A stretch of 35,609 bases of DNA from a virus: positions 1 to 35,609 of IMG/VR virus record IMGVR_UViG_3300028025_001393. One strand, 5' to 3'. Below are positions 1 to 35,609 of the stretch, in pieces. Position 1 is the first letter of the stretch. Each line of letters begins with the position of its first letter. Under the pieces are notes generated by a model. The model had not been told where the DNA came from. It saw nothing but the letters and a program-made list of their open reading frames with translations, and did not search any database. The position numbers and the translations under genes are program-made.

Positions 1-126
1 GGGCAACTAAAATTAGTAAAGATACAATTGGATCATTAAGGAAAGCAGTTGCTAATAAGTCGCTTGATGATTTGTCATTAGCAAATGTTCCGCTAGAACC
101 AAATATTATTGATAATAATAACATTA
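1..126. repeat. Left copy of terminal direct overlap (126 bp)
   Basis: Bases 1-126 are identical to 35466-35591. The repeat lies wholly inside a coding region and keeps its frame, which fits an assembly overlap of a circular or circularly permuted genome better than a physical terminal repeat. Confidence 0.9.
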
Positions 127-539
127 TAGTAAAAGATTTAAATAAAACAGGAATGTTGCCAAGCCCAAGTAGTTTAGCTATGCCATCTGTTCCAACAGTT
201 GAGCAAATGAAACAATATAGCAGAATTGAAACTGTCCCTTTGTCTAAGGCGGTAAGTTTTCAAAGTGCAAGGAATTGGGAAAAATTCAATACTGGTAAAA
301 GTCCTGGTGATTTGGTTAAAGGCTATGGAGATAAACCATTAGCTTTACGGCTTGAGAATGGCGAATACGTTATTTATGATGGGAATCACAGAACGGACTT
401 AGCATTGCAAAAAGGTAAAACTGAACTGCCGATGCACGTTATTGACGTAAAGTCATATGACCCAGAACACGCAGGACGGAAATTAATCCAAGATAAAATG
501 AGTACCGATGAGTTATTAAAAATGCTTTTAGGGAACTGA
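1..539 (+). CDS. ParB/sulfiredoxin-like phage protein, C-terminal part (N-terminus at right edge of window)
   Basis: This is the 3' part of a gene that begins at 35198 and crosses the circular junction; joined over the 126-base overlap it is 268 codons plus stop. The frame is open from base 3 with no start codon of its own; the in-frame TTG at 72 is internal. The C-terminal half contains a stretch ending YDGNHRTDLAL followed by GKTELPMHVID, the pattern of ParB/Srx-type nuclease or NTP-binding folds, where the DGNHR motif lies at the active site. The family includes nucleases, CTPases and adenylyl-transfer enzymes, so the reaction cannot be named. It ends 37 bases before the small terminase gene. 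The domain match is by eye; the fold is fairly sure, the role unknown. Confidence 0.7.
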   Translation, partial: ATKISKDTIGSLRKAVANKSLDDLSLANVPLEPNIIDNNNIIVKDLNKTGMLPSPSSLAMPSVPTVEQMKQYSRIETVPLSKAVSFQSARNWEKFNTGKSPGDLVKGYGDKPLALRLENGEYVIYDGNHRTDLALQKGKTELPMHVIDVKSYDPEHAGRKLIQDKMSTDELLKMLLGN

Positions 540-575
540 AATAAGTAAGCATGACATCCAGAGGATAATGCAAAA

Positions 576-908
576 ATGGAAACAGAAGTCAGTAAAGAAG
601 AACACACTACAGCACACCCAGGCTTAACTAATGCTGGTAAGGGTAGACCTGCTGGAGTACCTAATAAGAGTACGGCAGTAGTGCGTAATGCTATTGCTAC
701 GCTACTAGAGAAGAACGTACCTTACATGGATAGATGGCTACAGAGGGTAGCTGAGGGCGATGAAGTCTATGGACTAAAGCCTGACCCTGCTAAGGCATTG
801 GACTTGATGCAAAAGCTAAGTGAATACCATATACCTAAGCTGGCTAGGACTGAGGTGACAGGTATAGACGGTGCTCCTCAACAGCACGTGGTCACATGGC
901 AGAAGTAA
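576..908 (+). CDS. terS: Terminase small subunit (TerS)
   Basis: Probable DNA-recognition subunit of the packaging terminase, 110 residues. It has the basic motif GRPAGVPNKST near residue 23, common near the N-terminus of phage small terminases of this group, then a helical region and a C-terminal YHIPKLARTEV segment, also typical. A GAGG at 561-564 lies 11 bases before the ATG. Its 3' end overlaps the large terminase gene by 13 bases, a tight coupling that supports the call. No clear helix-turn-helix is visible by eye, so the assignment rests on motif, size and position. Confidence 0.8.
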   Translation: METEVSKEEHTTAHPGLTNAGKGRPAGVPNKSTAVVRNAIATLLEKNVPYMDRWLQRVAEGDEVYGLKPDPAKALDLMQKLSEYHIPKLARTEVTGIDGAPQQHVVTWQK

Positions 909-2170
909 TCGAGATTGCTTATAAGCCACGTGAACAGCAGGTAGCTATTCATGAGGCAGTAGACAAGCATAGGTTTACAGTAGTAGTTGCCCACAGACGT
1001 ATGGGAAAGACTGTTAGCGCGATTAACCATCTAATTAAGGCTGCCATTGAGTGCAACAAACCAAACCCAAGATTTGCCTATATTGCTCCAACTTATGCAC
1101 AATCCAAACGTGTGGCTTGGGATTACCTGCTTGAATTTACTCGTCCTCTTGGTGCTGTTGCTAATATCAGTGAACTTAGGGTTGACTTTTGGGGTAGGCG
1201 CATTAGCCTTTACGGGAGTGATAATGCTGACAGCTTGCGTGGGCAGTATTTCGATGGCGTTATCCTTGATGAAATAGGGGATCAGAACCCTAAGATATGG
1301 AATGAGGTTATACGTCCAGCGTTAGCGGATAGGAACACTGAGGATAGCCCAACCTGGTGTCTGTTTATTGGAACTCCTAAAGGCAGGAACCATTTCGCAG
1401 AGTTCAGAGATAGGGCTAAGACTGCTGAAGGTTGGAAGCTATTAGAGTTTAAGGCTAGCGATACCAAGATACTGGCTGAGAAGGAACTCAGAGACGCTCG
1501 TAAGGAAATGGGCGATGATAAGTACAACCAAGAGTTTGAGTGCTCTTTTGATGCAGCCGTAGAGGGTAGCTATTATGGGCAGATTATCAATAATCTTGAA
1601 GAGAAGAACCGGATCACCACTATTGAACGTGATGACTTATGTAAGTCTTATGTTGCTTGGGATTTGGGGATTAGCGATTCTACTTCTCTGTGGGTTGCTC
1701 AGGTGGTTGGAAAAGAAGTACGCCTCATTGATTACACAGAAAACCACGGAGTCGGTCTGGACTGGTATGTATCCTGGCTTAAAGAGAACAAGTACGAAGG
1801 TTTCACGCAGTTTCTTCCGCACGATGTGGAAGTAAGGGAACTAGGCACAGGAAAGAGCCGTAAAGAGGTTTTACAGGAAGCTGGACTCGATATAACTGTA
1901 GCTCCACGATTGTCGATTGCAGACGGCATACAAGCCACTAGAAGGCTATTGCCGCAGTGCTGGTTTGACCACAAGACTAAAACAGGGCTAGATGCTCTCA
2001 GGAACTACCGCAGAGAGTATAACGAACGTCAGCAAGTGTTCTACGATAAGCCGTTACATGACTGGTCTAGCCATGCGTCTGATGCGTTTAGATACCTAGC
2101 AATAAGCCTTGACCAAGACGAGACTTCATGGCAGTCAGATTTGCCCATTAACACCAAATGGATTGTATAA
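896..2170 (+). CDS. terL: Terminase large subunit (TerL), ATPase and nuclease
   Basis: Packaging motor protein of 424 residues. The N-terminal ATPase has a Walker A-like HRRMGKT at 33-39, a Walker B ending LDE at 124-126 with the catalytic Glu126, and a coupling motif IGTPKG at 158-163. The C-terminal RNase H-like nuclease starts at WDLG (255-258, acidic Asp256) and ends with the HASD motif near Asp396. Length and domain order are normal for TerL. It drives headful or site-specific packaging through the portal encoded next downstream; the packaging type cannot be decided from this sequence alone. Confidence 0.96.
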   Translation: MAEVIEIAYKPREQQVAIHEAVDKHRFTVVVAHRRMGKTVSAINHLIKAAIECNKPNPRFAYIAPTYAQSKRVAWDYLLEFTRPLGAVANISELRVDFWGRRISLYGSDNADSLRGQYFDGVILDEIGDQNPKIWNEVIRPALADRNTEDSPTWCLFIGTPKGRNHFAEFRDRAKTAEGWKLLEFKASDTKILAEKELRDARKEMGDDKYNQEFECSFDAAVEGSYYGQIINNLEEKNRITTIERDDLCKSYVAWDLGISDSTSLWVAQVVGKEVRLIDYTENHGVGLDWYVSWLKENKYEGFTQFLPHDVEVRELGTGKSRKEVLQEAGLDITVAPRLSIADGIQATRRLLPQCWFDHKTKTGLDALRNYRREYNERQQVFYDKPLHDWSSHASDAFRYLAISLDQDETSWQSDLPINTKWIV

Positions 2171-2197
2171 TTGCGAAAATCCTAAGAGGAACGCATT

Positions 2198-4300
2198 ATG
2201 ATGGACGAAGGCACAATTAAAGGCATTATCGAGAATGAGATTGATAACTCGATAGGCTATCTTGACACCGAAACTACAGAAGATCGTCGTAGAGCGTTAG
2301 AGTATTACTTACGCAATCCTTACGGTAATGAGCAGGAAGGTCGCAGCCAGATCGTCACAGGTGAGGTAGCTGAAGCCATTGATGGTGCATTGCCACAATT
2401 GATCCGCGTATTCACTACTACTGAGGATATTGTCTACTTTGAGCCTAAAGGCCCGAAGGATGAGGAGACAGCTAAACAGGCTACGGATTACTGTAACTGG
2501 GCTTTCTATCGTGACAATGATGGGATGCTTATCCTACATAACTGGTTTAAGGACGCACTGCTACAGAAGGTAGGCGTAGTCAAGTCTTACTGGGATGACA
2601 AGGTAGATGTACGCAAGGAAGAATATAAGAATCTGACTGAGGATGAACTGGCATTATTGCTATCGGATCAGTCGCTTAAAGTTGTAAAGCAGGAAATAGA
2701 GTACACAGAGCAGCAAGATATGATGGGCAATATCATTCAGATACCATCGTATGAAGTGTATGTACAGCGCACAGAAGAATCAGGTAGCGTAAAGATTGAG
2801 AACGTACCGCCTGAAGAATTCCTAATATCCAAGTCTGCTCGTAACATTGAGGAGTCTAACTTTGTAGCGCATCGTCGCTTGATGACTCGTAGTGAGTTGA
2901 TCGCTATGGGATTCGATAAGGATATTGTCGAGGACTTAGCGACTTATAACGATCTTGAGTTCAGTCCTGAGCGTATTGCACGTTTCCCTAATGGTGAGCA
3001 GCCAGACCAGAATACTAGCCTAGACCAGGCTATGCAGACACTTGAGGTATACGAGTGCTATATACGCATAGATGAGGATGATGACGGTATTGCTGAGTTG
3101 CGTCGCATTATCTATTGTGGCTCAGAGATACTCGAGGATGAGGAGTGTGACTACATCCCGTTCCACTCTATCTGCCCGATACCTATTCCGCATAAGTTCT
3201 TTGGTCAGTCATTGGCTGATCGGACTATGGACATCCAGTTACAGAAGTCCACGATTACGCGTCAGAGCTTGGATAACCTGTATCTAACTAACAACAGTCG
3301 TGTTGGTGCGGTTGATGGTCAGGTCAATATGGATGACTTGCTTAATGCGACTCCTGGTGGTGTTATCCGCTTAAAGAATCCTAATGCTTTGGTTCCACTA
3401 ACGGTACAGAGTACGTTTAGCCAGGCTATGCCGATGCTGGAATACTTGGACTCGGTACAAGCCAAGAGAACAGGCGTTAATGATGCACAACAAGGGCTTG
3501 ATCCAGACGTATTGAACAATGTAACGGCTACTGCTGTGGCTGCCATGATGAAATCTAACTCTGGCAAGCTGGAGTTGATCGCTCGTATATTTGCTGAGAC
3601 AGGTGTTAAGAGCTTGTTTAAGGGCATCTTGCATCTATTGGGCAAGTATCAGGATAAGCCTCGTGTCGTTCGGATGCGTGGTAAGTATGTTACGTTTGAC
3701 CCACGTACATGGGCTAATGAGTACGATATTAGCGTCAATGTTGGTTTAGGTTCGGGTGACCGAGAGCAGAAGTTAGCTATGTTACAGATGGTATTAGCCA
3801 AGCAGGAGCAGATCATTCAGCAGTATGGTCCATCTAATCCACTGGTATCGATTGGTCAGTATCGCAACACACTAGCGAAGTTCATCGAGTCAGCAGGTTT
3901 CAAAGATGCTAATGAGTTCATGAATGAGATTACACCGGAACAGAACGCGCAATTATCCCAGCCTCAGCCTCCAAGTCCAGATGCGCAAGCAGAGATTGCT
4001 AAGATGCTGGCAGAGGTTGAAAGAGAAAAGACTCAGGCAAAAGCACAGATTGATGCGGCAAAGCTTGACCTTGAGAAGCAAACACTCGAAGCCGAATATA
4101 CCCGTAAAGGTATAGAGATGCAGATGAAGAATCAAAAGGACTCGGCTGAGTTGCGGATTAAAGAGGCTGAGTTAGCAGTTAAGCAATTGCAAGCTGTCCT
4201 GGCTATGGATTTAGCTGACGAAGATACGAAGAATAAGCAGACTGAGCTAACGCTTAAAGCATTACGTGAACTAGGCTCATTGACTAGAGGTATGGCGTGA
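2198..4300 (+). CDS. Portal protein, P22-type
   Basis: Dodecameric portal through which DNA enters the head and to which the tail binds; 700 residues, close to the 725 of P22 gp1. The N-terminal half has aromatic and acidic segments such as NWFKDALLQKVGVVKSYWDD, and the central part has FFGQSLADR and a long conserved stem/wing region. From about residue 590 to the end it is a Gln/Glu/Lys/Ala-rich helix, matching the long barrel of P22-like portals. A TAAGAGGA ribosome-binding site lies 7 bases before the ATG. Its stop overlaps the GTG start of the next gene. Confidence 0.93.
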   Translation: MMDEGTIKGIIENEIDNSIGYLDTETTEDRRRALEYYLRNPYGNEQEGRSQIVTGEVAEAIDGALPQLIRVFTTTEDIVYFEPKGPKDEETAKQATDYCNWAFYRDNDGMLILHNWFKDALLQKVGVVKSYWDDKVDVRKEEYKNLTEDELALLLSDQSLKVVKQEIEYTEQQDMMGNIIQIPSYEVYVQRTEESGSVKIENVPPEEFLISKSARNIEESNFVAHRRLMTRSELIAMGFDKDIVEDLATYNDLEFSPERIARFPNGEQPDQNTSLDQAMQTLEVYECYIRIDEDDDGIAELRRIIYCGSEILEDEECDYIPFHSICPIPIPHKFFGQSLADRTMDIQLQKSTITRQSLDNLYLTNNSRVGAVDGQVNMDDLLNATPGGVIRLKNPNALVPLTVQSTFSQAMPMLEYLDSVQAKRTGVNDAQQGLDPDVLNNVTATAVAAMMKSNSGKLELIARIFAETGVKSLFKGILHLLGKYQDKPRVVRMRGKYVTFDPRTWANEYDISVNVGLGSGDREQKLAMLQMVLAKQEQIIQQYGPSNPLVSIGQYRNTLAKFIESAGFKDANEFMNEITPEQNAQLSQPQPPSPDAQAEIAKMLAEVEREKTQAKAQIDAAKLDLEKQTLEAEYTRKGIEMQMKNQKDSAELRIKEAELAVKQLQAVLAMDLADEDTKNKQTELTLKALRELGSLTRGMA

Positions 4301-4527
4301 ATAGAACCGAATGGGCATTAAACCTATTGAGAGACGAGTACTTCATCGAAATGATGGAGGAGCTACGAGGCGTGGAGCTAACTAAGTTTCTCAATAGTGA
4401 TTATTCGGATACAGAGATACGTGAGCAAGCATATCTACGGATTAGGGTGCTTGAGTCTATTGATAACTATATTCAAGGGTTAGCAGATCAGAAGCTAATT
4501 GACCAAAAAAAGTTAAAGATTTTGTAG
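4297..4527 (+). CDS. Small protein coupled to portal, unknown function
   Basis: A 76-residue, charged, mostly helical protein that begins with GTG inside the portal stop codon (GTGA overlap), so it is translationally coupled to the portal. It has no cysteine cluster, no signal peptide and no membrane segment. Small proteins between portal and scaffold are common in podoviruses and may be structural or assembly factors. I do not recognise the family. Confidence 0.75.
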   Translation: MNRTEWALNLLRDEYFIEMMEELRGVELTKFLNSDYSDTEIREQAYLRIRVLESIDNYIQGLADQKLIDQKKLKIL

Positions 4528-4532
4528 TCCGA

Positions 4533-4554
4533 ATCGGGCGGTTCCCGATATAAT
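4533..4554 (+). promoter_or_regulatory. Short hairpin followed by a TATAAT box before the scaffold gene
   Basis: ATCGGG (4533-4538) pairs perfectly with CCCGAT (4544-4549) around a 5-base loop, and a perfect TATAAT follows at 4549-4554, 14 bases before the scaffold ATG. No good -35 box sits at the right distance, and there is no T-run long enough for a terminator. It may be an RNA processing or regulatory hairpin separating portal from scaffold and capsid expression. The structure is seen; the role is inference. Confidence 0.35.
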
Positions 4555-4567
4555 TAAGGAAACATTA

Positions 4568-5530
4568 ATGAGCGATACTCAAAGCACGACTCCCGAACAG
4601 GGAAATGCAGAGTTAACGGTAGAAGGTGCAGCTAACGCTTTCTTGAGCATGATGGAACGTAATGAAGGCTCCCAAGAGGAACAACCGGATAACGATTCAG
4701 AAGCTAACGAAAGCGAGGCCGAATCAGAGTATGACTCTGAGGTAGAACAAGATGAGGATAGTGAAGAGCAAGAGGAGCCTCAAAAATTCCGTGTCAAAGC
4801 CGCTGGCGAAGAACGGGAGGTAACCCTCGATGAGCTTATCAAGTCTTATCAACTTGGCACTGATTACACCAAGAAATCGCAAGCTGTAGCAGAAGATCGC
4901 AAAGCTGTAGAAGCCGAGCGTCAAGCAGTTCAAGAAGCTAAAGCAATGCGTGATACGTACGCGCAAAGACTTGAGATGATTGAGCAGATGTTACAGCCAC
5001 AGCAGGAAGAGAATCTGGACTACCTGAAAGAGACTGATCCTATTGGGTACAGTGTCAAGGTAGCTGAGATGATTCAGAGAGATAAGCAGTTAGCTGCTGT
5101 ACAGGCTGAGAGGGGTCGAATCCAACAGCAACAGGAGCAGGATAGACAAGCACAGATGCAGTCCGTAGTGGCTGAGGAAATGCAGAAATTGTCTAGCTTT
5201 ATCCCTGAGTTTACTGATCCAGCTAAAGGTGAAGCGATTAGAAATGATATTCGTGCCTTTGGTAAGCAGATCGGGTTCTCTGATAACGAATTAGCGGCTG
5301 TCTATGATAGTCGTGCGGTACTAACTCTGTATAAGGCTATGCAGTACGATAAGTTAGTCGCTAGTAAGCCAGCTATCACTAAGAAGGTGAACGAGGCTCC
5401 TAAAGCGATTAAGTCTGGCGTAAGCAAGCCTAGAGATGGGAACGCAGAAGAAATACGGAAACTAAAGGCACGTGTTAAATCGACAGGTAACCCTAGAGAT
5501 GCAGCAAGTGTATTTGAACGCTTTTTATAA
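4568..5530 (+). CDS. Capsid scaffolding protein
   Basis: A 320-residue protein directly before the major capsid gene. The N-terminal third is highly acidic (runs of Glu, Asp and Ser at about 35-75), then comes a conserved patch FRVKAAGEEREVTLDELIKS and a long Gln/Glu/Ala/Arg coiled-coil region at about 100-215. The C-terminus is basic (SGVSKPRDG, KARVKS), as expected for the capsid-binding end of a scaffold. Composition, size and position all agree with an internal scaffold that guides prohead assembly and then leaves. No protease motif is visible. Confidence 0.88.
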   Translation: MSDTQSTTPEQGNAELTVEGAANAFLSMMERNEGSQEEQPDNDSEANESEAESEYDSEVEQDEDSEEQEEPQKFRVKAAGEEREVTLDELIKSYQLGTDYTKKSQAVAEDRKAVEAERQAVQEAKAMRDTYAQRLEMIEQMLQPQQEENLDYLKETDPIGYSVKVAEMIQRDKQLAAVQAERGRIQQQQEQDRQAQMQSVVAEEMQKLSSFIPEFTDPAKGEAIRNDIRAFGKQIGFSDNELAAVYDSRAVLTLYKAMQYDKLVASKPAITKKVNEAPKAIKSGVSKPRDGNAEEIRKLKARVKSTGNPRDAASVFERFL

Positions 5531-5541
5531 GGAATTAAACT

Positions 5542-6492
5542 ATGGCTATTTATAATGCTTATGACGCTATTGGTCAGCGTGAAGATTTGACCGACGTAAT
5601 TTATGACATCTCCCCGACTGAAACTCCTTTTATGAGTTCTATCGGCAAGACTAAGGCTACGGCTGTTTACCACGAGTGGCAGACCGACTCTCTTGCAGCC
5701 GCTACCACAAATAACGCTGCTGTCGAGGGTGCTGACGCTTCCGATGCAACTCTGTCACCTACTACTCGCTTGGGTAACTATACTCAGATTCTCCAGAAAA
5801 CTATCAAGATTTCTGGCACTCTGGACACAGTTAATAAAGCTGGTCGTAAGTCTGAAAAGGCTTATCAGTTGGCTAAGTCATCACAGGAACTCAAGCGTGA
5901 CCTGGAAACCATCCTGTTGAGCAATCAGGGTCGTTCGGCTGGTTCGACTAACTCTACTGCTCGTAAGATGGGTTCGCTGTTGTCATGGATTAAGACTAAC
6001 TCGTCAGTCCAGACTAACGGTGGTGATCCAACTACTATCGGTGTATCGACACGTACAGACGGCAACACTCGTACATTTACTGAGACACTGCTGAAGGAAG
6101 TAGTTGCTGAGGTATTTACTTCGGGTGGTTCGCCTAAAGTGCTGATGGTTGGTGCTGCTGGTAAGCAGAAGGCATCTAGCTTCACTGGTATAGCTGCATA
6201 TCGCTATAACGTGGCTGGCTCTGCTGCTCCTGCTGCTATCGTGGGTGCTGCTGACGTTTATGTGTCCGACTTCGGTAATATGTCTGTCGTTCCTAACCGT
6301 TTCATGCGTACACGTGATGCTCTGATCCTTGATCCTGAGTACGCTGCACTGGCTTACCTGCGTCCATTCCAGACTATCGAGCTTGCAAAAGCTGGTGATG
6401 CTGATAAGACTCAGGTACTGGTTGAAGTAACGCTCGAGGTTAAGAATGAAGCTGCTCATGGCATAATAGCGGATCTTAACATGGCACTGTAA
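5542..6492 (+). CDS. Major capsid protein, SU10/DUF5309 type
   Basis: HK97-fold capsid subunit, 316 residues. The start MAIYNAYDAIGQREDLTDVI followed by TPFMSSIGKTKA is the characteristic N-terminal region of the DUF5309/SU10 capsid family, and the end is EVKNEAAHGIIADLNMAL. An AAGGA ribosome-binding site precedes the ATG by 8 bases. The order portal, small protein, scaffold, capsid is canonical. The gene is followed by an inserted HNH endonuclease rather than directly by the next head gene. Confidence 0.95.
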   Translation: MAIYNAYDAIGQREDLTDVIYDISPTETPFMSSIGKTKATAVYHEWQTDSLAAATTNNAAVEGADASDATLSPTTRLGNYTQILQKTIKISGTLDTVNKAGRKSEKAYQLAKSSQELKRDLETILLSNQGRSAGSTNSTARKMGSLLSWIKTNSSVQTNGGDPTTIGVSTRTDGNTRTFTETLLKEVVAEVFTSGGSPKVLMVGAAGKQKASSFTGIAAYRYNVAGSAAPAAIVGAADVYVSDFGNMSVVPNRFMRTRDALILDPEYAALAYLRPFQTIELAKAGDADKTQVLVEVTLEVKNEAAHGIIADLNMAL

Positions 6493-6503
6493 TGTATTTT
6501 ATT

Positions 6504-6540
6504 ATATAATGCTCTTACTTTAACCGTGGGAGCATTGTAT
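6504..6540 (+). promoter_or_regulatory. Hairpin covering the start of the HNH gene
   Basis: Bases 6504-6514 (ATATAATGCTC) pair with 6530-6540 (GAGCATTGTAT), 11 pairs with one G-U, around a 15-base loop. The 3' arm contains part of the GTGGGAG ribosome-binding site and the first two bases of the HNH start codon (6539-6541). Read-through transcripts from the capsid gene would therefore carry the HNH start closed in a stem. Such start-occluding hairpins are known for freestanding and intron homing endonucleases of T-even phages; the parallel here is inference. Confidence 0.6.
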
Positions 6541-7126
6541 GAAATGCGTTATAAGTGATTGTGAAGGCAAGGTAGTTGGGTGGGGATACTGTCAGAAACA
6601 TTACATTCGTGTAAAAAAGTATGGCAGTCCCCATTCAAAAAAATATGATACGAGTACTTTAGAAAATAGATTTTGGCGTTTTGTTACTAAGGGAACTGAC
6701 GATAATTGTTGGGAATGGCAAGGTCAACGTCTACCTAATGGTTATGGAAGAATTTCTTTAGGAGCTAGAAAAGATGGCTCAGAAGGCGCACATAGGGTAA
6801 GTTGGAAATTACACAATAAACAGGACATACCGCATAAAATGCACGTGATGCATAAATGTGACAATCCAATATGTGTTAACCCAAATCATTTAACGATAGG
6901 TACTGCTAAAGAAAATACGCAGGATATGATTCAAAAAGGCAGGAAAAGAACTGTTGCTCCTGTTGGTGATTTAAACGGAAAAGCAATTCTTGATGCTGAA
7001 AAAGTAAGATTAATTAGATCAAGCACCCTTAACCATGCAGCACTTGGTAGGCAACTAGGAGTCTCTCCTAACTGCATACGCGGTGTAAGAACTGGTAGAA
7101 CTTGGTCACATATTGAGGATTTATGA
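6539..7126 (+). CDS. Freestanding HNH homing endonuclease (HNH_3 with C-terminal HTH)
   Basis: A 195-residue endonuclease. The N-terminus has a possible zinc knuckle (Cys3, Cys8, Cys18, His21). The HNH_3 core runs from AHRVSWKLH (His85) through MHKCDNPICVNPNHL, with His105, Cys107, Cys112, Asn114 and His117 as catalytic or zinc ligands, then the AKENTQDM helix. The C-terminus (about 150-190) is a helix-turn-helix with ALGRQLGVSPNCIRGVRTGRTW, used for target binding. It sits between the capsid gene and a small conserved head-region gene, and its TGA overlaps the next ATG. It looks like a mobile gene inserted in the head operon. Confidence 0.93.
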   Translation: MKCVISDCEGKVVGWGYCQKHYIRVKKYGSPHSKKYDTSTLENRFWRFVTKGTDDNCWEWQGQRLPNGYGRISLGARKDGSEGAHRVSWKLHNKQDIPHKMHVMHKCDNPICVNPNHLTIGTAKENTQDMIQKGRKRTVAPVGDLNGKAILDAEKVRLIRSSTLNHAALGRQLGVSPNCIRGVRTGRTWSHIEDL

Positions 7127-7419
7127 CCTTTAGACAACAAGTTGTGCATGCAGACGGTGATGGCGGCATTATCATCGAAACTAAACAGGATATTACTGAG
7201 ATACTTGAAAGTAATAACCATATCAGGGAAGCAGACAAGGCAAGACGAGGACACTTAAACGATTTGCACCACGTAGCTCGGATACCTTTTACGGTCATTG
7301 ATGACTTGAATAAGAAGGGTGTTATGAAGGGCTTTGCTATCGTTGATGATGTAGCGTTTGCCAAATGGCTCAATAGCTCTGATAATGCACAATTCAAAGT
7401 CTACAGGGGTACGATCTAA
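7123..7419 (+). CDS. Conserved small head-region protein, unknown function
   Basis: A 98-residue protein starting in an ATGA overlap with the HNH gene and ending in a TAATG overlap with the glycosyltransferase gene. The central ARIPFTVIDDLNKKGVMKGF and the C-terminal AKWLNSSDNAQFKVYRG resemble small proteins found just after capsid genes in related phages. It has no signal peptide or membrane segment. The place suggests a head-completion or minor virion role; the function is not known to me. Confidence 0.75.
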   Translation: MTFRQQVVHADGDGGIIIETKQDITEILESNNHIREADKARRGHLNDLHHVARIPFTVIDDLNKKGVMKGFAIVDDVAFAKWLNSSDNAQFKVYRGTI

Positions 7420-8105
7420 TGGGTATAACAGTAGGTGTATGTGTTCCAGCACGTGATGAGGTTCATACAGGATTCGCGTTTGACTTTGCGAAGATGGTGG
7501 GACGAGATTCTAAGTTTCGCTGTGGTTCTGGTGAGAACGGGCTGAAGTTATATACGATGGCAGGGACGTTGATATTCGATCAGAGGGAAAAGCTGGTTGA
7601 TACAGCGTTAAAGGAAGGCTGCGACGTTATCCTATTTATTGACTCAGATATGCGGTTTCCTAGCGATACGATAGATATATTGTTGAGCAGGGATGTACCG
7701 ATTGTTGGGGTTAATGCGGTAACTAGACGTAAGCCTACGCTACCTACGGCATTGAATTTAGATTTACAAAAAGACAAAGATGGCAACATTATTAGTCACG
7801 CTTGGCATAAAATAGACTCTAAAGGAAAAGAAGGAATAGAGCCTTGTACTGCTGTAGGTGGCGGTGTTGTAATGATTCGTAAAGAAGTATTCGAGGCGAT
7901 TAAGAAGCCTTGGTACGACGTAGGATGGGGTTCTAAGGGAATTATAGGCGAGGATGTACATTTCTGCGTCAAAGCCTTAGATAACGGATTCCAGACGTAT
8001 GTAGATCACAGTCTGTCTAAGCATATCGGTCACATTGGTACGTATGAGTATCGGTGGGAAGATGTAGAGGATGGGGCTGTTGAAAGACACAATTCAGGGA
8101 ATTAG
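7419..8105 (+). CDS. Glycosyltransferase-like protein, GT-A fold
   Basis: A 228-residue protein with a GT-A nucleotide-sugar-binding pattern: VILFIDSDM carries the DxD metal motif at Asp75-Ser-Asp77, preceded by a Rossmann-like beta-alpha region. A GxEDVHFC segment at 177-183 would bear the acceptor-side acidic residues. It lies inside the head gene cluster, joined by TAATG to the gene before it and 2 bases from the adaptor gene after it. It could modify virion proteins, phage DNA or a host glycan; the sequence does not say which. Confidence 0.8.
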   Translation: MGITVGVCVPARDEVHTGFAFDFAKMVGRDSKFRCGSGENGLKLYTMAGTLIFDQREKLVDTALKEGCDVILFIDSDMRFPSDTIDILLSRDVPIVGVNAVTRRKPTLPTALNLDLQKDKDGNIISHAWHKIDSKGKEGIEPCTAVGGGVVMIRKEVFEAIKKPWYDVGWGSKGIIGEDVHFCVKALDNGFQTYVDHSLSKHIGHIGTYEYRWEDVEDGAVERHNSGN

Positions 8106-8107
8106 CG

Positions 8108-8716
8108 ATGACGGATTACAGTTCGTTAAAGAGTACGATAGCTAATTATTTAGCCAGGAGTGATTTAACATCTGTAATACCTGACTTTATACGATTAGCT
8201 GAAGAACGACTACGTAGAGATTTAAGATCGCGTCAGATGCTTGTAGTGGCTACTGCTAATACAACTTCGGGTGATTCTACGCTTGGGCTACCTTCTGACT
8301 TCTTGGAGATGCGAGATATACACTTGCAGACTACACCAAGGTCACCAGTAACCTATTTTTCCCCTAATACTTTCTATGCAAAGGCTAGGGCTACAGATAT
8401 AGGCAAGCCTGTTAATTACACTGTACTTGCTGCTGAAATACAGTTTGCCCCTATTCCTGATACTGCTTATAGCGTACAGATGCTTTATTACGCAAAGCCT
8501 GTGCTATTAAGCGATACAAATTCCTCAAATGTATTTCTTGCTAACTATCCAGATGCTTTGTTGTACGCTTCTCTGGGTGAGGCAGAACCGTATTTGATGA
8601 ATGATGCTAGATTGCAAACTTGGGCTGCTTTATATGAGCGTTCGATTACTGCGATTAACATTGCGGATCAATCGAGTGAGTATGGTGGTCAACCTATGTC
8701 TATGTTTTCTTCGTGA
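8108..8716 (+). CDS. Head-tail adaptor protein
   Basis: A 202-residue protein with the pattern of the podovirus adaptor family. It opens with a helical segment (YSSLKSTIANYLARSDL, then FIRLAEERLRRDLR), continues with a beta-rich middle (LGLPSDFLEMRDIHL) and has the conserved LYYAKPVLLSDTNSSNVFL followed by PDALLYASLGEAEPYL. Such adaptors sit below the portal and join it to the tail nozzle. Spacing to the neighbouring genes is only 2 and 8 bases. The family recognition is by motif memory and is good; the exact subfamily is not. Confidence 0.82.
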   Translation: MTDYSSLKSTIANYLARSDLTSVIPDFIRLAEERLRRDLRSRQMLVVATANTTSGDSTLGLPSDFLEMRDIHLQTTPRSPVTYFSPNTFYAKARATDIGKPVNYTVLAAEIQFAPIPDTAYSVQMLYYAKPVLLSDTNSSNVFLANYPDALLYASLGEAEPYLMNDARLQTWAALYERSITAINIADQSSEYGGQPMSMFSS

Positions 8717-8724
8717 GGTAAATT

Positions 8725-9111
8725 ATGGCTGAGATGTCAAACTATTTAGAGAATGCGTTGATTAACGCTACTCTACGTAATGTAGGTTATACGAGTCCTA
8801 CGACTTGTTTTGTAGCTTTGTATACGAGTGATCCGACTGATGCTGATGTCGGCACTGAGGTCACTGGTGGTTCTTATGCGCGTACTGCTGTGACGTTTGC
8901 ATCCCCTAGCAATGGCGTATCGACGAACAGTGCTTCTGTGACGTTCCCTACGGCTACAGGTAACTGGGGAACTATAACGTACATTGGTATTCGTGATGCT
9001 TCTACGTCGGGTAACTTGATGTATCACACACCGTTAGATGCTTCTAAGGCTATCAATACGGGCGATGTATTCACTATTTCAACTGGTAATCTTTCCGTTA
9101 CTCTGGAGTAA
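8725..9111 (+). CDS. Small beta-rich structural protein, tail-fibre-associated family
   Basis: A 128-residue protein. The N-terminus LENALINATLRNVGYTSP, then VALYTSDPTDADVGTEVTGG and the middle TFPTATGNWGTITYIGIRDA follow a common phage pattern usually annotated as a tail fibre or decoration protein. It is rich in Thr, Ser and Gly and predicted mostly beta. It begins the fibre block and is 2 bases from the next gene. The exact place in the virion is not known. Confidence 0.72.
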   Translation: MAEMSNYLENALINATLRNVGYTSPTTCFVALYTSDPTDADVGTEVTGGSYARTAVTFASPSNGVSTNSASVTFPTATGNWGTITYIGIRDASTSGNLMYHTPLDASKAINTGDVFTISTGNLSVTLE

Positions 9112-9113
9112 TT

Positions 9114-9794
9114 ATGGCGTTAGTTATTGCTGATCGGGTAAGGGAAACGTCCACCACTACCGGAACTGGAACATTGACACTGGACGGTGCTGTTAGTGGC
9201 TATCAGAGCTTTAGTACCGCTATCGGCAATAGCAACACGTGTTATTACACAATTACTCTAGGCAGTGCATGGGAAGTAGGCATTGGGACTGTTAGTGCTG
9301 GTCAATTGGCTAGGACTACAGTTCTAAAGTCTAGTAATTCTAATTCTGCTGTTGATTTTGGTGCTGGAGCTAAGGACGTATTTGCTACTTATGCAGGTGA
9401 TAAGGCTGTAGCTACAGATTTAGCTCAGACACTAACGAACAAGACTCTGACTGATCCTGCGATTATTGGTACGATCTTAGAGGATGTTTATACGATCACT
9501 GATGGTGCTGCGTTTGAGATTGACCCTGGCAATGGTTCAATTCAATTAATTACGCTAGGTGCTAGTCGTACTCCTAAAGCCACGAACTTTGTTGCTGGTG
9601 AGTCGGTGACACTGATGGTTGATGATGGCTCTGCTTATACATTGACATGGACTGATGCGACATTTGGTGGCTCTGGTGTGGTTTGGAAAACAGACTCAGG
9701 ATCAGCTCCGACGTTAAATACTACGGGCTACACTGTGATCGTACTGTGGGAAGTTGGGACACAGGTTTATGGTGCTCGCGTGGGGAATAACTAA
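9114..9794 (+). CDS. Beta-rich virion protein with ADRVRETSTTTGTG motif
   Basis: A 226-residue protein starting MALVIADRVRETSTTTGTGT followed by LTLDGAVSGYQSFSTAIG, a widespread N-terminal module in phage tail and fibre proteins. The rest (YTITLGSAWEVGIGTV, ARTTVLKSSNSN, then a C-terminal beta domain with SVTLMVDDGSAYTLTW) fits a trimeric fibre-associated structural protein. The stop overlaps the next start as TAATG. The structural role is well supported by type; the receptor or partner is unknown. Confidence 0.75.
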   Translation: MALVIADRVRETSTTTGTGTLTLDGAVSGYQSFSTAIGNSNTCYYTITLGSAWEVGIGTVSAGQLARTTVLKSSNSNSAVDFGAGAKDVFATYAGDKAVATDLAQTLTNKTLTDPAIIGTILEDVYTITDGAAFEIDPGNGSIQLITLGASRTPKATNFVAGESVTLMVDDGSAYTLTWTDATFGGSGVVWKTDSGSAPTLNTTGYTVIVLWEVGTQVYGARVGNN

Positions 9795-11761
9795 TGTTAG
9801 CTAAAGCTCTACAGGGTGCTGGTAAGTCTGCTGTTCCTGCATACATAGAAGATGTATTTAGTACGTATCTTTATACTGGTACTTCTGCAAATAGGTCAAT
9901 TGTTAATGACATTGATTTAGCGGGTAAAGGTGGTTTGGTATGGATTAAAACTCGTAGTGAACCGTGGGAACATTACCTTGCAGATACAGTTAGAGGAACA
10001 TCAAAATCATTAGCTACAAATAACACCAGCCCAGAATCTACGGGGCTTACAAATGCAATAACATCATTTAATTCTAATGGCTTTTCATTAGGAATAGATA
10101 CAAACTTAGAGGCGGTAAATAGGTCACCAAAAAACTATGTTTCATGGACATTTAGAGATCAGCCTAAGTTCTTTGATGTGGTGACTTATACGGGGAATGG
10201 AGCAAACAGAACTATTTCCCATAATCTTGGTTCTGTGCCAGGCTTTATTATTGTCAAACGTACAGACGCAACAGTAAATTGGCAATGTTATCACCGTAGT
10301 CTTGCAAACACGCAGTATATGGTTATTAATACTACGGATGCAGTAGCTACTGGTGCGACTAGATGGAACAGCACAACGCCAACAAGCACAGTTTTTAGTG
10401 TTGGAACAGCAACTGAAACAAACGCTTCTGGCGGCACTTACGTCGCCTACCTATTCGCCCACGACGCTGGAGGCTTTGGCGCGTCTGGTACGGACAATGT
10501 GATTAGCTGTGGTAGTTATGTGGGTAATGGCGGTGTGAACCCTATCAACCTTGGTTATGAAGCGCAGTGGGTGTTTGTAAAGCGTATTGATAGCGACGGT
10601 GGGGATTGGTGGTGCTCTGATATTACGCGTGGCATGACCGTAGGAAGTATTGATCCAGCTATTGCTTTTAACTCGTCTAATCCAGAAAACACCAGCCATA
10701 ACTGGGTAGAGCCTCGTGCTAACGGCTTTGCTTTAACTAGCGCATCGGTGGTCACAACAAATAGCGTTAATGGATCTGGATTTAATTACATCTACATAGC
10801 CATACGTCGTGGCCCTATGAAAACGCCGACTGATGCGACTAAGGTGTTTAGTCCATTAACAAGAACTGGTACAGGAGCTGTTGCTTCGGTTACTGGTGTC
10901 GGATTTACGCCAGATTTGCTGTGGTCAAAATCTAGAAACACGGGTAATGCTATTGGGCTTCATGATCGACTACGTGGGTCAACGCGAGAACTGTTATCAA
11001 ACAGCACTGCAATTGAATTTAATGACGCTTCAAGTGTAACCTCCATCAATATGGATGGGTACTCTTTTGGTACAGATGCAAGCGCCAGCGGAACTGTAAA
11101 CCTTAACACAGCAAATTATATCTATTGGAACTTTAAGCGCGCCCCCGGCTTCTTTGATGAGGTGTGCTATACGGAAACAGGGTCAGCCAGAGCGCAGCCG
11201 CATAATCTTGGCGTTGTTCCTGAGCTTATAATCCAAAAATCCAGAAGTTCTGTGGTTAATTGGATTGTTAGTTTTAATTTTACTGCTACAACTCAAAATT
11301 TAGCTAAATTAAACTTAACTACTGCTGCAAACATTAACATAACCTATGCAAGTGCAGGAGAGATGACAGCAGCTCCAACTGCTACTAATGTCAATTTAGC
11401 CGCAGCATACGCGACCAACACTACGTTGGTTATGTATTTATTTGCAACTCTTGCTGGTGTATCTAAAGTAGGTAGCTACACAGGAACGGCAGCATTGCAG
11501 ACTGTGAATTGTGGTTTTGCTGCGGGTGCGAGGTTTGTACTTATTAAGCGTACAGATTCAACAGGCGATTGGTACGTATGGGATTCAGCGCGTGGAATTA
11601 GTTCGGGTAATGATCCGTATTTGTTATTGAACTCAACTGCCGCTGAAGTTACTGGAACCAATTACGTAGACACCGATACCACAGGCTTTAAAGTAACTGC
11701 GGCTGCTCCTGCTGCGTTAAATGCTTCAGGCGGTACTTACATTTTCTTAGCTATTGCTTAG
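9794..11761 (+). CDS. Large repeat-containing tail protein (DUF7483-like), probable fibre or receptor-binding protein
   Basis: A 655-residue protein made of about six related beta units. Each has a core of hydrophobic-V-x-K-R-x ending near Trp (for example GFIIVKRTDATVNW, QWVFVKRIDSDGGDWW, RFVLIKRTDSTGDWYVW), often followed by a line such as NASGGTYVAYLFA. This is the pattern of the DUF7483 phage structural family. The unit repetition and the tail-fibre-assembly-like gene directly downstream suggest that it is the host-contacting fibre or spike. Enzyme motifs are not seen. Confidence 0.75.
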   Translation: MLAKALQGAGKSAVPAYIEDVFSTYLYTGTSANRSIVNDIDLAGKGGLVWIKTRSEPWEHYLADTVRGTSKSLATNNTSPESTGLTNAITSFNSNGFSLGIDTNLEAVNRSPKNYVSWTFRDQPKFFDVVTYTGNGANRTISHNLGSVPGFIIVKRTDATVNWQCYHRSLANTQYMVINTTDAVATGATRWNSTTPTSTVFSVGTATETNASGGTYVAYLFAHDAGGFGASGTDNVISCGSYVGNGGVNPINLGYEAQWVFVKRIDSDGGDWWCSDITRGMTVGSIDPAIAFNSSNPENTSHNWVEPRANGFALTSASVVTTNSVNGSGFNYIYIAIRRGPMKTPTDATKVFSPLTRTGTGAVASVTGVGFTPDLLWSKSRNTGNAIGLHDRLRGSTRELLSNSTAIEFNDASSVTSINMDGYSFGTDASASGTVNLNTANYIYWNFKRAPGFFDEVCYTETGSARAQPHNLGVVPELIIQKSRSSVVNWIVSFNFTATTQNLAKLNLTTAANINITYASAGEMTAAPTATNVNLAAAYATNTTLVMYLFATLAGVSKVGSYTGTAALQTVNCGFAAGARFVLIKRTDSTGDWYVWDSARGISSGNDPYLLLNSTAAEVTGTNYVDTDTTGFKVTAAAPAALNASGGTYIFLAIA

Positions 11762-11769
11762 GGTAAATC

Positions 11770-12210
11770 ATGGAACTAAGAATTAGAGACACGGGCGCGG
11801 TGATGACGGAATCAGAATTCCGGTCACTGCATCCAAATACCAGCTTCCCACAGCAGCTATCAGTTGCTTTATTGAATGAGTTTGGTGCTGACCCAGTGCT
11901 AAATGGCGCACAGCCAACGGCTACTAGGTATCAGATTGTTGTTCGTGATGGCGTAGAAGAAATCAATGGTCAATGGTTCACGAAGTTTACGGCTAATGAT
12001 ATAGATGCAGACGCTATTGCTGCTTTGGATGCCCAACAGGCTGCGTCACAACGGACTGAGCGTAATCGTCTAATAGCTGTGTGCGATTGGACACAAGTCG
12101 CTGATAGTCCTGTAGATAAGGAAGTATGGGCTACTTATCGTCAATCATTGAGGGATATTCCATCGCAAAGCGGGTTTCCTTGGGATATAACTTGGCCTGT
12201 GGAGCCATAA
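11770..12210 (+). CDS. Tail fibre assembly chaperone-like protein
   Basis: A 146-residue protein. The C-terminal segment RNRLIAVCDWTQVADSPVD followed by WATYRQSLRDIPSQSGFPW is the hallmark of phage tail assembly chaperones (Phage_TAC/APC type), with the Trp and Tyr positions conserved. The N-terminus (TESEFRSLHPNTSFPQ) matches proteins encoded just after fibre genes. It presumably helps fold or attach the 655-residue protein encoded upstream. The family call is firm; the specific client is inference. Confidence 0.85.
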   Translation: MELRIRDTGAVMTESEFRSLHPNTSFPQQLSVALLNEFGADPVLNGAQPTATRYQIVVRDGVEEINGQWFTKFTANDIDADAIAALDAQQAASQRTERNRLIAVCDWTQVADSPVDKEVWATYRQSLRDIPSQSGFPWDITWPVEP

Positions 12211-12744
12211 ATGCTTGGATTTATTCCGTTAAGTGCTGCTGCGGTATCTGATGACTCACTGAGTACCATTATTGCTGCTAATGCAGCTGTCACTGGTAAT
12301 GCGGTAGTTATTGCATCTGGAACTAGAACTGCTAACGGTGCTGCGGCTATATTAGGTAAAGCCATTGTAACGGCCTATGAAGGGGCTATACAGGGCAATG
12401 CAGCGATTACTGGCAGGGCTGTAGTAACTGCACTAGGCGGGTATAACAGAGAGGCTGTAGCGGCTATATTAGGTAGCGCTACAGTTACGGCTGACGGAGC
12501 TAAGTTAGTCTTAGGTAATGCGTCAATAGTGTGTGTCTCTACTGTATCTGCTGTTGCTAGCAATGTTGTCTTAGGTGGTGGACAATTTAATGTCACGACA
12601 GTTGTTGTAGCAAATGGTGGATTAATTGCACTAGGAAACGCTAGTATTATGGGCAAGGCTATCGTAACAACTAAAGGGATGATCTATGGTGAAGAATGGA
12701 CTAAACAAGTTCCTGTGGGTGATACATGGCTAAGACAAGAGTAG
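12211..12744 (+). CDS. Repeat-rich beta protein of unknown function
   Basis: A 177-residue, Ala/Val/Gly-rich protein starting right after the stop of the chaperone-like gene. It contains eight copies of a short strand motif G-[NKRS]-A-x-[IV]-x (GNAVVI, GKAIVT, GNAAIT, GRAVVT, GSATVT, GNASIV, GNASIM, GKAIVT), spaced irregularly. The tail ends EEWTKQVPVGDTWLRQE, a Trp-containing end common in small phage tail proteins. It overlaps the next gene by 19 bases. A stacked beta or solenoid structure is plausible; the function is unknown. Confidence 0.7.
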   Translation: MLGFIPLSAAAVSDDSLSTIIAANAAVTGNAVVIASGTRTANGAAAILGKAIVTAYEGAIQGNAAITGRAVVTALGGYNREAVAAILGSATVTADGAKLVLGNASIVCVSTVSAVASNVVLGGGQFNVTTVVVANGGLIALGNASIMGKAIVTTKGMIYGEEWTKQVPVGDTWLRQE

Positions 12745-14387
12745 CGTTTGGTGAGTGGACACCAGATCAGCCTGGCATTCTAGGTGGTGTAACTGAAGCT
12801 GTAAATTGCTATCCTGTTGCTAATGGATATGCTCCTATAAAGTCTATTCAGCCGTATCCTAACGCTGAGACTCAAGCTAGTGAAGCATTGCTAACCACGT
12901 TTGGCGGTAAGTTTGGCGGTCAGAATGTACTGTTTGCCGCTAGTGCATCCAAGATATTTAAGTTTGATCCTACGAACAATAACTTTGTAGATGTAAGTAA
13001 GTCTGGTGGTTATACGTCTACTACGTGGGATATAACTCAATTCGGGCCTGTTGTTATTACTGCTAACGGTAATGCAAAGCTACAGTCATATAATCTTTCT
13101 AGTTCTTCTCTTTTTGCTGACTTATCTGCTGATGCTCCTACTGCAAAGTACGTTACTGTTGTGCGTGATTTTGTTGTTGCTGCCAATGTTGCTGGAGCTG
13201 AAAGTACACTTTATTGGTCTGACATCAACAATGAGGCCAATTGGACTGCATCTTCGTCTAGTCAGTCTGACTCTCAGTTGCTTCCTGATGGTGGCGACAT
13301 TACTGGTCTTTCTGGTGGCGAATACGGACTGGTTTTCTTGGAAAGAGCTATTTATCGGATGACCTATTCGGGTTCTCCGTTCTTCTTTCAATTTGATGCT
13401 ATCTCACGCTCATTAGGCTGTATCGCTAATGGCTCTATCGCACAGTTATCAGATCAGACATACTTTTTAGCTGATGATGGCTTTTACGTATGTAATGGTC
13501 AGAGCGTCACTCCTATAGGTGCTGAGAAGGTTAATCGCTGGTTCTTTGAGAATGTAGCTATTGACCAAGTTTCAACTGGGATGAGTGCTTCTGTTGATCC
13601 TATTCGTTCATTGGTTATATGGGTGATGCCTACTGCGTCTGGTAAGCAATTGCTTATTTATAACGCGAAGCTAAATAGGTGGTCTTTTTCTGATATTGAT
13701 GTAAATTCAATTGCTTATGTATTAACTGCGTCTGCTACGTTAGAGCAATTAGACAAGATCAGTATTACTCAGGGTTCTAATACGTTAGCAGGTACGTATA
13801 CTCAGTCTGGTACGACTATTACTGTTACAGCGACTAATCATGGGTTGCAGACAGGTGGTTTTGTGTACTTTGATGCGACTACAGGTGGTGCTACTGATAA
13901 CTTTTATCAGATAACACGTACTGGAACTAATACGTTTACTGTAACGTCTGCAACATCTACGACTATTACGACGAGTAACTGTACGTTATCGCTACCTTCT
14001 ATTGATAATTTGACGGCTAGTTTTGATGATCGTGCGTATGCTGGTGGAAATTGGTTCTTAGCTGCTGTATCTGGTCAGAAAGTCTATGGTTTTACTGGTG
14101 ATTTCCAGCCTTCTTATGTTTCTAGCCAAGATTTAGACTTAGGTCGTAGCTTAGTAACGCTTGCTAAACCTATAGTTGATAACGGTATTGGAAATGTTGC
14201 AATATCTAGCCGTGTTTTAATGAATGATGAGATTCAATATACTAGCTATGCTGCTCAAGATACGATAAATCGAGTTTCTTTGCGCTCTAATGGTAATTAT
14301 CATCGAGTGAAAGTGCAGCCTACTGGTGCAGATTGGCGAACTATTGTTGGTGTTGATTTGGAATACTCTGTTTCAGGTGATCGATGA
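12726..14387 (+). CDS. Tail nozzle / packaged-DNA stabilisation protein, P22 gp10-like
   Basis: A 553-residue protein. The N-terminus RVAFGEWTPDQPGILGGVTEAVNCYPVANGYAP is typical of P22 gp10-like tail hub proteins (shown here only as landmarks: FGEWTPDQPG at about 7-16). Beta-propeller-like segments follow (RDFVVAANV, TLYWSDINNEANW, GLVFLERAIYRM, FFFQFDAISRSLGC). An extra Thr-rich domain at about 343-427, with TVTATNHGLQTGGFVYFD, looks like an inserted fibronectin/Ig-like module. It would cap the portal-adaptor channel and hold the tail. Its ATG lies inside the preceding gene; its stop overlaps the next start. Confidence 0.8.
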   Translation: MAKTRVAFGEWTPDQPGILGGVTEAVNCYPVANGYAPIKSIQPYPNAETQASEALLTTFGGKFGGQNVLFAASASKIFKFDPTNNNFVDVSKSGGYTSTTWDITQFGPVVITANGNAKLQSYNLSSSSLFADLSADAPTAKYVTVVRDFVVAANVAGAESTLYWSDINNEANWTASSSSQSDSQLLPDGGDITGLSGGEYGLVFLERAIYRMTYSGSPFFFQFDAISRSLGCIANGSIAQLSDQTYFLADDGFYVCNGQSVTPIGAEKVNRWFFENVAIDQVSTGMSASVDPIRSLVIWVMPTASGKQLLIYNAKLNRWSFSDIDVNSIAYVLTASATLEQLDKISITQGSNTLAGTYTQSGTTITVTATNHGLQTGGFVYFDATTGGATDNFYQITRTGTNTFTVTSATSTTITTSNCTLSLPSIDNLTASFDDRAYAGGNWFLAAVSGQKVYGFTGDFQPSYVSSQDLDLGRSLVTLAKPIVDNGIGNVAISSRVLMNDEIQYTSYAAQDTINRVSLRSNGNYHRVKVQPTGADWRTIVGVDLEYSVSGDR

Positions 14388-14692
14388 CACAATTTCGTAC
14401 TTTACCCCCATTTGGTGCTGATAACCGTGCTGTATCAGAGGTTGTTCGTGGGATTATGGATGGTAAAACGAATAATGTAGGATATTTCACGACTACGACA
14501 TCAGCTACTCAGACAACATTAAATGACCCTAGAATAGGTTATGATTCGGCAATAATTTTTACGCCTATGAATGAAAAAGGGGCACAAGAAATGGCTAAGT
14601 TATGGGTGGGAACAAGATCACGAGGAAGTGCAATCATTAATCATGCTAGTAACGCTCATCTATGTGAATTTATGTACATTGTTGTCGGCTAA
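14384..14692 (+). CDS. Small virion-associated protein, unknown function
   Basis: A 102-residue protein in an ATGA overlap with the nozzle gene. The pattern NNVGYFTTTTSATQTTLNDPRIGYDSAI, with IINHASNAHLCEFMYIVVG at the end, is a recurrent small beta-sandwich protein of phage tail modules. (Landmarks: NNVGYFT near 30, the His-Ala-Ser-Asn-Ala near 88.) The function is not assigned. It ends in a TAATG overlap with the next gene. Confidence 0.72.
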   Translation: MTQFRTLPPFGADNRAVSEVVRGIMDGKTNNVGYFTTTTSATQTTLNDPRIGYDSAIIFTPMNEKGAQEMAKLWVGTRSRGSAIINHASNAHLCEFMYIVVG

Positions 14693-15090
14693 TGGAATAT
14701 AAATATATAGGGTCGCAGGAACTACGGGGCTGGTGGGGAACGATTAAGCCAGCGTTAGAGAAAATATGGTCTAAAGGAAATACTGGATGGATAGTTGAGG
14801 ATGTATATACAGACTGTTTTAATCAAAAGAGTATGCTTTTTGTATTGATAGAGAATAACCATTACAAGGGGTTCTTTATATTGCAGCCACTAGGTGAGAC
14901 ATTGCACGTATGGGCTGCTTATTCGTTAGAAAATAGTTATGATGTTGTCGAAAATGCCTTAAAATATATAAAAGGTATGGCTAAAGAAGCCAATGTTAAA
15001 AATATAACTTTTTCTAGTTTTCGTCGTGGGTGGGACAAAAGGGCGGCAGCGTATGGTTTCCGTCCTAAACAGTGGATTTGCGAGGTGTAA
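14692..15090 (+). CDS. GNAT-like internal virion protein, similar to T7 gp13 type
   Basis: A 132-residue protein whose layout follows an acetyltransferase fold: a central strand pair (MLFVLIENNHYKGFFIL) then LHVWAAYSLENSYDVVENALKYIK and a C-terminal strand with GWDKRAAAYGFRP, the usual place of the acetyl-CoA-side YGF motif. Degenerate GNAT proteins of this kind occur in podovirus tail/internal protein modules. Catalytic activity is not established here. It starts at ATG in a TAATG overlap. Confidence 0.62.
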   Translation: MEYKYIGSQELRGWWGTIKPALEKIWSKGNTGWIVEDVYTDCFNQKSMLFVLIENNHYKGFFILQPLGETLHVWAAYSLENSYDVVENALKYIKGMAKEANVKNITFSSFRRGWDKRAAAYGFRPKQWICEV

Positions 15091-15092
15091 TT

Positions 15093-16130
15093 ATGGGTGG
15101 TGGCGGCGGTAGTCAAAATAGCACAACAACTACGAGCATTGATCCAGCAATCAAGCCGTATGTTACCTATGGTTTAGAGGAAGCTAAACGTCTTTACACA
15201 AGTGGTACTCCATCTTTTTACTCTGGCAAAACTTATGTAACTCCTTCTGAGTCTACTTCAGAGGCTCTACGTCGAGCAGAGACTAGGGCATTAAGAGGTT
15301 CTCCTTTAATTGGACAAGCTCAGGATGTTGTAACGTCTCAGATGGGTTATACAAGCCCTCAAGCAAAGCAAATTCAAGACTTAGGGATGTCTGCTGCTGA
15401 TCCTAGTTCAGCGTTCTATCGTTCAATGATGGAAGGTATGCCGGAGTCTGAGGCTCTTGGTTTAGCTAGAAGGACAGCTACAGGCCAGTATTTAGAGCCT
15501 AGTCCATTCCTACAGGGTGCGTTAGGTCAAGCTAACCGTTTGGCCTCTGAGTCTTATCAAGAAGGTCTGAGAGGTCTGCAATCACAGGCTGCTGCGTCTG
15601 GTCGTTATGGCTCTGGTGCGGCAGGACAGCAAATTCAAAAAGGCCAAGATGTATTTGCTCGATCTTTGGCTGAACAGAATCAAAAAGCGTACCTTGAGAA
15701 TTACTTGCAGGAACGTGCTAACCAAGAGGCTGCTATTAAGAGCTTAGGCACAATGGAGCAGCAAGGTATAGCGAATAGGTTTGCTGGTGCTGGCGGGTTG
15801 ACTGCTGGTCAGCAAGAAGCATTAAAGACAAAATTAGGTGCTTTGGCTTCAGCTCAGGGTATTACTGCTGATGACTTGGCAAGACAATATCAGGCGGCTA
15901 CGGCTGCTCCTGGTATGGCTGAGTTGGACTATGCTGACATTGATAAGCTGTTAAAAGTAGGCACAGCTAGAGAAGGTCAATCAGCAGCAGAATTGAAAGA
16001 TGCAATGGATCGATTTAACTTTGAGCAGAATTTGCCTTACGCAAAACTTTCTCAATTTGCTAATTTGTTTAGTTCCGTTCCTCAAGGTGGAACAGTTACT
16101 AGTACAGCTACACCATCAGGGGGTAAATAA
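15093..16130 (+). CDS. Internal/tail structural protein with MGGGGGS start
   Basis: A 345-residue protein. I choose ATG 15093, preceded by GAGGTG at 15082-15087, over an upstream in-frame GTG at 15072, because MGGGGGSQNSTTTT followed by SIDPAIKPYV is the usual N-terminus of this phage family. The middle is Ala/Gln/Gly-rich and helical (GRYGSGAAGQQIQKGQ, LENYLQERANQEAA). It is one of four consecutive proteins likely to be internal virion or DNA-ejection components. No enzymatic motif is seen. Confidence 0.75.
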   Translation: MGGGGGSQNSTTTTSIDPAIKPYVTYGLEEAKRLYTSGTPSFYSGKTYVTPSESTSEALRRAETRALRGSPLIGQAQDVVTSQMGYTSPQAKQIQDLGMSAADPSSAFYRSMMEGMPESEALGLARRTATGQYLEPSPFLQGALGQANRLASESYQEGLRGLQSQAAASGRYGSGAAGQQIQKGQDVFARSLAEQNQKAYLENYLQERANQEAAIKSLGTMEQQGIANRFAGAGGLTAGQQEALKTKLGALASAQGITADDLARQYQAATAAPGMAELDYADIDKLLKVGTAREGQSAAELKDAMDRFNFEQNLPYAKLSQFANLFSSVPQGGTVTSTATPSGGK

Positions 16131-16618
16131 TGGGTGATCCAGTTACTACAGGAATGTTGATAGGTGCTGCTATGGGTGGCGGTAGTGCGGCGATTAAGGG
16201 TGGTGATCCTCTTACTGGCGCATTAATTGGTGGGGCTACTGGTGGTCTTGGTGGTGGGTTTGCTGGTGGTTTTGGTGGTGCTGCTGGAGCTCCTGCTAGT
16301 GGCATTATGGGTACTGGTGCTGGATTTGCAGGTAATCAACTTGCTGCTGCTCCTACACTTATGCAGCAACTTGGCGGTGGAGCAATGGGCGTTAAAGATG
16401 TTTTTAGTGCCGCTAATACGTTTATGAACCAGAATCCTACAACATCTCAAGTAGGACTTGGATTAGCTAAAGACTTAATGCAAGGTGCTGCTCCAGTCCA
16501 AATGCCAGGAGGTATGCCTGTATCTCGTGGACAGATACAGCCAGCAGACTTTATGAGCCTATTAAATCCTCAACAGTCACAAGTTATTCGTCCGCAATCT
16601 ATTTCATTACTGGGGTAA
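16130..16618 (+). CDS. Gly/Ala-rich virion protein
   Basis: A 162-residue protein starting in a TAATG overlap. The first 70 residues are Gly/Ala-rich with small hydrophobic segments (MLIGAAMGGGSAAIKGG, GALIGGATGGLGGGFAGG), a pattern of membrane-active glycine-zipper segments found in internal virion proteins that form ejection channels. The C-terminus is Gln/Pro-rich. The glycine zipper is seen; channel formation is inference. Confidence 0.68.
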   Translation: MGDPVTTGMLIGAAMGGGSAAIKGGDPLTGALIGGATGGLGGGFAGGFGGAAGAPASGIMGTGAGFAGNQLAAAPTLMQQLGGGAMGVKDVFSAANTFMNQNPTTSQVGLGLAKDLMQGAAPVQMPGGMPVSRGQIQPADFMSLLNPQQSQVIRPQSISLLG

Positions 16619-16621
16619 TGT

Positions 16622-17929
16622 ATGGCTATTTCTGATTACTTTAATGTTTTTGGTGTAGAAAACCCTGCTTATAGTGGATTGCTTGGCCCAGAACAAAGTG
16701 CAGGTCTTAGAAAATCATCAAATATTGCAGGATTACTAGGTGCTGCTAGTGCTTTAGCTGCTGGTACTAGTGGTCAAGGCCCTAGACGGTCTGCATTGCA
16801 AAACATTATTGGTGCTTTGGCTGGTGGTTATGGTGCTGCTGGTCAGCAATATCAGCAAGGTTTACAGAACTATGGTCAGACACAGCAATTAGCTTTACAG
16901 CAGCGTCAGCAAGCTGGTGTACAGGCTATGAAGATGAAGTATCCAGACTTGGCTGATGAGTTTGATACTAACCCTGCTGGTGCTTTCCGTATCGTTTCAG
17001 AGCGTGAGGCTGCATTACGTAAGCCTACAACAGTTGGTGAAGGTCAGACTTTAGTTGATCCTACTGGTAAGGTTCTTTTCCAAAGCCCAATAGGTAGAAA
17101 AAAGAATACGGCTGTAGTTGGTAATGTGTTGATCGATTTAGATACTGGACAACCAATTTATCAAGGACAACAAGATAGAAAAACTGCTGTTGTTAATGGG
17201 CAAGTAGTTGACACATCTACTGGTGAGGTTATTTTTGGTCAACCAACAGGTGATAGAACTTCTGAAATTAAAAACTATGAATACTATAAATCAACAGTTC
17301 CAGCAGGACAAAAAGTAAAAACTTTTGACCAGTGGTCAGAAAGCGCAAATAAAGGTACAACTGTAAATGTTATGCCTTCTGATAAGAAATTTGGTGAGGC
17401 TTTTGGTACAGCTACTGCTGGTGCAGTCGAAAGTACATTTAATAAAGCTCAATCAGCTCAAAACACATTATCTACTATTGCAACTATTAAGCCTTTAATT
17501 GAAGGTAATGTATTTTCTGGCCCATTATCTAGCTCTGAAGCGACAATTAGTCGTTTAGGTTCCAAGTTTGGTATTACTTCAGGCACTACTCAGGAAAAGT
17601 TAAATGCTACAACTCAAGCAATGCAAGGCTTGGCTCAGTTAGAGTTACAAGCTGCTGAAGCTATGAAAGGTCAAGGAGCCATTACTGACTTTGAGCGTAC
17701 TTTGATTGCTAGGGCTGCTGGTGGTGATTTAGCTAAACTTACCCAAAAAGAAGTTTTGGGATTACTTGGTGCATTAGAAAAGGTATCAAAAAAGAAAATA
17801 ACAACTCATAAGACTAATTTAGAGCGTCTACGCAAGCGTCCAGATACTAGTGGATTAGCTGATTTTTATGAGTTAGAGACTCCTCAACCAAAATTAAAAT
17901 TCAATCCTGCAACTGGAAAGGTTGAATAA
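16622..17929 (+). CDS. Internal virion / DNA ejection protein candidate
   Basis: A 435-residue protein with an Ala/Gly-rich start (GLLGAASALAAGTSGQGP), a Gln-rich helix (QQYQQGLQNYGQTQQLALQQ, about 78-98), a conserved middle (AMKMKYPDLADEFDTNPAG) and repeats of a short beta motif (GEGQTLVDPTGKVLF, VGNVLIDLDTGQPIY, VNGQVVDTSTGEVIF). The C-terminal 180 residues are helical. It has the character of podovirus internal proteins that leave the capsid with the DNA. The stop overlaps the next ATG. Confidence 0.7.
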   Translation: MAISDYFNVFGVENPAYSGLLGPEQSAGLRKSSNIAGLLGAASALAAGTSGQGPRRSALQNIIGALAGGYGAAGQQYQQGLQNYGQTQQLALQQRQQAGVQAMKMKYPDLADEFDTNPAGAFRIVSEREAALRKPTTVGEGQTLVDPTGKVLFQSPIGRKKNTAVVGNVLIDLDTGQPIYQGQQDRKTAVVNGQVVDTSTGEVIFGQPTGDRTSEIKNYEYYKSTVPAGQKVKTFDQWSESANKGTTVNVMPSDKKFGEAFGTATAGAVESTFNKAQSAQNTLSTIATIKPLIEGNVFSGPLSSSEATISRLGSKFGITSGTTQEKLNATTQAMQGLAQLELQAAEAMKGQGAITDFERTLIARAAGGDLAKLTQKEVLGLLGALEKVSKKKITTHKTNLERLRKRPDTSGLADFYELETPQPKLKFNPATGKVE

Positions 17930-19839
17930 TGGCTAAGACTGTTGAAATACCTGGCGTTGGAGAAGTTGAGTTTCCTGACTCAATGTCTAATGATGAAATA
18001 GCTAATGTTATTAAATCAGGTATGCAGGGTTCTGTAATGGCTCCTCCTGTGCCATTTTCACCTAGAGCAGAGGCATTAAGATCGGCTGCTGGTGGTGCTA
18101 CGCTTGGATTTGGTGAGGAAATAGAGTCTGCTTTACGAACTGGTGCTATTTCAGGCCCACAATATGAAGAACTACGTAATACATTAAGAGCACAGCAAAA
18201 AGAATTCCAAAAAGAATATCCTGTAACTGGAACTGTTACAGAGTTTGGCGGTGCTTTGGCTACTCCATTGGGTGCATTTAAAGCATTAGGTCGTGCTGCT
18301 CCTGCCGTACAACAAGCTATTACAGGTACGACAATACCTGGGCAAATTGCTAGAGGTGCAGCTACAGGTGGAGTTACAGGTGCTTTAACTGGTGCGGGCA
18401 CTGCTGAGACTGATGTTGGCGGTAAAGCATTAGAAACTGGTGTATTTGGTGCTGCATTAGGTGGTACGGTTCCATTGGTTCTACGTGGTGCTGGTAATGT
18501 AATTAAGAATGTATTAACTGCATCTGGAGTTGGTGACCAACCTGGTGCTGCTTCTAAGATGATAGCTAATGCGTTACAGAAAGAGAATCTAACTACTCAA
18601 GAAGCTGCTCAACTACTTGACGAAATGGAGCGTGTTGGCGTTCCTCGTCCTGTATTAGCTGATCTTGGTAAGAGTTTGCAGGACTTGGCTTATTCTGCGT
18701 ATGTCGTTCCATCAGGTCAAAAAGCAACAACAGCTAGATTTCTAGAATCAAGAATGATCGATCAGCCTAGCGACATTGTTAAAGGTTTGGTTGAGAAAGC
18801 TGGTCTAGGCAAGAATGTTAATGGATATGAGTATTTGCAATTCTTAGCGGAGAATCAAAAGTCCGCTGCTAGTGCTAAATATCCATTAGCTTATAGCAAG
18901 GCTATTGATGCTAGAGACTTTCGTAAATATGTAGACCGTCCTGTATTCCAAGACGCATATAAAGAGGCTCAAAAACGCGCTGGAGTCTATGGCGATACAT
19001 TGCCAGATTTAGAGCAAATTAAAAATTCTCAATTCGTTCCTACAGATATATTGCATCAAATAAAGATAGGTCTTGATCGTATTGTAGAAGGTGAGACGGA
19101 CTCTATTACAAAGAAAATGACATCGTATGGGCGAGATGTTTCTAATGTTAAGCGTGAGTTTAATGATCTTATAAAAGCTAAAAATACAGATTACGCTAAA
19201 GCTAATGCTGAATTTGCTGATAATGAGCGTATTAAATCTGCATTTGAAACAGGTGAAAAGTATCAAAAACTTGAATACAAACAAGCATTAGATAATCTTA
19301 AAAAGATGAATGATTCTGAAAAAGAAGCATTTCGTTTAGGTATGATGTCTGACGTAAATTCTCGTCTTGAGAACTTTAAAGGTGGTGATTTTACTCGTCA
19401 AATATTTAAGAGTGATAAGCAAAAATCATTACTTCGTTATGCGTTTACTAATCAGGCTCAATATAATGACTTTGTTAAGTATGTTGATGCTCTTGAAAGT
19501 CAGACTAAAACAGCAAAATCATTAATGGGTGGTTCTCAGACTGGTGAGCGATTGTCAACAAGTCAAGGTGCTGCTGAGTTAGGTTCATTAGCTCAGAATT
19601 ACGCTAGAGGTGGATTAACTGGTGTAGCTATGGACATTGCTCGTCAGGGATTAGCAAGAACTAAAGGTATTAGCGGTGAAACTTCAGCAGAACTTCAAAA
19701 GCGATTATTTACAACTGATCCTATTGAACAAAGAGCTATTCTCGATGAATTACGTCGCAGAACTCAAGGAATGAAACCAATTGGGGTAGTACCTGGTGCG
19801 GCTGCTTTGGGTACTGTGACAGGGCTATTAGGTCAATAA
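17929..19839 (+). CDS. Large internal virion / DNA transfer protein candidate
   Basis: A 636-residue protein starting MAKTVEIPGVGEVEFPDSMS. This module (beta hairpin, then FPDSMSNDEI and a short helix) is common at the N-terminus of phage internal proteins. Residues 80-180 are Ala/Gly-rich with zipper-like segments (GGALATPLGAFKALG, GGVTGALTGAGTAE). The rest is a long charged helical body. It is the last of the putative ejection proteins. No lytic transglycosylase motif is visible, unlike in some homologous modules. Confidence 0.72.
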   Translation: MAKTVEIPGVGEVEFPDSMSNDEIANVIKSGMQGSVMAPPVPFSPRAEALRSAAGGATLGFGEEIESALRTGAISGPQYEELRNTLRAQQKEFQKEYPVTGTVTEFGGALATPLGAFKALGRAAPAVQQAITGTTIPGQIARGAATGGVTGALTGAGTAETDVGGKALETGVFGAALGGTVPLVLRGAGNVIKNVLTASGVGDQPGAASKMIANALQKENLTTQEAAQLLDEMERVGVPRPVLADLGKSLQDLAYSAYVVPSGQKATTARFLESRMIDQPSDIVKGLVEKAGLGKNVNGYEYLQFLAENQKSAASAKYPLAYSKAIDARDFRKYVDRPVFQDAYKEAQKRAGVYGDTLPDLEQIKNSQFVPTDILHQIKIGLDRIVEGETDSITKKMTSYGRDVSNVKREFNDLIKAKNTDYAKANAEFADNERIKSAFETGEKYQKLEYKQALDNLKKMNDSEKEAFRLGMMSDVNSRLENFKGGDFTRQIFKSDKQKSLLRYAFTNQAQYNDFVKYVDALESQTKTAKSLMGGSQTGERLSTSQGAAELGSLAQNYARGGLTGVAMDIARQGLARTKGISGETSAELQKRLFTTDPIEQRAILDELRRRTQGMKPIGVVPGAAALGTVTGLLGQ

Positions 19840-19849
19840 AGGTTAAATC

Positions 19850-20902
19850 ATGGCAAAGAACAAAATATCTGAATGGAGTAATGTTCCTTCAAATAACACC
19901 GATGTTGGTGATATTAATATTGCGGAAGGTTGTGCTCCTAGCAATATAAACAATGCGCTACGAGAAATTATGGCGCAAGTTAAGGATATGCAAACCGGAG
20001 CAGATGCCGATAACTTTGTTGTTGGCGGTGCAATGACTTGTACAGGTGCTGCTGTATTTTCTAGCACTGTATCTATCGGTACTGCTTTAGCGGTTACTAG
20101 TGGTGGTACAGGTTTAGCTACTCTAGCTGCTGGTGATATTTTATATGCTAGTGGTGCGAATACTTTAGCTAAATTGGCTACTGCTAGCACGACAACTAGC
20201 GTTCTATTGTCAGGTAATACAGCTCCTACGTGGGGTAAGGTTGCTTTAGCTTCTGCTGTATCTGGAACATTACCAGTAGCTAATGGCGGTACAGGTCAGA
20301 CATCAGCATCTGCGGCTATTAATGCGCTTGTGCCTACTCAGACAAGTAATTCAGGTAAGTATCTAAAGACAGACGGTACTAGCGTATCGTGGGAAGATGT
20401 CACTGCTGGCGGTGTAGGAACGGTTACTTCGGTCGCATCTGGTAACGGTATGAACTTCACCACAATCACAGGCACTGGTACTGTGACAATGGGTACTCCT
20501 AGCACGTTGACTAGCTCTACTTCAAATGCAGTTACAGCGACATCTCATACTCATGCGGTTACTTTCCCAAATACAATAACAAGCGTTAATGGTGCTTCTA
20601 CTGGAGCTATAACAGTAACTTATGCTATTAATGCTAGTGCTGAATATGGTGCTGTTGGAACGTATGCTTTCTTGGCTTTAGTAAATACGGCTGGTATTAT
20701 TGAAGGCGGAACATACGCAGGAGCTGATTTACGTCCTGCTGGTTTGCATACAGCATCTACAACATTCCAGAACGACACAACAGCTAGTACAGACCTTACT
20801 AATGGTTCTACTGCGCTTAGTGGCACTTGGAAGGCTATGGGTAGGTCTAATGCTTCAACTGCAACTCGTTATAGAGCGACATTGTTTCTTAGAATCTCAT
20901 AA
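19850..20902 (+). CDS. Tail fibre protein
   Basis: A 350-residue protein. The N-terminus has NNTDVGDINIAEGCAPSNINNALREIMAQVKDMQTG, the phage fibre attachment module (landmarks: IAEGCAPSNINNALRE at about 25-40). Then come fibre-shaft repeats typical of trimeric fibres, with ALAVTSGGTGLATLAAGDIL, TLPVANGGTGQTSASAAI and SNSGKYLKTDGTSVSWED. The C-terminus is a beta-rich tip. It is separated by 10 bases from the preceding gene and joined by TAATG to the following one. Confidence 0.86.
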   Translation: MAKNKISEWSNVPSNNTDVGDINIAEGCAPSNINNALREIMAQVKDMQTGADADNFVVGGAMTCTGAAVFSSTVSIGTALAVTSGGTGLATLAAGDILYASGANTLAKLATASTTTSVLLSGNTAPTWGKVALASAVSGTLPVANGGTGQTSASAAINALVPTQTSNSGKYLKTDGTSVSWEDVTAGGVGTVTSVASGNGMNFTTITGTGTVTMGTPSTLTSSTSNAVTATSHTHAVTFPNTITSVNGASTGAITVTYAINASAEYGAVGTYAFLALVNTAGIIEGGTYAGADLRPAGLHTASTTFQNDTTASTDLTNGSTALSGTWKAMGRSNASTATRYRATLFLRIS

Positions 20903-21303
20903 TGCAATACAGAAACCCTGTTTACACTGCTGATGGAAGAATAAATTGTGAGATAAACCATAGTCATTATGGTTGGATTCCATTTACTGCTGATGCTAAC
21001 GATATTGAAAATCATGGTAAAGAATTATTTGATGCCATATTAAAAGATGGTGGCGTTAAAGATTATGAAAAGCCAGACAATTTAAGTGAAATAGTTAAAG
21101 CAGAAAGAGATGCTTACATGGAAAAGATTGAACTTACAGATCAGCAGATAGACCATATCGCAGAGAAAGCAGCCGAGGTAGCTTTTAAAAAGATATACGA
21201 AGAAGTAGGCCGCTCTGTCGTTAAGAAGATATTCTGGATTGTTGGTGCTGGTGCTCTAGGTTTACTTTTCTGGATGGCTGGTAGCGGTCAATTGCCTAAG
21301 TAA
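20902..21303 (+). CDS. Two-part protein: tail-associated N-terminal domain fused to a holin-like membrane domain
   Basis: A 133-residue protein. The first 45 residues (YRNPVYTADGRINCEINH, then YGWIPFTADANDIE) resemble small proteins or domains encoded after fibre genes. From Met73 (ATG at 21118) the rest resembles a separate small phage membrane protein: LTDQQIDHIAEKAAEVAFKK, then VVKKIFWIVGAGALGLLFWMAG as a membrane segment at about 109-127. An AAAGAGA lies 5 bases before the internal ATG, so a 61-residue product might also be made. The membrane part fits a holin-like factor at the start of the lysis block. Confidence 0.7.
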   Translation: MQYRNPVYTADGRINCEINHSHYGWIPFTADANDIENHGKELFDAILKDGGVKDYEKPDNLSEIVKAERDAYMEKIELTDQQIDHIAEKAAEVAFKKIYEEVGRSVVKKIFWIVGAGALGLLFWMAGSGQLPK

Positions 21304-21305
21304 AT

Positions 21306-21998
21306 GTGGATCCGTTTACACTTCTTGCGCTTGCGAATGCTGCTGTTAGTGCCTGTAAACAAGGCTGCAAGTTATATAAAGACATTAAAGGTGCGGCTGG
21401 AGATGTTAAGGAAGTCTTAGATGATTTAAAAGTCCAATTTTCTAAGATACCTAACCCTAGTAACCAGCAAAAAATACAGTTTAACGAAGAAGTACAGAGG
21501 GTTCAGCATATAGCTAAGGCTGATCCTAACGATACGATTACTCAGATTGGTGACCATTTAGGCAAGTTCTTTGATGTATTAGACCAGATTGAAAACATAT
21601 TCTGGGATGAAGAAAAGAATGCTAAACAGGTATACAAGGGCGAGTTATCGGTTAGTCGTAGAGCACTTCAGAGAGTATTGATTAGATCGCGTTTAGACCA
21701 GCTACAAGCCGAGATCAGAGAGGAGATGGTATATAACACTCCTCCAGAATTAGGCGACTTGTGGACTCGTTTTGAGAAGATGCGTGATAAAGTATTAGCA
21801 GAGCAGAAAGTAGCAAAAGATCAAGAATTAAGAGATATACAAAAAGCCGAAGCTAAAAAACGCAGAATGATTAGGGAGATAAAAGAACAGATTACCTATT
21901 TTGGTGCTGTTCTTTTTGTCACATTATGGCTAGTAAGCGTCCTAGTGATGATAAGGATGAGCCACACGTACCGTGGACTCTCTTGGTATGTTTATTAG
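21306..21998 (+). CDS. Conserved phage protein with C-terminal membrane segment
   Basis: A 230-residue protein. The start must be GTG at 21306, as no ATG in frame precedes MDPFTLLALANAAVSACKQG, a recurrent phage N-terminus. The body is helical and charged (KGAAGDVKEVLDDLKVQFSK; AEAKKRRMIREIKEQ). A membrane segment GAVLFVTLWLVSVLVMI lies near 200-218, close to the C-terminus. The last 73 bases overlap the next gene in another frame. Position beside the lysin suggests a lysis or membrane role; the function is unknown. Confidence 0.7.
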   Translation: MDPFTLLALANAAVSACKQGCKLYKDIKGAAGDVKEVLDDLKVQFSKIPNPSNQQKIQFNEEVQRVQHIAKADPNDTITQIGDHLGKFFDVLDQIENIFWDEEKNAKQVYKGELSVSRRALQRVLIRSRLDQLQAEIREEMVYNTPPELGDLWTRFEKMRDKVLAEQKVAKDQELRDIQKAEAKKRRMIREIKEQITYFGAVLFVTLWLVSVLVMIRMSHTYRGLSWYVY

Positions 21999-22171
21999 TA
22001 ATGGCTTTGGTTTTTGTCATTGCTTTGCCTATAGTTGGCATTACGTTAATGGATGCTAATAACGCTACGAATGCTGCGTTGACTGAAGTTAGGCGTATGC
22101 GTGAACTAAGATTACAAATACTGAAGGAAAGAGATGATTACCGTCAGTCAGTTGAAACAACTACTCCCTAA
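21926..22171 (+). CDS. Small single-span membrane protein, holin candidate
   Basis: An 81-residue protein with a charged N-terminus (KRPSDDKDEPHVP), one membrane segment WTLLVCLLVMALVFVIALPI at about 17-36 and a charged C-terminal helix (EVRRMRELRLQILKERDD). It overlaps the preceding gene by 73 bases and the endolysin gene by 38 bases. Its ATG has no strong ribosome-binding site, so it may depend on coupled translation. Size, topology and position fit a pinholin or holin-like protein, but the charge pattern is not decisive. Confidence 0.65.
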   Translation: MASKRPSDDKDEPHVPWTLLVCLLVMALVFVIALPIVGITLMDANNATNAALTEVRRMRELRLQILKERDDYRQSVETTTP

Positions 22172-22754
22172 GAATCCGTATGTCGAGCACTGGCATCATG
22201 CCTTAGAGCAGTTATTCCCCGATTACGATATTAATACGCCTAAACGTATGGCTGCTTTTATCGCTCAATGTGCTCATGAGTCTGGTGGTTTTATGATTCT
22301 TAAAGAGAATCTAAACTATAAGGCTGCGACTCTCCGCAAGATATTCCCTAAGTACTTCCCTAACGATCAAATAGCTCAGGATTACGCATCTCGTCCTAAC
22401 AAGCAGGTTGCCATAGCGTCTAAGGTTTACGCTAACCGTATGGGTAATGGCGATGAGGCTAGCCAAGAGGGGTGGAAATTTTGCGGACGAGGATTAATCC
22501 AGCTTACTGGCAAGTCTAACTATCAAGCGTTTGCAGACTCGTTAGAGATGAACATTAACGATGTACCAGAGTATCTAGCCACGTTTGAAGGTGCTGCTCA
22601 GTCTGCTTGCTGGTTTTGGGAGACGAATAAGCTAAATCAATGGGCTGATGCTGGTGACATTCTTACGCTAACGAAACGTATTAACGGAGGCACAATTGGA
22701 CTTGAAGATCGTAAGAAACATTATGAGCACGCTCTTCATGTGCTTGGTGCTTAG
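22134..22754 (+). CDS. Endolysin, glycoside hydrolase family 19
   Basis: A 206-residue lysin that cleaves the peptidoglycan glycan chain. GH19 signatures are clear: AQCAHESGGF with catalytic Glu49, CGRGLIQLTGKSNY at about 112-125, and TKRINGGTIGLEDRKKHY near the end. It has no signal peptide, so it would need a holin to reach the wall. An AAGGAA lies 5 bases before the ATG. Its 3' end contains the start of a lipoprotein gene. Confidence 0.94.
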   Translation: MITVSQLKQLLPKNPYVEHWHHALEQLFPDYDINTPKRMAAFIAQCAHESGGFMILKENLNYKAATLRKIFPKYFPNDQIAQDYASRPNKQVAIASKVYANRMGNGDEASQEGWKFCGRGLIQLTGKSNYQAFADSLEMNINDVPEYLATFEGAAQSACWFWETNKLNQWADAGDILTLTKRINGGTIGLEDRKKHYEHALHVLGA

Positions 22755-22890
22755 TGCTTGTGAAGATAGGTTTCGATATAAGTGTCAAGACCCTGCTAAC
22801 TGGGAGGCCACAGATTGTAAGCCACCTATATGTACGGCTACTCAAACCTGTCCTGACGATGTAACTAAACCTGAGAAGGTGGCTAAATGA
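22696..22890 (+). CDS. Small outer-membrane lipoprotein candidate
   Basis: A 64-residue lipoprotein starting at TTG 22696 inside the lysin gene; a perfect GGAGG at 22686-22690 lies 5 bases before it. The alternative ATG at 22723 has no such site. The signal is MDLKIVRNIMSTLFMCLVLS with lipobox LSAC and the modified Cys near residue 22. The mature part is Cys-rich and Pro-rich (CQDPANW, DCKPPICTATQTCPDD). It lies next to the spanin genes, but a classical Rz1 is found further on, so its role is open. Confidence 0.75.
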   Translation: MDLKIVRNIMSTLFMCLVLSACEDRFRYKCQDPANWEATDCKPPICTATQTCPDDVTKPEKVAK

Positions 22891-23315
22891 ACGAAGAAAG
22901 TCTAAATGCTTGGCTAAAGTTTGCCATTGGTATCTGCTTTTGCATGATCCTAATGATGATGGCTAGTCTGTCTATGTATAGTGTTGTATTTGTACAACAG
23001 CCAATGTCAGGTATGGCTCCTGCGGATAAACAGTTTTTCCTATTGCTATCAGATATGTCTAAGTACATTCTCGGTGCATTGGCTACGTTGATTGCCGTTA
23101 AAGGTAAGGATCAGTTCGTACCGCCTAATCTAACGACTCCTAAAGAGCGTGAAGATGCTATGAAAGGTGAGTCTAAACCTGCTCCTGTAATGACAACTAC
23201 CACAACTGTAGTACGTCAAGAGCCATCATTAGAATCAGTATCATCTGCTCCTATTGTATCTATGGGATTTGGCGGTAAACCTGCTCCACCTGCTGCACCA
23301 CAACCGGAGATTTAA
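22887..23315 (+). CDS. Two-span membrane protein, holin candidate
   Basis: A 142-residue protein starting in an ATGA overlap. Two hydrophobic segments are seen, WLKFAIGICFCMILMMMASL at about 10-29 and DMSKYILGALATLIAVKG at about 54-71, followed by a Pro/Thr/Val-rich soluble tail. A two-span topology with a short loop beside endolysin and spanin genes is consistent with a class II-like holin. Function inferred from topology and context only. Confidence 0.68.
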   Translation: MNEESLNAWLKFAIGICFCMILMMMASLSMYSVVFVQQPMSGMAPADKQFFLLLSDMSKYILGALATLIAVKGKDQFVPPNLTTPKEREDAMKGESKPAPVMTTTTTVVRQEPSLESVSSAPIVSMGFGGKPAPPAAPQPEI

Positions 23316-23317
23316 TT

Positions 23318-23482
23318 ATGCGATTTAATATCAGTATACTGACACTATTGGTAGCGTTTAGTGCTAATAGCTATGCAGGTGGGGAACTAAAGAAGGTTTG
23401 CCACGACGAAAAAGGCAAACAAGTCTGTAAAACTATCAAGGTTCATAAGAAGCTCGAAGGTACTAAAGTCCCTACTAAATGA
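23318..23482 (+). CDS. Small secreted protein with signal peptide
   Basis: A 54-residue protein with a GGAGA site at 23306-23310, 7 bases before the ATG. The N-terminus MRFNISILTLLVAFSANSYA is a clear signal peptide with cleavage likely after AYA-like NSYA (residue 20). The mature peptide is short, basic and Lys-rich with two Cys (VCHDEKGKQVCKTIKVHKK). It ends in an ATGA overlap with Rz. It may act in the periplasm during lysis; the family is not recognised. Confidence 0.72.
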   Translation: MRFNISILTLLVAFSANSYAGGELKKVCHDEKGKQVCKTIKVHKKLEGTKVPTK

Positions 23483-23958
23483 ATCCCTACTTTATAGCTG
23501 GTACTGTCCTAGCGGTGGCTTGTGCTTATGGTACAGGTCACTGGCAGGGCGATACAGCAGGTCAGGCTAAGGTACAAGCTCAATGGGATAAAGAGAAGGC
23601 TAAGTTAGCAGAGGAGTACGCTACTAGCGTATCTTTAATGCGTGAAAAAGAACAGGCAATGCAAAGTAATGCAGACAAGCTACGAGAGGACAAGAACCGT
23701 GAACTTAGAGAAGCTAATGCTCGTAATACCGCTTTGCTTAACAGCTTGCAGCACCGTCCAAACCGCACCGAGAGTAGTGGAGTGTCCCAGACTGCCAGTA
23801 ATGGAACAAACGGCTGTACCGGAAAAGAGCTTTACCGAGAGGATGGGGCTGTTCTTATCGGGATCGCTAGAGAAGCAGACGAACTCAGAATCAGTCTCAA
23901 GCAGTGCTACTCCCAATACGAAACCATTAGAAAAGAAATGAATGGCAAAAATCCCTGA
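23479..23958 (+). CDS. Rz: Inner-membrane spanin subunit Rz
   Basis: A 159-residue i-spanin. It has an N-terminal signal anchor (PYFIAGTVLAVACAYGTG, about 3-20), then a long charged coiled-coil (KEKAKLAEEYATSVSLMREK, continuing to about 95) and a C-terminal domain ending with CYSQYETIRKEM. It bridges to the Rz1 lipoprotein to fuse inner and outer membranes at the end of lysis. Rz1 is embedded in a +1 frame, as in lambda. Coupled by ATGA to the small secreted protein. Confidence 0.88.
   Translation: MNPYFIAGTVLAVACAYGTGHWQGDTAGQAKVQAQWDKEKAKLAEEYATSVSLMREKEQAMQSNADKLREDKNRELREANARNTALLNSLQHRPNRTESSGVSQTASNGTNGCTGKELYREDGAVLIGIAREADELRISLKQCYSQYETIRKEMNGKNP
23699..23941 (+). CDS. Rz1: Outer-membrane spanin lipoprotein Rz1, embedded in Rz
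   Basis: An 80-residue lipoprotein lying entirely inside Rz in the +1 frame. I choose GTG 23699 because GAGAGGA at 23684-23690 lies 8 bases upstream. The signal MNLEKLMLVIPLCLTAC ends in a good lipobox (LTAC, modified Cys17), followed by a Pro-containing mature part (APRVVECPRLPVMEQTAVPE). The gene extends to 23941, one base before the next ATG. Embedded architecture, lipobox and size identify it as Rz1. Confidence 0.85.
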   Translation: MNLEKLMLVIPLCLTACSTVQTAPRVVECPRLPVMEQTAVPEKSFTERMGLFLSGSLEKQTNSESVSSSATPNTKPLEKK

Positions 23959-24136
23959 TGACTGTATGCCAGCGTGTGTATCGTGTGCTTTCTTTCAAAT
24001 TGAACCTAAAGACGAACTAGGAATATGTAGACGTTACCCTCCTACATTATTTCAAATTGACAACGAATATGACAGTTGCTATCCTGTTACTGAGCGATCT
24101 GATTGGTGTGGTGAATTTATACGGAAAGTAAATTAA
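23942..24136 (+). CDS. Small cysteine-rich protein, metal-binding candidate
   Basis: A 64-residue protein with Cys at 8, 12, 15, 29, 46 and 56 in the pattern CMPACVSCAFFQ, GICRRYPP, CYPV and DWCGEF. This CxxC-FF...CRRYPP...DWCGEF layout is common among uncharacterised phage and prophage proteins and suggests zinc or Fe-S binding. It overlaps the end of Rz by 17 bases. The biochemical role is unknown. Confidence 0.72.
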   Translation: MAKIPDDCMPACVSCAFFQIEPKDELGICRRYPPTLFQIDNEYDSCYPVTERSDWCGEFIRKVN

Positions 24137-24140
24137 CATT

Positions 24141-25094
24141 ATGTTGAAAGTTCCAGAAGATGAGTTTATAGCGTTATGGGATAAGTACGGTTCAGCATCA
24201 AAGATAGCAAAGATATTAGATATTGGAGTAAGGTCAGTTTATTCTCGGCGTAAGGAAATTGAGAGACGCACTGGTAAAACGCTTATATCCACTGATCCTC
24301 GTTTCGGTAACTTTACGATCACATACCCTGGCAATGGGGTTAGAGCTAAGGCAGAGATAGATAACGGTGTGATTATGGTGGCTTCAGATTGCCACTATTA
24401 CCCTGGGATTATATCAACGGCTCATAAGGCATTTGTCCATCTCATTAAAGAGCTAAAGCCTAAAGCCATCGTTATGAATGGTGATGTATTCGATGGTGCA
24501 TCAGCAAGTCGGCATGATCCTATAGGCTGGCAACAAACCCCAACAGTAAAGCAGGAACTAGAGGCTTGTCACGATCGTCTATCAGAGATTGAGGATGCGT
24601 CTAAGAGTGCTATTTTGCACTGGACATGGGGTAATCATGATATGCGGTTTAACACTCGTCTAGCGTCTCAGGTAGGTTCAGCGTTTGAAGGTGTTAAAGG
24701 CTTTAATCTATCGGATCATTTCCCACGATGGAAGTTCTCGACTAGCTTGATGGTCAATGAACACACAATGATTAAGCATCGATGGCATAACGGTATTCAT
24801 GCTGTGTATAACAATACAATGAAGTCTGGTACGTCTATCGTTACAGGGCATTTACACAGTTTGAAGGTTACTCCGTGGACTGACTACAATGGTAGTAGAT
24901 ACGGTGTAGATACAGGAACTTTAGCGAATATAGATGATCCTGGCTTTGACTATGCGGAGGATAACCCTAAGAACTGGCGATCAGGTTTTGCTGTCCTTAC
25001 TTTTTGGGAGGGGAAGCTCATGCCACCAGAACTGTGCGAGGTTATCTCCGAGGGCTTAGTATACTTCAGAGGACAGGTGATTCAGATTCCTTAA
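24141..25094 (+). CDS. Metallophosphoesterase with N-terminal HTH-like segment
   Basis: A 317-residue protein. Residues 8-45 (FIALWDKYGSASKIAKILDI, then GVRSVYSRRKEIE) look like a helix-turn-helix. The calcineurin-like phosphoesterase core follows, with metal ligands in SDCH (83-85), NGDVFD (113-118), GNHD (164-167) and TGHLH (235-239). The fold may act as a DNA or nucleotide phosphoesterase, such as a SbcD-like nuclease; the substrate is unknown. It is the last + gene before the convergent block, and its end overlaps the opposing MazG-like gene by 29 bases. Confidence 0.88.
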   Translation: MLKVPEDEFIALWDKYGSASKIAKILDIGVRSVYSRRKEIERRTGKTLISTDPRFGNFTITYPGNGVRAKAEIDNGVIMVASDCHYYPGIISTAHKAFVHLIKELKPKAIVMNGDVFDGASASRHDPIGWQQTPTVKQELEACHDRLSEIEDASKSAILHWTWGNHDMRFNTRLASQVGSAFEGVKGFNLSDHFPRWKFSTSLMVNEHTMIKHRWHNGIHAVYNNTMKSGTSIVTGHLHSLKVTPWTDYNGSRYGVDTGTLANIDDPGFDYAEDNPKNWRSGFAVLTFWEGKLMPPELCEVISEGLVYFRGQVIQIP

Positions 25095-25386
25095 CGAAGA
25101 TTCCGCCAGCGTTCATGTGACCTTTACGATCTTTAATTTCCTCATACGAGAACTTTAAGCAGCTAGTTAAGGTTACATTTTCCAAAGCAGCAACATTAAT
25201 AAGGCACACAAGAACATCGCCAATTCCATCAATAATTGCCTTACGGTCGCGGTTGATAAGTGCTGTGTGGAGTTCATGCATTTCCTCCTGAGCTTTACGA
25301 TATTGGGCTATAGAAGTGCTATTCGGTATGATTCCTCTGGCTTCACTCCATCGTATAACGTCCATTTCAGTCTGATTCCAGCTCAT
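25066..25386 (-). CDS. MazG-like nucleotide pyrophosphohydrolase
   Basis: A 106-residue all-helical protein of the MazG/dUTPase-like superfamily. The metal-binding pattern is visible as EEMHELHTAL and, about 25 residues later, DGIGDVLVCLINV, followed by the C-terminal SYEEIKDRKGHMNAGGIFVKE segment typical of phage MazG proteins. It would hydrolyse NTPs or related alarmones, adjusting the host nucleotide pool. It is the last gene of the - strand block, and abuts the gene upstream with no gap. Confidence 0.86.
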   Translation of the reverse strand: MSWNQTEMDVIRWSEARGIIPNSTSIAQYRKAQEEMHELHTALINRDRKAIIDGIGDVLVCLINVAALENVTLTSCLKFSYEEIKDRKGHMNAGGIFVKESESPVL

Positions 25387-25617
25387 TTACTCTCCTTTTA
25401 GATAGTGCATCATCTCAGCGTTCATTTTAGCTTGTGCCCATTTCTGTGGCCCTGATAGCTGCATTAATGCTAGTGAGAATTGCACAAAGTTATTAAGTTT
25501 TTCTAGTTCTAGTTCGTCAACTTCACCACGACGAATACCTTCAATGACGTTAATGATGCCAGTGCGATTACCGTCTATAACGGCTTGCCAGTCATAGTCT
25601 ATTTTATTCTTAGGCAT
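25387..25617 (-). CDS. Small early protein, unknown function
   Basis: A 76-residue, mostly helical protein (DGNRTGIINVIEGIRRGEVD, LNNFVQFSLALMQLSGPQKW). It overlaps the gene upstream by 8 bases and ends 1 base before the MazG-like start. No signal, membrane segment or cysteine pair. Family not recognised. Confidence 0.68.
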   Translation of the reverse strand: MPKNKIDYDWQAVIDGNRTGIINVIEGIRRGEVDELELEKLNNFVQFSLALMQLSGPQKWAQAKMNAEMMHYLKGE

Positions 25618-25861
25618 TTTTTTCTTTCAGCTTGGCTTCGACGGCTTCAAGCAACGGCTGATCGTGCCAGTTCTCTGAATCAGCTTTTTCGTATATTGCT
25701 TTCTTTTCCTCATCCGTCAGCCCTACCCATTCTTTTTTAGGCTGTGTTAGTGCTTCACGTAATTTTTTGTATGCTTCTTTATGTTTATCTGTCATACCAC
25801 CAAGACCAGCTAAAGCCTCATACGCATAAAAAGCGTCATACAATAGTTCACGATCAATCAT
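25610..25861 (-). CDS. Small early protein with EWVGLTDEE motif
   Basis: An 83-residue protein, charged and helical. The segment KKEWVGLTDEEKKAIYE is a recurrent element of small phage early proteins, usually without known function. The C-terminus ends in a Lys/Glu helix. It overlaps the genes on both sides (ATGA-type with the upstream zinc-finger gene), so it is part of a tightly packed transcript. Confidence 0.7.
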   Translation of the reverse strand: MIDRELLYDAFYAYEALAGLGGMTDKHKEAYKKLREALTQPKKEWVGLTDEEKKAIYEKADSENWHDQPLLEAVEAKLKEKNA

Positions 25862-26100
25862 AATTTCTCACCATTATTCTCAGTAATTGCATTCATATTT
25901 TGCAGTGCAGCATTACGATACAACTTTGCCATAAGAGTCTTAACGTCAGCAGCTTGCCCTGATTGATTCTTATAAATGCTTTCCGTCTTATGCTCTGAGC
26001 ATGGCTTACACATCCAGCGACCACTAGTACGAGTCTTGCGGAATACTCCACCTTCTATTTCTCTTGTGCACTGGCAACTAGTACAGAATTTAGTATTCAT
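25858..26100 (-). CDS. Small zinc-finger-like protein
   Basis: An 80-residue protein with two CxxC pairs, FCTSCQC (Cys6 and Cys9) and WMCKPCSEH (Cys31 and Cys34), spaced as in a zinc ribbon. The rest is polar. It overlaps neighbouring genes by 4 bases on each side. It may bind nucleic acid; nothing more can be said. Confidence 0.7.
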   Translation of the reverse strand: MNTKFCTSCQCTREIEGGVFRKTRTSGRWMCKPCSEHKTESIYKNQSGQAADVKTLMAKLYRNAALQNMNAITENNGEKL

Positions 26101-26291
26101 TTACATATTCTTTCTTTGGCTTCTTTAATATTAGAGTTCATTAACCAAGAGGCACACTGAGAATCCACAGCAAGGGCATTAAAACCGTCTCTGTAGCCTT
26201 TTCTATAGGCTTCATTAGCCTTGATAGTAGCTATGTTAGAAAACAGCCATATAGACCCTAAAATAGCCACCATAAATATTAATATTTTCAT
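26097..26291 (-). CDS. Small membrane-anchored protein
   Basis: A 64-residue protein with an N-terminal hydrophobic segment (ILIFMVAILGSIWLFSNIA, about 3-21) that may be a signal anchor, then NEAYRKGYRDGFNALAVD and a short helix with two Cys. The YRKGYRDGF motif appears in small phage proteins with an N-terminal anchor. Overlaps the HTH gene by 4 bases. Confidence 0.68.
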   Translation of the reverse strand: MKILIFMVAILGSIWLFSNIATIKANEAYRKGYRDGFNALAVDSQCASWLMNSNIKEAKERICK

Positions 26292-26479
26292 AATAGCTCA
26301 CGTATTTCCTTCACTGGCATCTCAAACGTCTCATGTATGCGTAGAATCATATCTGCGGAGACACTGACTTTACCGCTACGTATCTTGCTAATCGTAGGGG
26401 GTGGTACGTCCAATTTTCTACTCAGTTCAGCATCATTCTTTACAGAGTAGCGTTCTTTAATAGTGTCGAGCAATTTCAT
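26288..26479 (-). CDS. XRE/Cro-like DNA-binding regulator
   Basis: A 63-residue protein nearly all helix-turn-helix: DAELSRKLDVPPPTISKIRSG carries the two HTH helices (about 16-36), followed by ADMILRIHETFEMPVKEIREL as the last helices of the five-helix XRE fold. A GAGGA lies 5 bases before the ATG. It is the first gene after the terminator at 26494-26519, so it is reached by read-through or its own promoter. Likely controls early transcription. Confidence 0.85.
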   Translation of the reverse strand: MKLLDTIKERYSVKNDAELSRKLDVPPPTISKIRSGKVSVSADMILRIHETFEMPVKEIRELL

Positions 26480-26493
26480 GTGTTCCTCAGAAT

Positions 26494-26519
26494 AAAAAGA
26501 CAGGAGCCGAAGCCCCTGT
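26494..26519 (-). terminator. Intrinsic terminator with UUCG tetraloop
   Basis: Read on the - strand, ACAGGGGC pairs with GCTCCTGT (8 pairs, one G-U) around a TTCG loop closed by C-G, followed by C and TTTTT. It lies directly after the small secreted-peptide gene and before the XRE gene, and would end most - strand transcripts from the promoter at 28437-28466. Confidence 0.85.
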
Positions 26520-26549
26520 TAAAGGCCACGAAGGATAGTGGCTGCGAGA

Positions 26550-26696
26550 TCAGTAGCAGTTAGTTGAGCAACTATTCCCATAACAGCACGTAGTACACGT
26601 TACGTATTGACCGTTATATGAATAGCTATTTGTTGTGCATGAAGCATAAGCAAATGTTGCTGTAAGTGCTAAATAAGCTGCGAGTATGTATTTCAT
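26550..26696 (-). CDS. Small secreted cysteine-rich peptide
   Basis: A 48-residue peptide. AGGAG lies 8 bases before the ATG. MKYILAAYLALTATFAYA is a clear signal peptide with cleavage after AYA, leaving a mature peptide of about 30 residues with seven Cys (SCTTN, VTCTTCCYG, SCSTNCY). It lies between the SSB-like gene and the terminator. Secreted Cys-rich peptides are rare in phage early operons. Function unknown; an exported inhibitor or envelope factor is one guess. Confidence 0.75.
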   Translation of the reverse strand: MKYILAAYLALTATFAYASCTTNSYSYNGQYVTCTTCCYGNSCSTNCY

Positions 26697-26708
26697 AATA
26701 GTTGCTCC

Positions 26709-26963
26709 TCAGAAAGGGATCGAATCGTCAGGATCAGCCGCTACTACAGGCTTATTGATGGGCTTAGGTGCTGCATCACCTTTAGGACGTACCGATAAAC
26801 TAAAGAACTTCTTAGAGTCTTTCTTAGACTCTTTAAGCCAGCCTGAAAGCCAGTAATCAGTACCAGCTACGTTAACGCTACCTGAATAGTCAGGATGATT
26901 CTCAGAAGTTTTATTCTCATTCCGATATAAAACGCCACGGTCAGTATTATCAAATTCAGTCAT
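26709..26963 (-). CDS. SSB-like single-stranded DNA-binding protein candidate
   Basis: An 84-residue protein with a compact beta pattern (NHPDYSGSVNVAGTDYWLSG, then FFSLSVRPKG) that fits a small OB-like fold, and an acidic tail ending DPDDSIPF. That ending closely follows the C-terminal DDxIPF tip of bacterial SSB proteins, which recruits repair and replication partners. It is encoded 2 bases after the ERF gene, a typical recombination pair. The OB fold is inferred, the tail is seen. Confidence 0.75.
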   Translation of the reverse strand: MTEFDNTDRGVLYRNENKTSENHPDYSGSVNVAGTDYWLSGWLKESKKDSKKFFSLSVRPKGDAAPKPINKPVVAADPDDSIPF

Positions 26964-26965
26964 AT

Positions 26966-27628
26966 TTATTTCCCTATTGAAAATTTCTTAATTGCACTAC
27001 GCTCTTTACTATCTAACCTACTCCAAAATGCCGTCTTAGAATCTGCATCAAACTCTTGCGACGTAATGTATTCAACTGCTCCCGCAATATCATCTTTTTT
27101 CAGCAATAGACGCACGTCCATAGCGATGTTTTCAATGATGTCTTTTGTCTCGTCATCCATGCTATTGAATACGTCTACAGTGATAGGCTTTGCTGACTTT
27201 TTTTCATCTACTGGCTCAGAAGAATCAATAGCATCGTGTTCAACGATAGCCATAGCCATGACCAGTAAATAACGCGTAATGTAGGTAATTGATGCGCCAA
27301 GATTTTGGACGGGATGACAACCTTTTAAATTCGCTTCTGCCATAGGGCAAGTGAATTTAGCGCATCCACCATTCTCAACATCGACAATTCGCATTGTTGC
27401 AATTTCGTTAGTAAACTCTAACGTACTGCCTAATTTAAGGTCGTAAAAAATATTATTTACGGTAGGCAAAAAGTCTGCAAGCTCAAAATATCGGTAGCCA
27501 GCAAATTTATTGTGACCTGATTTTTTTAATTCAATTGATTGAAGTTTTACTCTAGCGCGTTGTAGTTTGTCGTAAACAAGCCATTGACGTTGCTCGTGCT
27601 GCTCTTGTAATTGATAGTCGTTATTCAT
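26966..27628 (-). CDS. erf: ERF-family single-strand annealing protein
   Basis: A 220-residue recombinase. The ERF core includes KSGHNKFAGYRYFELADFLP at about 37-56, the conserved HPVQNLGASITYITRYL (105-121, with the GASITY motif) and AMAIVEHDAID (125-135). The C-terminal third is charged and variable, as usual. It anneals single strands in phage recombination or genome circularisation. The SSB-like gene follows immediately, supporting the module. Confidence 0.92.
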   Translation of the reverse strand: MNNDYQLQEQHEQRQWLVYDKLQRARVKLQSIELKKSGHNKFAGYRYFELADFLPTVNNIFYDLKLGSTLEFTNEIATMRIVDVENGGCAKFTCPMAEANLKGCHPVQNLGASITYITRYLLVMAMAIVEHDAIDSSEPVDEKKSAKPITVDVFNSMDDETKDIIENIAMDVRLLLKKDDIAGAVEYITSQEFDADSKTAFWSRLDSKERSAIKKFSIGK

Positions 27629-27641
27629 ATTAGCTTTCTAT

Positions 27642-27815
27642 TTATTTGAATTTTTTATACTGAACCACATTGGTAGATTGTGTTTTCTCAATAGTAGATA
27701 TTTTTGTACTCTCCTTTTCCATTTGTTTACGAATTTTATTAAATGTCTTTTTAATGTCAGTCTTAGCCGAAATAACATAGTCAGTCTTGTATAAGATGTT
27801 TTTGGTGTCTTTCAT
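27642..27815 (-). CDS. Small basic early protein
   Basis: A 57-residue protein. I start at the ATG whose TGA overlap with the preceding 32-codon gene lies at 27812-27815, preceded by AGGG; a longer frame starting further upstream would cover that gene. The sequence YKTDYVISAKTDIKKTFNKI is followed by a Lys/Thr/Ser-rich tail. Many phages carry a similar small protein near ERF. Function unknown. Confidence 0.7.
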   Translation of the reverse strand: MKDTKNILYKTDYVISAKTDIKKTFNKIRKQMEKESTKISTIEKTQSTNVVQYKKFK

Positions 27816-27910
27816 AGTGACCCTGCAATGATGTATAGAAGAACTATTATTACACCACACAATACTGGTCGTCTAGCAAAGAAATCATTAGTGTTGAGCA
27901 ATTTATTCAT
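27812..27910 (-). CDS. Tiny membrane peptide
   Basis: A 32-residue peptide, MNKLLNTNDFFARRPVL followed by a hydrophobic segment (CGVIIVLLYIIAGSL). It overlaps the upstream gene by 8 bases and the downstream gene by an ATGA. The two overlaps and the positive-inside arrangement (Arg-Arg before the span) make translation plausible. No ribosome-binding site stands out. Confidence 0.55.
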   Translation of the reverse strand: MNKLLNTNDFFARRPVLCGVIIVLLYIIAGSL

Positions 27911-28100
27911 AGTTGTCATTCGATTCTAAAATATTAACTAATTCGTGGATTTCTCTAGGTGCAATCATTAGTGCTTCGTAAGCTATTCCTAGTATTTCTT
28001 GTTCTTCAGACGTTTTAGGTTTGTTCTCTAAGTTCTCAGCTAGTAGTCGCAAGGCATAAACAATCTCAGCTATTTGCCAGTTGTGCATATTACTTATCAT
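27903..28100 (-). CDS. Small helical early protein
   Basis: A 65-residue protein, helical and acidic (WQIAEIVYALRLLAENLEN, IAPREIHELVNILES). ATG 28100 is preferred to ATG 28088 because GGGAGAA lies 5 to 6 bases before it. Overlaps the upstream gene by 11 bases. Family not recognised. Confidence 0.68.
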   Translation of the reverse strand: MISNMHNWQIAEIVYALRLLAENLENKPKTSEEQEILGIAYEALMIAPREIHELVNILESNDNYE

Positions 28101-28395
28101 GGCGATTCTCCCACTGCTGAGTTTTCATATCTTGGTTGTAGTTCCACAGATCACTACTAGTCAATGTGTCATCTACTCTTTTGGAATATTTAGCCTGGTA
28201 CGAAATCATTCTTGCTATGTGAGCACTGATACCTGCTGACATAACTACTGGATCATGCCTATAAGTAGCCCAGATTATTAAAAATTCATTCAGTGATTCA
28301 CGCATCTCACCATCGGTAAAGTCTTGCGTAAAGTCATCAGGAGTTTTATTTAATATGGATTGCAGTGCATCTTGTTCAAATTCGTAACGATTCAT
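28090..28395 (-). CDS. First gene of the early - strand operon, unknown function
   Basis: A 101-residue helical protein (YEFEQDALQSILNKTPDDFT, SAGISAHIARMISYQAKYSK). AGGAGA lies 6 bases before the ATG, and the strong promoter at 28437-28466 is just upstream, so it should be among the first proteins made. Early first genes are often host-takeover factors; nothing in the sequence defines the target. Confidence 0.7.
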   Translation of the reverse strand: MNRYEFEQDALQSILNKTPDDFTQDFTDGEMRESLNEFLIIWATYRHDPVVMSAGISAHIARMISYQAKYSKRVDDTLTSSDLWNYNQDMKTQQWENRHDK

Positions 28396-28418
28396 AGTAT
28401 TCTCCTAGTTAATTAATA

Positions 28419-28453
28419 TTGTGTTGCAGCGAAGAAACTATAACGCATCACAA
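28419..28453. promoter_or_regulatory. Inverted repeat flanking the early -10 box, operator candidate
   Basis: TTGTGTTGC (28419-28427) and GCATCACAA (28445-28453) are inverted copies with one mismatch in nine, 17 bases apart, and enclose the -10 element of the - strand promoter. A second short palindrome, TTGT...ACAA (28456-28469), overlaps its -35. The symmetry fits a dimeric repressor site, perhaps for the XRE protein or the divergent 126-residue protein. Confidence 0.45.
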
Positions 28454-28466
28454 ACTTGTATGTCAA
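28437..28466 (-). promoter_or_regulatory. Strong sigma70-type early promoter
   Basis: Read on the - strand, a perfect TTGACA (28461-28466) is followed after 18 bases by TATAGT (28437-28442). It faces the - strand block and lies about 40 bases before its first start codon. This is the clearest promoter in the window. Confidence 0.82.
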
Positions 28467-28485
28467 CAACTTTTTAAAATAAATT

Positions 28486-28866
28486 ATGTACCAGCCTAGA
28501 AAAGACAGTCGCAGAGAGAAAGTGTTGCAAATTGTCAACGAATCAGGTGGGATTACTGCTGAACATATCCTTAAACTACATGGAACAATGGGTTTTCTTA
28601 ATGTTTGGGCAATAACTACTGAGCTTAGGAAATTGGCAAGATATAGGTGCATTAACCAGATAGGTAATGTATTCTTCTCAGTTGAGCAGGAAAAGCCAGT
28701 ATATAAAGCTGATCCTAAAGACTTAGTTCCTCCTAGAGAAGCTATGCCATTTACACCACTAAAAACATTTCCACCTACTATAAGCCCACGAGGTCAAGCA
28801 ATTGAAAGACGCCACTTCAAAACCTGTAAGTCAAACGTCAGATTCCAAAGAGAAAACGACTTATAA
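28486..28866 (+). CDS. Winged-helix-like DNA-binding protein, divergent from the early operon
   Basis: A 126-residue protein. Residues 5-60 (RKDSRREKVLQIVNESGGIT, then AEHILKLHGTMG and ITTELRKLARYRCINQIG) follow a winged-helix pattern. The C-terminal half is Pro/Lys-rich. The ATG has no ribosome-binding site, and a TAAAAT at 28475-28480 lies so close that a transcript would start at about the ATG, which suggests a leaderless message. It may regulate the divergent promoter. Alternative: a replication-associated DNA-binding protein. Confidence 0.7.
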   Translation: MYQPRKDSRREKVLQIVNESGGITAEHILKLHGTMGFLNVWAITTELRKLARYRCINQIGNVFFSVEQEKPVYKADPKDLVPPREAMPFTPLKTFPPTISPRGQAIERRHFKTCKSNVRFQRENDL

Positions 28867-28972
28867 CTTCAATATACAAATGTGTCCAGGTTGCAAAAGG
28901 TCAAGAAGTGCTATACAGTTTATAAATTCTAAGATTTGCCGCACTTGCAAAAAGCGAGGTATTTCTATATAG
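28802..28972 (+). CDS. Small zinc-ribbon-like protein in an overlapping frame
   Basis: A 56-residue frame in the +1 register relative to the preceding gene, overlapping its last 65 bases. The start chosen is TTG 28802 with GAGGT at 28790-28794; the only ATG (28880) has no site and would leave 30 residues. The C-terminus has two CxxC pairs (MCPGCKRSR and KICRTCKKRG) as in a zinc ribbon. It could also be reached by frameshifting from the preceding gene. Confidence 0.55.
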   Translation: MKDATSKPVSQTSDSKEKTTYNFNIQMCPGCKRSRSAIQFINSKICRTCKKRGISI

Positions 28973-29074
28973 TCAAGGGGATTGGCTAGGGAGTGCAACC
29001 CGAAAAGACGCTTTATCACCGTCCTGCCTTATCCCACCATTCTGTGATAACTACCCGATGATATAGGGGCATAT

Positions 29075-29707
29075 ATGCACTACTACCAATTCCATATTGG
29101 CGATTACGCAACACATACACGCCATTTAAATCCAATAGAAGACATTGCTTACCGCAGATTGCTAGATATTTATTATCTACATGAACGTCCGTTGAGCGAC
29201 TGTTTAACAACTGTTGCACGTCAGATCAACATGCGTGAGTATGAATCTGAAGTAGATTTAGTCCTAACCGAGTTTTTTGATCACGTTGATGGTGGATACA
29301 TTAACCGTAGGGCTGACAAAGAAATTGAGCATTACAAGGCTAAAGTTGAACAAGCATCTAGGGCTGGTAAAGCATCCGCTGAACGGAGGATTAACGGGCG
29401 TTCAACGGACGTTCAACCAACCAATAACCATAAACCAATAACCAATAACCATATATCTATCGATCAGTTTGAGACGTTCTGGAAAGTCTATCCAAAAAAG
29501 ACAGCTAAAGAAAATGCTAAGAAGGCTTGGATAAAGATTAAGCCTAACGATGAACTTATTGCGAAAATTACAAAAGCTGTAAAAGATCAAAAGTTATCTG
29601 AAAGAGAACAACAGTTTATTCCTCATGCAGCTACTTGGCTTAATGCTAAACGATGGGAAGATGAAATAGCTGGAACCACTCAAAAGCCATTGATGGGGTG
29701 GAAATGA
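29075..29707 (+). CDS. DUF1376 replication initiator-like protein
   Basis: A 210-residue protein. The N-terminal 75 residues (YQFHIGDYATHTRHLNPIED then AYRRLLDIYYLHERPLSD) are the DUF1376 winged-helix domain of phage replication initiators. A low-complexity Asn/Pro linker (about 113-128) separates it from a C-terminal domain with FWKVYPKKTAKENAKKAW and FIPHAATWLNAKRWED, found in helicase-loader or O-like proteins. AGGGG lies 6 bases before the ATG. It should open the origin and recruit the helicase encoded 400 bases downstream. Confidence 0.88.
   Translation: MHYYQFHIGDYATHTRHLNPIEDIAYRRLLDIYYLHERPLSDCLTTVARQINMREYESEVDLVLTEFFDHVDGGYINRRADKEIEHYKAKVEQASRAGKASAERRINGRSTDVQPTNNHKPITNNHISIDQFETFWKVYPKKTAKENAKKAWIKIKPNDELIAKITKAVKDQKLSEREQQFIPHAATWLNAKRWEDEIAGTTQKPLMGWK
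29421..29451 (+). repeat. Iteron-like repeats inside the initiator gene, origin candidate
   Basis: CCAATAACCA occurs three times, at 29421-29430, 29435-29444 and 29442-29451, in 7-base phase. The A/T- and C-rich tract lies exactly in the linker between the two domains of the DUF1376 protein, the place where lambda carries its origin iterons inside gene O. Origin function is inference. Confidence 0.4.
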
Positions 29708-30108
29708 TAGAGACTATACTCAGCCGTTTAGAGAAAGTTAAAGGTCGTAACGGAGCTTACATAGCTTGCTGTCCTGCTCACATGGATAAGTCTCCTAGCC
29801 TAGCGATAAGAGAAGTTGATGATGGTCGTATCTTATTGAAATGCTTTGCGAATTGTTCCATTCAAGAAATCATGGGTGCAATAGGGATGGATATAAACGA
29901 TTTGTTCCCTAACGTAAATAAAGACTTGCCTCCAGTTAAGAAAAGATATTATGCTTCAGACTTGCTTAAAGTTATTGAGTTCGAGGCTTTGGTTGTATCG
30001 GTAGCAGCTTATTCAATGTCAAAAGGCGAGAAACTATCAGAGGTCGATAGAACTAGGATGAAAACAGCACACGACCGAATTATGGAGGCAGTTAAATATG
30101 TCGGATAA
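29704..30108 (+). CDS. Primase-type zinc-finger protein (CHC2-like)
   Basis: A 134-residue protein starting at ATG 29704 in an ATGA overlap; a GTG six bases upstream is an alternative. CCPAHMDKSPSLAI (Cys23, His26) and LKCFANCSIQEIM (Cys47, Cys51) form the zinc-binding CHC2 fold of DnaG-type primases. The catalytic TOPRIM domain is missing, so it may only recognise DNA or act with a host primase. It overlaps the helicase gene by 11 bases, as in a replication operon. Confidence 0.85.
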   Translation: MIETILSRLEKVKGRNGAYIACCPAHMDKSPSLAIREVDDGRILLKCFANCSIQEIMGAIGMDINDLFPNVNKDLPPVKKRYYASDLLKVIEFEALVVSVAAYSMSKGEKLSEVDRTRMKTAHDRIMEAVKYVG

Positions 30109-31099
30109 TATTTTTGCAATAGCGGAACGACTTTACGATGATCGCAATATCATCAAGTCTCAGAACATTGACGTTGATAAGTATCTTAAAGGAACTGATC
30201 TATCGGCACAGGTTAAATCAGCGGCTACATGGCTTGATGAGATATACCAGAACTACATTGATCCAGAGCAGACAGCAGATGCCGTTATGCCGTGGCCTAA
30301 GACACACGCAGACGTTAAATTTAGGTTAGGTGAGGTTACGGTATACGCAGGTGGTAACGGAGGCGGTAAGTCTCTTGTAACTGGTCAGATAGCACTAGGA
30401 TTAATTAAGCAAGATAAGAAAGTGTGCATTGCTAGTTACGAAATGAAACCTGTAACTACCATTGTCCGTATGTTGCGACAATTTGCTGGTGAGAATATTA
30501 GTGTCCCATTAACTCACGATAAGGAAGGATACATACGTGGGCTTTTAGGACGGTTTACAGGATTCATTGATGAGAACTTATACCTTTACGATCAGCAAGG
30601 TTCTACGACTGCTCAGAAAACTATAGCAATGGCTCGGTACTGTGCTGTTGAACTAGGGATACAGCATATCTTTATTGATTCGTTAATGAAGTGCGTAAGT
30701 GGTGAGGATGCGTTAAACGAGCAGAAATCCTTTGTTGACGAGCTTTGTGCATTAGCGAGAGACCATAACGTACATATCCATCTAGTTCACCATATCCGTA
30801 AGTTGCAATCTGAGGAAATACAGCCAGGAAAGACTGATTTAAAAGGTTCTGGATCGATTGCAGATCAGGTGGATAACGTGTTCTTAGTCTGGAGAAATAA
30901 GAAGAAAGAGAATGCTCGTAGAAACAATGAGGACTATGACGAGAAGCAGCCAGATATGTTTTTAATGTGCCAAAAGCAGAGGAATGGTGAGGCTGAGGAG
31001 TTTTATGGATTGTATTTCGAGCACAACAGCCAGCAGTTCATTGAGGTACAAGGTGGACAGCCGATAGACTTTGATAACCGTGGGGCGTTTCGTGCCTGA
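30098..31099 (+). CDS. Replicative helicase-like ATPase (RepA/DnaB type)
   Basis: A 333-residue RecA-fold ATPase. The Walker A motif is GGNGGGKS (85-92) and the Walker B-like strand is HIFIDSL (190-196). It also has HIHLVHHIRK, a sensor or H3-like strand, and DLKGSGSIADQVDNVFLVW. The first 75 residues include a short N-terminal extension and no primase. It probably unwinds the fork, together with the initiator and the zinc-finger protein. A GAGG lies about 9 bases before the ATG. Confidence 0.9.
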   Translation: MSDNIFAIAERLYDDRNIIKSQNIDVDKYLKGTDLSAQVKSAATWLDEIYQNYIDPEQTADAVMPWPKTHADVKFRLGEVTVYAGGNGGGKSLVTGQIALGLIKQDKKVCIASYEMKPVTTIVRMLRQFAGENISVPLTHDKEGYIRGLLGRFTGFIDENLYLYDQQGSTTAQKTIAMARYCAVELGIQHIFIDSLMKCVSGEDALNEQKSFVDELCALARDHNVHIHLVHHIRKLQSEEIQPGKTDLKGSGSIADQVDNVFLVWRNKKKENARRNNEDYDEKQPDMFLMCQKQRNGEAEEFYGLYFEHNSQQFIEVQGGQPIDFDNRGAFRA

Positions 31100-31304
31100 T
31101 AACAGTGAACTACATAGGCATCAGTGCGAAGTTCGTCAAATATTAAAGTGGCGTACTGAGGATAGAAATAAGGCTATTGAGTATTTGTCTATTGTCCTTA
31201 AAAAACGCGGAGATAGAACGGCTCAGTTACTAGAGAAAGATTGTAGGGAACAATGGAAGCTAGGATCAAGAGGGGATGACGGAGTATGGTTTACAAAAGG
31301 GTAG
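31092..31304 (+). CDS. Small conserved phage protein (DUF7696-like)
   Basis: A 70-residue protein; I choose GTG 31092, which overlaps the helicase stop and gives the usual start PDNSELHRHQCEVRQIL. A TTG at 31071 is also in frame. The helical core ends KKRGDRTAQLLEKDCREQWK. Similar proteins are found next to replication genes in many phages, without known function. Confidence 0.68.
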   Translation: MPDNSELHRHQCEVRQILKWRTEDRNKAIEYLSIVLKKRGDRTAQLLEKDCREQWKLGSRGDDGVWFTKG

Positions 31305-31576
31305 ACGATAATCAATCTAAGGTTGTAAAGGCACTGAGAGACTTAGGAGCTACGGTTCAGCATCTTCACGCAGTAGGTAAAGGTTGTCCTGATATTGTTG
31401 TCGGCTTCAAAGGTAAAAACTTGTTGCTTGAAATCAAGGATGGTGATAAAAAGGTACTTACTCCAGATCAAGTTAATTGGCACAAGCTCTGGAAAGGTCA
31501 GGTAAATGTAGTGACAAGTGTTGATGATGCTAAATTACTATTATGGAAACTAACAGATGACTATCGATCCGAATGA
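31286..31576 (+). CDS. VRR-NUC-like PD-(D/E)xK nuclease
   Basis: A 96-residue nuclease. The fold signature runs GKGCPDIVVGFKGKNLLLEI with Asp36, Glu49 and Lys51 as catalytic residues, then LTPDQVNWHKLW. The front VDDNQSKVVKALRDLGATVQ is typical of the phage group. It may act as a Holliday-junction or branch nuclease. Overlaps the preceding gene by 19 bases. Confidence 0.86.
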   Translation: MVYKRVDDNQSKVVKALRDLGATVQHLHAVGKGCPDIVVGFKGKNLLLEIKDGDKKVLTPDQVNWHKLWKGQVNVVTSVDDAKLLLWKLTDDYRSE

Positions 31577-31883
31577 AGCAATAAATTTTATGATTAAGAA
31601 TGCAGAGGCTTACGCACAGGCTAAAGCAGATGTCACATACTTAACGGAGCATCGTAAGACGGTCAAGGCTTTGGGGTTTCAGCGTAGCCTTAAAAACACG
31701 ATGGCTGAGAAGGAAGCAGATGCTTACACTACGGTTGAGTACGCTACTTGCGTAGAGGGGCTTAGAGAAGCCGTAGCAGAGGCAGAACGGTTACGTTGGA
31801 TGTTGGTCGCTGCTCAGGCTCGTGTTGATTGCTGGCGGTCGATGGAGGCGTCGAATCGTGCTGTGGAAAGAGCGACTTTGTGA
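31557..31883 (+). CDS. Coiled-coil early protein
   Basis: A 108-residue, helical, Ala/Glu-rich protein (NFMIKNAEAYAQAKADVTYL, KNTMAEKEADAYTTVEYATC, EAVAEAERLRWMLVAAQARV). It starts in a 20-base overlap with the nuclease gene. Similar proteins are frequent after VRR-NUC genes in phages. The last 122 bases lie opposite a convergent - strand gene. Function unknown. Confidence 0.72.
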   Translation: MTIDPNEAINFMIKNAEAYAQAKADVTYLTEHRKTVKALGFQRSLKNTMAEKEADAYTTVEYATCVEGLREAVAEAERLRWMLVAAQARVDCWRSMEASNRAVERATL

Positions 31884-32061
31884 ACGGATCAAATTTTTCT
31901 TCGTCGTATAAAAGCCATTCGTCTGCATCGTCATCAAAGTACATCCAGACACAGGCTTCGTTATCGTATTTCCAGACTATGCCATCATCATCCATTTGCA
32001 TGAGTTCGACTTCTTCAGCTTCAAACCAGAAATCTTGTCCGTCGATAGATATGCCGTACAT
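31762..32061 (-). CDS. Acidic, Trp-rich protein on the opposite strand
   Basis: A 99-residue frame preceded by GGAGG 4 bases before its ATG. The first 60 residues are strongly acidic and aromatic (FWFEAEEVELMQMDDDG, VWMYFDDDADEWLLYDEE); the last 30 are Pro/Thr-rich and lie antisense to the + gene. It fills a stretch with no other gene. It could be a DNA-mimic-type inhibitor, but the reason is composition only. The conserved part may be shorter than the frame. Confidence 0.62.
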   Translation of the reverse strand: MYGISIDGQDFWFEAEEVELMQMDDDGIVWKYDNEACVWMYFDDDADEWLLYDEEKFDPFTKSLFPQHDSTPPSTASNQHEPEQRPTSNVTVLPLLRLL

Positions 32062-32125
32062 ATATCCTCCAGTGAGAAAATAGTAGCAAACTTAAATGGA
32101 ATTTACGTTAATAGAGAGAAAAACT

Positions 32126-32317
32126 ATGAATAAAGATACTTTCCTAAATGATAATGTAATAGATGATAGCAATTTGGCACAATGTGATTACTGTGGGTTT
32201 GTTGAGGATTGGGATGAGATACCTAACGTCAGTGATCCGTGGTCAGATGGAACGGTTACTTGCTGCCCTGAGTGCAACCAGGGTGAGACGTTTACTAGCT
32301 ATAAAGCAGAAAAATGA
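32126..32317 (+). CDS. Small zinc-ribbon protein
   Basis: A 63-residue protein; ATG 32126 with GAGAGAAA upstream is preferred to ATG 32096. Two CxxC pairs (QCDYCGFVEDW and TCCPECNQG) form a zinc ribbon in an acidic background. Ends in an ATGA overlap with the Ref-like nuclease gene. Confidence 0.72.
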   Translation: MNKDTFLNDNVIDDSNLAQCDYCGFVEDWDEIPNVSDPWSDGTVTCCPECNQGETFTSYKAEK

Positions 32318-32616
32318 AGAAAAGAGAAAAGCAATATCTATCTAAAGTAGCAGACATAGGTTGTATAATTTGCTATCGTTTAGGGTATGCAGGTACTCAA
32401 GCAGAGATACACCATATTCGTGGCTTAGGGCTAGGAATGGGTGTCAGAAACTCGCACGATAATGTATTGCCATTGTGTCCAGAGCACCATCGAGGAAACA
32501 CTGGGTATCACGGAATGGGGCGTAAAGCCTTTGAGCGCAAGTATGAGACAACTGAACAAGACTTACTTATTCAAGTAAAGGAAATGTTAAATGATGAAGA
32601 AATCGAAAGCTGCTAA
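32314..32616 (+). CDS. Ref-like HNH nuclease
   Basis: A 100-residue protein. The motif EIHHIRGLGLGMGVR (His33, His34), then NVLPLCPEHHRGNTGYHGMG (Asn50, Cys55, His58, His59, His66) and KAFERKY is that of the phage P1 Ref family, RecA-dependent nucleases. Cys17 and Cys20 at the N-terminus may add a zinc site. It belongs with the recombination genes. Confidence 0.88.
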   Translation: MKKREKQYLSKVADIGCIICYRLGYAGTQAEIHHIRGLGLGMGVRNSHDNVLPLCPEHHRGNTGYHGMGRKAFERKYETTEQDLLIQVKEMLNDEEIESC

Positions 32617-32785
32617 GAAGGTAGCTAAGGTCATGACTGAGTTCGGCAAGGGTGAATTGCACTCTGGCAAAGGTGGCCCTGTAGTTAAGTCTCAGAAGCA
32701 AGCAGTTGCAATTGCACTTAGTGAGGCTGGTAAATCATTGCCTAAGCGTGGTCAACGTACAGCTAAGAACAAGGCTAAGAAATGA
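32591..32785 (+). CDS. Small basic protein (DUF6496-like)
   Basis: A 64-residue, Lys-rich protein. KVMTEFGKGELHSGKGGPVV followed by KQAVAIALSEAGKS is the pattern of DUF6496, abundant in phages without known role. AAAGGAA lies 7 bases before the ATG. It is one of three consecutive small basic proteins (with those at 33276 and 33437), now split by an HNH gene. Confidence 0.78.
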   Translation: MMKKSKAAKKVAKVMTEFGKGELHSGKGGPVVKSQKQAVAIALSEAGKSLPKRGQRTAKNKAKK

Positions 32786-33279
32786 AGGTTTGCTTTAAGT
32801 GCAAAGAAGAAAGTTCTTTTGAGTTTTTCTTCAAGCATAGTCAAACTCCTGACGGTTATCATAGTTGGTGTAAGAAATGTTGCACAGAAGGAAATATTAA
32901 ATCTAGGAATAAGCAAAACTCAACAATAGAAGGACGAGCAAGAGTTTTTTTATTAAATGCCAAAAGAGGTGCTTTAAAAAGAAAACAAGACTTTTCCTTA
33001 GAAATTAAAGATATTGTTGATTGTTGGAATGAGCAGTCGCAAATTTGTGCTTATAGCGGTAGGCAAATGACATTATTAGCTGGTCAATTAAATACTGTTT
33101 CAATTGAGAGAATTAATAGTTCAATTGGTTACACAAAAGACAATACTATATTAGTTTGCCAAGCAATAAATAGAATGAAATCTGATTTTGAGTTTGATGA
33201 TTTTTATAATTTTTGCAGAGACGTTGCTACATTCTTGGGCGACGATAATTTAGAAATTAACGTTGGGGCATACAAATGA
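32782..33279 (+). CDS. Freestanding HNH endonuclease-like gene inserted between small basic genes
   Basis: A 165-residue protein with an N-terminal zinc ribbon (CFKCKEE, Cys4 and Cys7; WCKKCC, Cys30 and Cys33) and an HNH-like segment, SIERINSSIGYTKDNTILVC at about 107-126, as in SIDRID...GY...N homing enzymes. The base composition is clearly more A/T-rich than its neighbours. It starts and ends in ATGA overlaps, fitting precisely between two phage genes. Likely a mobile endonuclease. Confidence 0.8.
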   Translation: MKVCFKCKEESSFEFFFKHSQTPDGYHSWCKKCCTEGNIKSRNKQNSTIEGRARVFLLNAKRGALKRKQDFSLEIKDIVDCWNEQSQICAYSGRQMTLLAGQLNTVSIERINSSIGYTKDNTILVCQAINRMKSDFEFDDFYNFCRDVATFLGDDNLEINVGAYK

Positions 33280-33440
33280 AGAAAAAAGGCGATCCGGGAT
33301 TGTACGATGCAATTAATGCCAAGAAAAAGCGCATAGCTGAAGGTTCTGGTGAGAAGATGCGTAAGCCAGGTACTAAAGGTGCACCGACTAAGGCTGACTT
33401 TAAAGATGCTGCTAAGACTGCTAAGAAGGTAAAGAAATGA
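33276..33440 (+). CDS. Small Lys-rich phage protein
   Basis: A 54-residue basic protein (KKKGDPGLYDAINAKKKRIA, GSGEKMRKPGTKGAPTKADF). The KPG(T/S)KGAP pattern occurs in many phages beside DUF6496 and DUF6321 proteins. Starts and ends in ATGA overlaps. Function unknown; DNA compaction or nucleoid binding is possible for such composition. Confidence 0.75.
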   Translation: MKKKGDPGLYDAINAKKKRIAEGSGEKMRKPGTKGAPTKADFKDAAKTAKKVKK

Positions 33441-33736
33441 CTGCGGCTTGGACTAAGAAGGCTGGCAAGAACCCTAAAGGTGGGCTTAATGAGAAAGGTC
33501 GCAAGTCGTATGAGGCTGCGAATCCTGGCTCAGACTTAAAGGCTCCGGTTAAAAGTGGCGACAACCCACGTAGAGCGTCTTTTTTAGCTCGTATGGGGAA
33601 TATGCCAGGGGCAGAGAGAAAACCTGATGGTGAGCCTACTAGACTGCTTCTAAGCCTACAGGCATGGGGAGCTAGTTCAAAAGCTGATGCTAAGAAGAAA
33701 GCTGCTGCAATATCCGCACGAAACAAGAAGAAATGA
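33437..33736 (+). CDS. DUF6321-like basic protein
   Basis: A 99-residue basic protein. The signature AAWTKKAGKNPKGGLNEKGR with SYEAANPGSDLKAPVK and then SGDNPRRASFLARMGNMPG is that of DUF6321, widespread in phages. Lys-rich C-terminus. It overlaps both neighbours by 4 bases. Function unknown. Confidence 0.78.
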   Translation: MTAAWTKKAGKNPKGGLNEKGRKSYEAANPGSDLKAPVKSGDNPRRASFLARMGNMPGAERKPDGEPTRLLLSLQAWGASSKADAKKKAAAISARNKKK

Positions 33737-34272
33737 TCCCTAAGACGTTAAATCTAGGCTCCGGCAAGGATTGGAAAGAACATTACTTTAACGCAGATAT
33801 ATTGCTTAGAGTAAATCCTGATTGGTGGGTAGACATATCTAAGGTTGAATTCGGTCAGATTATTGATACTCCGAGGTTTGGAAAGGTCGAGATTACAAAA
33901 GGGATGTTTAAACGTGTCGTCGCAAACGATGTTTTAGAACATATCCCTGACCTTGTGTCGTCAATGACGAATATTAAGGACATATTAGAGGTTGGCGGTG
34001 AGTTACACATTAACGTACCGTATGAGCTAAGTCTTGGTGCATGGCAAGATCCGACACACGTTAGAGCGTTTAACGAGAATAGCTGGCTGTATTACACTGA
34101 TTGGCACTGGTATCTAGGGTGGGAAGATCGATTCAATCTAACGTCGATGGAATTTAAATTGTCAGAAATTGGTCAGAAAATGATGGATAAGGGTATTCCT
34201 GACGATGAGATTATGCGTACTCCTAGAGCAGTAGATTCAATGAAGGTAGTTTTAACTAAGATAAGTTTATAG
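33733..34272 (+). CDS. SAM-dependent methyltransferase, class I
   Basis: A 179-residue protein. Motif I is LNLGSGKDW (6-14), the motif around VVANDVLEHIPDLVSSM marks the acidic and post-II region, and LEVGGELHINVPYE is motif IV-like, followed by DPTHVRAFNENSW. This is a type-11 methyltransferase common in phages, often near glycosyltransferases for glycan or small-molecule substrates. No target-recognition domain is seen, so DNA is not indicated. The start of the structured RNA overlaps its stop codon. Confidence 0.85.
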   Translation: MIPKTLNLGSGKDWKEHYFNADILLRVNPDWWVDISKVEFGQIIDTPRFGKVEITKGMFKRVVANDVLEHIPDLVSSMTNIKDILEVGGELHINVPYELSLGAWQDPTHVRAFNENSWLYYTDWHWYLGWEDRFNLTSMEFKLSEIGQKMMDKGIPDDEIMRTPRAVDSMKVVLTKISL

Positions 34273-34477
34273 TCGGTAGGTTTTAAGTTTACAGTCTCAA
34301 CACGCATGAGGATTGGTTTGCCGAGGTAGAGTCCGGATCGAAACGGCAAGATCAGCGGAGTGTCCTTAGTGACTAGGCGGCTCAGTGAGCGAGCGCAGTC
34401 CTCAGCCGTGTTGGGAAAGCGGATGCTGTGGTAGTTCCATAAGCTGCCAGATCAAACAGACGCAGCGAGTACCAACT
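34271..34477 (+). ncRNA. Candidate structured leader RNA / riboregulator, unknown class
   Basis: A non-coding stretch of about 207 bases, GC-rich (100 of 180 bases at 34291-34470 are G or C by hand count). Pairings: P0 34271-34278 with 34470-34477 (7 of 8); P1 34295-34304 with 34407-34416 (10) continuing after a 2x2 internal loop into 34307-34315 with 34396-34404 (9); P2 34317-34323 with 34344-34350 (7); P3 34380-34383 with 34387-34390 (4); P4 34425-34428 with 34463-34466 (4), enclosing hairpin P5 34429-34436 with 34442-34449 (8), loop CCATA. It precedes the glycosyltransferase gene and holds no tRNA or long frame. Confidence 0.7.
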
Positions 34478-34480
34478 TTA

Positions 34481-34494
34481 TTTATGGAGATAAC
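34481..34494 (+). promoter_or_regulatory. Ribosome-binding region complementary to the leader hairpin
   Basis: TTTATGGAG (34481-34489) contains the GGAG site 5 bases before the TTG start at 34495. It can pair over nine bases with TTCCATAAG (34435-34443) in hairpin P5, five of them (TATGG with CCATA) matching exactly the apical loop. Pairing would hide the ribosome-binding site. Seen in sequence; control of translation is inference. Confidence 0.55.
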
Positions 34495-35211
34495 TTGCAA
34501 GCAATCGTAATCGCTACGGTAGATAGCCCAAGCATCCACGTATTATTGGAGAGCATTAATCAATATGCAGCAGAATTACCAATATACATTAGTGGAAATA
34601 GTCTGGAGTTGTGGGGAAAGATTAGAGCAAGACTTAAAAATGATCGAGTCGTGTTCCGACCAAATACTGCTACCAATTTCGGAGATGCGTATAACGAGAT
34701 TGTCGGATATGCGTTTAAGGCAGGGAATTACGATTCATTAATTATTGCTAACGATGACGTAGTGCTAACGCCAAATACTATTGAAAAGATGCAAGAAGAT
34801 TGGGATATGGTTACTAGGGAGTTCTTAACTGGCTTTCTAGGAGCGAGATCAGATTACGTATTGCCAGATCAGAATATAAGAGTACCAGTAGACGAAGATA
34901 CTATTGTCGGGCTGCGTTGGAATAGCGAGAACCATATAAAGATGGTTGATGTAATTGCTCCCATATTTGCGGCTATAAGTAGGAAGGCATGGGATGTAGC
35001 ACAATTCCCTAGCACTAATTGGTATTCAGACAATATAATATGTCATGACTTAAACAAGGCTGGTTATCAGCACTTTGTAAGTCGTGGATATGTTCATCAT
35101 GCAGGAAGTCAGACGGTTGGAACAGACTTTGCTAAGTGCCATGAAGAACCACGTGAGTGGATAAAGACTAACAGACCAGATATGTACGAGGTTTTCTATG
35201 GCAACACTTGA
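34495..35211 (+). CDS. Glycosyltransferase, GT2-like
   Basis: A 238-residue protein. The start is TTG 34495 with GGAG at 34486-34489; no ATG precedes it in frame. GT-A features: AIVIATVDSPSIHVLLESIN at the front, IANDDVVLT with metal-binding Asp87-Asp88, and SDNIICHDLNKAGY followed by GYVHHAGSQT in the acceptor region. The acceptor is unknown; the neighbouring methyltransferase suggests a glycan pathway. Its stop overlaps the start of the ParB-like gene. Confidence 0.83.
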   Translation: MQAIVIATVDSPSIHVLLESINQYAAELPIYISGNSLELWGKIRARLKNDRVVFRPNTATNFGDAYNEIVGYAFKAGNYDSLIIANDDVVLTPNTIEKMQEDWDMVTREFLTGFLGARSDYVLPDQNIRVPVDEDTIVGLRWNSENHIKMVDVIAPIFAAISRKAWDVAQFPSTNWYSDNIICHDLNKAGYQHFVSRGYVHHAGSQTVGTDFAKCHEEPREWIKTNRPDMYEVFYGNT

Positions 35212-35609
35212 GGAAACGCTAAGAAGTTTAGGATTATCAGCCGCTAGGGGTATTCCTCAATTAGCCACAGGATTTGTTGATTTGGCTGCATTGCCATTTA
35301 CAGCGACAGGACTATTAAAGCCTGAAGAAGCAGTAGGATCGACAGCTTATTTAACGTCTAAAGGGTTACTTCCTCCTGAGCAGCAAGGATTATTAAACCA
35401 AACTACTGAGCTTTTATCAGGCGCATTGAACCCTGCTGGAGCTGCTAAGACTATGGGTTTGCTAGGGGCAACTAAAATTAGTAAAGATACAATTGGATCA
35501 TTAAGGAAAGCAGTTGCTAATAAGTCGCTTGATGATTTGTCATTAGCAAATGTTCCGCTAGAACCAAATATTATTGATAATAATAACATTAGGGAAACGT
35601 GCAATACGC
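35198..35609 (+). CDS. ParB/sulfiredoxin-like phage protein, N-terminal part (continues at window start)
   Basis: The ATG at 35198 lies in a 14-base overlap with the glycosyltransferase gene. The N-terminal 85 residues contain SLGLSAARGIPQLATGFVDL, then ALPFTATGLL and SKGLLPPEQQ, a hydrophobic helical region reminiscent of internal virion proteins. The frame runs into the 126-base overlap and continues at bases 1-539, giving 268 residues in all. After 35591 the last 18 bases differ from the left copy but stay open. Confidence 0.72.
   Translation, partial: MATLEETLRSLGLSAARGIPQLATGFVDLAALPFTATGLLKPEEAVGSTAYLTSKGLLPPEQQGLLNQTTELLSGALNPAGAAKTMGLLGATKISKDTIGSLRKAVANKSLDDLSLANVPLEPNIIDNNNIRETCNT
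35466..35591. repeat. Right copy of terminal direct overlap (126 bp)
   Basis: Identical to 1-126. The 18 bases after it (35592-35609) do not match bases 127-144, so the overlap ends abruptly; this may be a read error, a variant in the population, or a misjoined end. Confidence 0.9.

Follow-up and report, generated by a model that had tools for sequence, protein, structure and literature searches.

A family of small cysteine-rich phage peptides with predicted export and a candidate role in the envelope of the infected cell

The window, that is, the whole stretch of DNA analysed here, is a virus record of 35,609 bases. Its MCP and TerL place it nearest to spring-water phages, and the closest cultured phage is Methylophilales phage Venkman (54.6% for MCP, 64.1% for TerL). 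On the minus strand, the genes for an Erf single-strand annealing protein and an SSB-like protein are followed, closely spaced, by the reading frame of a small peptide, and then by a terminator and a small HTH gene (Table 1). A preliminary description of this DNA had proposed here a 48-residue gene with a ribosome-binding site, and both are indeed present; it had also counted seven cysteines, of which there are only six, at residues 20, 34, 37, 38, 43 and 47, while a related sub-branch has eight. The minus-strand interval 26480-26552 folds with a z of -2.6 against shuffles. A promoter-like site upstream could drive the operon, but the window has no excess of such sites over shuffles (6 against an expected 11.8). 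The gene content (Erf, SSB-like, HTH) suggests that the operon is an early one. Downstream of the HTH gene lies a further minus-strand frame of 64 residues with a hydrophobic N terminus (26097-26291), which is kept, at 60-81% identity, by relatives that have no peptide gene.

Table 1. Features at and around the peptide gene in the window
Feature	Position	Strand	Remarks
Peptide gene, 48 aa, six Cys	26550..26696	(-)	TGA stop 26550-26552
Signal sequence, residues 1-18, A-Y-A end then S-C	26643..26696	(-)	type I cleavage predicted
Mature peptide, 30 residues	26553..26642	(-)	AlphaFold2 and co-variation
Shine-Dalgarno GAGGAG	26705..26710	(-)	overlaps the ssb stop codon, 8 nt before ATG
SSB-like gene, directly upstream of the peptide gene	26709..26963	(-)	PHROG 7364, E 2.6e-15
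Erf single-strand annealing protein	26966..27628	(-)	PF04404 9e-12; phrog_155 1.3e-20
Small HTH regulator, downstream of the terminator	26288..26479	(-)	PF01381, PF07022
Intrinsic terminator, C(UUCG)G hairpin and T tail	26500..26519	(-)	sequence, folding
Small GCCAC/GTGGC hairpin, between peptide stop and terminator	26525..26542	(-)	present in empty-site relatives too
Promoter-like site, could drive the operon	28437..28466	(-)	11/12 positions matched

The peptide gene is real and coding. With 48 codons it falls under the usual length cut-offs, as a frame open by chance might, but that explanation is ruled out by hundreds of relatives and by purifying selection; together with a four-base Shine-Dalgarno match in 121 of 132 distinct loci of the family, these leave it a negligible probability. 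The mature peptide is under purifying selection: its pN/pS is 0.27 (125 distinct DNA sequences, 68 distinct peptides) and its median dN/dS is 0.20 over 1,181 pairs at moderate synonymous distance, while the signal part is under laxer constraint (0.42 and 0.40, respectively). Retrieval covered 159 of 162 loci, L114, L154 and L160 being missed by the search pattern, and the selection set comprises 156 loci, leaving aside L112 and L157, which have a 14-residue spacing, and one 30-residue variant. Residues that are fixed in the family are encoded by several synonymous codons. Invariance of the VTCTTCC motif stems in part from the search patterns themselves, but the codon argument and the cysteines outside the patterns are independent of them.

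This gene belongs to a large unnamed phage family present in hundreds of metagenomic phage contigs. Querying IMG/VR with the window peptide returned 511 matched stretches, 483 of which encode a relative; a wider profile yielded at least 525 among 600 matches listed and a profile led by an eight-cysteine member at least 435 among 599 matches listed, these three sets overlapping one another. Among the 50,697 records of INPHARED, relatives occur only in MW202462 and MW202544, both from Manatee Spring. That such a peptide is unusual for a phage, as had been proposed, thus holds for isolated phages and fails for metagenomic ones. In MW202462 (L082, 817-1059), the peptide frame is open with full signal and motif, and the gene deposited for this place, UOF77143.1, runs along the complementary strand, which is likely a misannotation. 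The habitat appears to be mostly fresh water, judging from the Manatee Spring records and from the IMG study numbers of the family stretches, which we take to be mostly fresh-water. The plasmids searched gave no peptide match. No fitting model exists in Pfam (best value 0.0036, with 23 members searched), PHROG (0.0019) or NCBIfam (0.0087), the best hit in each being an isolated weak match to an unlike family. PADLOC anti-phage defence models matched no family in 15 members, and literature searches returned no publication recognised as describing these peptides.

The first 18 residues have the layout of a signal sequence, with a Lys, a hydrophobic stretch and A-x-A, and what follows is a mature part of about 30 residues, as the preliminary description had it. 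Among 118 distinct signals of the family, 113 end in small-x-A and have a single residue between this motif and the first mature Cys, and in the other 5 the final Ala stands directly before that Cys, so that a type I motif is found by pattern in all 118. Lipoproteins carry a lipobox, of the pattern [LVI][ASTVI][GAS]C, and this pattern occurs in none of the 118. The small-x-A motif and the missing lipobox point to Sec export and cleavage by signal peptidase I rather than to lipidation; this prediction from sequence is well supported, and the reading as a lipoprotein is rejected. A family member in UniProt (A0A6J5M8Q5, from an uncultured Caudovirales phage; 60% identity over 30 residues, TM 0.95) is named 'Lipoprotein', a name that the family's signals do not support; the hit carries no functional annotation. 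The residue before the final Ala is Trp or Tyr in 118 of 118 signals, counting both cut positions.

For the mature part, AlphaFold2 predicts, from an alignment of 70 rows that leaves out one INPHARED row, three strands at residues 2-9, 12-21 and 24-29 (mean pLDDT 91.4; pTM 0.41 for a 30-residue chain). The same strands are obtained with an alignment of 42 rows led by an eight-cysteine member (pLDDT 90.1). The strands are joined by two-residue turns, often N-G and G-N. Such turns set the registers, residue i facing 21-i between strands 1 and 2 and 45-i between strands 2 and 3 (in 29-residue numbering, i+j=19 and 43), and with these registers C2 faces C19, C20 faces C25 and C16 faces C29, which uses all six cysteines. 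A three-stranded antiparallel sheet with three cross-strand disulfides, C2-C19, C16-C29 and C20-C25, is therefore a well-supported prediction, the pairs being read from strand positions in the model.

Co-variation was examined in 102 of 106 variants, all of 29 residues, the four of length 30 being left out; the effective number of sequences is only 13 at 80%, and shared descent can mimic co-variation. Two extra cysteines, at positions 7 and 12 of this numbering (residues 8 and 13 of the window peptide), occur together in 42 variants and are both absent from 60, and neither is ever found singly. These positions face each other in the register of the first hairpin and form the strongest co-varying pair, with and without weighting, and their co-occurrence lends independent support to the predicted register. 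Positions 14 and 29, a facing pair of the second hairpin, change together, from Thr with Phe/Tyr to Tyr with Asn. Between strands 2 and 3, register 43 ranks first; between strands 1 and 2, register 19 has the largest sum and is second by mean to a register of three pairs. It might be argued, from the C-x-x-C-C...C...C spacing, that the cysteines are metal ligands or free thiols instead of disulfide staples. Export to an oxidising compartment speaks against this, as do the pairing of all six cysteines in the predicted registers and the joint appearance of the seventh and eighth at the next facing site, so that metal binding is given very little weight. With conserved signal, conserved cysteines, a compatible fold and a co-varying extra pair, there is strong support for the earlier proposal that the peptide is exported and rich in disulfides, and conservation of the cysteine pattern and of the signal among relatives, the lack of which had been named as what would speak against it, is found for both. 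The PDB fold search gave no match at E<=0.001; the best VIA hit has Z 3.5 and an rmsd of 4.2 over 30 residues, a common three-strand arrangement, and a member of the family in the viral library was the only fold hit that was not a generic sheet.

Short sheets clamped by disulfides bring to mind protegrin and tachyplesin, cationic two-strand beta-hairpin antimicrobial peptides with a cross-strand disulfide ladder. The peptide resembles them in its short, laddered sheet, but it is predicted to be three-stranded and is neutral, the net charge of the mature part being 0 in 55 and +1 in 47 of the 102 variants. This bears on the possibility that the peptide is released by lysis or leakage and acts on other cells, as an antibacterial or a signal. 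Such a role would agree with the export signal and the rigid sheet predicted; on the other hand, the peptide is not cationic in any of the 102 variants, no conserved immunity or receptor partner gene adjoins it, and Sec export would leave the product in the periplasm. A released peptide is accordingly held improbable, and action on competitors, which the preliminary description had considered next to action on the envelope, finds no specific support, while the envelope part of that proposal is plausible.

The surroundings of the gene recur across the family. It stands beside ssb/Erf, ssb/RecT-like, exonuclease or cro-like genes, and the gene directly upstream belongs to the SSB-like cluster in 58 of 160 mapped copies; other upstream genes encode an OB-fold SSB, a Cro-like HTH protein, a 124-residue protein or an exonuclease (cluster names were read from representative sequences, the model scan covering the window's own genes). 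A same-strand upstream neighbour lies within 30 bases in 131 of 143 copies, at a median of 10. Fifty larger peptide contigs were chosen for copy number and integrase: each of the 50 records has one copy, one of them with a second, partial match at its other contig end, and tyrosine integrase PF00589 was found in none of these 50 carrier records, many of them fragments, the control being positive in 14 of 14 genomes. There is thus no sign of temperate carriers. Lysis genes are likewise missing near the peptide, both in the window and in the mapped neighbourhoods, the nearest in the window being a frame read by eye as an endolysin (22134-22754), about 4 kb off. T4 RI, a periplasmic regulator of lysis timing, acts on the holin, and a similar function would suit a small peptide that is predicted to be exported and probably bears disulfides; given the missing lysis genes, it is given only a slim chance.

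Close relatives show that the gene is an accessory cassette with precise empty sites. A comparison of 33 out of 80 loci with a near TerL, many of them on fragments, gave the peptide in just 2, a scarcity that weighs against the role favoured below. Three relatives of 34-38 kb (G790, G789 and G797) have the SSB-like gene (96, 86 and 84% identical, respectively) and the HTH gene but lack the peptide in the interval. In these, the downstream sequence TGATCTCGCAGCC, which in the window starts with the stop codon of the peptide, comes directly or almost directly after the end of ssb, terminator included. G790 retains a short piece resembling the peptide leader, which suggests that the peptide was lost there. 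As empty sites keep it, the terminator must be counted as an element of the ssb operon, with the peptide as the optional insert. The hairpin with UUCG loop and T tail that had been described next to the gene does exist, but it is not a trait of the family, a terminator-like site within 120 nt downstream being found in 3 of 130 family loci and 4 of 471 random windows. The idea of a unit of peptide and terminator is rejected, since the terminator occurs in peptide-free relatives and the two are not linked across the family.

In some loci, namely L261 (12939-13384), L254 (about 1340-1756), L253 and 14 more, a long, repeat-bearing, RNA-like stretch takes up the space from the SSB-like gene to the HTH gene. 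The stretch in L261 has two modules at a spacing of about 82 bases; in L254 the peptide gene lies inside the stretch, and in L253 the stretch comes after the peptide. Scanning three of these 17 loci (L253, L254 and L261) gave no Rfam match at gathering, and the fold energy is not unusual (z -1.27).

Two scans of GTDB genomes brought up one real relative outside phages, L163, of 52 aa, on contig CANHBY010000139.1 of a Burkholderiales MAG. The copy (3527-3685) has the same domain and signal as the window peptide but is set among bacterial genes (MerR, VIT/VWA, WYL-WCX), between the VIT/VWA gene and the WYL-WCX regulator, about 50 bases before the latter. Its GC of 0.56 fits the contig (0.60) and not the window peptide gene (0.37). 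The contig may be misbinned, although the genes flanking the copy on it are bacterial. The first scan, by pattern, confirmed no relative among 61 matches; in the second, 2 of 6 matches were confirmed (L163 and L164), of which L163 alone is real, L164 being read as the zinc-finger region of a DnaJ-like protein. A profile at E<=1e-5 found only G001 itself among 399 order and 398 phylum genomes, and at E<=0.01 it gave 7 matches in 399 family genomes, of which that in G001 is real and the other six (L167-L172) are noise-like on inspection. A widespread bacterial chromosomal family is rejected, as the genome searches gave no second convincing copy.

The peptide's most probable site of action is the envelope of the cell under infection. 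The proposed model is that the pre-peptide would be made early in infection, translated right behind ssb, exported by the Sec system and cut by signal peptidase I, which would remove residues 1-18. Once in the periplasm, where conditions are oxidising, the remaining 30 residues would fold to a sheet clamped by three cross-strand disulfides, with a fourth, between residues 8 and 13, in the sister branch. This small, neutral and probably very stable plate may bind a conserved component of the host envelope and so impede adsorption or injection by another phage. What the analysis demonstrates is the gene with its conservation, position and accessory status; the early timing, the target and the exclusion effect are the conjectural parts of this model. 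Superinfection exclusion is tentatively placed first among the possible roles, by analogy with T5 Llp and Rtp45, and the accessory status and clean empty sites are as expected of a gene for exclusion or host interaction. On the other side, exclusion proteins of that kind fit one receptor; for the peptide, the recombination and regulatory neighbours and the little variation between phage lineages suggest a target more general than a single receptor.

Small disulfide-bearing periplasmic proteins that block a receptor from inside have a precedent in PMC12685063 and PMC9586334, according to which Llp and Rtp45 distort an outer-membrane receptor from within. T5 Llp is described in PMC9586334 as a small exported superinfection exclusion lipoprotein that acts from the periplasm, with 61 residues when mature and a gene adjoining that of its own receptor-binding protein. 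The window peptide, for which export is predicted, is small like this Llp and would act from the same compartment, but it has 30 residues when mature, is predicted to be unlipidated and is not encoded beside a receptor-binding gene, its neighbours being SSB-like, recombination, HTH or Cro-like genes; a search of PDB sequences brought up no relation to Llp. Rtp45 of phage Rtp, according to PMC12685063, is a periplasmic lipoprotein of about 6 kDa with one internal disulfide and a partly beta-stranded hairpin, and it targets LptD. Where Rtp45 as so described has a lipid anchor and a single disulfide, the peptide is predicted to be an unlipidated, fully paired six-cysteine sheet. At most, then, it may resemble the action of these proteins, having no lipid anchor and no receptor-binding neighbour and hardly varying. 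Small exported disulfide-bearing phage proteins are already known as a kind, of which the peptide is a distinct, unlipidated and fully laddered variant.

An effector of host take-over is placed second, as a rather unlikely alternative in which the sheet would inhibit a conserved envelope process and so favour phage production; cell-wall synthesis, outer-membrane assembly, Dsb oxidation or a periplasmic protease would be candidate targets. The mature surface is near-invariant between dissimilar phages and recombination modules, which agrees with a single conserved target in the host, and the placement is of early type. However, the searches found no relative in sequence or fold with such an activity, and the gene is accessory even among close relatives.

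A bolder and distinctly speculative proposal is that the peptides form a class not described before: microproteins that carry no lipid, are fully laddered by disulfides and let phages shut the envelope of their host after entry. They would travel as a clean cassette swapped at the ends of ssb or cro operons and would have been captured at least once by a bacterium, beside the WYL regulator in the Burkholderiales MAG, as its own chromosomal exclusion peptide.

Few phage proteins whose fold can be tested are smaller than this peptide, and its gene is missed by annotation or put on the wrong strand, as in MW202462. Pairs with and without the cassette are ready natural comparisons. If entry or an envelope enzyme is blocked, the peptide would offer a stable scaffold of 30 residues, and, if true, the proposed role would show how phages of uncultured water bacteria defend the cell that they have infected.
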